Source: a virus. Taken from it: a stretch of DNA of 40,040 nt. The position numbers and the translations under genes were made by a program. Shown here one piece after another: positions 1 to 40,040 of this stretch (within the stretch, counting starts at the first letter, position 1; each line of letters starts with the position of its first letter). A model generated the notes under the pieces. That model was given only the letters and a program-made list of their open reading frames with translations, searched no databases and had not been told where the DNA came from. Location of the stretch: IMG/VR virus record IMGVR_UViG_3300037502_002103, positions 1 to 40,040 of that record; one strand, 5' to 3'.

Positions 1-127
1 ACACAGGCTTCTACGGTAATGGCGGACGTTTCTACCTCGGCGCAAGAGTCATCAGCCGAACCGCAACAAGCTCAGGGCAAGGCACACAAACCGCAAACCG
101 CCTCGTCATCAACATCCGAATCGCCAC
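1..127 (+). repeat. Terminal direct repeat, left copy (contig overlap)
   Basis: Bases 1-127 are identical to 39914-40040. The sequence before the right copy joins in frame to the sequence after the left copy, restoring one fibre gene. The length equals a common assembler k-mer, so this is most likely a circular-contig overlap rather than a biological terminal repeat. Confidence 0.9.
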
Positions 128-1040
128 AGGTTCAGGTACGGGCACATCTAATAACACCATCGTTGTCGGAAGGCTTCGCACGGGCTACGGCTCAGGTGGT
201 GCCACCGCGGGCGACCAGGGCATCGGACTACATATCGCCCCACGCACCGCCACGGGGTCAGGGACGGGCACATCATCAACGGTTTCCGCACCTGTCCGAT
301 TCAGAACAGCCACAGGCAACGGTGCTGGCGCTGGCACGGCAGACGGACTACGCATCGTTTCACGCACAGCCACCAACACTGGTGCTGGGACACAGACCGC
401 TGTCGGATCTCATATTGCGCCACGAACAGCCACGGGATCTGGTACTGGATCGGCAAGCGCAACAGCTGTCCGCGTTGTTCCACGAACCGCCACCGGTTCG
501 GCGGTCAGCGGATCCAGCATCAGTTACGTCGAGATTCTCGCTCGCCGCGGAACCGCCACAGGAACAGGCACCTCAACCACGACCATTCTTCGTGTCGTCC
601 CACGCACCGCTACAGGCGGAAGCACCAGCGGATCCGTCACCATCGAAATCCTTATCGCCATCCGAACCGCCACAGGTTCAGGTGCAGGAACAGCACAGGT
701 CATCGGTGCGCGAATCACCCGCAAAACTGGTACAGCAACAGGCATAGGATCAGGCACAGCCAACTGGACAAAATCCCGTATCTTCCGTATGCCAGCCGAT
801 GATGAATACCCAGGTGGCCTGTTCGCCAACTTCGACACCAACCATCGTCTCCGTTCGTATGATCGGTCTGGTCGCCGTGCACGAAACCTATACAAACTGA
901 CTGATGGCACCTACACCACCACCGAGCAACGGGATCAGGGCCAGGTAGCAAAAGTGTATTTGGGGTCGCATAGTAATTTTCTTACCGATACCGAGGTGTC
1001 CGAGTTGACAGCAGCCGGATACGGGAGTTACATAACCTGA
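1..1040 (+). CDS. Repeat-built tail fibre protein, 3' part (gene crosses contig ends)
   Basis: This is the C-terminal 346 codons of a 418-residue protein whose start is at 39697; the codon split across the junction continues at base 3. Seen: from about 57 to 720 the product is a series of 20-residue degenerate repeats, each starting with an RTATGSGTG-like block (Arg codons at 57, 117, 177, 243, 303, 363, 423, 483, 603, 663) and ending in a short hydrophobic beta strand. After the repeats comes a globular tail with a terminal GYGSYIT. The next gene ends the same way. Inference: a beta-solenoid or spiral shaft with a C-terminal cap, fitting a tail fibre or spike. The stop overlaps the next ATG by one base. 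The long open frame at 19-747 is a shadow, kept open because the 60-base repeat length is a multiple of three. Confidence 0.8.
   Translation, partial: TGFYGNGGRFYLGARVISRTATSSGQGTQTANRLVINIRIATGSGTGTSNNTIVVGRLRTGYGSGGATAGDQGIGLHIAPRTATGSGTGTSSTVSAPVRFRTATGNGAGAGTADGLRIVSRTATNTGAGTQTAVGSHIAPRTATGSGTGSASATAVRVVPRTATGSAVSGSSISYVEILARRGTATGTGTSTTTILRVVPRTATGGSTSGSVTIEILIAIRTATGSGAGTAQVIGARITRKTGTATGIGSGTANWTKSRIFRMPADDEYPGGLFANFDTNHRLRSYDRSGRRARNLYKLTDGTYTTTEQRDQGQVAKVYLGSHSNFLTDTEVSELTAAGYGSYIT
57..722 (+). repeat. Degenerate 60-bp tandem repeats coding a 20-residue fibre repeat
   Basis: About eleven units. Unit starts fall 60 bases apart (66 for the unit at 177). Each unit begins with a version of CGNACCGCCACAGG. 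Divergence between units is substantial at both DNA and protein level, so the array is old, but the phase is kept. Confidence 0.8.
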
Positions 1041-1336
1041 TGGCTACTTTTCGTCCACCGACCGACAACTTCGTTACCCAAGCCCCCACCACACGTGACA
1101 GTGTGCTCGGTGTTCTGTCCCGTGATGAGCGTCTTCGACGCAGACTCGCCCAGTTCTATCCAGCTGCACCTAGAGGCAGAAACGTCTATTGGCTGTTGAA
1201 CGGAACCTTCACCGAAAATGATCCTGCTGACCCTGCTGACATTCGCACCGTGTTCTATGGTGGGCACGATAATGTGGTGACAGCAGAGGAAGAAGCCGCG
1301 TTGATCGCGGCGGGATACGGGAGTTACATCACGTGA
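1040..1336 (+). CDS. Small fibre-associated protein sharing the fibre C-terminal domain
   Basis: 98 residues. The last 50 residues align with the end of the preceding fibre: both have an L-x-G-T-[FY]-T segment, a G-[SG]-H-[SD]-N segment, a T-x-x-E segment and an identical GYGSYIT end. The N-terminal half is different and rich in Arg. I do not recognise a named family. A separately encoded copy of a fibre tip domain could be a second tip, a trimer cap or a chaperone-like piece. The ATG overlaps the fibre stop by one base (TGATG), so translation is probably coupled. Confidence 0.7.
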   Translation: MATFRPPTDNFVTQAPTTRDSVLGVLSRDERLRRRLAQFYPAAPRGRNVYWLLNGTFTENDPADPADIRTVFYGGHDNVVTAEEEAALIAAGYGSYIT

Positions 1337-1635
1337 TAAAGCATCAGGAGACACATCCTTCGTTGGATGTGGAGGGTTGTTTCGGTTGCAAGATTGCTTG
1401 GGTGGGTGTCGCACCATCGGCTGCACCTACTCGTGGTGGTGGGGCGAGGGTTGCTCAGATCGCTGCGAAGGACAAGGTGTTGGAGAAGGATTTGGATGCG
1501 TATAAGCGTTTGCGTGATGAGGGGCTACAGCCTCATAACGTGGATGGGTCAGCGAAAATTGAGCAGATCGCTGAAACCAAGTTTCAGGTTGAGACAGGCA
1601 TTATCAACCCGACTCTTGATGCAATCGTCAAGTAA
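1333..1635 (+). CDS. Small phage protein with a CFGCK motif, unknown function
   Basis: 100 residues from GTG, overlapping the previous stop by four bases. The N-terminus has a His-Pro followed by Gly-Cys-Phe-Gly-Cys-Lys; two cysteines in CxxC spacing could bind a metal with the nearby His or form a disulfide. The rest is helical and charged. I associate a similar short Cys protein with tail regions of other environmental phages, but cannot assign a role. The next gene starts on its stop codon (TAATG), tying it to the glycosyltransferase genes. Confidence 0.65.
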   Translation: MIKHQETHPSLDVEGCFGCKIAWVGVAPSAAPTRGGGARVAQIAAKDKVLEKDLDAYKRLRDEGLQPHNVDGSAKIEQIAETKFQVETGIINPTLDAIVK

Positions 1636-2336
1636 TGCTTCTTACTATTTACATCCCTACTTATAAGCGTGTCGAGCTGGCTGACTGTTTGCAGAGCATT
1701 GTCCCGCAGTTGACGGATCAAGTTGAGGTGATCGTCAGCGACAACGATGGGTCGGCAAAAGAGATCGTGTCCCGTTTCCCGAAGGTGACATACACGCGCC
1801 GACATTTCAATATTGAGGGGGATCCGAATGTGGTGCGCGGTTTGGTGTGCGGTACCGGTGAATATGTTTGGGTGTTTGGGGATGACGACACAATGCTTCC
1901 AGGCACCATCAAACAGTTGTTGCCGATGCTCAACGGGGTGGATCGGGTGATTCACTGGTCGCCAAACTCGATGGAGGTCAATCCAGGGTTTTTCGGGTCG
2001 ATGCCTGGCTACATCAAGACTCTGGAGGACAAGTCAATCCTTGTTGCTTCAACGTTGATTACGGCGAACGTGTGGCGTAGAGCAGCGATGGATGTTGCGT
2101 CTGGCTTACGAATGGTTGACACCAAGTACCCGCTGTTTTGGGCTGGGTTGAATACAAAGACCGTCAAGGTAATGCCAGTTCCAACCATCACCGTTGGTTA
2201 TGTCCATACGAATGTGTTCGGGTTCTTCAACAAGGTTATTGACCAGTATTTGAAGGCGCTGATGGATGCCAACGGTTTGCCACACATCGATCTGTTTGAT
2301 GCGTTGCGTTGGAACTTTGTGAACGTATCCAAATGA
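1635..2336 (+). CDS. Glycosyltransferase family 2 (GT-A fold)
   Basis: 233 residues. Seen: the nucleotide-sugar-binding start IPTYKR at residues 7-12, SDNDGS at 35-40, and a metal-binding GDDD at 81-84 in the DxD position of the GT2 family. Length is near the minimal catalytic domain; no membrane segment is seen. Such enzymes transfer a sugar from a nucleotide-activated donor. Its place inside the tail gene block, with a second glycosyltransferase starting on its stop (ATGA), suggests the pair acts together on a virion protein, the host surface or the DNA. The target cannot be read from the sequence. Confidence 0.85.
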   Translation: MLLTIYIPTYKRVELADCLQSIVPQLTDQVEVIVSDNDGSAKEIVSRFPKVTYTRRHFNIEGDPNVVRGLVCGTGEYVWVFGDDDTMLPGTIKQLLPMLNGVDRVIHWSPNSMEVNPGFFGSMPGYIKTLEDKSILVASTLITANVWRRAAMDVASGLRMVDTKYPLFWAGLNTKTVKVMPVPTITVGYVHTNVFGFFNKVIDQYLKALMDANGLPHIDLFDALRWNFVNVSK

Positions 2337-3421
2337 ATACCCAGCATTGGCACGGCTTTACAGATGGCAGGTTCGGTTACGGCTCGATGCTGAATGGGTT
2401 TCTGAACCATGTGCCTGATGGGGTGACATTGGATGAGATGTCGAGCGTGTCGGTCCATATGGGTGTCCCGTTCTCTTGTAAGGGTTGGTATGAGAAGCAG
2501 CATCGTGTTTGTTTTACGATGTGGGAAACATCGGAGGTGCCGATCAGGTTTGTGCGTTGGCTCGCCCAATACGACCAGATCCTTGTGCCTTGTAAGCACA
2601 ATGTTGAGACTTTCAGTAAGCATCATCCGAATGTGAACTATGTGCCGTTGGGGGTGGATCGCACTATTTGGATGCCGCAGCAACGGGCAGAGAACAAAGT
2701 GTTCAAGTTTATGGCTGGCGGCTCCCTGTGGGAACGCAAAGGTATTGATGCTGTAGTGAAAGCGTTTCTGAAATTGGATTTGCCCGACGCTGAACTGCAT
2801 CTGAAGATGGCTCCCCATGCGTCCGATGTGCCGCAGGATATTCGTGACCCGCGTATCATCTTCCACCGAAATTGGATGACTATGAGCGAGCAGGTGGCAT
2901 TCTTCAATTCTGCTGACTGTTGGGTTGCTCCTGCCCGTGGCGAGGGTTTCGGGTTGATCCCGTTGCAGGCGATTGCGTGTGGTGTCCCAACGATTGTGAG
3001 CGCTTCGTCTGGGCAGGCACAGTTTGCGCATCTTGCCAGCTCGATAGTGAAGTCCACACCGAAACCGTCACCTCATGGCGGGAACTGGGATGAGCCTGAT
3101 CTGAATGATCTGGTGCGTTTGATGCGTCACCATTATGAGAATCGTTCAGCGTTGAGGGTGGATGCCCGTGAACGTGCCGTGTTGACTGACGAGTTCTCGT
3201 GGGAGAAGGCAGCGCAACGGCTGGTTGAGGTGGTGCCGAAAGGTAAGAAACTGCCAGCGTCAGCGAAATGGACTTCTCCGAAACCTGTAGTCCCAGCCCA
3301 GGTCAAGAGGGCAACCACGGTCGAGATCAACGGGAAAGCACAACGCTTTGTACCTGGGGTACAGTATGAGGTTGAAGAAAACGTGCAAGACATCCTTTAC
3401 GCAGCAGGAGCATTGGTATGA
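2333..3421 (+). CDS. Glycosyltransferase family 4 (GT-B fold) with C-terminal extension
   Basis: 362 residues from the ATG that overlaps the previous stop (an upstream TTG at 2309 is less likely). Seen: the GT-B C-lobe motif SLWERKGID at about 131-139 and the donor-site segment GEGFGLIPLQA at about 203-213. The first Glu of the usual E-x7-E pair is present (E204) but the second position is Gln (Q212), which may alter activity or specificity. Residues from about 310 onward form a Pro/Lys linker and a short domain ending near the C-terminus in an ING...PG..YEV-like pattern that looks like a phage structural module rather than part of the enzyme. It could tether the enzyme to the virion. Confidence 0.85.
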   Translation: MNTQHWHGFTDGRFGYGSMLNGFLNHVPDGVTLDEMSSVSVHMGVPFSCKGWYEKQHRVCFTMWETSEVPIRFVRWLAQYDQILVPCKHNVETFSKHHPNVNYVPLGVDRTIWMPQQRAENKVFKFMAGGSLWERKGIDAVVKAFLKLDLPDAELHLKMAPHASDVPQDIRDPRIIFHRNWMTMSEQVAFFNSADCWVAPARGEGFGLIPLQAIACGVPTIVSASSGQAQFAHLASSIVKSTPKPSPHGGNWDEPDLNDLVRLMRHHYENRSALRVDARERAVLTDEFSWEKAAQRLVEVVPKGKKLPASAKWTSPKPVVPAQVKRATTVEINGKAQRFVPGVQYEVEENVQDILYAAGALV

Positions 3422-3570
3422 AGAAGCAGTTCTGGGATAAGAAGAACCCGAAGAAGAAGTCCACCCCGTTGTCGGCTTCTCAGAAGAAGGCTGCGCAGGC
3501 TCGTGCGAAGAAGGCTGGTCGTCGTTACCCGAACCTTGTGGATAACGCTTGGGCTTCCCGTAATGGCTAA
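3418..3570 (+). CDS. Very small Lys-rich protein
   Basis: 50 residues, starting on the stop of the glycosyltransferase (ATGA). About a third of the residues are Lys or Arg, with clusters such as KKNPKKKS near the start and a more ordered end containing a YPNLVDNAW segment. Similar short basic proteins occur in structural modules of other environmental phages. A role in binding packaged DNA or neutralising it inside the capsid is inference only. First of four consecutive tiny basic proteins. Confidence 0.65.
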   Translation: MKKQFWDKKNPKKKSTPLSASQKKAAQARAKKAGRRYPNLVDNAWASRNG

Positions 3571-3823
3571 GACACCGGCATGGCAACGCAAAGAGGGCAA
3601 GGATCCGAAGGGCGGATTGAACGCGAAAGGTCGAGCGTCAGCGAAAGCGCAGGGGATGAATTTGAAGCCACCTGTGTCTGCGGCGCAGGCAAAGCGTTCA
3701 CCGAAGGCGGCTGCACGGAGGAAGTCGTTTTGTGCGCGAATGTCTGGTATGCCTGGGCCGATGAAAGACTCGAAGGGTCGTCCGACCCGCAAAGCGCTGG
3801 CTTTGCGTAAGTGGGATTGCTGA
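3563..3823 (+). CDS. Small basic phage protein with KSFCARMSGM signature
   Basis: 86 residues from the ATG at 3563, overlapping the previous gene by eight bases; an in-frame extension to 3503 would overlap much more and lacks support. Seen: N-terminal AWQRKEGKDPKGGLNAKGR, then KSFCARMSGM and a C-terminal LRKWDC. I recognise this pattern from a widespread short protein family in cyanophages and other environmental phages (I believe DUF6321, not verified). Its function is unknown. The two conserved Cys and the basic character suggest a compact nucleic-acid or virion protein. Confidence 0.75.
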   Translation: MAKTPAWQRKEGKDPKGGLNAKGRASAKAQGMNLKPPVSAAQAKRSPKAAARRKSFCARMSGMPGPMKDSKGRPTRKALALRKWDC

Positions 3824-3826
3824 GAG

Positions 3827-3835
3827 TGGTATCCT
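3827..3835 (+). promoter_or_regulatory. Candidate extended -10 promoter (TGG-TATCCT)
   Basis: TGN followed by a TANNNT hexamer in the only real gap of the tail operon (3824-3863). No good -35 at normal spacing. Similar TGN-TANNNT elements occur at 25793, 36237 and 37874, each in front of a gene after a break. Confidence 0.35.
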
Positions 3836-3856
3836 TTTCGTTTAGTCAACGAAAGG
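3833..3856 (+). promoter_or_regulatory. Hairpin covering the ribosome-binding site of the next gene
   Basis: CCTTTTCGTT pairs with AACGAAAGG across a five-base loop, with one bulged T. The 3' arm contains the GAAAGG Shine-Dalgarno sequence eight bases before the ATG at 3864. Folding would hide the ribosome site; it could also act as a weak terminator, as three T follow. Confidence 0.4.
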
Positions 3857-3863
3857 TTTCTGT

Positions 3864-3986
3864 ATGTCCATGAAGGGCGAGAAGTACAAGTCCAAGAAGG
3901 CCAAGATGAAGCATGAGCGTTCTGAGGGCAAGAAGGAACGCATGATGGAATACGGCTCCAAAAAGTCCAAGAAGAAGGGAAAGTAG
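3864..3986 (+). CDS. Very small Lys-rich protein
   Basis: 40 residues with roughly half Lys, Arg or His, almost no hydrophobic residues and several Met, hence probably unstructured until bound to a polyanion. GAAAGG before the ATG is a reasonable ribosome site. Codons are nearly all AAG for Lys, as in its neighbours, which argues for real coding. Third of the four basic mini-proteins; a DNA-condensing role is inferred from composition only. Confidence 0.55.
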   Translation: MSMKGEKYKSKKAKMKHERSEGKKERMMEYGSKKSKKKGK

Positions 3987-3988
3987 TC

Positions 3989-4135
3989 ATGCCGATGGTT
4001 GGTGGCAAGGAATACCCGTACACGAAGGCTGGCATGGCTGCTGCTAAGAAGCAGGCCAAGAAGTCTGGCAAGCCGATGAAGATGAAGAAGACCGCTGCTG
4101 ATAAGGCTGCGATGAAGGGCAAGAAGAAGAAGTAG
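3989..4135 (+). CDS. Very small Lys-rich protein with VGGKEYPYTKAG start
   Basis: 48 residues. The N-terminus carries a VGGKxYPYTxxG pattern that I have seen at the start of short basic proteins in marine and freshwater phages; the remainder is alternating Ala and Lys/Met ending in four Lys. Two bases separate it from the previous stop, and its own stop overlaps the GTG of the adaptor-like gene (TAGTG). Likely translated with the head-tail proteins. Confidence 0.6.
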   Translation: MPMVGGKEYPYTKAGMAAAKKQAKKSGKPMKMKKTAADKAAMKGKKKK

Positions 4136-5019
4136 TGTCTACTGCTGGTGCGCTCCTTGACCGAGTTGCCCGTCAACTTCTTTCCGGCACCATCGAGGAA
4201 CGGAACAAGTTAGCGACATCGGTTGACTCTGATGACACGTCTTTCGTGTTGTCGTATGAGCTTGGCGCGTTGCGTACTGGCGCAGTCTTTGAGATTGATT
4301 CGGAGTTGTGCTACGTGTGGGAAGCCACCGTGGGTAATAAGACGCTGGTGGTTGAGCGCGGATACGCGGGCACGACCGCAGCCTCGCATACGGCTGGGGC
4401 GATTGTGACGATCAACCCACGGTTCCCGAAAGCCCAAATGCTTGATGCGTTGAATCAGGACATTGATGACCTGTCCAGCCCAGCGAACGGTTTGTTCCGT
4501 GTGGTGTCTACCGATGTGTCTTACAACGGGTCGGATCGCCAGATCAACATTACGGGTGCAACCTCGATCATTGATCTGATTGATGTGCGTTTGCGTTACT
4601 TATCGGACGATCATCCGGTGATTCGCCGTGTGCGCCTGTCACGCGATATGCCGACCACCGATTTTGCGTCAGGGTTCGCGCTCACGTTCGATGAGGGGAC
4701 GATGGCTGGCACTTTGCGTATCCGCTACAAGGCACCGTACACACGGGTTTCGGCGTTGACCGACAACATCCAAACGGTTGCCTATGTGCCGATCAACATG
4801 GAAGACATTTTGGAGATGGGTGTCATGTCGCGTCTGTTGTCGATGCGTGAGGTGAAACGCAACTTTATTGAGTCGCAGGGTGATACTCGTCGCGCTGATG
4901 AGGTTCCGCCTGGTGCGATGCGTGACTCGTTCAGTAATATTTTGCGTTTGCGTAGGGATCGTATTGTCGCTGAGGCGGCACGTTTGGCGAGGCAGTATCC
5001 GCTAGTTATTAGGCAGTAG
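4135..5019 (+). CDS. Putative head-tail adaptor (upper tail) protein
   Basis: 294 residues from GTG. Seen: an N-terminal beta-rich part with the segment RGYAGTTAASHTAGAIV at about residues 75-91, a pattern common in virion proteins that bind at the portal or tail neck, followed by a longer mixed domain with a C-terminal Arg-rich helix. Its place just before a large beta-rich tail protein matches the adaptor/nozzle pair of podoviruses (tail tubular A and B in T7 terms). Sequence similarity to T7 proteins is not evident to me, so the name is based on order, length and fold impression. Confidence 0.55.
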   Translation: MSTAGALLDRVARQLLSGTIEERNKLATSVDSDDTSFVLSYELGALRTGAVFEIDSELCYVWEATVGNKTLVVERGYAGTTAASHTAGAIVTINPRFPKAQMLDALNQDIDDLSSPANGLFRVVSTDVSYNGSDRQINITGATSIIDLIDVRLRYLSDDHPVIRRVRLSRDMPTTDFASGFALTFDEGTMAGTLRIRYKAPYTRVSALTDNIQTVAYVPINMEDILEMGVMSRLLSMREVKRNFIESQGDTRRADEVPPGAMRDSFSNILRLRRDRIVAEAARLARQYPLVIRQ

Positions 5020-5021
5020 CC

Positions 5022-6881
5022 GTGGCTGGTCTTACTGATTTCACTTTCGCCTTTACTGGCGGCCCAGCGTTCTACACTGGTACTGGTGCAACTGAGCTTG
5101 TTCCGTACACGTTCCCTGTTGCGATCAATGGTCGTCCGTATCTGATTGATACGAAGTCTGGTGATTTCGGTCGCCAGTTCGATGCCCGTGTTCGTGACTC
5201 GGTTGACCAGTCAACGGAGCCTGGTGAGGCTGCCATCAACCCGCAAGGTTTGTGGCGTAGGTCGCAGTCGTCTTGGCATTATGGGGCTGGGCAGGAGTAT
5301 TCGGATACCGCTGACGCAGAGAACTATCGGTTCCATTCTTCGAAGGGTGTGGATGTGTGGACTCGTGGACAGTTGTCGTTGCTGTCCGATACCACGCAGG
5401 CTTATCCGACTTCCAACACGAACCTGTATATGGCTACTGCCACTGACCGCATTTATGGCTCTGACGGGCAGAACGTCAAGTACACCACCGACTGGTCCAC
5501 GTTCACCACGGTGACAGGTACAGCCGCGTCAAACATCTATTCGCTCACCTCGGACGGATACAACGTGTTCTTCTCGTATGCAAACGGGGACATAGATCAG
5601 ACGAACGCTGGCACCTCAGCCGCATCTGCGTACATCACTGGTATCGAGGCTGGCACCTTGCGTTATGTACGTGGCCGTTTGATGGTCGCTGGGCAGGGCA
5701 CTGACAAGAACAAGATTTGGAATATCACGACTACCCCAGGGACATCAGCAAATAACCCTGGCGCTCTCTATACGCATCCGAACAGCAACTTCAACTGGGT
5801 TGGTTTTGCTGGTGGACAGAACCATATTTATGCGGCAGGGTACGCAGGCAACAAGAGCCTGATCTACAAGACCACGATCAAGGCTGACGGAACTGCGCTT
5901 GATATCCCAACGGTTGCCGGTGAATTACCACAGGGCGAAATCGTGTCGGGTATGGAGGCGTATCTCGGCTACATCATCATCGGTCTGACCACAGGATTTC
6001 GTTTCTGTTCAGCTGACGACAACGGCAACTTGGTTATCGGACCGTTGATTGAGACTGGCACCACAGTGAACTCGTTCGCTGGTATCGGCAAGTTCGTGTA
6101 TTTCGGTTGGACAAACTACGACTCTACCTCCACAGGTATCGGACGCATGGATGTTTCGACGCAGGTGAGTACGAACCAGCCTGCTTATGCTTCGGATCTG
6201 ATGGTGACTGGTCAGGGCACGATTGTGGATATCCACGAGTTTGATAATCAACCTGTGTTTACGGTCGCTGGGTTGGGTGCGTACAGGGTGCATCCAACGA
6301 ACAAGGTTGCGTCAGGAACTTTGGAGACAGGTATCTACAGGTGGGGTGTCCCTGATGCGAAGTTCATCCCGAAGTGGGATTTGCGTACCCAGCCGTTGAA
6401 CGGCACGGTGACTATTTCAGTTGCTTCAGATAGCGGATCGTTCCAGTCAATTGGTACTCAGTCAACTTCGGGGTCGTTGGAGTCCACGTTTGATGGTGCG
6501 GAAACGAAGGTGTTTGAGGCTGAGGCTCGGCTCACGCTTACCCGTTCAGCATCGGATAGCACGGTTGGTCCGGTGGTGACACGCTGGCTGGGTCGAGCAT
6601 ACGCAGCCCCGCTCCGATCCCAGATCTTCTCGGTCCCTGTTCTGTTGCATCACACGGTTCGCGACAAGAACGGGCGCGAAGCCTATTTGGATGTGGACTA
6701 TGAGTTGTCTCTGCTTCGGGATTTGGTGGAGAATCCTCGTGTCATCAGCTATCAGGAGAACACCGATTCGTATTCGGTGGTGGTTGAGGATGTGCGTTGG
6801 CGGCCGATTCAGGATGCCCGAAACCACAACGAGTGGGATTGGAACGGCACCTGTACCGTTATCATGCGTAGTGTACGATAG
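5022..6881 (+). CDS. Large beta-rich tail protein (nozzle/propeller-like)
   Basis: 619 residues from GTG, two bases after the previous stop. The middle (about residues 100-480) consists of repeating short strands with Gly/Asn turns and recurrent Tyr/Trp, such as SLTSDGYNVFFSYANGDI, the look of a beta-propeller. The C-terminal 120 residues are more compact and end in WDWNGTCTVIMRSVR. Together with the preceding adaptor-like gene this fits a tail nozzle or hub protein. No enzymatic motif seen. It could instead be a large receptor-binding propeller. Confidence 0.55.
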   Translation: MAGLTDFTFAFTGGPAFYTGTGATELVPYTFPVAINGRPYLIDTKSGDFGRQFDARVRDSVDQSTEPGEAAINPQGLWRRSQSSWHYGAGQEYSDTADAENYRFHSSKGVDVWTRGQLSLLSDTTQAYPTSNTNLYMATATDRIYGSDGQNVKYTTDWSTFTTVTGTAASNIYSLTSDGYNVFFSYANGDIDQTNAGTSAASAYITGIEAGTLRYVRGRLMVAGQGTDKNKIWNITTTPGTSANNPGALYTHPNSNFNWVGFAGGQNHIYAAGYAGNKSLIYKTTIKADGTALDIPTVAGELPQGEIVSGMEAYLGYIIIGLTTGFRFCSADDNGNLVIGPLIETGTTVNSFAGIGKFVYFGWTNYDSTSTGIGRMDVSTQVSTNQPAYASDLMVTGQGTIVDIHEFDNQPVFTVAGLGAYRVHPTNKVASGTLETGIYRWGVPDAKFIPKWDLRTQPLNGTVTISVASDSGSFQSIGTQSTSGSLESTFDGAETKVFEAEARLTLTRSASDSTVGPVVTRWLGRAYAAPLRSQIFSVPVLLHHTVRDKNGREAYLDVDYELSLLRDLVENPRVISYQENTDSYSVVVEDVRWRPIQDARNHNEWDWNGTCTVIMRSVR

Positions 6882-6890
6882 GACGCTGAG

Positions 6891-7643
6891 ATGGCTGCTT
6901 TTACCAGACGACAGTACAAGGGCGCGGCGGTAGCCACTACCACCACAAACTCGCTCAACACGACTGACACCTCAGTAACTATTGCCTCGAACACGGGTTG
7001 GCCTTCGTCGGCTGGTGTGCCGTTTTATGTGGTGATCGATCCAGGCACGTCGGCTGAGGAGAAGTGTTCGGCAACGATTTCTGGTACGACGCTGACGTTG
7101 ACTCGTGCGCAGGATGATACGACTGCTTCAGCGCACTCGTCTGGTGCGACGATTTATCCGGTGTTCACCGCCAATGATGCGGATGAAGCAAACGAACTTG
7201 TTGCCAAGCTAACCACGAAGGGTGATCTGTTGGTCACTGACGGGTCGGCGCTGAATCGTTTGGCTGTTGGTTCAGATCGACAGAATCTTGTTGCTGATTC
7301 TGGGTCAACCAACGGTGTCAAGTGGCAGTATGAGGGCGAACTGACACTCAATGCACAAACTGGAACCACCTACACGTTGGCTTTGACGGACTCGGCGAAG
7401 TTCGTGACGTTGAATAATTCTTCAGCAATTACGTTGACGGTTCCAACCAATGCTTCTGTTGCGTTTCCTGTTGGGACTCAGGTGAACATTGTGCAACTTG
7501 GTGCTGGGCAGGTGACTGTTTCGACGAGTGCGACCTTGCGTGGTTATGGGTCTAGGTACAAGTTGATCGGTCAGTATGCGGCTGCGACGCTTATCAAAAT
7601 TGCTACTGACGAGTGGGTTATTGTCGGCAATACGGCGGCATAG
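6891..7643 (+). CDS. Tail appendage/fibre protein
   Basis: 250 residues, Thr/Ser/Ala-rich beta protein. Residues about 107-145 contain TKGDLLVTDGSALNRLAVG followed by a V-K-W segment, a module I know from phage fibre and minor structural proteins where it sits between shaft segments. The C-terminal third repeats strand-turn units ending in WVIVGN. AGGA eight bases before the ATG is a weak ribosome site. Probably part of the host-contact apparatus. Confidence 0.65.
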   Translation: MAAFTRRQYKGAAVATTTTNSLNTTDTSVTIASNTGWPSSAGVPFYVVIDPGTSAEEKCSATISGTTLTLTRAQDDTTASAHSSGATIYPVFTANDADEANELVAKLTTKGDLLVTDGSALNRLAVGSDRQNLVADSGSTNGVKWQYEGELTLNAQTGTTYTLALTDSAKFVTLNNSSAITLTVPTNASVAFPVGTQVNIVQLGAGQVTVSTSATLRGYGSRYKLIGQYAAATLIKIATDEWVIVGNTAA

Positions 7644-7645
7644 CC

Positions 7646-8740
7646 ATGCTGATTCTTGGAATCGGTGGACCATACATAAACCCACCGCAAACTGCACCAA
7701 CCAGTCTTTCTACCACTAGCACCACCACAACTACAGCAACCATCAGTTTTACTGCACCCACCGATGATGGTGGTTCGGCAATCACGAACTACGAATACTC
7801 AACTAACGGTTCTACTTGGACTGCTCTTAGCCCGACCGACGCAACATCTCCAGTTACGATTACTGGTCTTTCTTCTGGTACCGCATACACGATTTATCTT
7901 CGTGCAGTAAACGCAATCGGTTCTGGACCATCGTCTGCTGGGGTTTCTGCCACAACTGTCGCTACCGCAAGCATCCAATACCTTGTTATTGCAGGTGGCG
8001 GTGGTGGCGGCAACGGCGGTGGTGGTGCAGGCGGGTACAGAACGTCCGCAACTGGTCAAACATCTGGTGGTGGTGCATCAACAGAAAGCACTCTTACAAT
8101 CGACGTTGGAACCAGTTATACGGTAACAGTTGGCGGTGGTGGTGCATCGGCAACAACCGGTGGCGGCGCTGCGTACGGTTCAAATTCCGTTTTTTCCACT
8201 GTGACTTCTACTGGTGGTGGTCGTGGTGCACAGAACGGTCAGTTCTCTGGTGGTAATGGTGGCTCTGGTGGTGGCGGTTATAGCACTGGGGCGTACACAG
8301 CTAAGGGAACTGGTACATCTGGTCAGGGCTATGACGGAGCGAATGGTGGGAACAATCCCAATGGCGGCGGTGGTGGTGGTGCTGGCGCGGCTGGGTCGAG
8401 TGCAACTGGAGGAAATGGTGTTTCCTGCAACATCACTGGAAGCGCTGTAACCAGAGGCGGTGGCGGTGGTGGCGGAAACGTTGGCAACGGAGGAAGCGGT
8501 GGTGGCGGAAATGGTTCGGTAGACGCTGGTTCACCTGGTGGAGCCAATACTGGTGGAGGTGGCGGTGGTGGATACAACGATGCTGGTGCGGCGGGAGGAT
8601 CTGGAATTGTTATTTTGAAGTATCCTGATTCGCGCACAATTAGTGTCGGTGCCGGGTTGACAAGTTCGACTTCTGGACCGTCCGGTGGCTTCAAGGTAAC
8701 TACATTTACTGCTGGAACTGGAACTGTGAGCTGGTCGTAA
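7646..8740 (+). CDS. Fibronectin type III plus glycine-rich appendage protein
   Basis: 364 residues from the ATG three bases after the previous stop. Residues about 18-108 form one fibronectin type III domain (TNYEYSTNGSTW, then GTAYTIYLRAVNAIGSGP). Residues about 112-325 are a glycine-rich domain with many GGGG blocks, ending in the characteristic GGSGIVILKYP, followed by a short beta cap. Glycine-rich domains of this type occur in tail-fibre tips and adhesins and give a flexible or polyglycine-packed surface. A role in adsorption to the cell surface is likely. Confidence 0.8.
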   Translation: MLILGIGGPYINPPQTAPTSLSTTSTTTTTATISFTAPTDDGGSAITNYEYSTNGSTWTALSPTDATSPVTITGLSSGTAYTIYLRAVNAIGSGPSSAGVSATTVATASIQYLVIAGGGGGGNGGGGAGGYRTSATGQTSGGGASTESTLTIDVGTSYTVTVGGGGASATTGGGAAYGSNSVFSTVTSTGGGRGAQNGQFSGGNGGSGGGGYSTGAYTAKGTGTSGQGYDGANGGNNPNGGGGGGAGAAGSSATGGNGVSCNITGSAVTRGGGGGGGNVGNGGSGGGGNGSVDAGSPGGANTGGGGGGGYNDAGAAGGSGIVILKYPDSRTISVGAGLTSSTSGPSGGFKVTTFTAGTGTVSWS

Positions 8741-8742
8741 CT

Positions 8743-9087
8743 ATGGCGCATTACGCTTTTCTCGACGAGAACAACATTGTGACCGAAGTGATTACTGGTC
8801 GCAACGAAGATGAAGTGGTTGACGGTATCTCCGATTGGGAGAAATGGTACGGAGATTTCCGTGGTCAGAAGTGTGTGCGAACTTCATATAACCACAACAT
8901 CCGCAAACAATACGCTGGCATCGGATTCACCTATGACCCTGTTGCCGATGTGTTTGTTGCCCCACAACCATTCCCATCGTGGACACTGGATGCAAACCAT
9001 GATTGGCGGCCACCTACACCAAAACCAGAGGGACGTTTCGTTTGGAATGAGGATGCCCTGGCGTGGGTCGAAGAAGTCGCTGGCTAG
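8743..9087 (+). CDS. Conserved small phage protein of the MAHYAFLDENNIV type
   Basis: 114 residues. The start MAHYAFLDENNIVTEVI, a central WYGDFRGQKCVRTSYN and the segment YAGIGFTYDPVADVF are hallmarks of a family frequent in cyanophages and other aquatic phages, usually beside structural genes. No function is established that I know of. Two bases separate it from the glycine-rich gene. Overlapped at its end by the start of the PA14 gene. Confidence 0.75.
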   Translation: MAHYAFLDENNIVTEVITGRNEDEVVDGISDWEKWYGDFRGQKCVRTSYNHNIRKQYAGIGFTYDPVADVFVAPQPFPSWTLDANHDWRPPTPKPEGRFVWNEDALAWVEEVAG

Positions 9088-10562
9088 TTTTTCTTCCCGT
9101 TGCTTTCCTCGCTTTGCTGCCACAGCAGGCGAACGCTGAACCCGAACTAGGACTCAACGCGGTCGGCTATCTGATTGACCAGATCCCACCGGAACGCTCA
9201 GATACCATCTATCCAACCTGCGGATCTGAGGTAGAGAACAACATCAACCGTAACTTCAACGGTGAACCATTCCAAGATTGCGGCTGGGATTTCTTCATGG
9301 TCCACTACACAGGGTTCATCAATTTGCCTGAGCATGAAACGATTGAGTTCATGGTGGCAGCTGATGACGGTGGCACGGTCAGTATCGCTGGGCAGGAGTT
9401 CGGTACTTGGGATTTGAAGGGTTGCTCGTGGTCGAGCACCATAACGCTGTCCGTTATGCCAGGTTTGTATCCGTTGGATGGCTGGTTCTTTGAGGCTGGT
9501 GGCGGTACTTGCTATATGCTCGCTTGGAAGATTGACGACGCATATTGGGAGATCGTTCCAGAATGGGCATTTACAACAGCATCCACCCCTGTGACGACGA
9601 CCTCTACTTCTACTGTCCCACCCGAGACTGTCCCTGTCACGGACCCGCCTACTACCACGACGCTTCAGGAAACCTCGACGACCGAGGAACCGACGACTAG
9701 TAGTTCTTCAACTCAGCCCACACTGCCAGCCACAACAACCCTGCCACCAGCAGAAGAACAAACGCAGTCGCCCCCCACAGGAACATCAACGTCCACCACA
9801 ACACCGTCAACATCTACTCCTCCTTCAACTGTCGCTGAACCATCCACCACAGTAACAACTGAACCGGAAACAACAACCAGTTCATCTACCGTTGATACGT
9901 CGCCACCAGCCACGTCCCCCACACCACAAGAGGTAGCTCCACCGCCAGTAGAAGCGCCTGCGCCCGCGACGACGGTGCAAGAAGAATTGCCACAGGAAGA
10001 ACCACAGCCCCCAGTAACAGACCCAGAAGTTCCAGAAACCCAAACATCGGTGGACACGCTACCCCCGTTTGATGATGGTGTGGTGGAGGATCCACAGGAA
10101 CCAGCCGTAGACGCACCCATCAAAGATGCCCCCACAATCGACGCAGAGCCTCCTGTAAGCTCCGTAGACGAGAGCGAACCCCCTGTCAGCACTATTGATA
10201 CCCCTGAAACGCTCCTAGAGGCTCTGGATGCGTCCTCCGAACCGACCCCTGCGCAGGCCGCCCAGCTCGCCACCAACCCACAGGTGCTTGCAGTAGCAAG
10301 CGTAGAGCAGGCTGAAGCCATCTTCGAGGCGCTGAATGTTAGCGAATTGGATAACACTCAGATCGCCGCCCTGATTGAAGCGGTACAGGATGCACCCGCC
10401 GAAGTCCGTGAAGCGTTCGAGGACACCATTGACATTTTCGGTGAAGGCTTAGACGACTATGTGCCCCTCGGATCCAACATCCCAGTCGGCACCAGACGCA
10501 CCCTAATCGCCGTAACCGCAGGAATAACGCTCGCAGCAGCAGGTACTAGAATACGGCGCTGA
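9063..10562 (+). CDS. Exported PA14-like protein with mucin-like stalk and C-terminal anchor
   Basis: 499 residues from GTG. The GTG at 9063 is chosen because it gives a full signal peptide: Arg-rich start, hydrophobic core LVFLPVAFLALLP, cleavage after ANA (about residue 25). Residues about 50-175 resemble a PA14/GLEYA sugar-binding domain (an ADDGGTVSIAG segment, a GWFFEAGGGTCYMLAW segment, several Cys). Residues about 178-370 are almost only Thr, Ser, Pro, Glu and Val, a mucin-like stalk. A helical Ala/Glu-rich domain follows, and the end is a short hydrophobic stretch (TLIAVTAGITLAAAG) with Arg behind it, like a membrane anchor without LPxTG. Unusual for a phage: it looks made for display on the host envelope. 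It sits directly before the lysis genes. It could also be a virion adhesin. Confidence 0.65.
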   Translation: MGRRSRWLVFLPVAFLALLPQQANAEPELGLNAVGYLIDQIPPERSDTIYPTCGSEVENNINRNFNGEPFQDCGWDFFMVHYTGFINLPEHETIEFMVAADDGGTVSIAGQEFGTWDLKGCSWSSTITLSVMPGLYPLDGWFFEAGGGTCYMLAWKIDDAYWEIVPEWAFTTASTPVTTTSTSTVPPETVPVTDPPTTTTLQETSTTEEPTTSSSSTQPTLPATTTLPPAEEQTQSPPTGTSTSTTTPSTSTPPSTVAEPSTTVTTEPETTTSSSTVDTSPPATSPTPQEVAPPPVEAPAPATTVQEELPQEEPQPPVTDPEVPETQTSVDTLPPFDDGVVEDPQEPAVDAPIKDAPTIDAEPPVSSVDESEPPVSTIDTPETLLEALDASSEPTPAQAAQLATNPQVLAVASVEQAEAIFEALNVSELDNTQIAALIEAVQDAPAEVREAFEDTIDIFGEGLDDYVPLGSNIPVGTRRTLIAVTAGITLAAAGTRIRR

Positions 10563-10723
10563 TGCGTAAATTCTTCAACTTCCTGAGCGACAACTCATGG
10601 ACCTACGCCGGTACCGGCATGGTGCTCATCACCCTGTCTGGGCCTACTCTCCGTTCAGCCCTGTGGATAACTGGTGTAACATTGATCCTGCACTCAGCGT
10701 TATCCCTCTCCCAGAAAGACTGA
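10562..10723 (+). CDS. Small two-segment membrane protein (holin candidate)
   Basis: 53 residues, starting on the stop of the previous gene (TGATG). Two hydrophobic stretches, about residues 15-30 and 32-50, separated by Pro/Arg; short charged ends. No family recognised. One base separates its stop from the next holin-like gene, and the endolysin follows, so a role in lysis timing is plausible. Confidence 0.6.
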   Translation: MRKFFNFLSDNSWTYAGTGMVLITLSGPTLRSALWITGVTLILHSALSLSQKD

Positions 10724-10724
10724 A

Positions 10725-10979
10725 ATGGACAAGCTCAAGAACATCATCTTCCGTATCTTCGCCCTGTTCGGCTCCTCGGCTTTGGCTGCGGTTGCTGGTG
10801 GCGCAATCATCGGTGTTGAACTGTGGAAGTCCGCTGCCCTTGCTGGCGTGATGGCCTGTGCGCAGGTCGTTGAGAAGCTTCTCCGTTACAGCGTGGATGG
10901 CACGTTGACGAAGGAAGAAATCGAAGCCGCGTTCTCTGGCGCTGGTGCACCAAAGAAGAAGGAAGAAGCGGCTGAATAA
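10725..10979 (+). CDS. Putative holin
   Basis: 84 residues. Short basic N-terminus, hydrophobic segment about residues 8-32 with Ala/Gly small-residue pattern, second hydrophobic segment about 34-52 and a highly charged C-terminus ending in KKKEEAAE. Topology and position just before the M15 peptidase match small class II-type holins of actinophages. Holins permeabilise the membrane to let the lysin reach the wall. Assignment is by topology and context. Confidence 0.65.
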   Translation: MDKLKNIIFRIFALFGSSALAAVAGGAIIGVELWKSAALAGVMACAQVVEKLLRYSVDGTLTKEEIEAAFSGAGAPKKKEEAAE

Positions 10980-11539
10980 TGGCGAAGGTCGACATCGCCA
11001 AACTGCCGATCATCAAAGTCAAACTGTGCTCACACCTCAAAGGGGTCGAGCCAGGTGAATTGGATCCGAGCCTGCTTCGCAAGATCGAAGGCAAAGGGGT
11101 GCTGCATCATTGTGCGGCTGACGCATATGAGGCGATGGACGCTGCCGCTAACGCAGAAGGAATTGACCTCAGCCCGACTAGCCCAGCGGACACATATCGC
11201 TCACTTGCGGTTCAGGAATACGGATTCTTCCAGCGATACACCGACAACCCGAAGCCAGCCCTGATGAAGCAGAAGCCACGCATCTACAAAGGCAAAGCGT
11301 GGTATCTGAAGAAGGGGATGGCACAACTCGCGGTCCCTGGCACGAGCCAACACAACTACGGCATCGCAATCGATATTGCTAACGCTTCGGGTGCACGACT
11401 GGAATGGCTCGCGAAGAACGCGACCTCGTTCGGTTTCTCGTGGGAAGTACTCCCGTCAGAGCCGTGGCATCTGCGTTACGTTGCAGGCGACGATGTGCCT
11501 GAACGGGTGAAGGCTTGGAAGGAATCAAAGGGAGCTTGA
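10979..11539 (+). CDS. Endolysin: M15-family D-Ala-D-Ala carboxypeptidase/endopeptidase
   Basis: 186 residues, starting on the holin stop (TAATG). Seen: the zinc motif SQHNYGIAID (His125, Asp132 in this numbering) and the EPWH motif (catalytic Glu161, zinc His164) of the VanY/M15B family; a YRS segment at about 73-75 also fits. The enzyme cleaves D-Ala-containing peptide bonds of peptidoglycan stems. No signal peptide and no separate wall-binding domain is seen, so it needs the holin for access. Complete catalytic set, so probably active. Confidence 0.9.
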   Translation: MAKVDIAKLPIIKVKLCSHLKGVEPGELDPSLLRKIEGKGVLHHCAADAYEAMDAAANAEGIDLSPTSPADTYRSLAVQEYGFFQRYTDNPKPALMKQKPRIYKGKAWYLKKGMAQLAVPGTSQHNYGIAIDIANASGARLEWLAKNATSFGFSWEVLPSEPWHLRYVAGDDVPERVKAWKESKGA

Positions 11540-11540
11540 T

Positions 11541-11753
11541 GTGGACGCTGGGTGGGCTGTCTTTCTTAGTGCCGTTGTTGCTGGTGCTTTTTCTGTCATA
11601 GTCACCCTCATCCAGAAGTTCAAGAAGGAGAACGCCTCAGACCATGAGGTTGTGATGGGGATGCTGAAGATGGTTTACAAGAAGCAGGGCAGCGTAGAAA
11701 CCAAGATAGATAAGGTTTCTGAGAGGTTGACGGACCACATCGAGAACCACTAG
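11541..11753 (+). CDS. Small membrane protein with coiled coil (lysis-associated)
   Basis: 70 residues from GTG, preceded by GGGAG. One N-terminal membrane segment (about residues 5-24), then a basic stretch and an amphipathic helical tail ending in DHIENH. The pattern is like the single-segment membrane proteins that follow lysins in actinophages (DUF2746-like, my recollection). It might be a second holin, an anti-holin or a spanin-like helper. Confidence 0.65.
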   Translation: MDAGWAVFLSAVVAGAFSVIVTLIQKFKKENASDHEVVMGMLKMVYKKQGSVETKIDKVSERLTDHIENH

Positions 11754-11759
11754 GGTTTG

Positions 11760-11774
11760 CCTCTCTTAGGGAGG
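11760..11774 (+). promoter_or_regulatory. Hairpin masking the ribosome-binding site
   Basis: CCTCTC (11760-11765), loop TTA, GGGAGG (11769-11774): six pairs including one G-U. The 3' arm is the Shine-Dalgarno sequence for the ATG at 11784, so the fold would block initiation unless opened, for example by ribosomes ending at 11753. Confidence 0.45.
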
Positions 11775-11783
11775 TGCTAGACA

Positions 11784-11972
11784 ATGGCAAAGAACTTCAG
11801 TATGGTGGAGTTGCGACTCATTCGCGACAGTCTTTTGAAGGTGACACCGGCAAGAGATCAAGCTGATGCGTTGTGGGATGTAATCGAGAAAATCAACGCA
11901 TTGATTGGAGAACAGCGTGAGCAAGACAAAGGGAAGTCTGCTAACCGAAATAAAAGAAGCGCAGGGCACTAG
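11784..11972 (+). CDS. Small helical protein, unknown
   Basis: 62 residues with a strong ribosome site (GGGAGG, nine bases spacing). Mostly helical, charged, with a basic C-terminus. Its last 56 bases overlap the next gene in another frame, which casts some doubt on the C-terminal part. No family recognised. First gene of the recombination block. Confidence 0.5.
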   Translation: MAKNFSMVELRLIRDSLLKVTPARDQADALWDVIEKINALIGEQREQDKGKSANRNKRSAGH

Positions 11973-12165
11973 CGGTCGCAGACCGCTCATCTTCGGTATT
12001 GCCGAGGAGTTGCCTGAGGAAGATCGTGACGACTTCTGGGCGGCGATCAACGACCACAGCATTTCTGCTGGTGCGATAAGTCGAGCGCTCGCGAACAGGG
12101 GAATCAAATTGACCGCTGGAGCAATCGGTACATACCGTCGAAAGGAATACAGTCATGGCGCTTGA
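11917..12165 (+). CDS. Small helix-turn-helix-like protein
   Basis: 82 residues from the GTG at 11917, six bases after GGAG; a TTG at 11905 is possible but has no ribosome site. The C-terminal half reads as a helix-turn-helix: ISAGAISRALANRGIKLTAG with a basic end, preceded by a helical EELPEEDRDDFWAAI. It could bind DNA as a small regulator or as a packaging small subunit, though it lies far from TerL. Its end overlaps the metallophosphoesterase start by 11 bases. Confidence 0.6.
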   Translation: MSKTKGSLLTEIKEAQGTSGRRPLIFGIAEELPEEDRDDFWAAINDHSISAGAISRALANRGIKLTAGAIGTYRRKEYSHGA

Positions 12166-13162
12166 ACGCGAAATCCAGTTGGAGGCTGAGATCGCTGATC
12201 TTCGTGCAGCGTTGAAGACTGCACAGCAGAAAGAAGCTCGTGCGAAGAAGCGGTCCGATGACATGGTGGAGGCGGTGTATCAGGCTGCGCGTGACGCGGC
12301 CCGTGCCACCCCAACCCGTAAACCTGTCCCGTTCAAGAAGGACACCCGCAAAGGTAAGACTGAGGTTGCGTTGGTTCATGCTACGGACTGGCAGTTGGGT
12401 AAGCGCACCGTGTCGTTCGGTGTGTCTACACTGGCGAAACGGATCGAGCAGTTCACCGAGAAAGTGATGACGCTCACCGACATTCAACGTGCGGATCATC
12501 CTGTGAAGGAGTGCACTTTGATGTTTGGTGGCGACATGGTGGAAGGCATCGGCATCTTCCCGGGACAGGCATACGAGGTTGAGGCGCATCTGTTTGAGCA
12601 GTTGTTTGAGGCGACTTCGGTGATGGAAACGATGGTGGCTTCACTCGCAGGGTTCTTTGAGAAGGTTCATGTGGTGTGCGAGTACGGCAACCACGGTCGG
12701 TTGGGGCGCAAGGGTGATATGCCTGCCGGTGACAACATCGACCGTATGGCGTATCGCATCGCGTCTGAGCGCACCGCGCATCTGAAGAACGTGACATGGC
12801 AGATGTCATCAAACTGGTATCAAATAGTGAACATCGGTTCCTATCGTGCACTGCTGGTGCATGGCGATGAGATCAACTCGTTCGGCGGGAACACTCCAGC
12901 GTTCGGCATCCTCCGCAAAGTAAACGCCTGGTCCACGGGTGTGGTCGAGGAATTCCAAGATTGCTACATGGGGCACTGGCACACCCCGATGACACTCACG
13001 ATGGCTAACGCTGGTCGCATCTTCGTTACTGGTTCACCAGAGTCACACAACGAGTATGCCCGTGCGTTTATCGCAGCAGTCGGCCAGCCCTCCCAACGCC
13101 TGCATTTCGTGGATCCTGTGAAGGGTCGAACGACAGCCGAGTACACAGTCTGGTTGGATTAG
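12155..13162 (+). CDS. Calcineurin-like metallophosphoesterase (nuclease-type)
   Basis: 335 residues. Residues 1-45 form a charged coiled coil. The catalytic domain shows the five metal motifs of the family: HATDWQLG (Asp78), GGD (Asp127), YGNHGR (Asn179, His180), VHGDE (His236) and GHWH (His274, His276). Relatives include SbcD/Mre11-type nucleases and phage DNA-processing phosphoesterases. Next to a YqaJ exonuclease and a Bet annealing protein, a role in DNA end processing or repair is likely; substrate unproven. The second element reads NHGR rather than NHD/NHE, worth noting for activity. Confidence 0.75.
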   Translation: MALEREIQLEAEIADLRAALKTAQQKEARAKKRSDDMVEAVYQAARDAARATPTRKPVPFKKDTRKGKTEVALVHATDWQLGKRTVSFGVSTLAKRIEQFTEKVMTLTDIQRADHPVKECTLMFGGDMVEGIGIFPGQAYEVEAHLFEQLFEATSVMETMVASLAGFFEKVHVVCEYGNHGRLGRKGDMPAGDNIDRMAYRIASERTAHLKNVTWQMSSNWYQIVNIGSYRALLVHGDEINSFGGNTPAFGILRKVNAWSTGVVEEFQDCYMGHWHTPMTLTMANAGRIFVTGSPESHNEYARAFIAAVGQPSQRLHFVDPVKGRTTAEYTVWLD

Positions 13163-13164
13163 CC

Positions 13165-13323
13165 ATGCAAGACCCGCTATCCGTTATGACTGAGCACATC
13201 AAGAAGCTTGACGCAGAGGTGCAGAAGTGGAAGGACATCGCTGGCATCATGCACGAGTATCTTCAGGAAGGCGACCCGAAGGGTGCGAAAGAACACTACG
13301 AGGAGAACGTCCGTGTCTGGTGA
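13165..13323 (+). CDS. Small helical protein, unknown
   Basis: 52 residues, two bases after the phosphoesterase stop. Acidic, helical, contains EHIKKLDAEVQKWKDIAG that could form a coiled coil. No ribosome site of note, so probably translated by coupling. No recognised family. Confidence 0.55.
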   Translation: MQDPLSVMTEHIKKLDAEVQKWKDIAGIMHEYLQEGDPKGAKEHYEENVRVW

Positions 13324-13585
13324 AAGAACCATCGTGCTCGTCCAATGGGCTGATACCCACATGAGTGACGCAGGGTGGCTCGACCTAGAAAAGTATGAAG
13401 ACGATGGCGAAATGCTGGTAGACACCGTAGGATTCCTGATGCCGGTAGGTGAACCAGGCTCCAAAGATCAGCACGTCACCGTCTGGCAAACCCTCTGCAA
13501 AGGCGAAGGAATCCACGCAATCCATATCCCAGTAGGGATGGTCCGAGACATCAAGGTTCTTGACACAGCCTCGTTACACCCCTAA
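13313..13585 (+). CDS. Small conserved-looking protein, unknown
   Basis: 90 residues from GTG with GGAG seven bases before it; overlaps the previous gene by 11 bases. Start resembles a beta strand with VLVQWADTH, followed by acidic and mixed segments and a final KVLDTASLHP. No recognised domain. Codons shift here toward C-ending and A-rich forms, continuing into the first half of the YqaJ gene. Confidence 0.55.
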   Translation: MSGERTIVLVQWADTHMSDAGWLDLEKYEDDGEMLVDTVGFLMPVGEPGSKDQHVTVWQTLCKGEGIHAIHIPVGMVRDIKVLDTASLHP

Positions 13586-13616
13586 GGTAAACCATCTGCA
13601 ACGGAAGGAGAACCAT

Positions 13617-14564
13617 ATGCAGAACAGATACACCGAACCGAAACCACCGCACGGCAGCCAAGAATGGTTGACAGCTCGATGGAAAAACAAGGACGGGGAA
13701 ACCCGTGTGACCGCATCGGTCGCAGCGGTCGTTCACAACGAACACAAGTACACCACCCCAGCGGATCTCGCTGTTGAACTTCTCTCGGTGACACCCCCTG
13801 CACCGAAAGAACAGAACGACGCGATGCGACGAGGCACCATCCTCGAAGAACCACTACTCAGGTGGGCATCCGAAATCCTGGGCAAACCCATCACCGAACC
13901 CCATGTGCTGTACGCATACGACGAGGACGGTGTGCGGCTCCTGTCCACCATCGATGGGATGGACCCGTTAGGGGAGGTGTACGAACTGAAAACCTATAAC
14001 AAGCGTTGGCAAGGACAACTGCCACGTTATTGGTATTGGCAGGGAGTACAGCAGGCGATCTGCACTGACAGTCACGAAATCAACTGGATCGTGTTCGACT
14101 CGAATCTGGAACTGCATTTCCATACACAGACCGTGACCAGTGACGAAAAGCAGATACACATTGACGCAGTTCGCCGGTTCCTCAGCTTCATCGATATGGG
14201 CATGATGCCAGATATCGCTGATCCCACTTACGACAACGCCGCTACCCTCTACCCACAGGGCATAGAAAACACCGTCGTCTTGGGCCATGAGATCTACGAC
14301 ACTTTAGAACGGTTGTCGTTGGCTCGTGAACAGAAGCGTCAAGCTGAACAGTTAGAGGAACAACTGAAGGGTGAGATCGCGATGATCTTGCAGGACTGTG
14401 AGTACGGTGCTGTAGATGGCACGGTGGTCGTGTCGTGGAAGAACAGCAAGCGCACCTCGTTCGACACCAAGAAGTTTGAGGCGGAGCATCCAGCATTGGC
14501 CGCCAAGTTCAAGAAAGAAACAACATTCCGCACCATGCGGATCGTCGCAAAGGAGAGCAAGTAA
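13617..14564 (+). CDS. YqaJ-type viral exonuclease (PD-(D/E)XK)
   Basis: 315 residues from the ATG with an excellent GGAAGGAGA site; an upstream in-frame start at 13560 overlaps the previous gene and is rejected. Seen: an early GSQEWLTARW segment, the MRRGTILEEPLL helix (residues about 72-83) and the catalytic core with STIDGMD followed by YELK (about residues 107-126), as in lambda exonuclease/YqaJ nucleases. Role: 5'-3' resection of double-stranded DNA ends to load the annealing protein encoded immediately after (TAATG overlap). Codon style changes sharply within the gene near 14290. Confidence 0.85.
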   Translation: MQNRYTEPKPPHGSQEWLTARWKNKDGETRVTASVAAVVHNEHKYTTPADLAVELLSVTPPAPKEQNDAMRRGTILEEPLLRWASEILGKPITEPHVLYAYDEDGVRLLSTIDGMDPLGEVYELKTYNKRWQGQLPRYWYWQGVQQAICTDSHEINWIVFDSNLELHFHTQTVTSDEKQIHIDAVRRFLSFIDMGMMPDIADPTYDNAATLYPQGIENTVVLGHEIYDTLERLSLAREQKRQAEQLEEQLKGEIAMILQDCEYGAVDGTVVVSWKNSKRTSFDTKKFEAEHPALAAKFKKETTFRTMRIVAKESK

Positions 14565-15673
14565 TGAGCAACCTCGTGATTGCACCAGACCAGAAAGGTT
14601 TCACCCCACAGCAGGTGGCAACCTTGAAGCAGTTGGGTGTGGACAAAGTATCGGACGGTGATCTCGCCGTGTTCTTCCACCAGTGTGTACGCACAGGGCT
14701 GGACCCGTTCGCAAAGCAGATTTACATGGTGGGTCGTTGGGATGGTCGTACGAACGCCACCCGTTACACCATTCAGACAGGCATCGATGGATACCGTTTG
14801 ATTGCTGAACGCACCGGCAAGTATGCAGGCTCAGACGAAACCTGGGTTGAGGAAAACGGTAAGCCTGTGTCTGCGACGGTGACGGTTCGCAAGATCGTGG
14901 ACGGTCAGGTATGCAACTTCACGGCTACGGCACGTATCGAGGAGTATGTGCAGACAGGCAAGGATGGGAAGCCGATGGGGTTGTGGGCGAAGATGCCGCA
15001 CCGTATGTTGGCGAAGTGTGCTGAGGCGCTCGCGTTGCGTAAAGCGTTCCCGCAAGATCTATCTGGTTTGTACACAGCGGAGGAGATGTCGCAGGCTGAT
15101 AACGCTCCAGCTGCACCACAGATGGCGGAGATCCGTGAGATCAACCCTGTCGTGTCGGCAGACAATTTGGCACGGTTCAAGGCTGCGTGTGACGCTGTGC
15201 CGATCAGCCACACCGAAGTCATCAAGACTGCTGGGCTGGACGGCAAGGAGATCCGTGAGTCCGATATGCCAGCGTTGCGGGCAGCGTTCAAGAAGGTGAA
15301 GGAGGATCTGTTCTCTCCGATTCAGGATGCCGAGATTGTGGAACCTGAGCCAGAGTTCGTGGAAGGTTTCCCGATCCGCACGGTCGCTGATGTGGAGGCT
15401 GAGCTGGTGGATATGTTCGGTGCGAAAGAGGTGCCGGTCGAAGCAATCCAGTCGCATCCTGCGAACAGCAAGCCGAAGATCAAGGATCCGTCCGCACCTG
15501 CTACGCCTGCACAGTTGGGTGTGATTCGCAAGATGGCACGGAACGTGAACATCATCACGAACGATGACCTTGCTTCACTGTGCACCGATGCGATTGGTCG
15601 CCCGATCAGCAAGCTGGATGACTTGACGAAGGGTGAAGCATCACAGATCATCGACACCCTCAACCCGAAATGA
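14564..15673 (+). CDS. bet: Single-strand annealing protein, Bet/RecT family
   Basis: 369 residues. The N-terminal 180 residues match the Bet-type core: GLDPFAKQIYMVGRW, IQTGIDGYRLIAERTGKYAG, a MPHRMLAKCAEALALRKAFP helix and DLSGLYTAEEM. The rest is a low-conservation linker (about 190-300) and a small C-terminal domain with TPAQLGVIRKMA (about 310-321). It anneals complementary single strands made by the adjacent exonuclease. With no phage polymerase in sight, this pair may be central to concatemer formation. Confidence 0.92.
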   Translation: MSNLVIAPDQKGFTPQQVATLKQLGVDKVSDGDLAVFFHQCVRTGLDPFAKQIYMVGRWDGRTNATRYTIQTGIDGYRLIAERTGKYAGSDETWVEENGKPVSATVTVRKIVDGQVCNFTATARIEEYVQTGKDGKPMGLWAKMPHRMLAKCAEALALRKAFPQDLSGLYTAEEMSQADNAPAAPQMAEIREINPVVSADNLARFKAACDAVPISHTEVIKTAGLDGKEIRESDMPALRAAFKKVKEDLFSPIQDAEIVEPEPEFVEGFPIRTVADVEAELVDMFGAKEVPVEAIQSHPANSKPKIKDPSAPATPAQLGVIRKMARNVNIITNDDLASLCTDAIGRPISKLDDLTKGEASQIIDTLNPK

Positions 15674-15756
15674 GTAACGACATAGTGCACTTCGGGCACG
15701 AAATCATTCAGGATCTACTGCTATTCCTGACATCGTTCTTGCTGCTCAGGAGATAG
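15670..15756 (+). CDS. Possible 28-residue membrane peptide
   Basis: Starts on the bet stop codon (ATGA) and ends in a run of Leu/Phe with two Arg, so it would insert in a membrane. Very short, no recognised relatives. The ATGA overlap is the main support; chance is possible. Confidence 0.35.
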   Translation: MSNDIVHFGHEIIQDLLLFLTSFLLLRR

Positions 15757-15762
15757 TGCGAA

Positions 15763-16257
15763 GTGACGCTGGAACAAAACAGAAAGGGAGAATGTGAAGG
15801 CAGGAAAGACAAGTGTACGGTCGCTGGATGCCCTAAGTACGGAACTTTGGGACGTGAAGGCCGTGACGGTAAACGACGGGTCAAGGGATGTGGCGACCCT
15901 GTTGCGAGGGGCAGGAACGCTAGGCGCAAGGGACTGAAAAAGCAAAGAGATGCTCGCAAGCGTTTAGGAGTTGCGCCATCACATAAGTTTGGTGACGCAA
16001 ATGAGGAACGCTGGCAAGACGAAATTTTTGCGAATGAGGTCAAAGCCGGTAAGCAGATACAAGCAGCGGTAAATGCTTGGTTGCGTATTGAAGCACAAGT
16101 AAAATCAAACGAAGCAGACTTTGGTTCTCGGCGCAAACCAGCGAGGGCAATACTCATGCCCGATGGCTGGGGAAATGAGGGATTGGTTATCGTGAGACTC
16201 TCTACGTGGGAAGATTTGGTTCGTCCCGCGATGGAGTGTTACTATCTAGAAAAATAA
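15763..16257 (+). CDS. Putative junction-type endonuclease (PD-(D/E)XK-like)
   Basis: 164 residues from GTG, ten bases after AGGAG. Seen: two Cys pairs near the N-terminus (CTVAGC; KGCG), the block GDPVARGRNARRKGLKKQR, then EERWQDEIFANEVKAGKQ, where the E-x-K end resembles the metal-binding strand of Hjc/VRR-type nucleases, and a C-terminal AILMPDGWGNEGLVIVRL. I recall this arrangement from actinophage proteins often listed as Holliday-junction resolvase-like, but cannot verify it. Context (after exonuclease and annealase, before endonuclease VII) agrees with DNA branch processing. Confidence 0.5.
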   Translation: MTLEQNRKGECEGRKDKCTVAGCPKYGTLGREGRDGKRRVKGCGDPVARGRNARRKGLKKQRDARKRLGVAPSHKFGDANEERWQDEIFANEVKAGKQIQAAVNAWLRIEAQVKSNEADFGSRRKPARAILMPDGWGNEGLVIVRLSTWEDLVRPAMECYYLEK

Positions 16258-16259
16258 AT

Positions 16260-16288
16260 ATCCCTGCACAGGTTCAGCTGCCAGGGAT
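16260..16288 (+). promoter_or_regulatory. Stem-loop before the endonuclease VII gene
   Basis: ATCCCTG (16260-16266) pairs perfectly with CAGGGAT (16282-16288) across 15 bases. No T-run follows, so it is not a standard terminator; it may control translation of the next gene. Confidence 0.4.
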
Positions 16289-16311
16289 TGACCGAACGAT
16301 TGGAGTTCGAT

Positions 16312-16815
16312 TTGAAGAAGTGTAGCAAATGCGGTTTGGACAAAGACCGATCCTTGTTTTACCAGCAACCATCAAAACCAGACGGTCTTCACAGCTGGTG
16401 CAAGTCGTGCAAAAAAGAATCTGATGTTCTTTATCGAAGAAATAATCTTGAACTCATCAGAACGAAACAGCGGGAACAGCGAAAGATGAAACGGAAAACG
16501 CACCCTGATCTTGCTAAAGATATGAAATTGAAGGAAGTCCATAACATTTCTTTAGATGACTACAAGCGTGTCCTCAAAGAACAAGGGGGAGTGTGTGCTA
16601 TCTGTGGCGACCAGAATGGGCGGGTTGACCCAAGAACGGGGAAAAGAATGATGCTTTCCGTTGACCACGACCATACCTGTTGTCCGAAAAAATACAGTTG
16701 TGGCGATTGTTTTAGGGGGCTACTGTGTAATCGATGCAACATGGGGTTGGGTCACTTCAATGATGATCCACAGCTGATGTTTCGTGCTATTTCGTACTTG
16801 ACTCGGTTGTTGTAA
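16312..16815 (+). CDS. Endonuclease VII-family HNH nuclease
   Basis: 167 residues from the TTG at 16312, chosen because GGAG lies six bases before it and the product then begins with a Lys-Lys-Cys-x-x-Cys zinc knuckle (Cys4, Cys7; partners Cys30, Cys33); a TTG at 16288 has no ribosome site. The C-terminal domain has CAICG (Cys95, Cys98), VDHDHTCC (His119, Asp120, His121), GLLCNRC (Cys139, Cys142) and GLGHFNDDP, the T4 endonuclease VII pattern. Family members cut branched DNA or act as free-standing mobile HNH enzymes. Its TTG start, flanking hairpins and more AT-rich codons than its neighbours hint at separate acquisition. Confidence 0.85.
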   Translation: MKKCSKCGLDKDRSLFYQQPSKPDGLHSWCKSCKKESDVLYRRNNLELIRTKQREQRKMKRKTHPDLAKDMKLKEVHNISLDDYKRVLKEQGGVCAICGDQNGRVDPRTGKRMMLSVDHDHTCCPKKYSCGDCFRGLLCNRCNMGLGHFNDDPQLMFRAISYLTRLL

Positions 16816-16871
16816 ATAGGCGTAAGGATCACGCAAAGGGAACCCACTGTCACTGGTGTAGGTGTGATTCT

Positions 16872-16919
16872 CCCCAGCCGATGTCAAAATCTGGTCGGCT
16901 GGGGCGATACCCTTATTTT
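16872..16919 (+). terminator. Probable intrinsic terminator after the endonuclease VII gene
   Basis: Perfect 10-bp stem CCCCAGCCGA (16872-16881) / TCGGCTGGGG (16895-16904), 13-base loop, then a T-rich stretch TTATTTT at 16913-16919, slightly distant from the stem. Confidence 0.6.
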
Positions 16920-16947
16920 GTAACCTGTTCGTCATCTTTGATATTCT
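16918..16947 (+). promoter_or_regulatory. Candidate promoter for the transglycosylase-WhiB operon
   Basis: TTGTAA (16918-16923), 18-base spacer, TGA-TATTCT (-10 at 16942-16947). The predicted start lies only a few bases before the ATG at 16960 and would cut into the GGGAGGG ribosome site, so either the start is further upstream or this is not the main promoter. Confidence 0.35.
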
Positions 16948-16959
16948 GGGAGGGAATCG

Positions 16960-17496
16960 ATGAGGATATTTACACGGCTTACAGCCGCACTCACGGTAGG
17001 GCTGATCGCCTTCGGCAGCATCGTCTACGCAGCCGAAGCCCCAGCCAACCCCCCGTTTCCCACCTACACCCCTCTCAGAGAGGCTCCTATCGCGTCTGAG
17101 AGGCTCCTGGAGACACCCATCGTGTTCCGTCACGGCGACATCTCCTGGCTCCCCCAACTCGCAGCCCAGGCAGGCTGGCCTGAACGCACCTGGAAACGCC
17201 TCGGAAACATCATCCTCAGAGAATCAGGTGGCTGCCCGAACCGTCGAGGCGGGGACGCAGTAAACAAGTTCTGTGAGATCACCCACGTCACCGAATGGAA
17301 CCATCGCTCCGACACCGGTTTGCTTCAAATCAACGGGGTCAATTACGATCTCACACGCAACAGATGGGCTGTTGTCTGCAACCAGATGGGAGTCTGCGAG
17401 CAGGAACCACTACTCGATCCCCTCACAAACCTAAAAGCTGGATATTTACTGTGGCAGGTGGCAGGATGGGGACCGTGGAAAAGGAACTCACAATGA
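16960..17496 (+). CDS. Secreted lysozyme-like transglycosylase
   Basis: 178 residues with GGGAGGG before the ATG. A signal peptide is clear (basic start, hydrophobic ALTVGLIAFGSIVYA, cut near residue 25-27). The mature part has a lysozyme-superfamily core: IILRESGG with the presumed catalytic Glu88, DTGLLQINGV, and a C-terminal helix before WGPW; two Cys pairs are likely disulfides outside the membrane. It would cut the glycan strands of peptidoglycan without needing a holin. It is 5 kb from the lysis cassette and beside WhiB, so it could act in early wall modification, superinfection exclusion or delayed lysis. Confidence 0.75.
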   Translation: MRIFTRLTAALTVGLIAFGSIVYAAEAPANPPFPTYTPLREAPIASERLLETPIVFRHGDISWLPQLAAQAGWPERTWKRLGNIILRESGGCPNRRGGDAVNKFCEITHVTEWNHRSDTGLLQINGVNYDLTRNRWAVVCNQMGVCEQEPLLDPLTNLKAGYLLWQVAGWGPWKRNSQ

Positions 17497-17771
17497 TCCT
17501 CGCGGAGATGGATCCCCTATACGACAACGACACCAGTTTCTTCACTGACGCAAACTGCAAAGGTATGCCAGCTGACAAGTTCTTTATTGAGCCACGCACA
17601 CCCCAACAGCACATCCTGATCGCTGAAGCCAAAAAGATCTGCGGTCTGTGCCCCGTACGGAAACGCTGTCTAGAGTTCGCACTAAACAATCACATCCATC
17701 ACGGCATTTGGGGTGGGTACACTACGAGACAACGGAGAGGAATACGGCGTGACCGACGAGATCGAGTTTGA
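17493..17771 (+). CDS. WhiB-family iron-sulfur transcription regulator
   Basis: 92 residues from the ATG overlapping the previous stop (ATGA). Four Cys in WhiB order: Cys22, then Cys50-x2-Cys53-x5-Cys59, binding a [4Fe-4S] cluster, followed by the GIWGG turn (71-75) and a basic RQRRGIRRDRR tail for DNA contact. Wbl proteins act with the actinobacterial primary sigma factor. Phage copies (e.g. WhiBTM4) are known to repress host whiB2 and affect septation and superinfection. The encoded protein has all key residues, so is probably functional. Strong evidence for an actinobacterial host. Confidence 0.93.
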   Translation: MILAEMDPLYDNDTSFFTDANCKGMPADKFFIEPRTPQQHILIAEAKKICGLCPVRKRCLEFALNNHIHHGIWGGYTTRQRRGIRRDRRDRV

Positions 17772-17964
17772 GTTAGAAGAATGGCAGAACCGATGCGATG
17801 CGTTGCGTATCGCGAACGAGCGTCTGCGTGACGAACGCGACGACCTCAAAGACGTGGCAGAAGATCTGCACAACGAGCTGGAGGACACTCGCCGCCGTTT
17901 GAAGGAAGCAACGAGTGTGATCTCACGCCTGCGCACACACATCGCGCAAGGCATTGAACTCTAA
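17749..17964 (+). CDS. Small coiled-coil protein
   Basis: 71 residues from GTG (AGAGG eight bases upstream), overlapping whiB by 23 bases. Nearly the whole length is a charged heptad-like helix with many Asp, Glu and Arg. No catalytic or metal motif. Probably an oligomeric adaptor; function unknown. Confidence 0.6.
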   Translation: MTDEIEFELEEWQNRCDALRIANERLRDERDDLKDVAEDLHNELEDTRRRLKEATSVISRLRTHIAQGIEL

Positions 17965-17982
17965 ACAACTTCAGGAGGGGAT

Positions 17983-18327
17983 ATGACACCAGCGGAAATA
18001 GATCTCTTTGTGGACCGCCTCTGCTCATTCTGGCCGACCACGAACATCGCACGAAACACGTTGAAGAACGGGTGGAAACACTCCGAAATCATCATCGACG
18101 CAACCAGCGACCACGGCAAACAAGTGCTCGCAGACTGCAAACCGTTACCGAAGTTCCCCGACCTGAACGCTATCGAAGCGATGTTCCGCAAAGTGATGAA
18201 CCGTCAACTCGCAGAGATCGGGTGCGAAAAGTGCGGCAACACCGGCTTCATCGAAGGCACACCAATCCAACAACTCGGTTTCACCTATCGGACATCCCGA
18301 TACTGCACGTGCAGGAGAACACAATGA
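17983..18327 (+). CDS. Small zinc-ribbon-like protein, unknown
   Basis: 114 residues with a very good AGGAGGGG site. N-terminal helical part (LCSFWPTTNIARNTLKNGW), C-terminal CEKCGNTGF ... YCTCRR, four Cys in two pairs that could form a zinc ribbon like that in phage replisome-organiser or loader proteins. With no helicase or primase here, it is one of few candidates for a replication helper, but that is inference. Its stop overlaps the methyltransferase start (ATGA). Confidence 0.6.
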   Translation: MTPAEIDLFVDRLCSFWPTTNIARNTLKNGWKHSEIIIDATSDHGKQVLADCKPLPKFPDLNAIEAMFRKVMNRQLAEIGCEKCGNTGFIEGTPIQQLGFTYRTSRYCTCRRTQ

Positions 18328-19805
18328 AACCAACATTCGGAAGTCTTTTTGCTGGAGTCGGTGGCTTTGACATGGGCATGGAGCAGGCTGGCTGGGAGTG
18401 CAAATTCCAAGTCGAATGGGACAAACACTGCCAACACATCCTCAACAAACACTGGCCTGACATCCCCAAATGGGGTGATGTATCCACAGTAAGTGGCACA
18501 GAGATCCCACCTGTGGACTGCATCATCTTCGGCTCACCATGCCAAGACCTCTCCGTAGCAGGCAAACGAGCAGGTCTACAAGGGGAACGCTCAGGATTAT
18601 TTTACGAAGCAGTACGAATCATAAAGGAGATGCGTCATGTCACAAATGGAACTTTTCCCCGATGGGCAATCTGGGAGAACGTCGCCGGAGCCTTGTCCTC
18701 CAACAACGGACGGGATTTTGCAGCAGTCATCAGTGAAATGGCTGAAGCAGGGGCGGTTCTCCAAGAATACGCTCTCTTGGATGCGCAATACTTCGGAATA
18801 CCCCAGCGACGAAGGCGCGTGTTCCTCGTCGCTTGCTTCGATCCTGCAATCGCCCGCAACTGTCCAGACCCGCTACTACCTGTCAGCGAAAGCTTGCGAG
18901 GGAATACTGCGAAGGGCAAACCGAAGAGGCAAGTTGCTTCCAGCGAGACTTCAGCAGGCTTTGGAAGCAGCGGTGTCGAACCGTTCGTGAAATCGCGTCG
19001 CGCACAGTCCGCTTCCGATGATGAAACATGGGTAGAAGGACAAGTAAACCCAACCCTCAACTCGTTCGACATGGGGGACACACGCTCAACCACCGCCATC
19101 GTCACCAACGAAGTCGTCAAAGACCCCGTAGGCACACTCCAAGCAAGAGTCGCAGCAACCAACCACGAATCAATCCGTGACGGTCACGCCATCATCACCG
19201 AAACCCACCTTCTTGACGGGACACGAGTAAACGATGTGCGCATCTACGAGCCACCCGTCCAAACCTTGCAAGCACGAATGGGCACTGGAGGCAACAATGT
19301 TCCCATGCTCGCGTTTGACACCCAGTTCGGCAGCAACGCCAATGTGTTTGAAGACCGGTCACCAACGCTGAAAGCCAGCCAACAGTCACCCTCGGTCGCA
19401 TACCCAATCGATGCCCGTAACGCTCTCCGTGACCCAGAAAAATATGATGCCCAAAATCGTCAAGGATTGGGTATCGGAGCTGACGGCGACCCGATGGCAA
19501 CACTCACATCAGCCCATGTGAACGCTGTCGCATACGACGAATACAACGACAGCATCAACGAAACCCATCATGCGCTACGAGCAGGAACCAAACAATCCAC
19601 AGGCGTACTAGAACCAACAATGGCTGTACGCAGACTCACACCCCTTGAATGTGAACGTTTGATGGGATGGCCCGACGACCACACCCGATGGAAAGCAGAC
19701 GGAACCGAACAAGCAGACACGCACCGTTACAAACAGTGCGGCAACGGGGTCGCATCACCAGTCGCACAATGGATCGCGACACACATCCTGAAAGCGCACC
19801 GATGA
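18324..19805 (+). CDS. DNA (cytosine-5) methyltransferase
   Basis: 493 residues from the ATG overlapping the previous stop; the frame is open further upstream but that part lies over the previous gene. Seen in order: motif I FAGVGGFDMG (about 9-18), motif IV GSPCQDLS with catalytic Cys73, motif VI ENV (118-120), motif VIII QRRRRVFLVA (161-170), a long variable target-recognition region (about 175-435), motif IX RRLTPLECERLMGWP and motif X QCGNGVASPVAQWI. All catalytic motifs intact. No restriction partner is visible, so it is an orphan enzyme, probably protecting phage DNA from host nucleases. Positions 18637-18990 also encode a second protein in another frame. Confidence 0.93.
   Translation: MKPTFGSLFAGVGGFDMGMEQAGWECKFQVEWDKHCQHILNKHWPDIPKWGDVSTVSGTEIPPVDCIIFGSPCQDLSVAGKRAGLQGERSGLFYEAVRIIKEMRHVTNGTFPRWAIWENVAGALSSNNGRDFAAVISEMAEAGAVLQEYALLDAQYFGIPQRRRRVFLVACFDPAIARNCPDPLLPVSESLRGNTAKGKPKRQVASSETSAGFGSSGVEPFVKSRRAQSASDDETWVEGQVNPTLNSFDMGDTRSTTAIVTNEVVKDPVGTLQARVAATNHESIRDGHAIITETHLLDGTRVNDVRIYEPPVQTLQARMGTGGNNVPMLAFDTQFGSNANVFEDRSPTLKASQQSPSVAYPIDARNALRDPEKYDAQNRQGLGIGADGDPMATLTSAHVNAVAYDEYNDSINETHHALRAGTKQSTGVLEPTMAVRRLTPLECERLMGWPDDHTRWKADGTEQADTHRYKQCGNGVASPVAQWIATHILKAHR
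18637..18990 (+). CDS. Overlapping gene nested inside the methyltransferase gene
   Basis: 117 residues in a different forward frame. Own ribosome site AAGGAGA six bases before the ATG. The end reads YYLSAKACEGILRRANRRGK then a basic helical stretch with LQQALEAA; the middle has Ser/Trp-rich segments and SSSLASIL. I recognise the YYLS-x-KAC-x-GILRRA-x-RRGK signature as a recurrent phage protein found beside or overlapping cytosine methyltransferase genes. The methyltransferase frame here also carries conserved motifs (ENV, QRRRRVFLVA), so both frames appear to be real. Function unknown; an association with the methyltransferase is likely. Confidence 0.75.
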   Translation: MSQMELFPDGQSGRTSPEPCPPTTDGILQQSSVKWLKQGRFSKNTLSWMRNTSEYPSDEGACSSSLASILQSPATVQTRYYLSAKACEGILRRANRRGKLLPARLQQALEAAVSNRS

Positions 19806-19975
19806 AACAGACCTATCGATGCCCCCGATGCAGACGAACCTGCACCGTCTATGTGAAACTCAGCGAACCACCAATCTGCACCAACCCGAACAAGCATCGA
19901 TTGATGCCCGCATACATGGAAACCGTTTCCAATAGCGCACAAAAGAAAAGTGACCCGCTCAACCAGCCGGATTAG
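19802..19975 (+). CDS. Small zinc-ribbon protein
   Basis: 57 residues, ATG overlapping the methyltransferase stop (ATGA). N-terminal YRCPRCRRTC (Cys7, Cys10, Cys14) and ICTNPNKH (Cys26, His32) give a possible single zinc site. The C-terminal third is polar. Last gene before the convergent minus-strand operon. Function unknown. Confidence 0.65.
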   Translation: MKQTYRCPRCRRTCTVYVKLSEPPICTNPNKHRLMPAYMETVSNSAQKKSDPLNQPD

Positions 19976-20005
19976 GGGGACAGCTGGGAGCGGGCCACTC
20001 GTGGG

Positions 20006-20047
20006 CGCGACACGATAGCTAGGTGGGCTACCGCTTTTATTGTCGCG
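20006..20047. terminator. Possible bidirectional terminator between convergent operons
   Basis: CGCGACA (20006-20012) pairs with TGTCGCG (20041-20047), enclosing a smaller TAGC/GCTA stem and a CTTTTATT run. It lies between the stops of a plus and a minus gene. Stem placement relative to the T-run is unusual, so confidence is modest. Confidence 0.4.
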
Positions 20048-20052
20048 TCACA

Positions 20053-20322
20053 TCATCGAACCCTCACTACCTCGATCTTGCCTTTATGATATCGGGAACC
20101 TCCTAGTTCCTCCCAGGCGCGTTGCGCTGCCGACTGCGACCCGTACCGATACTGCATCGCTTCCACCCTTGTGAATGTTTGCCCCTGATATCGGAACGGT
20201 CCAGCATAGATCAGCCCATCAGACCGTCGAACAACCCACACCTCCTTTGATGGCTTCGCGAACGCCCCCCGATAGCCCAGCACCTTCCGTTTGAGTCGTC
20301 TACCGTGAAGCCGCCAACGCAC
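20053..20322 (-). CDS. Small basic protein, unknown
   Basis: 89 residues from the GTG at 20322, chosen because GGGAGG lies about six bases upstream; it overlaps the previous gene by 23 bases. Arg/Lys-rich start, then a beta-like VWVVRRSDGLIYAGPFRYQG, a helix with AAQRAWEEL and a final IEVVRVR. The fold could be a small nucleic-acid-binding domain. Last gene of the minus operon. No family recognised. Confidence 0.6.
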   Translation of the reverse strand: MRWRLHGRRLKRKVLGYRGAFAKPSKEVWVVRRSDGLIYAGPFRYQGQTFTRVEAMQYRYGSQSAAQRAWEELGGSRYHKGKIEVVRVR

Positions 20323-20668
20323 GAAGCGCCTCCCTCCCAGCCTCCGTAATTTCGCACACCTGTTGAGGGACACCTGAAATCGAATCCCTTACCTCACCGG
20401 TGGGTCGAATGTATCCAGCCTGTCGAAGTTCACTGCAACGCTTCCAGTAGCCACACTTCGGATTTCGGGCCAACGTTGAACGATGACCTGCCTCCTCATC
20501 GGTGAGCGCTTCGACCCAATACATCCCCAGGATTGTGGCTCGTTGTGATCCTGCTCTGAGTGCTACCGAACGCGCACCCTCCCGAGATGTGTTTCCGTTC
20601 TGGCTGCGCACACCGAGCCACCCGTTAGCGTGACCGATCGCCGCCCATTCCTCGTAGCTCGTTGCCAT
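20300..20668 (-). CDS. Winged-helix DNA-binding protein
   Basis: 122 residues. The C-terminal 80 residues match a winged-helix pattern common in phages: a helix with ALTDEEAG, a recognition helix region RCSELRQAGYI, the wing RPTGEVRDSISG and VCEITEAGREAL. The N-terminal part with SYEEWAAIGHANGWLG is separate. It could regulate the early operon or help replication. Starts on the stop of the preceding gene (TGATG), so probably translationally coupled. Confidence 0.7.
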   Translation of the reverse strand: MATSYEEWAAIGHANGWLGVRSQNGNTSREGARSVALRAGSQRATILGMYWVEALTDEEAGHRSTLARNPKCGYWKRCSELRQAGYIRPTGEVRDSISGVPQQVCEITEAGREALRALAASR

Positions 20669-20823
20669 CAGTTGCCCCGACCACTCACTGCCTGATATTC
20701 GACTTCATCTACCGAGTCGCCCATCATGTCAACGATTGCCCCGATGACTTCCTCAATGAACGAATGTTCGTTCCAGTCCGAGGGGATCAGGAAATCGAAT
20801 CGGACCTCTGTTTTTTGTTCCAC
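20668..20823 (-). CDS. Small acidic protein, unknown
   Basis: 51 residues from GTG with AAGGAG six bases before it. One short strand pattern VRFDFLIPSDW followed by an acidic helix. Too short for the usual gene callers but framed by a good ribosome site and a coupled stop/start with the winged-helix gene. No recognised family. Confidence 0.55.
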   Translation of the reverse strand: MEQKTEVRFDFLIPSDWNEHSFIEEVIGAIVDMMGDSVDEVEYQAVSGRGN

Positions 20824-20842
20824 TGGCTGCTCCTTGTTTATG

Positions 20843-20861
20843 TCTAGAGACTGCCTCTAGA
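20843..20861 (-). promoter_or_regulatory. Intercistronic hairpin in the minus operon
   Basis: Perfect inverted repeat TCTAGAG-ACTGC-CTCTAGA about twenty bases before the start of the 51-residue gene, in the 89-base gap (20824-20912). No T-run on the minus strand; likely mRNA processing, stabilisation or protein binding. Confidence 0.4.
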
Positions 20862-20912
20862 TCGCTCCTGTTCGTCATCGAAGACCACGCCCAACGGCGA
20901 CAGGACCCCCCT

Positions 20913-21014
20913 CTACTTGTCGGGGTTGTTCTTCCTCCAGAAATAATCAAGGATCCCCACCCCCACCACTGTGGGAGTCCAAATGAAGAGAAGTGCTCTC
21001 AGTGTGTCGCTCAC
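20913..21014 (-). CDS. 33-residue single-pass membrane protein
   Basis: GTG start overlapping the previous stop by four bases (GTGA), GGAGG about nine bases upstream. A hydrophobic segment covers about residues 5-25 (LLFIWTPTVVGVGIL), flanked by a polar start and a basic WRKNNPDK end. Looks like a small inner-membrane protein; in an early operon this could interfere with host membrane functions, which is speculation. Confidence 0.55.
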   Translation of the reverse strand: MSDTLRALLFIWTPTVVGVGILDYFWRKNNPDK

Positions 21015-21262
21015 GCTCCATCACCTCCCCCCACAAATTCGGCGCTGTCCATCTCCAAAGTGGTGACGGTCGGCGCGAAATATTCGATGATCCCCTCAAT
21101 CGTCCACGGCTTGCCAGTCATCGGGGACACCTGATCCCGTGCGTTCAGGAACTCTTTCGCCTTCTTCGCAGCAAGGTTCACTGCGTGACTGCGTGACCGA
21201 GAAGATAACGCGCACACCTCGTAGCGTGTGTCGATCTCTGCGAAATAGTAGAGCCGTTTCAT
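21011..21262 (-). CDS. Small protein, unknown
   Basis: 83 residues, ATG overlapping the preceding stop (ATGA). N-terminal strand RLYYFAEIDTRYEVCAL, a helix NLAAKKAKEFLNA, then a mixed end. No motif recognised. Coupled to its neighbours on both sides. Confidence 0.6.
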   Translation of the reverse strand: MKRLYYFAEIDTRYEVCALSSRSRSHAVNLAAKKAKEFLNARDQVSPMTGKPWTIEGIIEYFAPTVTTLEMDSAEFVGGGDGA

Positions 21263-21687
21263 TCGGACACCAGCACTTCACGCGACACGCCCAACTCATC
21301 GACAGCGACGATGACCACGCAGTAAGGTGAGCGATCTTGCCAACTGATGCGCGCAGCATCAACCCCCACGATTTCGGGAAGCATCGACACAAGTTTGGTC
21401 ATCCGTGCAGTCACTCGCGCATCCTCAGCCTCCAAACGAGACTGCCAACGCTCGTAACGCTCCGTATTCCAGTTCACGCTGTACCGATCATCAGGACCGT
21501 TGCAAAGTTCCTCACCGATACGAAGAAGCTTCTTCGCTTGTCGAACGATGCCCGACAGCACCTGCCGCGCCTCGTAACGATCAGCGAAGTTGTTTCGACC
21601 GAGCGCTTGGAACAAGGCGTAACCTGCCTGATCCCCTGCGCGAGTCGTGGCATAGAAGCCACTTCGACTATCTACCTTCATACTCAT
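21259..21687 (-). CDS. Hypothetical protein of the early minus operon
   Basis: 142 residues. ATG seven bases after AGGAGG, which is part of the shared TGATTAGGAGG cassette. Helical N-terminal two thirds (FADRYEARQVLSGIVRQAKK), a C-terminal beta part with CVVIVAVDELGV. No catalytic motif. Possibly a host-takeover protein by position only. Confidence 0.65.
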   Translation of the reverse strand: MSMKVDSRSGFYATTRAGDQAGYALFQALGRNNFADRYEARQVLSGIVRQAKKLLRIGEELCNGPDDRYSVNWNTERYERWQSRLEAEDARVTARMTKLVSMLPEIVGVDAARISWQDRSPYCVVIVAVDELGVSREVLVSE

Positions 21688-21760
21688 TTCTTGCCCTCCT
21701 AATCATGTGAACGACACGCCTCCGTGCCGTGAAGATGAGTTTAGCCCCATCATCGCCCCT

Positions 21761-21783
21761 CGTCAGGTCGCGAACCTGAAGCC
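21761..21783 (-). repeat. 23-bp intercistronic hairpin repeat, copy 1
   Basis: Differs from 22056-22078 at one of 23 bases. Core palindrome TCAGGT-CGCGA-ACCTGA. It sits 26 bases after the stop of the Cys-rich gene and about 74 bases before the start of the next one. Confidence 0.7.
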
Positions 21784-21808
21784 ACCAAAGTGGGCGAGGG
21801 AAACCGTT

Positions 21809-21982
21809 CTACTTCTTGTCGAACTCCGTCCCACATTCGAAACACACATCGCAGCAATCACACTCTGCGACAACCTGCCCACAGTAGAGACACGAATCGT
21901 TAGCCACCATCCGAGGAACGACCGTGCGCCCCTCTTGGCACACTGAACACCACACTTCGACACCCTCCCACACTCTCTGCAT
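21809..21982 (-). CDS. 57-residue Cys-rich zinc-binding-like protein
   Basis: Too short for many gene callers. AGGAGG four bases before the ATG, within the shared cassette. Nine Cys: Cys12-x2-Cys15, Cys31-x2-Cys34, then CDCCDVCFEC (Cys41, 43, 44, 47, 50). This density fits one or two zinc ribbons/knuckles. CLYCGQVVAECDCCDVC is the most striking segment. No named family recognised. An early small zinc protein could bind host polymerase or DNA, which is inference only. Confidence 0.65.
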   Translation of the reverse strand: MQRVWEGVEVWCSVCQEGRTVVPRMVANDSCLYCGQVVAECDCCDVCFECGTEFDKK

Positions 21983-22055
21983 AACTCCTCCTAATCATGT
22001 GCACAACGCCAGACCTCCCAGCGTTGCGAATTCCGGAACCTCCGAAATCGTGCCC

Positions 22056-22078
22056 CGTCAGGTCGTGAACCTGAAGCC
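22056..22078 (-). repeat. 23-bp intercistronic hairpin repeat, copy 2
   Basis: Second copy of the 21761-21783 element. TCAGGT-CGTGA-ACCTGA palindrome, 30 bases after the stop of the 84-residue gene and about 74 bases before the Cys-rich gene start. Confidence 0.7.
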
Positions 22079-22107
22079 GTCGAAACGGACGGGGCGAACC
22101 CTCAGAC

Positions 22108-22362
22108 CTAGTGTGTAACAACCTCACTGAAGAACTTCTCACCAAGATCACAAAACTCCCCAGGAGCGACCGAGAAGCTTTGCGTCCAGTTCGACCCCTC
22201 ACATTGCACAAGAGCAGCCAACCGAAGAAACGCCAGCGCCCGAGTCGGAAACTCTTCGACCCAAACGTTCTCCCTTCCATCATCAAACGACAGAGCGTAA
22301 CCATCGTCTGTGCTCTCAATCTTGACGACCCCATCAAAAGAGTCGAACCTCTGCACTCTCAT
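22108..22362 (-). CDS. Small protein, unknown
   Basis: 84 residues from the ATG at 22362, with AGGAGG seven bases upstream; an upstream in-frame start at 22398 would bypass that site. Sequence suggests beta strands (YALSFDDGRENVWVEEF) and a helix (ALAFLRLAALVQC). Acidic. No family recognised. Confidence 0.6.
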   Translation of the reverse strand: MRVQRFDSFDGVVKIESTDDGYALSFDDGRENVWVEEFPTRALAFLRLAALVQCEGSNWTQSFSVAPGEFCDLGEKFFSEVVTH

Positions 22363-22401
22363 CACTTGTCCTCCTAATCGTGTATCTGATGTCCTCATCA
22401 G

Positions 22402-22437
22402 TCAGCGCCCAACGCTGAGACACCCCTAACGGGGTGT
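22402..22437 (-). promoter_or_regulatory. Two tandem hairpins after the first minus-operon gene
   Basis: TCAGCG-CCCAA-CGCTGA (22402-22418) and ACACCCC-TAAC-GGGGTGT (22420-22437), both perfect. They follow the stop at 22444 closely. On the minus strand no T-run follows, so they may slow polymerase or protect RNA ends rather than terminate. Confidence 0.5.
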
Positions 22438-22443
22438 TTCGGA

Positions 22444-22680
22444 CTACTCCCCCACCACCTCCCACACCCAACCTGAGGTCGTCCACTCACCACTACCCAA
22501 ACGCTCCCAACTCTCCAACACATCAGTGTCGTCCTCACCAACCCACCCCAAGCGCTCACACTCAGAAATCACGAACGCCTTCTGAGCATCAGTGAAGATC
22601 GGAACAACCCAACCATTCCAACGCTCCGACCCCACCCCCTCACACTCAACGAACAACTCACCATTGATACTGACTTGCAT
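22444..22680 (-). CDS. Small acidic protein, first gene of the minus operon
   Basis: 78 residues from the ATG at 22680; the ATG directly upstream (22683) is only two bases from AGGAGG, so the second is preferred. Trp-rich and acidic (ERWNGWVVPIFTDAQKAF, several Glu-Trp pairs). Small acidic proteins at the head of phage early operons are often host-polymerase or nuclease inhibitors; no direct evidence here. Confidence 0.6.
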   Translation of the reverse strand: MQVSINGELFVECEGVGSERWNGWVVPIFTDAQKAFVISECERLGWVGEDDTDVLESWERLGSGEWTTSGWVWEVVGE

Positions 22681-22726
22681 CATTTCCTCCTAATCATCAG
22701 ATCACCCACCACTGGGCGACACACAC

Positions 22727-22756
22727 AATATATAGCCACCACACACCCAACATCAA
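22727..22756 (-). promoter_or_regulatory. Promoter for the minus-strand operon
   Basis: On the minus strand: TTGATG (22756-22751), 18-base spacer, TATATT (22732-22727). The best sigma-70-type match in the window, about 47 bases before the first start codon at 22680, with AGGAGG in between. Confidence 0.65.
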
Positions 22757-22906
22757 GCACTGTCGAAACACCGAGCTACCCCCCCCACCACACACCCAAA
22801 CGAAGACCCCACACCCGAAGCGTAGGCGTTACACGGATCGAGATACCTAATCCCTTCCCTATCTGTTTTTGTGTTACCGGAACGTACGTTTGGTTGGTGG
22901 TTGGGT

Positions 22907-22923
22907 GAACACTGTGAGTGTTC
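22907..22923. promoter_or_regulatory. Palindrome GAACACT-GTG-AGTGTTC, possible operator
   Basis: Perfect 7-bp arms. Its core ACACTNNNAGTGT recurs at 36241-36253, overlapping a candidate -10 before the scaffold/capsid genes. Suggests a shared binding site for one regulator. Confidence 0.45.
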
Positions 22924-23065
22924 GCAGGTGGTGAGCACGGACGGTGGTCGAATCGTCACGCACAGCGACACACGCAACTGGGGGTCTGCCGAGCCACCCG
23001 CAGTGATGGATACATATAAGCGTTTTTCTCTGTGTGTGGTTTTGTGCTTTGGAGGGAGCGGCGCT

Positions 23066-23167
23066 TGTGGATAAGTCTGTGGATATGTTTGTGTACGTGT
23101 GTGTACACACGCTGCTCGATGTATCTGTTTGAGAGTGTGTGTTAGCTCCCCCCACGGTTTATCCACA
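23066..23167. other. DnaA-box cluster (candidate oriV)
   Basis: TGTGGATAA at 23066-23074 (exact reverse complement of the TTATCCACA box), TGTGGATAT at 23078-23086 (one mismatch) twelve bases on, and TTATCCACA at 23159-23167 in the opposite orientation. Three boxes in about 100 bases with helical spacing of the first two points to host DnaA binding. Between them lies the hairpin TGTGTAC-GTGTGT-GTACACA (23090-23109). Confidence 0.65.
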
Positions 23168-23376
23168 GGGTGTGTGGAATGGTCGCCGTAGCCAGTTTGT
23201 TTTAGCCGACACCAGTTGTTGAGTTACGTTCTCTCGCTGCTCCCCCATCTCGATGTATGGGGGTCTACCCAGGTTTCCCTGTTTGCTGCCCGCACCTTGC
23301 AAGGGGTGTACGCACATGAGACTTGAATGGAGTTGTGGTGCGGTGAGTATACACGGATCTCAGCTGTTTGCAAGTA

Positions 23377-23402
23377 TGGTACATTTTTGTTTGGTATACC
23401 AA
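23377..23402 (+). promoter_or_regulatory. Candidate rightward promoter and operator
   Basis: TGG-TACATT (23377-23385) is an extended -10 form, followed at once by the perfect 12-bp palindrome TTGGTATACCAA (23391-23402). The ATG is at 23426 after AAGGAT. A repressor on the palindrome would cover the transcription start. Confidence 0.4.
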
Positions 23403-23425
23403 CCACGTCTAGACAAGGATTATTT

Positions 23426-23683
23426 ATGGCAGCAAAAAAGAAGCCCGCTAAAGCGGATCTTCAGGGTTACTATCAGGCAACGTATTCGGCAACTTCGTCG
23501 AGTATGTCGAAGAAGCGTGGATCAAGCCCGTCGGCTTCGACTCGCGCCGCAAGCGGACAGAAGAATCTCATGCGTTTCGGTGAGGAACTTCCTCGTGCAG
23601 CAGCAAAGAAGGCCGCCCAGAAAGGGGCAAGAGCTGCTGGTGTTCCGTCTTCGTACTCGAAGAATCGTCGCGGCACCCGCTGA
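23426..23683 (+). CDS. Small basic protein before the packaging genes
   Basis: 85 residues from the ATG after AAGGATTATTT. Lys/Arg/Ala/Ser-rich; a low-complexity Ser region, then MRFGEELPRAAAKKAAQKG, which could be a basic helix. It starts like the 25828 gene (MAAKKK) but shows no further clear similarity. It stands alone between its own promoter region and a strong terminator, so it is likely made in quantity and at its own time: a DNA-binding or regulatory protein is possible. Confidence 0.6.
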   Translation: MAAKKKPAKADLQGYYQATYSATSSSMSKKRGSSPSASTRAASGQKNLMRFGEELPRAAAKKAAQKGARAAGVPSSYSKNRRGTR

Positions 23684-23697
23684 CCGCTAAACATCAG

Positions 23698-23731
23698 GCC
23701 CCCTGCCTTCGGGTGGGGGGCTTTTTGTTTT
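23698..23731 (+). terminator. Strong intrinsic terminator with TTCG tetraloop
   Basis: Ten-bp stem GCCCCCTGCC / GGTGGGGGGC (two G-U pairs) closed by TTCG, followed by TTTTTGTTTT. Textbook rho-independent form, 14 bases after the stop of the basic protein gene. It separates that gene from terL. Confidence 0.9.
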
Positions 23732-23798
23732 GGTGTGTTGGTGGGCGGGGAGAAACCGGAGCGGAGGGGGTGCTCGACGGCACACCCACCAACACGGT

Positions 23799-23804
23799 TA
23801 CGAT
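23799..23804 (+). promoter_or_regulatory. Candidate -10 (TACGAT) for leaderless or short-leader terL
   Basis: TACGAT fits TANNNT and lies nine bases before the terL ATG at 23814, where no Shine-Dalgarno sequence is present. It is inside a GTTAC-GATG-GTAAC inverted repeat, which could be an operator. No clear -35. Confidence 0.35.
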
Positions 23805-23813
23805 GGTAACACG

Positions 23814-25790
23814 ATGAGTGCAGGTAGGAGTGGCAGGCGGCAGGTTCCGCCACAAGATGTTGCCCGTTTCTGGCAGGCCCGTGCATCAGGCATGACGATC
23901 AAGGAAGCGGCGAAGATTGCTGGGGTGCATTACAACACTGCACAAGGGTGGGATGCGCGGAAACGTAAAGCTAAAGCGGAGTTGGAGATCGCGAAGCTTG
24001 ATGGGGCGAAGATTCGGAAGGGTGAGGGTGGGGTTCAGAATGATGCGTGGCAGAAGGTTATGGATGTGTCTGATCTGCCACCGGTTATTCCGCATGATCG
24101 TTTGTCGGAGGATGCGAAACGTGGGCTAGTCGATTTTGACTTTTTTCGGCGCAGGTATTTGGGTCGTGTCCCGTCGCCGTGGCAGGTGGATGCTGCGTAC
24201 AAGATTGAGCAGTGGTTGCTGTCGGATGAGAAAGAGTTTTTGGTTTTGAATTGTCCGCCTGGTGCCGGTAAGTCCACCCTGTTTCATGATGTCGCGGTTT
24301 GGCAGATTGTGAAGAATCGAAAGATTCGTGTGATGATTGGGTCGGTTTCACAGGCGTTGGCGAAAATGTATTCGCGTCGTATCCGTGAAACGTTGGAGCG
24401 TCAGTTCCCGTTGGATCCTGATCCTGTGCTGATTGATAAAGGGTTGGCTATCAAAGCTGAGGGGTGTTTGGCTATCGATTATGGAAGATTCAAGCCTTCT
24501 ACGGCGGGGAGTTTGTGGCGGGCTGAGGAGTTCATCGTGGAACAAGAAGACCTCGGTGGATTAGATAACAAAGAACCAACCGTGTCGGCGTACGGCATCG
24601 AATCAGAGTTCATCGGACATCGCGCCGATCTCTGTTTGTTTGATGACGTGGCCTCACCAGAAAATGCGAAGGAGTCAGCTGCTCGTGACAAACTTATTGA
24701 AAGATGGGATTCGATGGCTGAAGCGCGTGTCGATCCAGGTGGCCTTCTGGCAGTTATCGGACAAAGACTCGGACCCCTCGACCTTTACGCCCACTGCCTC
24801 TCCAAAGTCACCTACGAAGACTTCGAAGACGACTACGACGGATCAGATGTCACCGACCTCTCAGAAGTCAAAGAACCACTCAAAAAACAGAAATACCATC
24901 ACCTCATCTACAGGGCCTACTACGAAGACCTTGACACAGGACTCCAAAGCAAAAGGAACTCCAGCCCAGCGTGGCCTAACGGACCGCTCCTCGACCCGTA
25001 CCGGCTCTCCTGGAAAGACCTCTCGTACATCAAACACTCCAACCCAGCGAAATTCGCGGTCGTCTACCAGCAAGAAGACCAAGCCGAAGGGAACTATCTA
25101 ATCGAACGAGTGTGGGCAACCGGTGGAATCGGCCCCGACGGGGTGCTCTACCCAGGCTGTATCGATAACGAACGCCGACCAGGGTACATTCCTGCTGGTT
25201 TACAGCCCCCACTCATCTCGATAGCTTCGGTGGATCCGAGTCCAACCATGTTTTGGGCTATCCAATGGTGGATTTTCCAGCCAGAAACCAACCTCCGCTT
25301 CCTCATTGACGTGGAAAGAGTGAAACTCACCGCAGAACAGCTCCTCGGTTACGACACAACAAGCCGTGTGTACAGCGGAATCATGGAAGATTGGCAGAAT
25401 CGGGCGTTTGAGATGGGGTATCCGATCTCGCATTGGGTGGTTGAGGTGAACGCAGCCCAACGATTCCTGCTGGCACACGACTTTGTGCGTAAATGGCAGG
25501 CTTTGCATGGGGTGATGGTGGTTCCGCACACCACTTCCCGCAACAAACTAGACGAAAACCTCGGTGTCGAGGCTCTCCTGCCACAGTTGTGGCGTACAGG
25601 GCAGGTTCGCCTGCCGACGATGCGGGAAAATTGGAAGACGCTGGCGTTCGTAGAGGAAATGTCATCATGGACCCGCGACAAGAAGAACGGGACGGACTTG
25701 GTGATGGCTCACTGGTTCGCAGAGTTGCATATGCCGAATCTTGGTCCGGTGAAAACGCCTCCGAGAATGTGGCGACCGTCTTGGATTTAG
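23814..25790 (+). CDS. terL: Terminase large subunit with N-terminal helix-turn-helix
   Basis: 658 residues from the ATG at 23814; an in-frame start at 23730 lies in the terminator tail and is rejected. Seen: an N-terminal HTH, about residues 26-50 (MTIKEAAKIAGVHYNTAQGW), a basic linker, then the ATPase with Walker A CPPGAGKST (147-155) and Walker B LCLFDD (273-278), and a C-terminal nuclease part beginning near SVDPS (Asp474). It drives ATP-dependent DNA packaging and cuts concatemers. No separate small terminase lies beside it, so the HTH may do that subunit's DNA recognition. Codon style changes to C-rich between about 24540 and 25150 and back again. Confidence 0.9.
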   Translation: MSAGRSGRRQVPPQDVARFWQARASGMTIKEAAKIAGVHYNTAQGWDARKRKAKAELEIAKLDGAKIRKGEGGVQNDAWQKVMDVSDLPPVIPHDRLSEDAKRGLVDFDFFRRRYLGRVPSPWQVDAAYKIEQWLLSDEKEFLVLNCPPGAGKSTLFHDVAVWQIVKNRKIRVMIGSVSQALAKMYSRRIRETLERQFPLDPDPVLIDKGLAIKAEGCLAIDYGRFKPSTAGSLWRAEEFIVEQEDLGGLDNKEPTVSAYGIESEFIGHRADLCLFDDVASPENAKESAARDKLIERWDSMAEARVDPGGLLAVIGQRLGPLDLYAHCLSKVTYEDFEDDYDGSDVTDLSEVKEPLKKQKYHHLIYRAYYEDLDTGLQSKRNSSPAWPNGPLLDPYRLSWKDLSYIKHSNPAKFAVVYQQEDQAEGNYLIERVWATGGIGPDGVLYPGCIDNERRPGYIPAGLQPPLISIASVDPSPTMFWAIQWWIFQPETNLRFLIDVERVKLTAEQLLGYDTTSRVYSGIMEDWQNRAFEMGYPISHWVVEVNAAQRFLLAHDFVRKWQALHGVMVVPHTTSRNKLDENLGVEALLPQLWRTGQVRLPTMRENWKTLAFVEEMSSWTRDKKNGTDLVMAHWFAELHMPNLGPVKTPPRMWRPSWI

Positions 25791-25792
25791 TG

Positions 25793-25801
25793 TGTTATCT
25801 T
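25793..25801 (+). promoter_or_regulatory. Candidate extended -10 promoter (TGT-TATCTT) after terL
   Basis: TGN-TANNNT directly after the terL stop, part of an inverted repeat (TGTGTTATC / GATACACA with one bulge). Leaves about 20 bases of leader with AGGAG before the ATG at 25828. Confidence 0.4.
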
Positions 25802-25827
25802 GGATACACACGGATCTAGGAGTCATA

Positions 25828-26124
25828 ATGGCAGCGAAAAAGAAGGCACCAGCAAGTAAGGCACCGGCTGGACAAAAAGAAGATGATCGTCTCGCAAAAC
25901 GAGAGGAACAACTTCGTGTCGCTCGCTATCGAACCGAATACAAGGGTGCAAGCAAGATGAACAATGCTTTGGAGAAGCGAGCTTGGACTCGTTACGGAAA
26001 AGCATGGGAGGCATCACAGGGCAGCAAGTATGTTGCTCGCTCAGGTGACGCATCTGGATCTCGCGGGACTGGTCGCTCGCTTTGGTCGCGAATTGGTGGT
26101 GGCCTGAACCTTCGCGGAAAGTAG
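25828..26124 (+). CDS. Small basic protein between terL and portal
   Basis: 98 residues, ATG ten bases after the start of AGGAG. Basic N-terminus (MAAKKKAPASKAPAG), charged helix (LAKREEQLRVARYRTEYKG), Trp/Arg-containing C-terminus. No family recognised. Position between terminase and portal suggests a head or packaging accessory protein. Three bases separate it from the portal gene. Confidence 0.6.
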   Translation: MAAKKKAPASKAPAGQKEDDRLAKREEQLRVARYRTEYKGASKMNNALEKRAWTRYGKAWEASQGSKYVARSGDASGSRGTGRSLWSRIGGGLNLRGK

Positions 26125-26127
26125 TCA

Positions 26128-27891
26128 ATGCTTTCTACAGACGAAATCGTTGAACTTTACAACCAGCGTCGTCGTGCGCAGGGTCCTGTGCATGAGCAGA
26201 TGCGCCGTGTACGCGAACTCGCGAACGGTGATGTCATTGTACCACTCAACGAGCTAGACAAGAACGCTAAGTCGTCTGTAGCGAACCTGCTTGTGCAAGG
26301 TTTGGATCAGATGTCGATGCGTGTCGCATCAACGATGCCATCCCCATACTTCCCACCGATGAAGGAAGGTTCGGAGCGCTCTAAGAGTTCTGCTCGTACC
26401 CGTAAGCGGGCGATGCTCGCGATGTGGGATCACAACCGTATGCAGATGAAGATGCGTCGCCGTTCACGCCACCTGCTCGGTTACAGCCAGTCGGCTGTTG
26501 TGTTGAAGCCTGACTTCAAAACACTGATGCCAACCTGGTCTGTACGTAACCCATTGGATACATTCGCGGCACCAGTCGATGACCCAGACAACCCGATCCC
26601 CGATGACTGTATCTTCTCGTACCGTGTGACCGCTTCGTATCTGATGCGCACCTACGGTGAACTTGTTTCAGGGAAACTGCGTATGGGTCGTGTGCAGGCT
26701 GACACCCGTTACACGATGCTCGAATATGTTTCACCATACGAAATCCAGCTCGTCGTCATCGGTTCTGAGGATGAAGCGAACCTGACCCCAGCCGAACGTG
26801 CGGGCGTGGACGCGGTGATGGTTGAATACATTCCGAACCGTACTGGTATGCCATTGGCTGTTGTCGCTAACCGCATCACGTTGGATCGCCCGAAAGGACA
26901 GTTCGATGGTGTGTTGGGGATGTATTACACCCGTGCCCGTCTACAAGCGTTGACGGAGATCGCGATTGAGCGCGGTATCTTCCCTGCCGAGTATCTGGTT
27001 GCGCGTTCTGGTGAGAACCCTGAGATCATTCAGGTTGCGGATCCTGCTGCTGGTGTCATCGGTATCGTCAAAGGTGGCGACATCCGTTCCGAGCAGCTCA
27101 ATCCTGGTTACAAGACTGACACGGCGTTGGATCGGTTGGAGCGTCAGGAACGGCTTGAAGGTGCCATTCCAGCGGAATTTGGTGGCGAATCCGCCTCAAA
27201 TATCCGTACCGGTCGGCGCGGCGAATCCGTTCTTTCTGCAACAGTTGACTATCGAGTTCAAGAAGCGCAAACGACATTTGAGCAATCCATTCTGGCTGAG
27301 GACAAAATCGCTATCGCGATTGAGAAAGCGTATTGGGGTAACGAAAAGAAGTCATTCTATATTCCTGGTCGCGCCACAGTGGGACAAGATTCATACACGC
27401 CGAACAAGTTGTGGGAATCCGATTTCCATTATGTTGCGTATTCGGCAGCAGGCTCCGATGTGAACAGCCTGATTATTGGTCTAGGTCAGCGGCTCGGTAC
27501 GGGATTGATGAGCAAAGAATCAGCGCGTGAAGCCGACCCGCTCATCACCGACCCTGATCTAGAACATGATCGCATCATCGCAGAAGGGGTGGAGAGTGCT
27601 TTACTTCAGAGTATTCAGCAGCAGGCTTCGAATCCTGATGGCCCGTATCAACCAGAGGACTTGGCGTATCTGACCCGTCTTGTGGTTGAGCAGGATGTCC
27701 CGTTGTTTGAGGCTGTAAAGCGTACGGATCAGAGGGCACGTGACCGTCAGGCGGCGATGGCACCTCAGGGTGCACCTGAAACGATGCCAGGGTTGGCGAT
27801 GCCAGGTATGGGTGCAGAGATGCAGGCTGCTGCACCTGTTCCTGCTGGTCCTCCACCTATCGGTGATTTGCTCGCACAGTTAGGAGGCTGA
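26128..27891 (+). CDS. Portal protein
   Basis: 587 residues, the usual portal size for this phage type. It follows the terminase, starts with a helix-rich clip/wing-like region (VHEQMRRVRELANGD) and includes a long central region with a RLERQERLEGAIPAEFG stem-like segment. The C-terminal 50 residues are a low-complexity Met/Pro/Ala tail. Portals form the dodecameric ring through which DNA enters and leaves. Assignment rests on order, size and pattern rather than a signature motif. Confidence 0.75.
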   Translation: MLSTDEIVELYNQRRRAQGPVHEQMRRVRELANGDVIVPLNELDKNAKSSVANLLVQGLDQMSMRVASTMPSPYFPPMKEGSERSKSSARTRKRAMLAMWDHNRMQMKMRRRSRHLLGYSQSAVVLKPDFKTLMPTWSVRNPLDTFAAPVDDPDNPIPDDCIFSYRVTASYLMRTYGELVSGKLRMGRVQADTRYTMLEYVSPYEIQLVVIGSEDEANLTPAERAGVDAVMVEYIPNRTGMPLAVVANRITLDRPKGQFDGVLGMYYTRARLQALTEIAIERGIFPAEYLVARSGENPEIIQVADPAAGVIGIVKGGDIRSEQLNPGYKTDTALDRLERQERLEGAIPAEFGGESASNIRTGRRGESVLSATVDYRVQEAQTTFEQSILAEDKIAIAIEKAYWGNEKKSFYIPGRATVGQDSYTPNKLWESDFHYVAYSAAGSDVNSLIIGLGQRLGTGLMSKESAREADPLITDPDLEHDRIIAEGVESALLQSIQQQASNPDGPYQPEDLAYLTRLVVEQDVPLFEAVKRTDQRARDRQAAMAPQGAPETMPGLAMPGMGAEMQAAAPVPAGPPPIGDLLAQLGG

Positions 27892-27892
27892 A

Positions 27893-28270
27893 ATGTCTGA
27901 CACCCCGTACTCAAATCGGAGCGATCTACAGAATGTGGCTGCGAAAGTAGCGACAGGTCAAACCTACGGTATGGCTAAACAGCAGATGGAAGCACAACGC
28001 GCCGTCCCAATGGGCAAGTCACCTGTTGATGTGGCTGCTGTTCAGCGTCCGGTGCCTGGGACGTTGGGTTCGTTGACTCGCCCTACGGAGCGTCCGATGG
28101 AACCGATCACGGCTGGTGCGCCGTTTGGTGCTGGACCGTCACCAACTGCTGCTGGTATCCCGATGCCTTCTGGTGATTCTGCGCTCGCTGAACTTCGAGC
28201 AATCTACGAGATGTTTCCGAACGATGATCTCGCAGATCTTATTGACGCATACACCCGTGACGGTTTCTAA
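27893..28270 (+). CDS. Small virion-associated protein, unknown
   Basis: 125 residues with GGAGG just before the ATG. Pro/Ala/Met-rich, mostly disordered, with a short helical end (LAELRAIYEMFPNDDLADLI). The central VPMGKSP-like segments look like linker. Placed between portal and the very large protein, so likely a head-internal or portal-associated factor. Confidence 0.6.
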   Translation: MSDTPYSNRSDLQNVAAKVATGQTYGMAKQQMEAQRAVPMGKSPVDVAAVQRPVPGTLGSLTRPTERPMEPITAGAPFGAGPSPTAAGIPMPSGDSALAELRAIYEMFPNDDLADLIDAYTRDGF

Positions 28271-31200
28271 TGCCATCAAATTTCATTGATGGTGTAACCG
28301 AACAGAAAATCTTTGACACGATTTCTGCTAACAAGCAGGAAAACGCTCTCTATCGCACGAACGCATCTCCGCAGGTTGCACAAGCGGCAGCACAGATCTA
28401 TCGCAATAGTCCGTGGCTGACCCCAGGGCAGGTGCTCACGCTTGCTAAGGGTGGAGCATCACCACAAGCCATCCAGTTGGCTTCGGAGATTCAAGCGAAG
28501 ATTGCGCCTGAGAAAGTGGATACGACTCGTCAGCGTCAAAAGAGCTGGTGGGAACGCAACGTGTTTGACAAAGCGAAGGCTGTTTCACGCTGGTCATTCG
28601 CAACACTGAACCTTGCCCCTGAGATCGCGCAGAACGTTGCGTCACAGATTGCGTCACCGAACGATCCTGACGGTTGGGATGGGTTCTTCAAATCGACTTC
28701 GTTGGGCACGATGTTTCAGGACTCTGGGCTTGCTGGTGAGGGCTGGTTCATGGGTGGCAAAGCGATGGAGAAGCAGGCTGAACGCGCTCGCCGTTTCCGT
28801 GGCACTGTTGGTGACTCGGCGTGGACGATTGGGCGTGGCGCAGCCGATGTGTTCTTCACCCCAGGCTCCAAAGAGTATTCGATTCTGTCCGGTGTCCTAG
28901 ATGCTGTAGTGGCGATTGGTGCAGATCCAACGATTGTTGGTGGCAAAGCGTTGGCTGGTGCTCGCGCTGGTCGAGCCACCATCGCAGGAATCCAAACCGC
29001 CGAGGAAATTTCGGCTGCAAAAAAGATTGCCCTTGTCGCAGATAAGGCGCTGGCTGGTTTGACGGACGCAGAAAAAGCAGCGTGGGACACTTCCAAGTTC
29101 ACTCGTTTCATGACCTCAGATACGCGAGCAAAGCGTCTGTTGGATGTTGTTGCTGGCGAGGATGACCCTGTTCGTTTGTTCCGTGACGTGTTTGACGGAA
29201 AGATTGATTTGGCTACAGCAAAGAAACTGTCTGAAGCAAAGACAACGGATCAGATTCTTGGCATCCTCGGTGAACAGACAGCTGTGTTGGATGAGGTTTC
29301 TGCTCGCGCACTCCCAACCGACATCCGTGACATCCGTGGCTCACAACGCTTCTACAAGGAACGCACCCCACTGGTCAACACGTGGAGACAGTCCCGTGCC
29401 CTGACCGAAATGCCAGAGAACTTCATCCTGCATGGCAACACCTTCGACAAGATGAAGGCGCTAAAGAACTACAACAACTATCTAAACACCATCAAGTCGG
29501 GTTACACCGAAACCGATGAGGGTCGCAAGTTGATGCGCACCATGTTTGATGCGCTGACCGATGACACGAAAACTGGTTTGGATATGGCGCGTGATGCGTT
29601 TGATGCCACCGTCAAAACCCTGCTTGACGAGGACGGTGTACCAGAAGTCATCAGCAGGGATCTGTTCGCGAAGGTGCGTGAAAGCATTGATGAAACACGC
29701 GCATACTTCGTTGATGAGGCAGGCGACCCAACGGACGCGGGATTCGTACAAGCGCTCATTCAGTCAGGCAAACTTGATCCAGCAGTCTTCGGCAACCTGA
29801 CACCCGACAACCTGAAGTCGCTTCGACTCCACGGCCCAGGCTCAGTTGTGGAACTCCTTGACCGGACCCATGTGCTCCCTGATGTGCGTACTTTGCGTCG
29901 CGTCACGGCAAACCCGATTTTGAAAAAGATGATTGCTCGCGCAGACGCAGACCCACGCGCCGCTATCGCGCTGGCTGAGTATGTGCAGAACAAGGTGTGG
30001 AAGCCATTGACGCTTGCTACCGGTGGATACATCATGCGCAATATGTTTGATGCTCAGGTACGTATCGCAACTATTGGTAAGGAAGGGTTCTTCAATCACC
30101 CTTTGAGATATATCCAATGGGTCATCGGAGACAAGGGCGCTGAACGGATCATTGGCAGAAACTTTGATGAAGGTATCCGTGGACTCACCGACCAGTTTGA
30201 CGAACTCACGGACTATTACGCCGAATCACAGCAGTTGGCTCTCGGTCGAGGACTTGAAGATGTCGTGCCTGCCATACGCCGTGGGACACGCAAAGATTTT
30301 GACATCGTTTCCCGTTTGAAGGACGGCCCAGAACTGTGGTCGCGTGGACTGGTGGACGAGCTGATTCAGATCTCTAAGGACACGTTGGAGAACGCTGTTG
30401 CTAAGGGAATTCCAACCGATGAACTTGTGGATTATCTGAAGAACAATCCGAAGGGTCGTGAAGCGCTTGCCCAAATCGAGAAGTATTTGGATAACGGAAT
30501 CAACATCGTTGGTGATGCCGACTACTCAATCAAGGTTCCTGTGCGTGGAGTGGATGACGAGGTGTTGCGCCAATGGATTGACCATCTTGCTAAGGGTCGA
30601 GTGAACCTGAAGACTGGTGGTGACGCTGATCTGGCGTTCGCTGTCGGATACAAGCGTGTCCCGTTGAACGAAACCTTTACCCAGTTCGCTGACGACATCC
30701 AGCCATCGCAGATTCTTGACGGCCCGATGAACCGTGGTCGTGGAACGCTCGTGGATCTTGGCGCTGACGCTGACGGAAACAAGATTCTGGCAATCGTCAC
30801 CGACGTCGCAGACACACCGAACGGTGATCGCTGGCTTCTTCGCCGTGTCTCAAACAACCGTTTCACCGGCAAGCCTTTGAATCAGGCTGAGGCTGAAGAA
30901 TTTGCTCGTGGACGCGCAGAACTTACACGCCTCGTCAACGAAAAGCGTGGTGTCGCAAACCTGCCAGACAAGGTAAAGATCCGTAAGCGTGTCGCCACAC
31001 CAGACAAGAGTTCCCCAGCAGGTCGAGCATTAGATCGCATGACGAACCTGTTCTTCCACGAACTGTACGAGAAGCGTTTCGTCAACAAGCTGGAACGCTC
31101 ACCTGTGTATCGCCAGTTCTACTACGAGCGTGTCGCAGAAACGGTCGGCTCACTCAGCAAGACCGAGGCTAGGGATCTGTTGGATCGCATCTTGACCCGT

Positions 31201-32841
31201 GCTGCGGAGATTGAGATGAAGCCCGCCGACTATGTGGGTGGCAAAGCGAACTGGAGAAAGATTCAGCAACTTGCCAGCCAAGCGAACGGTACGGGAACCG
31301 TCAGAGACTTGGATGATTACGCAGGTTTGATGGCGCTCCAATCCACAAAGGATGCACTGTTCAACGCGACGAGCCGTAACAACCTTGAAGACGCTTTGCG
31401 TATCGTTGTGCCGTTCGGTGCTGCGTGGCGTGAGGTTCTAGGAACCTACGCCCGTTATGTTGCAGAGGATCCCACCCGTATTCGTCGAGCACAACAGGTG
31501 TTCAACGGTTTGACGAACGCCGACCCAGACGCAGACGGAAACGGATTCTTCTACCGTGACCCAGTATCCGGTGAATACTCATTCAACTTCCCGATGTCTG
31601 GCGAGATCAGCAAACTGGTCACAGGGATTGGTGGTGGCCCAGGCTTGGAGGTTCCGTTGCAAGCACCTGTGAAGCGTCTCTCTATCGGCTTGTCTGTTAT
31701 CCCTGCTATCGGACCTGTTGCACAGATCCCTGTCGGGATGCTCCCTGACACCCCCACGTTTGATGGCATCATCTCGATTCTTTTGCCGTATGGTCGAACC
31801 ACGGCAGGGAAACTTGGTTTGCCATCGTGGGCGCAGAAAGCAAAGTCCGCGCTCATGGACAACCCGAACAAAATGGACACCATTCTTGGCAACACCTACG
31901 CCGACACACTTCGTGCTCTTGCCGCGTCAGGTGACTACAACATGGATGATCCGCAACAGCGTCAACAGTTGCTAGAGGACGCTAAGGGTAAGGCACGAAT
32001 CTTGACTGCGATGCGAGCACTCGGTCAGTTCATTGGACCTGCTGCACCAAGCAACGAGTTCGTGATTGACAGCAAGGATGGCGACATCTACGCCTCTCAG
32101 CTCATCAAAGAGTTCTACCGTCTACAGAACGAGAACTATGACACTGCTGTGAGCGAGTTCTTGCGCATCTACGGTGATGACGCGATGCTGTATCTGTCGT
32201 CTAAGAGCAAGGCAACCGTGGGCGGGTTGGAGGCTACGAAAGAGTTCGGTGACTGGGAACGCCGTAACGGTGGACTCATCGAACAGTTCCCTGATGTTGC
32301 AGCATATTTTGCGCCTGGTGGATCAGACTTTGACTTCACCACTTGGGAACGCCAGATCCGTACCGGTAAGCGTGAGCGTCTGTCGGCAAAGGAGATTGTG
32401 GAGCAGGCTGAGTATCGGATTGGTTCTGCCCAATATCGGGCTTACCGTTCGCAGATCGGACCGTACCCGAACGCCGAGCAGAGGGCATGGTTGCGCAACG
32501 TTCGATCTGAACTGAATCGCAAGTACCCAGGTTTCCCTGCTGTCCCTGTGTTTACGGTCGGCGAGTTTGAGCAGAAGGTTGCACAGATGCAACAGGCTGT
32601 TCAGGATCCGCGTCTGCAAGGGAACGAGACTGCGAAAGCAATCAGCGACTACCTCACTTACCGTGAGCAGGCGATTGCACAGTATGTGGCCGCTGGTGGG
32701 TCGGCGCAAGGTTTTGCTTCTGCGAAAGCAGCCGAACCGCTACGTGACTGGTTGGCTAATATCGGTACGACTCTTGCTGCAACGACACCTGATTTCTCTC
32801 GTGTTTGGGAACGGGAGTTACAATCAGAGGTTGACCAATGA
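28270..32841 (+). CDS. Very large internal virion/ejection protein
   Basis: 1,523 residues, the largest protein of the genome, starting on the previous stop (TAATG). Mostly helical with Ala/Lys/Asp-rich stretches; hydrophobic or Gly-rich helical segments occur at about 150-240 and near 1120-1170 (e.g. GLSVIPAIGPVAQIPVG). No lysozyme-like or polymerase motif seen. In podoviruses, proteins this long after the portal are usually packed inside the head and ejected first, forming a channel into the cell. A tape measure is the alternative but no tail tube genes are nearby. Confidence 0.6.
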   Translation: MPSNFIDGVTEQKIFDTISANKQENALYRTNASPQVAQAAAQIYRNSPWLTPGQVLTLAKGGASPQAIQLASEIQAKIAPEKVDTTRQRQKSWWERNVFDKAKAVSRWSFATLNLAPEIAQNVASQIASPNDPDGWDGFFKSTSLGTMFQDSGLAGEGWFMGGKAMEKQAERARRFRGTVGDSAWTIGRGAADVFFTPGSKEYSILSGVLDAVVAIGADPTIVGGKALAGARAGRATIAGIQTAEEISAAKKIALVADKALAGLTDAEKAAWDTSKFTRFMTSDTRAKRLLDVVAGEDDPVRLFRDVFDGKIDLATAKKLSEAKTTDQILGILGEQTAVLDEVSARALPTDIRDIRGSQRFYKERTPLVNTWRQSRALTEMPENFILHGNTFDKMKALKNYNNYLNTIKSGYTETDEGRKLMRTMFDALTDDTKTGLDMARDAFDATVKTLLDEDGVPEVISRDLFAKVRESIDETRAYFVDEAGDPTDAGFVQALIQSGKLDPAVFGNLTPDNLKSLRLHGPGSVVELLDRTHVLPDVRTLRRVTANPILKKMIARADADPRAAIALAEYVQNKVWKPLTLATGGYIMRNMFDAQVRIATIGKEGFFNHPLRYIQWVIGDKGAERIIGRNFDEGIRGLTDQFDELTDYYAESQQLALGRGLEDVVPAIRRGTRKDFDIVSRLKDGPELWSRGLVDELIQISKDTLENAVAKGIPTDELVDYLKNNPKGREALAQIEKYLDNGINIVGDADYSIKVPVRGVDDEVLRQWIDHLAKGRVNLKTGGDADLAFAVGYKRVPLNETFTQFADDIQPSQILDGPMNRGRGTLVDLGADADGNKILAIVTDVADTPNGDRWLLRRVSNNRFTGKPLNQAEAEEFARGRAELTRLVNEKRGVANLPDKVKIRKRVATPDKSSPAGRALDRMTNLFFHELYEKRFVNKLERSPVYRQFYYERVAETVGSLSKTEARDLLDRILTRAAEIEMKPADYVGGKANWRKIQQLASQANGTGTVRDLDDYAGLMALQSTKDALFNATSRNNLEDALRIVVPFGAAWREVLGTYARYVAEDPTRIRRAQQVFNGLTNADPDADGNGFFYRDPVSGEYSFNFPMSGEISKLVTGIGGGPGLEVPLQAPVKRLSIGLSVIPAIGPVAQIPVGMLPDTPTFDGIISILLPYGRTTAGKLGLPSWAQKAKSALMDNPNKMDTILGNTYADTLRALAASGDYNMDDPQQRQQLLEDAKGKARILTAMRALGQFIGPAAPSNEFVIDSKDGDIYASQLIKEFYRLQNENYDTAVSEFLRIYGDDAMLYLSSKSKATVGGLEATKEFGDWERRNGGLIEQFPDVAAYFAPGGSDFDFTTWERQIRTGKRERLSAKEIVEQAEYRIGSAQYRAYRSQIGPYPNAEQRAWLRNVRSELNRKYPGFPAVPVFTVGEFEQKVAQMQQAVQDPRLQGNETAKAISDYLTYREQAIAQYVAAGGSAQGFASAKAAEPLRDWLANIGTTLAATTPDFSRVWERELQSEVDQ

Positions 32842-33626
32842 GCACTGACCCAAAGCCTGTGAATCCTGCCGATCCTGCTGGTCTTGGCGTTGCCCCGCCA
32901 CCTGTCGCGACAACCGATAAGGGACAGCAACCCTTCCTTCGACCTGTTACTGGCGTTACGCAGGAAATGCTTCGAGCGGAACAGCAGGCATTTACTCCTC
33001 AGTTTTCACAGACGGTTGAGGGTGGTGCTGATCGACCGCGAACACGCTCCACGATTAGCGGGTACCTCTATGCCGGAACGAACCTCGTTGATGGCTCTGG
33101 TCGAATCGTACGTCAACGCTATGACGCAACCCGTGAGGCGTACACCGAACTTCGTTCAATGGACGCAACAGAGCGCACAGCTTTTCTCAATGAGATGTAT
33201 CAGCGTGGACTGTATGACGGAAAGATCAAGCCATCCGCGACAGGGTTCACGCCAGCAGACCTGAAGGTTATGCAGCAGGTGTTGCTCGCATCTAATGAAT
33301 ACGGGTACGAGTGGCGCACATCATTGAACTTCATTCGTCAAGAAAACCCTGTGTCTTCGCCTGGTGCTGGTCGCAAGATACCGTCAGCGATTGACTTGGG
33401 TCGTGCACTTGACGAGCAGGCCCTCAGTTCGCTTGGTCGAACACTGACCGCACAGGAACGTCAGCAGCAGGTTGCCAACATTCAGGGTCAGATTCGTGGT
33501 GGCACGGATGTGCAGACATCTACACTTATTGAAATGGCTCCAGGCAAAGTTGCGCCAGCAGAAGAACAGGCATACAACTTCGCTCGTGTAGCTGACATCA
33601 CATCACGTATCTTGGGTGGCTCGTAA
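32838..33626 (+). CDS. Putative internal virion protein
   Basis: 262 residues, ATGA overlap with the large protein. N-terminal 40 residues disordered and Pro-rich; then helical segments including MDATERTAFLNEMYQRGLYDG and LGRTLTAQERQQQVANIQ. No enzyme motif. Tight coupling with both neighbours argues for equal-quantity virion components. Confidence 0.6.
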   Translation: MSTDPKPVNPADPAGLGVAPPPVATTDKGQQPFLRPVTGVTQEMLRAEQQAFTPQFSQTVEGGADRPRTRSTISGYLYAGTNLVDGSGRIVRQRYDATREAYTELRSMDATERTAFLNEMYQRGLYDGKIKPSATGFTPADLKVMQQVLLASNEYGYEWRTSLNFIRQENPVSSPGAGRKIPSAIDLGRALDEQALSSLGRTLTAQERQQQVANIQGQIRGGTDVQTSTLIEMAPGKVAPAEEQAYNFARVADITSRILGGS

Positions 33627-35164
33627 TGGCTGCTAGTGACGATCTTCAGAAAGCCAAAGAAGCGCTTGCTGCTGGCAAGAAATTTACCTATAAAGGTAAG
33701 AGTTATTCGCTGACGGAGATTCGCGACACTCTGATTCCTGACATCTTGGAGCCAGCAGTCGAGGCCGAGACAAAGCAACAGCAGACTTCCGAACAGCAGG
33801 CTGGTGCGCAGCGTCAGGTTGTGGAAGACATCGTTGCTCAAACGAAACTGGCTATTGACCGAGCCAAGACAGCCAAGAGGTCTGCTGAAACCGCAGCGAA
33901 CCAGGCTCGACGGGCGTTCAATAACGGGCAGATCAGTGAGGCGGAATTTACTGCGGCGGTCAATCTTCCTGCACAGATTCAGGAAGATATTGATTTGATG
34001 TCGGCAGGGAAAAGCATCGGTCGTCTTGTTGGCACAGCATCTTATGAAGCCGTGCCTGTTACCCCAGCTAAGACCACAAGTATTACAAGCAAAACAGCCA
34101 CCCCTAGTGGCGCTCAGGAACGTCTTGGTGGAACATCTGATGTCGTCCCAGCAAAGCCAACCATAACGCCGACTGAAAGCGTCCCACCATCTGCGCCGAG
34201 CGTCACGCCAGTCAAAGGCAAGGGCAAAGGCAAGAAGGCTCCGGTTGTCTCACCCGACGCATGGAAAGACATTTTGCGTGAACGCTTCCCTGCTTACAAC
34301 AATGACTGGTTGACTGAGAACGCAACTACCCACTTCGGGCAAGACGTAATTGAATTGATGATTGAGGCCGCGAATCCGAACGGCAAGTTTGGTGGGCTAA
34401 AAACTGAAGACGGGTTGAAGGCGTACGAACTTGCGTTCAGGCAAACGAACTACTACCTGAACACCACTTCTTCTGCGAGACAGTTCGATCAGTCCACGCC
34501 AGCCACACAGAAAGCGCTGGTCGATGCCAAGAAACTGGAACTGTCTGGGGAACTTGGCGACATCGGTCTGGACGAAACCACGCTCAACGCCCTGGCTTCT
34601 GATGCGGCCCGTAAAGGTTTGACTGGTCTTGGCTTGCGTCAAGCTGCCTACTCGTACATTCTGAAGCCAGCCGATCAGCCGACTGCTGTCGCCACCCGTG
34701 CGATGGAAGCCGCTGACGCTGACAGGATTCGTGCTATTGGTCGCGCTTACAACTACAACGTGAGTGACGCTGAACTGAAGTCCATCCTTACCGGTGCGCC
34801 AACCCCAGCAGGTGTGGTGCTGACTGAGGAAGGGTTGCGTCAGAAGGCGCAGAACTGGGCGAAGGGTGCGATGCCCCAGCTCGCAGATCAGATTGATCGC
34901 GGGTTGACGCTCGAAGAAATCGGTGGCAACTATCAGAAGTACGCGGCACAGATCTTGGAGCAACCAGAAGACAAGATTGATATGTTCTCTGGCCCGTATC
35001 TTCAGGCTTTCGGTACGAAGGAAACTGGTCAGATGTCGCTTGGTGATTGGATTGAGCGTTTGAAGTCTGATTCTCGGTTTGGTTGGCAGTACACGAAGCA
35101 GGCGAATCAGCAGGCTACGGATGTGGCGTTGGCGATTGCTAGAGCGTTTGGGAAGGTTCAGTAA
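33626..35164 (+). CDS. Putative internal virion protein
   Basis: 512 residues, TAATG overlap. An Ala/Lys/Gln-rich helical region (about 45-120), a Thr/Pro/Lys linker with KGKGKGKK near 195, then a globular domain with WKDILRERFPAYNNDWL and a C-terminal FGWQYTKQANQQATDVA. I recall similar C-terminal blocks in minor virion proteins of other actinobacterial and environmental phages. No catalytic motif. Likely packed in or near the head. Confidence 0.6.
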   Translation: MAASDDLQKAKEALAAGKKFTYKGKSYSLTEIRDTLIPDILEPAVEAETKQQQTSEQQAGAQRQVVEDIVAQTKLAIDRAKTAKRSAETAANQARRAFNNGQISEAEFTAAVNLPAQIQEDIDLMSAGKSIGRLVGTASYEAVPVTPAKTTSITSKTATPSGAQERLGGTSDVVPAKPTITPTESVPPSAPSVTPVKGKGKGKKAPVVSPDAWKDILRERFPAYNNDWLTENATTHFGQDVIELMIEAANPNGKFGGLKTEDGLKAYELAFRQTNYYLNTTSSARQFDQSTPATQKALVDAKKLELSGELGDIGLDETTLNALASDAARKGLTGLGLRQAAYSYILKPADQPTAVATRAMEAADADRIRAIGRAYNYNVSDAELKSILTGAPTPAGVVLTEEGLRQKAQNWAKGAMPQLADQIDRGLTLEEIGGNYQKYAAQILEQPEDKIDMFSGPYLQAFGTKETGQMSLGDWIERLKSDSRFGWQYTKQANQQATDVALAIARAFGKVQ

Positions 35165-36219
35165 TGAGTGATCTTGGAATGATGGATGCTGGTCAGCGGG
35201 CTGAGCAAATTCAACGGGAGCAGGCTGCTGGCACGACTGTTTCGCGAGAGCGTCCAATCGTTGAGTCGTTTACGCCGACTCCTCCAGTTGAGGAGGCTGA
35301 GGATCCTGTTGCTCGTGAGATGCGTTTGGATCGTGAGGCTCGTGCTGCTGCTGAGGCTTTGGCTGCGAACCAGCGCCGACAGGATGCCCGTTCCACCATC
35401 AACGCCGTGCTGTCCAGTTACGGTCTTGCCGAACTAGCTGACTACACCTACAACCAGATTATTGTGCGTGAAACCGTCAACATCAACAATCCTGACGCAA
35501 TCATCTATGCATTGCGTGAACAGCCTGCGTATCAGAAACGTTTTGCCGCTAACGCTGTCCGTGCCCGTAAGGGTTTGTCTGAGTTGGATCCTGCGTCGTA
35601 TATCGCGTTGGAGAACCAGTATCGGGAAACGCTTCGAGCGAATGGTATGCCAGCCAACTTCTATGACCAGAACGATGACTTCACCGCGTTGCTCGAAGGT
35701 GATGTTTCTCCAGCCGAATTGAATGAGCGTGTTCAGCAGGGGTATCGTGCGGTCGCTGACGCTGACCCTGAGGTGAAGCGCCAGATGCAACAGCTCTATG
35801 GGGTGGGTGAGGCTGAATTGGCTGCCTACTTCCTTGACCCTGAACGTGCCGCACCGCTCCTGACTCGTCAGGCTCGTGCCGCTCAGATCGCTGCCCGTGG
35901 ATCCGAGCAGGGTGGGATCCAGTTGAGTGGTGCGCTCGCTGAGGATCTGGCTCGACGCGGTATCACCGAAGCTGAAGCCCAGCGTGGGTTCGCTGAGATT
36001 GGTGCGTTGGGTGAGTTGCGTCAAACCTTTGCAGGTGAAACCGCGCTCTCCACCGAGCAGATCGTGGGATCCCAGTTCGGGACCGATATCCAGGCTCAGC
36101 AGGAGTTAGAGCGTCGCCGCCGTTTGCGTACCGGTGAGTTCGCTGGTGGCGGTCAGTTCACTCGCACCACTGGAGCTACCTCAGGCTCGATTGAGACAGG
36201 TGTCGGCACCGCACAGTAA
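35164..36219 (+). CDS. Putative internal virion protein
   Basis: 351 residues, TAATG overlap with the previous gene. Acidic start, helical body with INNPDAIIYALREQPAYQ followed by KRF, then FYDQNDDFTALLEGDVS and a Glu/Arg/Ala-rich end with a Gly/Thr tail. The pattern resembles minor structural proteins of the same gene block in other phages. Ends just before the structured non-coding leader of scaffold and capsid. Confidence 0.6.
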   Translation: MSDLGMMDAGQRAEQIQREQAAGTTVSRERPIVESFTPTPPVEEAEDPVAREMRLDREARAAAEALAANQRRQDARSTINAVLSSYGLAELADYTYNQIIVRETVNINNPDAIIYALREQPAYQKRFAANAVRARKGLSELDPASYIALENQYRETLRANGMPANFYDQNDDFTALLEGDVSPAELNERVQQGYRAVADADPEVKRQMQQLYGVGEAELAAYFLDPERAAPLLTRQARAAQIAARGSEQGGIQLSGALAEDLARRGITEAEAQRGFAEIGALGELRQTFAGETALSTEQIVGSQFGTDIQAQQELERRRRLRTGEFAGGGQFTRTTGATSGSIETGVGTAQ

Positions 36220-36359
36220 CCACCGACAGTGGTGTGTGTTACACTTCGAGTGTTCCAACAGGGACACCATCGGAACCCCCCGATTTCGATGTGAAAACAA
36301 GGGTGAGACTTTGCAGCCATCTGGAACCTCCAACCAGATGTGGGCAGAAGGAGTGAGCC
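36219..36359 (+). promoter_or_regulatory. Promoter and structured leader of the scaffold/capsid mRNA
   Basis: Contains TGT-TACACT (36237-36245, candidate promoter), the 13-bp palindrome ACACT-TCG-AGTGT (36241-36253) on top of it, and two stem-loops downstream: CATCG/CGATG (36268-36291) and CATCTGG/CCAGATG (36318-36340). Both downstream loops start with a GGAACC-N-CC sequence. AGGAG precedes the ATG at 36360. Confidence 0.5.
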
Positions 36360-36803
36360 ATGTCAGAAGCAAACTTTGAGTTTGATGAGGACGCGGTAGA
36401 GCAACAGCCGAAGGATCCCGTTAGGGCACATCTGCGGAAACTCGAAGCCGAAAATAAGGCTTTGAAAGAGCAGGTCGCAGCCAAAGCGGAAGCCGAACGA
36501 AAGCTGGCGTTTGTGGAAGCAGGCATCGACCTGTCAGCCCCAGGTGCCAAGTATTTCGTGAAGGGCTATGACGGTGAACTTTCACCGGAAGCAATCCGAC
36601 AGGCGGCCGAGGAAGCAAGTCTCATTCGTAAGCAAGACACATCTGGTGAACAGCAGGCGTGGAACAGGGTGGCTCAGGCTGCTCGTGCGGGTGAAACAAG
36701 CGAACCGGTTGTTGACTACAGTGCCAAAATCAAGCAGGCACGTTCAGCCGATGAAGTGATGCAACTGCTGGCTCAGGCGAGAGCCGAAGCAGAAAAACTG
36801 TAA
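36360..36803 (+). CDS. Capsid scaffolding protein
   Basis: 147 residues directly before the capsid gene. Acidic N-terminus, a coiled-coil stretch (HLRKLEAENKALKEQVAAK, about 24-42), then AFVEAGIDLSAPGAKYFVKG and a charged helical C-terminus. Size, order and the heptad-rich centre are typical of scaffolds that direct procapsid assembly and leave before maturation. Confidence 0.75.
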   Translation: MSEANFEFDEDAVEQQPKDPVRAHLRKLEAENKALKEQVAAKAEAERKLAFVEAGIDLSAPGAKYFVKGYDGELSPEAIRQAAEEASLIRKQDTSGEQQAWNRVAQAARAGETSEPVVDYSAKIKQARSADEVMQLLAQARAEAEKL

Positions 36804-36830
36804 ACCCCAACAAGTAAAGGAAGGCCCTAA

Positions 36831-37808
36831 GTGGCTTACACGCAAGTATCCTCGCTCAACACCGTTCAGGCGGCGTACGAGCAGCTGGCCTACTTCGCGC
36901 TGCGCTCCGAACTCCTGTTCGATCAGGCAGCCGATGTCCAGCCAACCAACCAGTCGATGCCAGGAAGCTCGGTGGTCTTCACCAAGTTCGCTGACCTCTC
37001 GGCAGCAACCAGCACCCTCGACGAGATCACCGATGTCACCCCAGTCGCGATGAGCGACAGCCAGGTGACGGTCACGCTCGCCGAGTACGGCAACGCGATC
37101 AACACGACCGCCAAGCTCCGTGGCACCTCGTTCATGGATGTGGACGCAGCCGCAGCGAACATCATCGGCTACAACGCTGGTGACTCGCTCGATCAGGTTG
37201 TCCGCGACGTTCTCGCCGCTGGCACCCAGAACATCTTCTACGGTTCGGGTGGCGCTTCGCTCCCGACGAGCCGTGCGACGGTCGGTTCTGACGACATCAT
37301 CACCGCGAACGACATCCGCAAGATGACCGCTTCGCTCCGCAAGAAGAACGTTGCCACGTTCAACGGCTACTACATGGGTTTCATTCACCCAGACGTGTCG
37401 TACGACCTTCGTCGCGAGACGGGCAACGCTTCGTGGAACGCTCCGCACGTCAACGTGGATGTCGCAGGCATCTACAACGGCGAGATCGGAATGTTCGAGT
37501 CGGTGCGTTTCATCGAGACGCCACGCGCGAAGATCTTCGCAAACGCTTCGGACGGGTCGGGTTCTTCGACTGGTTCCAGCGCAACCGTGGACGTGTACTG
37601 CACCCACGTCATGGGCCGCCAGTCGCTTGCAAAGGCGTACTCGATTGTCGATGGCAACGGCGCGTTCCCGAAGATCGTGGAAGGTCCAGTTGTGGACGTT
37701 CTGCGCCGCTTCAACCCAACCGGCTGGTACTGGCTGGGTGGCTACGGCCGCTTCCGTGAGGAAGCACTCGGACGCATCGAGTCGTCGTCCAGCATTGGTG
37801 CCAACTAA
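36831..37808 (+). CDS. Major capsid protein (HK97 fold, N4-gp56-like)
   Basis: 325 residues from GTG (AAGGAAGG upstream). Matches the N4-gp56-type pattern: early helix region, SSVVFTKFADLSAAT strand, VTVTLAEYGNAINTTAKL, a D-x2-V-x2-VLAAGTQNIFYG segment, GFIHPDVSYDLR and a C-terminal GWYWLGGYGRFREEA. Unlike its neighbours it uses almost only C- or G-ending preferred codons, as expected for the most abundant protein. A strong terminator follows. Confidence 0.85.
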   Translation: MAYTQVSSLNTVQAAYEQLAYFALRSELLFDQAADVQPTNQSMPGSSVVFTKFADLSAATSTLDEITDVTPVAMSDSQVTVTLAEYGNAINTTAKLRGTSFMDVDAAAANIIGYNAGDSLDQVVRDVLAAGTQNIFYGSGGASLPTSRATVGSDDIITANDIRKMTASLRKKNVATFNGYYMGFIHPDVSYDLRRETGNASWNAPHVNVDVAGIYNGEIGMFESVRFIETPRAKIFANASDGSGSSTGSSATVDVYCTHVMGRQSLAKAYSIVDGNGAFPKIVEGPVVDVLRRFNPTGWYWLGGYGRFREEALGRIESSSSIGAN

Positions 37809-37825
37809 CTAGTTGGTTCTCCGCG

Positions 37826-37868
37826 AAGCGGGGATCGGTGGGTGTATGCCTGCTGATCCCCGCTTTTT
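37826..37868 (+). terminator. Strong intrinsic terminator after the capsid gene
   Basis: AAGCGGGGATC (37826-37836) and GATCCCCGCTT (37855-37865) form an 11-bp perfect stem, with TTTTT at 37864-37868 overlapping its end. Ends the scaffold-capsid transcript and would leave the tail genes to their own promoter at 37874. Confidence 0.9.
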
Positions 37869-37873
37869 GCGTT

Positions 37874-37882
37874 TGCTACACT
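37874..37882 (+). promoter_or_regulatory. Promoter giving a leaderless mRNA (TGC-TACACT)
   Basis: Extended -10 whose last base is seven bases before the ATG at 37890, so transcription would start at or next to the ATG. No Shine-Dalgarno sequence is present. Leaderless starts with TANNNT at this spacing are common in Actinobacteria. The same TACACT hexamer is used at 36240. Confidence 0.6.
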
Positions 37883-37889
37883 GTCACTG

Positions 37890-38252
37890 ATGTCAATTTC
37901 TAACTACGCCGAAAACGCTCTGCTCGACACTCTGAGGAATCAGTCGTTTGCTGTCACCACCACCTACGTCAAGTTGCACACTGGCGATCCAGGTGAAGCT
38001 GGTACGAGCAACGCTGCGACTGAGACGACTCGTAAGTCCGTGTCATGGTCGGCTGCTTCGTCGGGTTCGTTGGCTTCTTCTGCGACTCTTGAATGGACCA
38101 ACGTCGCGGCAACAGAAACGTACTCACATTGGTCGCTTTGGGATAATGCTTCTACGGGCAACTGTTTGTGGTCTGGCGCTTTGTCTTCTTCTGCTGCTGT
38201 CACTGCTGGCGACACCTTCCAGATCACTTCGCTGACGCTTACGCTGGATTAG
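37890..38252 (+). CDS. Small beta-rich virion protein
   Basis: 120 residues. Contains YVKLHTGDPGEAGTSNAATE, then SWSAAS, LEWTNV and SHWSLWDNASTGNCLWSGAL: a pattern I associate with a phage family of small structural proteins (decoration or tail-appendage). No signal or enzyme motif. Read as the first gene of the tail transcript because of the terminator/promoter pair before it. Confidence 0.7.
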   Translation: MSISNYAENALLDTLRNQSFAVTTTYVKLHTGDPGEAGTSNAATETTRKSVSWSAASSGSLASSATLEWTNVAATETYSHWSLWDNASTGNCLWSGALSSSAAVTAGDTFQITSLTLTLD

Positions 38253-38266
38253 TGGGGTAGCCCGTC

Positions 38267-39523
38267 GTGGCGACAAATTTCCCCACCTCTCTTGATGCGC
38301 TAACTAATCCTACGTCGACTTCAACGTTGACGAGTCCTTCTCATGCGGGTCAGCACGCGGATGCGAATGATGCGATTGAGGCGTTGCAGGCGAAGGTTGG
38401 TGTGAATTCGTCTGCTGTGACGACGAGTCTTGATTATAAGGTAGAGAACATTCTTGCGGTTTCGCAGTCGTATCGTAATGTGGTTATCAACGGTGCGATG
38501 CAGGTTGCGCAACGAGGAACCAGTGTTACTGGAATTGTTGGTAATGGCTATTACACAGCAGACCGATGGAATCTTGATATCGCGGCATTGGGTACCTGGA
38601 CCCAAAGTGTTGAAAATGATGCGCCGACTGGTTCGGGTTTGCGTAAATCGTTGAAAATGCTTTGTACCACCGCGGATGCCTCTCCAGCGGCAGGAGATTA
38701 TGTTTATTTGAGCCAAAGAATTGAAGGTCAGAACGCCCAAGTTTTTGCTAAAGGGACATCGTCGGCAAAGTCAATGACCGTTTCGTTTTGGGTAAAATCA
38801 AATGTGACTGGAACTTTTGTTGTTCGACTTCTTGATGCGGACAATTCAAACCGCATGGCTAGCGCTCAATACACAATTTCTGCTTCGGCTACCTGGGAAA
38901 AAAAGACTGTGACATTTACAGGAGATACGACTGGAGCGTTTGATAACGATGCCAATGGTTCCTTATGGGTTTCATTTTGGTTGGCTGGAGGGTCAAACTT
39001 CACTTCTGGCGCAACACAATCCTGGGGGTCTTATACAGCGGCGAATGAAGCACCAAGTCAAACCAATGTCGCGGCTACCGTGAACAATTATTGGCAGGTA
39101 ACTGGTGTACAACTTGAACCTGGTTCGGTTGCGACGCCATTTGAGTTTGAACAATTTGATGTCACGTTGCGTAGATGTATGCGCTACTTTGAAAAATCAT
39201 TCAACTACTCAACCGCTCCAGCACACAACACGGGCGCTCTTGCTCTGCACAACAACTGCGGTTCTCTCGGATGCGGAGGAAACACTTATTTCCGTTTGGT
39301 ATACCAAGTTCGAAAACGAGGCGCACCTACAATGCGGGCATACGATTCAGGCGCGACCCATACCGCAACCGAAAACTGGTGGCGCTCATATAGCGGTTGT
39401 GCTGGAACAGCAGTGCAAAACGCTATATCCATGACCTTTTATGAATCTTTTGCCGACGGATATCTTCAGTACTCCACAGGTGCTGGATTCGGATTTGAAT
39501 ACACACTGGATGCAGAACTATGA
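38267..39523 (+). CDS. Tail fibre/receptor-binding protein
   Basis: 418 residues from GTG. The first 45 residues (SLDALTNPTSTSTLTSPSHA, then QHADANDAIEALQAKVG) are a recurrent N-terminal virion-attachment module. From about 75 (NGAMQVAQRGTS, YTADRW) begins a carbohydrate-binding-module-like jelly roll, up to VTGVQLEPGS near 280, which I know from phage fibre tips. The last 120 residues are a separate Tyr/Cys/Gly-rich cap. Likely sugar-binding host contact. From about 38500 the codon use turns more AT-rich than in its start, suggesting exchange of the tip. Confidence 0.75.
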   Translation: MATNFPTSLDALTNPTSTSTLTSPSHAGQHADANDAIEALQAKVGVNSSAVTTSLDYKVENILAVSQSYRNVVINGAMQVAQRGTSVTGIVGNGYYTADRWNLDIAALGTWTQSVENDAPTGSGLRKSLKMLCTTADASPAAGDYVYLSQRIEGQNAQVFAKGTSSAKSMTVSFWVKSNVTGTFVVRLLDADNSNRMASAQYTISASATWEKKTVTFTGDTTGAFDNDANGSLWVSFWLAGGSNFTSGATQSWGSYTAANEAPSQTNVAATVNNYWQVTGVQLEPGSVATPFEFEQFDVTLRRCMRYFEKSFNYSTAPAHNTGALALHNNCGSLGCGGNTYFRLVYQVRKRGAPTMRAYDSGATHTATENWWRSYSGCAGTAVQNAISMTFYESFADGYLQYSTGAGFGFEYTLDAEL

Positions 39524-39693
39524 GTTTCGTAATTCAACGCCACACCAGCAACGTGATGGGCGAATTCATCACCATTTTCGAACCATCATCTGGGAAAATC
39601 ATTCCACCAAATGAAAACAATACCGACTATCAGCGTTACTTGGCTTGGGTTGCTGAAGGAAACGTCGCGGAGGAACGGAACCCGCAAGGGTAG
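39520..39693 (+). CDS. Small tail-associated protein
   Basis: 57 residues, ATG overlapping the fibre stop (ATGA). Short beta part then NNTDYQRYLAWVAEGN and a Glu/Arg end. Such DYQxYLAWxAEGN endings occur in small proteins following fibre genes, sometimes as chaperones or tip pieces. Role unproven. Confidence 0.6.
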   Translation: MSFVIQRHTSNVMGEFITIFEPSSGKIIPPNENNTDYQRYLAWVAEGNVAEERNPQG

Positions 39694-39696
39694 TCA

Positions 39697-40040
39697 ATGA
39701 CTACCTATAACTTTTCTGAATACCAGTACGACCAGTCTGGTGCCCAATACAACCTTTTCCCGATACAGCGAACAGCAACGGGGTCTGGGACTGGATCGCA
39801 ATCAGCCACACGGCTTCTTGTAGCAAAACGCACTGCCAGCAACACGGCAACAGGTACCTCGACAGCCGCAACCAAAGCAAGCCGTGACCGCCTCGGCTAC
39901 CTCATTGACTACCACACAGGCTTCTACGGTAATGGCGGACGTTTCTACCTCGGCGCAAGAGTCATCAGCCGAACCGCAACAAGCTCAGGGCAAGGCACAC
40001 AAACCGCAAACCGCCTCGTCATCAACATCCGAATCGCCAC
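39697..40040 (+). CDS. Repeat-built tail fibre protein, 5' part (continues at base 1)
   Basis: Codons 1-114 of the 418-residue fibre; the gene is complete when 39913 is joined to base 1. The N-terminus (MTTYNFSEYQYDQSGAQYNL) is likely the attachment part. An RTATGSGTGS block at 39769 opens the repeat series, followed by one irregular Thr/Ala-rich unit and then a non-repeat segment YLIDYHTGFYGNGGRFYLG before the regular 20-residue repeats resume. Confidence 0.8.
   Translation, partial: MTTYNFSEYQYDQSGAQYNLFPIQRTATGSGTGSQSATRLLVAKRTASNTATGTSTAATKASRDRLGYLIDYHTGFYGNGGRFYLGARVISRTATSSGQGTQTANRLVINIRIA
39914..40040 (+). repeat. Terminal direct repeat, right copy (contig overlap)
   Basis: Identical to 1-127; see the left copy. 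Should be removed once when the genome is treated as a circle. Confidence 0.9.

Follow-up and report, generated by a model that had tools for sequence, protein, structure and literature searches.

Why would a phage carry, close to its lysis genes, a gene for a protein built like an exported cell-surface adhesin? This question is raised by an open reading frame (ORF) at positions 9063-10562 (+ strand, GTG start, 499 aa) of a 40,040-nucleotide stretch of viral DNA, IMG/VR record IMGVR_UViG_3300037502_002103, hereafter referred to as the window. A sequence-only reading had described the product as a PA14 protein with a mucin-like stalk and a membrane anchor, and the ORF itself stands exactly as first delimited. 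The source phage is a WhiB-bearing actinophage, a virus of aquatic actinobacteria. The window contains a WhiB transcription-factor gene (17544-17738), and since WhiB is a mark of actinophages (PMC10202952), an actinobacterial host is indicated. The sole annotated relative, the actinomycete phage DSL-LC01, originated from lake water. Terminase, portal and tail genes identify a tailed phage, and together with the lack of an integrase among the window genes checked they make a lytic lifestyle likely. Elsewhere in the window, two genes for glycosyltransferases, one of GT2 and one of GT4 type (1635-3421), lie upstream of the tail-fibre genes, and their products might modify virions or the Thr/Ser stalk with sugars. 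A 577-aa ORF (18072-19805) matches C5 cytosine DNA methylases in two stretches and is unusually long for this type.

Layout of the 499-aa protein

The protein comprises, in order, a signal peptide, a PA14 head, a Thr/Ser/Pro stalk, a helical domain, a juxtamembrane segment and a membrane helix, with the following features:

9063-9137, + strand: signal peptide, residues 1-25 (VGRRSRWLVFLPVAFLALLPQQANA), from hydropathy and AxA site, kept in relatives
9138-9590, + strand: PA14 lectin-type head, residues 26-176, from profile match, AlphaFold model and Z scores
9363-9371, + strand: Asp101-Asp102-Gly103, corresponding to the DcisD calcium/sugar site of PA14 lectins and unchanged in all 42 close heads
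9492-9503, + strand: Glu144-Ala-Gly-Gly147, counterpart of ligand loop L11 by alignment
9591-10202, + strand: Thr/Ser/Pro/Glu-rich stalk, about residues 177-380, from composition and dN/dS; relaxed and length-variable
10203-10427, + strand: helical membrane-proximal domain, about residues 381-455 (~75), six helices predicted, conserved
10458-10502, + strand: juxtamembrane motif YVPLGSNIPVGTRR(T), nearly invariant across the family
10485-10550, + strand: C-terminal membrane helix, about residues 475-496 (22 predicted), with Arg-rich end RIRR

The N-terminus (VGRRSRWLVFLPVAFLALLPQQANA, followed by E) combines a basic n-region, a hydrophobic core whose Kyte-Doolittle hydropathy reaches 2.9 over 12 residues, and a cleavage site of the AxA type (ANA/E). 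By a heuristic count, which is not a SignalP prediction, 158 of 162 non-redundant relatives also begin with a hydrophobic core preceded by K/R, and the AxA site is present in 138.

For the head, the single 499-aa sequence gives a weak match to the Pfam PA14 family (PF07691; E 0.0043, below the cut-off), and this model alone is also sub-threshold for one relative (L128, 7.9e-5). A head profile drawn from 47 relatives (A5) matches the solved PA14 domains 6qe7 (RsgI3, E 3.7e-22), 6qdi (1.3e-19) and 6m8m (5e-4). The AlphaFold model (pLDDT 92.8) adopts the PA14 beta-sandwich fold, with Z scores of 18.5 to RsgI3, 16.4 to MpPA14, 15.7 to MhPA14, about 14 to Flo1/Flo5 and about 13 to Epa1; superpositions with Z of 16-18.5 cover 137-150 residues at an rmsd of 2.1-2.6. 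In PA14 lectins, two consecutive aspartates hold a calcium that contacts the sugar, with assistance from loop L11 (PMC8092209). The Asp101-Asp102 pair provides the counterpart of the former, and in the putative L11 loop E144 and G147 are invariant among the 42 close heads, while position 145 varies (A/W/N/H/Y/S). Because the placement of L11 rests on profile alignment, residue 145 as a specificity position is put forward as a suggestion only. From these features we infer that the head is a calcium-dependent PA14 lectin that binds sugars.

The stalk extends over ~200 residues, and residues 171-345 are devoid of Lys and Arg. Its top 150-aa window is 66% T/S/P, compared with 41% in the runner-up among window ORFs of at least 200 aa. 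Its Thr codons are mixed (ACA 17, ACG 14, ACC 11, ACT 9), and the mixture of Thr, Ser and Pro codons rules out a DNA-repeat origin. Measured against ten relatives, the head and C-terminus mostly give a dN/dS of ~0.05-0.15, which places both ends under purifying selection, and the stalk gives 0.25-0.7. The stalk thus drifts in sequence and length like a spacer while both ends of the protein are selected. The selection and codon data likewise rule out a frame or composition artefact for the ORF.

Between stalk and membrane lies a domain of ~75 residues that the sequence-only reading had passed over. Its AlphaFold model has a pLDDT of ~96 across the core, and a Foldseek search returned no PDB match at E<=1e-3. 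In a second structural comparison the best Z was 6.3; matches to the N-domains of FliG and MgtE (3.6-4.6) are uninformative because the domain is a helical bundle. Confident BFVD matches are confined to uncultured phage proteins, some of them annotated as PA14 or fibronectin III. In the juxtamembrane motif that follows, V and R are invariant and Y/P/G/S nearly so across 65 aligned sequences. The predicted membrane helix is short, with Arg flanking both sides. Sortase anchoring was considered and rejected: LPXTG is absent, the motif YVPxGS..PVxxRR occupies this region instead, and 41 members extend past the helix into a fused partner. GPI attachment does not apply either, the protein being that of a bacterial virus with a predicted transmembrane helix and an Arg-rich end. 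All elements of the surface-adhesin layout originally proposed (signal peptide, sugar-binding-like PA14 head, mucin-like stalk and hydrophobic C-terminal anchor) are therefore supported.

A modular family and its membrane partner

Stalk proteins of this kind are not confined to the window phage but form a large modular family that has its own partner protein. The C-terminal domain is encoded in at least 554 IMG/VR stretches, and no PA14-head ORF whose 3' end is intact lacks it. The heads carried on this same anchor include PA14, an unassigned head of 130 aa that is second commonest (44 sequences), L-type lectins (PF18483, E 6e-43 and 2e-40), SUEL galactose/rhamnose lectins (PF02140, E 6e-9 and 1.5e-7), a beta-helix and further domains. 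Such varied heads on a constant C-terminal module indicate that the head is a replaceable module, and the recognisable ones appear from their sequences to be mostly sugar binders. For the second head type, a PDB profile search was empty and no known lectin was matched. An NCBIfam search returned no matches. Versions with several lectin domains exceed 1,000 aa. In some large versions (L247:5776-5947, L219 and L241), acidic helical repeats precede the anchor domain and give weak, sub-cutoff matches to the Pfam family MgtE_N.

The sequence-only reading had proposed a search for host homologues. In a non-exhaustive pattern scan of 84,980 species genomes, the anchor domain was detected in a single genome, on a contig that is itself phage, and a search of the species genomes for the full-length protein found none; a host origin was accordingly rejected. 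The contig in question (L151, CALKUW010000343.1) is a 6.9-kb phage contig with the cassette, located in a metagenome-assembled genome called Flavobacteriales, probably through a binning error. The C-terminal domain is thus essentially phage-only. In INPHARED, DSL-LC01 is the sole member, so this collection under-samples the group.

Downstream of the stalk gene, the following genes are found:

10562-10723, + strand: two-helix membrane partner, 53 aa, with TLSG motif (phrog_29041); its start codon overlaps the stalk-gene stop codon (TGATG)
10725-10979, + strand: small membrane protein, 84 aa (phrog_26427), putatively holin-like
10979-11539, + strand: VanY-type D-Ala-D-Ala carboxypeptidase (PF02557, E 2e-15), likely endolysin
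11541-11753, + strand: protein of 70 aa, hydrophobic helix at its N-terminus and a charged tail (phrog_32850)

The 53-aa partner, which had likewise gone unremarked, matches phrog_29041 (E 1.7e-30), a family whose function is blank in PHROG; it matches no recognised holin or antiholin. Across 192 distinct loci, it lies directly after the stalk gene in 147, and 41 encode it as a fused C-terminal extension of the stalk protein; at three of the remaining four the contig ends too close, and at one an HNH gene intervenes. The partner is consequently present in all 189 loci having sequence beyond the stalk gene (147 adjacent, 41 fused and one HNH-separated), which are related rather than independent events and span phages from 40 kb to above 100 kb. 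In the fused versions, which include DSL-LC01 and other large phages, a Gly/Ser/acidic linker joins the partner. The inserted HNH-type gene (L096:5262-5770) is homing-endonuclease-like, and the partner starts just behind it. Fusion and near-universal adjacency argue that the stalk protein and its partner function jointly.

Linkage to the lysis genes is looser. The proposed position ahead of a holin and a lysin is borne out in the window, where small membrane proteins and then the VanY gene follow. In the family, the 84-aa membrane gene occurs within 2.5 kb of the stalk gene at 120 of the 128 loci with a separate partner and at 30 of the 40 with a fused one, leaving 18 of 168 assessable loci without it nearby. 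DSL-LC01 has its fused stalk gene outside the lysis cassette, at a distance from the endolysin and on the opposite strand. Lysis is therefore the context of the gene and not necessarily its function. The PHROG family of the 84-aa protein is labelled "nuclease", a label that looks wrong, as the members here are 84-86-aa membrane-type proteins of the lysis region. The VanY lysin also matches a tape-measure family (phrog_16823, E 4e-49), indicating that the same peptidase domain occurs within some tape-measure proteins.

Upstream of the stalk gene are tail-fibre-type genes, and these are exchanged. Of 62 relatives that share the head, 2 have a recognisable fn3 fibre gene next to it and 7 have the fibre gene of 250 aa, whereas the downstream 84-aa gene is found in 67 of 69. 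The head is up to 95% identical in relatives in which the tail-fibre gene has been replaced.

Comparison with known adhesins and surface proteins

Stalked PA14 adhesins are already known from yeast, and PA14 lectins from bacterial adhesins. The yeast flocculins Flo1/Flo5 and the Candida glabrata Epa proteins share with the phage protein a signal peptide, an N-terminal PA14 lectin with an Asp-Asp calcium site (head fold Z 13-14), a long Thr/Ser-rich stalk and C-terminal membrane attachment; this likeness is one of functional layout, with homology claimed for the head only. They differ in being eukaryotic and GPI-anchored, whereas the phage protein has a transmembrane helix after a phage-only helical domain, is paired with a two-helix protein and has heads interchangeable with unrelated lectins. 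The closest sugar-binding bacterial PA14 folds are those of the RTX adhesins MpPA14 (Marinomonas primoryensis) and MhPA14 (Marinobacter), whose DcisD site and L11 loop have counterparts in the phage head. These adhesins are giant, type I-secreted proteins of Gram-negative bacteria with no comparable signal peptide, stalk or anchor. The best match of the head in both sequence and fold is to RsgI3-type anti-sigma factors of Clostridium, membrane proteins with an extracellular PA14 domain. RsgI3 is a single-pass sensor whose PA14 domain is C-terminal and whose anti-sigma domain lies inside the cell; the phage protein has no anti-sigma domain.

Among phage proteins, the DSL-LC01 hypothetical protein WJZ48438.1 (Actinomycetia phage) contains the anchor domain with the partner fused at its end and has no function annotation; its heads differ from that of the window phage. 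Phage superinfection-exclusion membrane proteins and lipoproteins may share an outcome, namely a phage-altered surface of the infected cell. To our knowledge, these are small and have neither lectin head nor stalk. Neither phage-borne proteins of this kind, nor the constant anchor domain, nor the two-helix partner was described in the open-access literature searched, in agreement with the initial view that no such system was on record.

Location and possible roles

The conserved export signal and membrane helix, the constant membrane partner and the independence from tail fibres favour the infected-cell surface, not the virion, as the location of the protein. To the sequence-only reading it did not look like a virion part, and this receives indirect support from the conserved export signal and anchor and from a head kept despite tail-fibre replacement. 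Were the head a receptor-binding part of the virion, it should track shifts in host range; in fact it changes little. That the product is an accessory fibre or receptor-binding protein, whose hydrophobic ends would assist assembly instead of export, is consequently highly improbable, although the gene stands immediately after tail-fibre-type genes and PA14 and lectin domains are also found in tail proteins. Such a role would fit poorly with a signal peptide and membrane helix conserved at opposite ends, with tail fibres that exchange independently of the head, with a two-helix membrane partner and with a tailed phage (terminase, portal) that has no membrane to hold the protein; a PHROG search of the 499-aa protein gave no match to any family, tail proteins included.

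Given the flocculin-type layout, adhesion in trans is the first choice, and we regard a phage-encoded, membrane-anchored, flocculin-like surface lectin acting mainly in this way as somewhat probable. Starting from the computed architecture, PA14 fold, calcium-site residues, purifying selection, head swapping and partner pairing, a course for export, surface location, timing, sugar binding and benefit can be proposed. The host Sec pathway would export the stalk protein and its signal peptide would be removed, after which the C-terminal helix and the 53-aa partner would keep it in the membrane of the infected actinobacterial cell, and the stalk would raise the calcium-dependent PA14 head through the cell wall to bind glycans. 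Late in infection, the cell would become sticky to neighbours or glycan-bearing particles, as might its remains, so that progeny might be released amid fresh hosts. The one pointer to late expression is that the gene lies between those for tail and lysis, and the DSL-LC01 gene is placed elsewhere.

All structural evidence for adhesion in trans is shared by its main rival, receptor masking or superinfection exclusion, in which the lectin would bind its own host's glycans in cis and hide the phage receptor, keeping progeny and competitors from attaching to the dying cell and to its debris. The surface location would be the same, the strong conservation of the head fits a constant host glycan, and the gene adjoins late genes. 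Nevertheless, the long variable stalk and the multi-lectin versions suggest outward reach, the head stays unchanged where tail fibres vary, and the receptor-masking proteins known to us are small lipoproteins or membrane proteins, which together make masking unlikely. The boldest of the readings is a lysis-timing sensor analogous to T4 lysis inhibition, where the lectin would sense extracellular phage or glycan and the partner would relay the signal to the holin-like genes. Translational coupling and natural fusion to the two-helix protein, the frequent proximity of the 84-aa gene and the unusually conserved juxtamembrane motif are in its favour, but it is rendered improbable by the placement of the DSL-LC01 gene, by the loci without a nearby 84-aa gene and by a partner that is no recognised holin or antiholin. 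The slightest chance is given to an adhesin acting after lysis only, with membrane fragments sticking debris or virions to particles and no role on the living cell: a lectin head with a membrane anchor could well decorate such fragments, yet the dedicated membrane partner and its fusion would be left unexplained.

Given the shared anchor, the choice of heads and the near-constant partner, these viruses probably coat infected cells with sticky lectins. Whether this amounts to a widespread phage-specific display system of uncultured actinophages, with a constant module (helical domain, membrane helix and partner) and swappable lectins that reprogram the stickiness of the dying host, is in our judgement evenly balanced. 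If lytic phages lectin-coat their hosts before lysis, the aggregation, sinking, grazing and re-infection of abundant planktonic actinobacteria would be altered, and phage encounter rates in dilute water would be affected. The constant anchor with swappable heads offers an experimental handle, one membrane module for many lectins, and provides a function to seek for phrog_29041 and for hundreds of proteins now annotated as "hypothetical".

Follow-up and report, generated by a model that had tools for sequence, protein, structure and literature searches.

A stretch of 354 bases within the C5-cytosine DNA methyltransferase gene of a phage almost certainly represents a genuine dual-coding region. 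The nested open reading frame (ORF) runs from ATG to stop on the plus strand, lies wholly within the methyltransferase ORF and encodes 117 residues in the +1 frame (Table 1). Leaving the clamp step discussed below out of consideration, the nested gene very probably encodes a conserved accessory protein. The viral record analysed, hereafter the window, is 40 kb long. The host frame belongs to the C5-methyltransferase family PF00145 and carries, in one frame from its ATG to its stop, motifs I, IV, VI and VIII, a long insert, and motifs IX and X, in this order. As proposed in the initial annotation, motifs VI (WENVAG) and VIII (QRRRRVF) are both read within the overlap, and a strong ribosome site precedes the nested start. 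In terms of codon registers, the third position of the methyltransferase is the second of the nested frame, and its first position is the nested third. The nested segments SG[RK]TSPE and NTSEYP are partial mirrors of methyltransferase motifs VI and VIII, and the nested YYLS...RRGK segment sits above a weakly constrained methyltransferase linker. Elsewhere in the window, an ORF at 17295-17771 has a WhiB-like four-cysteine pattern (CKGMPADKFF...CGLCPVRKRC), which suggests an actinobacterial host, and an Endonuclease VII/HNH-like ORF at 16288-16815 has a TTG start and paired CxxC motifs.

Table 1. Coordinates of the nested gene, its signals and its host gene in the window
Feature	Position	Strand	Evidence
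C5-cytosine DNA methyltransferase, frame 0	18324..19805	+	PF00145 E=1.3e-58; phrog_116 E=6e-88
Nested gene, 117 aa, pI 9.7	18637..18990	+	ORF, homologues, synonymous constraint, codon-position flip, reshuffling
Shine-Dalgarno AAGGAG, ATG 18637 7 nt downstream	18624..18629	+	Spacing matches homologues; enriched vs synonymous reshuffling
QMELF codons, N-terminal clamp-binding-like pentapeptide of the nested product	18643..18657	+	Sequence
Codons for the conserved C-terminal region of the nested product (TRYYLSAKACEGILRRANRRGKLLPARLQQALEAAVSNRS)	18871..18987	+	Alignments; AlphaFold2 pLDDT about 90

Several tests give evidence for dual coding. Synonymous sites were compared among 77 methyltransferases sharing less than 80% identity, with only pairs below 60% taken into account. 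The ratio of observed to expected codon identity at shared amino acids is 1.07 upstream, 1.66 in the overlap and 0.94 just after the nested stop. Synonymous-codon identity peaks, up to 3-fold over expectation, at the YYLS...RRGK codons, a peak that is partly selected because the pattern used to pick the genome loci spanned the YYLSxKACxG codons; the flanking codons of the overlap lie outside this pattern. Moreover, the codon positions change their roles. In related pairs, the third position of the methyltransferase accounts for 66% of differences upstream and for 9% at the YYLS...GILRR codons (codons 180-195), where 62% of differences fall on its first, i.e. the nested third, position; the usual order is back after the nested stop. 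The share of the third position likewise drops from 68% to 24% in a Firmicutes set picked without the nested gene, and the flip is weakly repeated in P1-type plasmids, where the upstream part of the comparison is partly out of register. Purifying selection is thus seen on both frames across the overlap, as in an overprinted gene, and, of the two, the nested frame has the tighter constraint in its C-terminal part. The initial annotation had taken both frames to be real and had looked to synonymous sites for a decision; the strong excess of conservation there, bounded by the nested ORF, supports it together with the flip and the reshuffling described next. A conserved RNA or DNA element that freezes synonymous sites and makes no protein would by itself be compatible with such constraint, but is highly improbable, as the variability within the overlap follows the order of a coding frame (nested position 3 > 1 > 2), and the open frame, the start and the Shine-Dalgarno (SD) site are conserved.

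Of the synonymous reshufflings of the window methyltransferase, 1.9% kept an open +1 frame, and the probability of an open frame given the methyltransferase protein has a median of 0.067 per locus over the 77 loci. Against a profile of distant homologues, the nested product of the window scores 137.3 bits, compared to 32.5 ± 6.6 for reshuffled sequences (maximum 59.1, z=15.9, n=2000). That the nested frame merely mirrors a conserved methyltransferase and its codon bias, with no protein made, draws on the partly forced SG[RK]TSPE and NTSEYP segments, but has next to no likelihood left and, judged from sequence, is already refuted at the level of selection: reshuffling retains the mirror yet drops 105 bits of profile score, the codon positions flip, the constraint stops at the nested stop, and ordinary C5-methyltransferases do not have the frame.

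Homologues carry their own start codon and SD site, which the initial annotation had named as a further check, so that the overprinted gene has conserved initiation signals of its own. The position of the start has shifted along the methyltransferase, lying just before motif IV in proteobacterial loci and between motifs IV and VI in window-type and Firmicutes loci. With starts chosen blind to SD sites, 18 sites of at least 5 nt are seen against 7.6 expected, and a GAGGTG site is common to the Firmicutes loci.

The nested family is widely spread. Searches with tblastn matched 114 phage records for the window query and 143 for an Enterobacter-phage query, and a P1 query matched 530 plasmid records, mostly P1-like. 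A single ten-residue pattern, run in one scan over 84,980 species genomes, gave 497 confirmed matches, with record titles spanning Proteobacteria, Acidobacteria, Firmicutes, Actinobacteria, Bacteroidota, and Planctomycetes. Each of the 80 best IMG/VR relatives is nested in an intact methyltransferase that has motifs IV, VI, and VIII, always in its +1 frame, and the same holds for nearly all retained genome loci. Furthermore, unbiased sets were assembled from methyltransferases picked solely by sequence upstream of the nested start. The nested frame is present in 80/80 of the window type (78 by pattern, loci L219 and L222 by eye) and in 72/75 of the Firmicutes type, the three exceptions being a decayed methyltransferase, a frameshift, and a single stop ahead of an otherwise intact nested C-terminus. 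Among 26 further C5-methyltransferases from the same genomes, the frame occurs in all 10 of phage type and in none of the 16 of ordinary type, in which the +1 frame shuts within 28 codons of motif VI. The carriers form one clade with a support of 0.996 in a tree of the region from motif I to VI. The simplest reading is one overprinting event in an ancestral phage C5-methyltransferase, retained since. None of the copies found outside a methyltransferase is truly free-standing, the exceptions being HNH-interrupted (phage Thibault), frameshifted or at a contig edge. The initial annotation had called dual coding here rare; it is instead the rule within one large phage methyltransferase clade. The signature is recurrent as claimed, but inside phage methyltransferases rather than near them. 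An intein-like sequence (CFPGDV...VVHNC) apparently splits motif IV (PCQ) ahead of the nested gene in a Beijerinckiaceae locus (L146 457-2376).

Nested genes are already known as a kind in phages, and overprinting, i.e. a new protein arising from an alternative frame of an older gene, has been reviewed for viruses (PMC8227390). Compared to such cases, the present family spans phages and prophages of many bacterial phyla, and its C-terminal domain dominates the host frame. A literature search, with most subscription journals outside its coverage, found no account of a gene nested within phage cytosine methyltransferases. The family is recorded only as unnamed proteins, namely phrog_16143, gp104 of Mycobacterium phage Thibault, and a 163-aa hypothetical protein in a P1-like phage record; being out of frame inside a well-annotated enzyme, it has been overlooked. 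As 85 of 92 nested proteins match phrog_16143 (139 positions) at E<=0.01 (best E=1e-15, window E=0.0045), this is probably the nested family. Its label, 'DNA methyltransferase', probably reflects the surrounding host gene and is misleading for the nested product, and neither the nesting nor a function of its own is recorded there. The annotated gp104 (hypothetical, 81 aa) is the C-terminal domain of the nested frame. In Thibault (L084 841-2642), an HNH endonuclease gene inserted just after motif VIII halves the nested gene and overwrites its N-terminal part; even so, the methyltransferase can be read without a stop through the endonuclease, and the C-terminal domain of the nested frame retains its annotated ORF. 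In phage P1 (AF234172; L083 2728-3198, L249), a 157-aa ORF of the family lies inside dmt and is unannotated in both GenBank and RefSeq. In several P1-like plasmids (L283, L285-L287), dmt is annotated with a product of roughly 1000 aa or more (CDS of 3042-3288 nt), apparently running into the upstream rdgC region.

The nested product is basic and appears to consist of two parts. AlphaFold2 gave low confidence to the N-terminal 60 residues, which are probably disordered according to this model, and predicted with confidence a helical unit at the C-terminus, with helices at 84-97 and 103-116 and a pLDDT of about 90 from residue 71 on. In alignments, Y-x-L-S, A, G-I-L-R-R-A, L-P-x-x-L, and A-L are near-invariant in this unit. 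Cys 87 is unlikely to be catalytic, since many relatives have Ala in its place. For the nested protein, searches of Pfam, NCBIfam and PADLOC turned up no usable family, and a fold search of the PDB with the C-terminal domain had nothing at E<=0.001, VIA being the best at Z 3.5. In a viral structure library, the top matches were mainly likely family members and the lower ones chance. Two candidates were dropped: phrog_2907 'excisionase' (E=0.055), which matched a single member, and one match at E=0.15 in a PDB profile search. Owing to the lack of a fold match and of a Pfam family, binding of DNA or of the methyltransferase has no independent support. As for the function, given as unknown in the initial annotation, there is one lead, at the N-terminus.

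In many members, the motif Q-x-x-[LIM]-F directly follows the start (MQLSIF, MQLTLF, MQLDLF, MSQMELF, MTSDQLDLF, MMEQMNLF, QESLF). Within the first 25 residues, Q..[LIM]F occurs in 23 of 65 non-redundant N-termini, where reshuffling of the methyltransferase codons in the overlap predicts 0.83; a single match falls in the 8315 residues elsewhere in the nested proteins. The strict form QL[SDTNE][LIM]F is seen 8 times against 0.02 expected. The motif is not a mirror, because the methyltransferase residues beneath it differ by lineage (DATLDLLVGG, DATNSIYP, DAIDHVRTK). It resembles the bacterial clamp consensus QL(S/D)LF (PMC9690074), and the QMELF of the window is a motif of this kind, as found in beta-clamp clients. 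Among distinct N-termini, the motif is present in 50/83 of the window type and 21/67 of those derived from genomes, and in 0/56 from Firmicutes; the P1 nested protein begins with MQLTTNGLS and has no canonical motif. A clamp role would therefore be lineage-dependent or replaced, and docking could not be universal in this form, the Firmicutes branch being without the motif.

The favoured guess is that the nested product is an accessory protein that would tie the methyltransferase to the replication clamp, a reading to which we assign a probability of only about 0.3. The protein is presumably translated from the methyltransferase mRNA by means of its own start and ribosome site. Its disordered tail would attach to the beta sliding clamp of the host through the Q-x-x-[LI]-F peptide, and the basic helical domain at the C-terminus would bind either DNA or the methyltransferase. 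By analogy, new phage DNA might be methylated on leaving the fork, much as PCNA recruits Dnmt1 in clamp-coupled methylation (PMC9690074). The bacterial clamp clients and the PCNA-Dnmt1 pair share with this proposal the same short motif and the same idea of methylation at the clamp; here, the motif stands at the very N-terminus of a separate, nested protein and the binding is putative.

Among the other roles considered, a structural subunit of a two-polypeptide methyltransferase is improbable. The M.EcoHK31I enzyme is made of two polypeptides in overlapping frames. It and M.AquI are two-polypeptide C5 enzymes (PMC3404938), and the likeness lies in a C5-methyltransferase locus yielding two polypeptides. 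Additionally, in three loci (L088 2845-3732, L129 2824-3801, L146 1943-3493) the nested frame is fused in frame to motifs IX-X, which the host frame lacks. However, the second polypeptide of the known enzymes carries motif IX (or IX-X) and is required for catalysis, whereas the nested product of the window has no methyltransferase motif, and motifs IX and X are held by the host frame as RRLTPLECERLMGWP and YKQCGNGVASPV. The three fusions agree with a methyltransferase partnership, but frameshift mutation or misassembly may account for them. In a further locus (L353), the N-terminal half of the methyltransferase is joined to the nested C-terminal domain.

The nested product might instead inhibit host replication, its motif poisoning or occupying DnaN rather than recruiting the methyltransferase. 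The N-terminal clamp-type motif would fit, and the small protein SocB blocks replication via such a motif (PMC9690074). This role is nevertheless unlikely, since a strict tie to one methyltransferase clade is unexpected for a free-standing inhibitor, and the gene is kept in P1-like plasmid prophages that coexist with their host. Somewhat less doubtful is a regulator of the activity or expression of the methyltransferase, which would check methylation in the prophage or in early infection with no contact to the clamp. Co-inheritance with the enzyme and the basic helical C-terminal domain are in keeping with regulation, but no known DNA-binding fold was detected and the clamp-type motif would be left unexplained.

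Irrespective of its function, the nested family provides a clean and widespread natural case of long dual coding, with a clear switch of dominance between the two frames. It is present in P1-like plasmid prophages and in prophages of several bacterial phyla, and is almost never annotated. P1 dmt was non-essential in the laboratory by CRISPRi (PMC10695390), a point against the accessory reading. Knock-outs of P1 dmt and similar genes take away two proteins, which changes their interpretation. Moreover, through the family a connection between phage DNA methylation and the replication clamp becomes open to testing. Tentatively, and with real doubt, a single ancient overprinting may have given a methyltransferase clade a built-in second protein that couples it to the sliding clamp, with a relative in P1 dmt. 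If true, this would be a phage counterpart of PCNA-Dnmt1 coupling, concealed in an alternative frame.

Follow-up and report, generated by a model that had tools for sequence, protein, structure and literature searches.

A predicted structured RNA beside the terminase gene of tailed phages: a candidate primer for host-dependent replication?

How does a tailed phage of about 40 kb begin to replicate its DNA when no replication protein of its own can be recognised? In this work we have analysed a stretch of 40,040 nucleotides (the window), a closed assembly of 39,913 bp net whose record ends overlap by 127 bp. It carries the tailed-phage genes for terminase, portal, capsid and tail, followed after the tail genes by a recombination module (exonuclease, RecE, RecT and endonuclease VII), WhiB and a C5-methyltransferase. 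An earlier description made from the letters of this DNA, here called the first-pass annotation, saw no replication genes, and likewise, in the window ORFs that we scanned, no initiator, helicase, primase or polymerase was recognised; for the relatives, the content of replication genes was judged by synteny only. The 686-aa terminase matches the large subunit family PHROG 38 over most of its length, and by this protein the nearest cultivated relatives are Streptomyces podoviruses, which are 25-27% identical. From these relatives and the WhiB gene we infer that the host is an actinobacterium. The first-pass annotation placed a candidate origin, served by host DnaA, in a gene-free region between divergent operons which it gave as 745 bp; we measured 743 bp, with the last minus-strand ORF ending at 22683 and the next plus-strand start at 23427. 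What does this region hold, and could replication begin there?

Some further observations concern the genes of the window and its relatives. A 1,523-aa protein encoded at 28270-32841, in the interval between portal and capsid genes, has no family match, and its homologue in the relative G003 has 2,576 aa. Related proteins are encoded in three relatives (positions in rotated genomes: G002 36884-37522, minus strand; G004 38125-38916, plus strand; G016 37268-37888, plus strand). Those of G002 and G004 resemble the polymerase processivity factor (sliding clamp) family (E = 4e-6 for G002), but score better against a family bearing the name RusA-like resolvase, and a search of solved structures gave no match for either. 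The processivity-factor likeness would fit a phage that relies on the host replicase. In some relatives the early region holds a MoxR-like AAA ATPase followed by a DxSGS-motif protein, a VWA-like, CobS/CobT-like pair (Table 1).

A search anchored on the terminase gave 80 relatives with homologous upstream intergenic regions. Comparison shows a highly conserved block of about 170 nt with compensatory changes. In a minus-strand alignment of 29 diverse sequences 28 base pairs, including those of a pseudoknot, were 98.3% formed, and the covariation score was 0.633, compared with 0.19 for shuffled and 0.05-0.09 for slid alignments. Mutual information calculated without any structure ranked the pairs of nested Watson-Crick helices at the top, together with one crossing helix, and a covariance model, R1, gave 136 bits at the window RNA. 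Taken singly, the window's RNA sequence had a fold energy no better than that of its shuffles (z -0.30), so that the case for the RNA rests on comparison. Judged in this way, the intergenic region almost certainly contains a gene for a structured noncoding RNA. Its 5' end, as placed from the promoter, would be at about 23339, its core runs from 23318 down to 23149 and terminates in a run of 5 to 7 G, GUGGGGGG, which is conserved, and the 3' part may extend further leftwards. Longer forms (about 212-224 nt), in which helix P5 and other loops carry an insertion, were seen at L113, L093, L120, L154 and similar loci. No Rfam family matched the window or eight relatives at the gathering threshold, the weak matches being at chance level, and we did not find a description of the RNA in openly licensed papers.

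On which strand would the RNA be made? The invariant loop GTTYCC reads as a GNRA tetraloop on the minus strand, and when 92 perfect hairpins were read on that strand 86 had GGAA (62) or GAAA (24) in the loop. Folding was better on the minus than on the plus strand in 30 of 37 cases. Upstream of the core, the pattern TTGNNN-15..18-TANNNT occurred at 37 of 83 loci, compared with 5.7% of random 100-mers, and an extended -10 element on the minus strand, TGNTANNNT, at 62 of 83, compared with 4.3% of random windows; the predicted promoter of the window, at about 23,373-23,346, is of host type (sigma-70/SigA-type). On the evidence of the GNRA loops, the upstream promoter and the better fold we assign the RNA to the minus strand, with predicted transcription leftwards. 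The minus-strand alignment also had 35 G.U cells and few A.C cells (3 listed), an asymmetry partly explained by the structure having been fitted to this strand; wobble counts on the plus strand were 24 G.U and 24 A.C. This equality had suggested an element that acts as DNA hairpins only, a candidate we rejected when method-matched controls (RNase P 15:0, tmRNA 13:9, 6S 7:14) proved the test non-discriminating. Also rejected was a late-operon leader with put-like antitermination. It had rested on a supposed plus-strand RNA and on the intrinsic terminator before the terminase, and by its loops and promoter the RNA is opposite in strand to the late genes. A strong intrinsic terminator likewise lies directly before the terminase in G003.

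Table 1. Coordinates of the features discussed, in the window unless another genome or locus is named.
Feature	Position	Strand	Remark
Genome-wide strongest GC-skew switch (minus to plus); minimum of the detrended cumulative skew	22836..22864		
Conserved block GGGGGTCTGCCGAG	22980-22993		fixed spacing in many relatives
Conserved block TACATATAAG...TGTGTGGTTTTGTG	23011-23046		fixed spacing in many relatives
DnaA-like box 1, TTATCCACA	23066-23074	-	exact
DnaA-like box 2, ATATCCACA	23078-23086	-	1 mismatch
DnaA-like box 3, TTATCCACA	23159-23167	+	exact; overlaps RNA helix P2
Predicted structured noncoding RNA	23148..23339	-	covariation, GNRA loops, promoter
Terminal G-run GGGGGG (CCCCCC on +)	23148..23153	-	conserved in core alignments and in core-unrelated type-3 loci
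Helix P1	23154-23157 with 23184, 23187-23189	-	covariation
Helix P2	23162..23178	-	mutual information; sequence differs in L007
Helix P3	23180-23183 with 23211-23214	-	covariation; crosses P1 (pseudoknot)
Helix P5	23242..23263	-	strong covariation
Helix P6, CAGG-GAAA-CCUG	23270..23281	-	GNRA tetraloop
Helices P7/P8 (region 23287..23314)	outer 23287-23289/23312-23314, inner 23294-23297/23304-23307	-	
Predicted -10 element TATACT	23346..23351	-	16-nt spacer
Predicted -35 element TTGCAA	23368..23373	-	
Intrinsic terminator between small ORF and terminase	23696..23723	+	sole strong plus-strand one found in the genome
Terminase large subunit	23730..25790	+	anchor for the family search
Core-unrelated RNA type upstream of terminase	L044, L045, L048, L049, L051-L053, L055, L056, L059, L063, L070, L071, L078		
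Second RNA copies	L095:770-921; L088:12246-12396; L143:13001-13121; G013:C1:9564-9702		
MoxR-like/DxSGS pair	rotated G006 35343-37630; G012 35159-37239; G013 34093-35864		

The covariance model gave 54 matches over 81 sources, and at least about 93 further viral contigs were found among the pattern matches listed. A layout of promoter, about 200 nt and a run of at least 5 G stands upstream of the terminase at 65 of 72 loci, and was met in 10 of 158 control windows from the terminase gene region and in 7 of 72 on the other strand. It is retained in relatives whose core sequence is unrelated. Such a core-unrelated type, CCCCCCCAAGTTCT ... AGTGTAGCA, of about 205-211 nt, stands at this position too, with the same promoter and G-run. 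In some genomes the RNA occurs a second time, as a diverged copy oriented like the first, between the lysis and recombination genes, at the late/early boundary; that of L095 has a promoter-like TTGCAA-17-TACTGT of its own, and the model search gave no second copy within the window. We tried and rejected the presence of the RNA in bacterial chromosomes, as the 49 pattern matches in 257 Gb of bacterial and archaeal genomes were at chance level and none exceeded 15 bits. Three different RNA types had no DNA match in isolated phages, and the RNA model had none in Immanuel3 or OX376640. To the left of the RNA the blocks at 22980-23046 contain GTMTGCC and TAYNTATAAG at a fixed 28-nt spacing, followed by TGTGTGGTTTTGTG; they may be an AT-rich unwinding site, a rightward promoter or the 3' part of the RNA. 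The sequence is promoter-like on the plus strand, where it was examined as a possible source of an antisense RNA I.

A switch in strand base bias next to this region, pointed out in the first-pass annotation together with cumulative GC skew as a check, was borne out: GC skew passes from -0.31 to +0.16/+0.25 across 23.0 kb, and the strongest minus-to-plus switch of the whole genome falls in the intergenic region. We compared 19 complete or nearly complete genomes, which are related and thus not independent. In 13 of them no more than 600 bp separated the strongest genome-wide switch from the element; in the other six it was elsewhere. In those 13 it lay 155-502 bp past the G-run, always on the side towards which the RNA would be transcribed, and the cumulative-skew minimum was less than 600 bp from the element in 10 of the 19. 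Could this simply reflect the orientation of genes? At 4-fold sites of plus-strand genes alone, the left side was more C-rich than the right in 16 of the 17 comparable genomes, namely those with plus-strand genes on the left; since synonymous sites of plus-strand genes switch too, gene orientation is not the sole explanation. The second RNA copies at the late/early boundary have no matching switch. In the foremost alternative, the switch would mark the physical ends of the genome, as a terminal repeat at the corresponding place in Immanuel3 suggests; this is compatible with an origin, and both can hold.

What, then, might the RNA do? Its G-rich end adjoins a strand-composition switch in phages without recognisable replication genes, which suggests a primer role, and we tentatively propose, giving it somewhat less than an even chance, that it is the pre-primer of a host-dependent replication origin like that of ColE1 RNA II. 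The ColE1 plasmid needs no initiator of its own: a noncoding RNA transcribed by host RNA polymerase persists as a hybrid and, once cleaved by RNase H, primes synthesis (PMC5043065). For the phage we infer hybrid formation, priming and origin function by analogy. Host RNA polymerase would make the RNA leftwards from the predicted promoter, and the RNA would fold into P8, P7, P6 with its GNRA loop, P5, P3, P2 and the P1/P3 pseudoknot; this fold would keep the nascent G-run paired with the template C-run as a persistent hybrid. A host nuclease and polymerase would convert the hybrid into a primer, and forks would depart about 150-500 bp past the G-run. Where DnaA boxes occur near the G-run, as in a few lineages, they would play an accessory part or have arisen partly as by-products of hairpin arms. 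Like RNA II, the predicted phage RNA is noncoding and structured and has a host-type promoter, with no encoded initiator found in the window, and initiation would be expected just downstream of it. Unlike RNA II, it sits in a tailed-phage genome of about 40 kb, is shorter and of unrelated sequence, and its hybrid is putative, being read from the conserved G-run/C-run only; nor did Rfam give any match that would indicate homology to known plasmid origin RNAs. The distance from start to putative origin, about 350-500 nt, matches RNA II only roughly, and it speaks against the primer that RNA past the G-run would be A/C-rich, not G-rich.

It is also conceivable, if rather unlikely, that this is a stand-alone regulatory RNA acting in trans, in host takeover, on RNA polymerase or the ribosome, or in the timing of phage genes, and that it lies close to the skew switch by accident. 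Its own host-type promoter and a complex fold that includes GNRA loops and a pseudoknot would suit such an RNA, the diverged second copies, with promoter-like sequence in L095, are what one would expect of paralogous trans-acting RNAs, and where the genes to its left are plus-strand ones, as in some genomes, the RNA leads no operon. Against this stand its constant position upstream of the terminase across a very large set, the skew switch just past the RNA, and the G-run, which persists even where the remainder of the core has been exchanged, a sign that the DNA of the site itself matters.

Could the constant neighbourhood of the terminase mean instead a link to packaging or genome ends, the RNA being similar to the pRNA of phi29, or the region being one of terminal repeats or concatemer processing with the switch at the junction of the ends? 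The pRNA has about 174 nt, is encoded near a genome end and has been reported as unique to phi29-like phages (PMC11476376). Our predicted RNA resembles it in being phage-encoded, structured and of similar size, with an early host promoter and a position near the genome end/terminase region. Immanuel3 (L344, MG518520), moreover, has an exact 275-bp direct terminal repeat (1-275 and 45820-46094) at this place, ending about 400 bp upstream of its terminase; it and Manuel, Beephvirinae podoviruses of Streptomyces, share with the window the order of terminase, portal, giant virion protein and capsid. These phages, however, differ from the window in carrying primase and DnaB-like helicase genes and the terminal repeat, and the RNA model does not match them. 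The Rfam pRNA family was not matched in sequence or structure, the conserved G-run and the second copies far from the terminase distinguish our RNA from pRNA, and the window has an ordinary terminase large subunit, unlike the gp16-type packaging ATPase of phi29. We consider a role in packaging or at the genome ends improbable. Very improbable, in our opinion, is a 5' leader of the leftward early operon that works by attenuation or processive antitermination: minus-strand early genes do start a few hundred bases downstream in the window and several other genomes, but in the sampled left flank of, for example, G004, G007, G012 and G017 there are only plus-strand genes and the RNA is still present.

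And what of the DnaA boxes themselves? Two exact and one near-exact 9-mers are present as the first-pass annotation had them, and so is its GT-rich hairpin (TGTGTACGTGTGTGTACACA, at about 23089-23108). Exact TTATCCACA occurs four times in the genome, where 0.2 would be expected, and a comparable cluster appeared in 0 of 300 first-order Markov genomes, an estimate which ignores the local TG-richness, so that the true odds of a chance cluster are somewhat better. The boxes lie within the 3' part of the predicted RNA or just past it, between the G-run and the skew switch. Besides the window they occur in three close relatives and in two others, and their absence beyond the nearest relatives is an outcome that the annotation had itself counted against its proposal: they are missing at nearly all of 135 homologous loci, and exact TTATCCACA was found in the homologous region only in the window's clade (L005/L010, L008, L007/L256 and, partially, L006/L009) and in L073 and L074. 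Boxes 1 and 2, direct repeats in the window, are an inverted pair, TTGTCCACA/TGTGGATAA, in L008, L010 and L007, and the 12-bp spacing of the pair is kept in four related genomes despite the changed orientation. Of the nine bases in box 3, six (23162-23167) form an arm of P2, and in L007 an unrelated arm of the same hairpin takes their place; at least box 3 seems largely a consequence of the helix arm TCCACA/TGTGGA with the common TTTA flank before it. Because the boxes are confined to few lineages, with box 3 replaced in L007 and boxes 1 and 2 reoriented, they are lineage-specific and not the conserved element. The locus thus resembles an actinobacterial oriC in the DnaA-box-like 9-mers of the window's clade, the strand-composition switch and the AT-rich block nearby, and differs from it in that the boxes are not conserved in the family; a phage DnaA or helicase loader was not seen. 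An origin in the intergenic region, as first suggested, gains from the skew switch, the synonymous sites and the lack of visible replication genes, whereas DnaA boxes as a general mechanism lack support. Least probable of all readings is that the three boxes recruit host DnaA as the functional element, since, for all their excess over chance, their kept spacing and their position before the switch, they are missing where the switch persists and one of them is a freely changing helix arm. In the window's clade they may nevertheless help host DnaA as accessory sites, without being needed for the family-wide feature.

To our knowledge, an RNA II-like mechanism has not been described for tailed phages. 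Perhaps a large group of phages that look lytic and probably infect Actinobacteria dispenses with replication proteins of its own and uses a phage-encoded structured RNA as the primer which opens the origin, a generalisation we put forward more hesitantly than the primer role itself. If the RNA is a primer, this would explain how phages of about 40 kb that are common in the sampled metagenomes replicate without recognisable replication genes, and the phage origin could be tested as a minimal plasmid. Whatever its function, the predicted RNA stands for a family of phage RNAs that is not in Rfam; it occurs in well over a hundred viral contigs, covaries strongly, has a promoter of its own and keeps a constant position next to the terminase gene.
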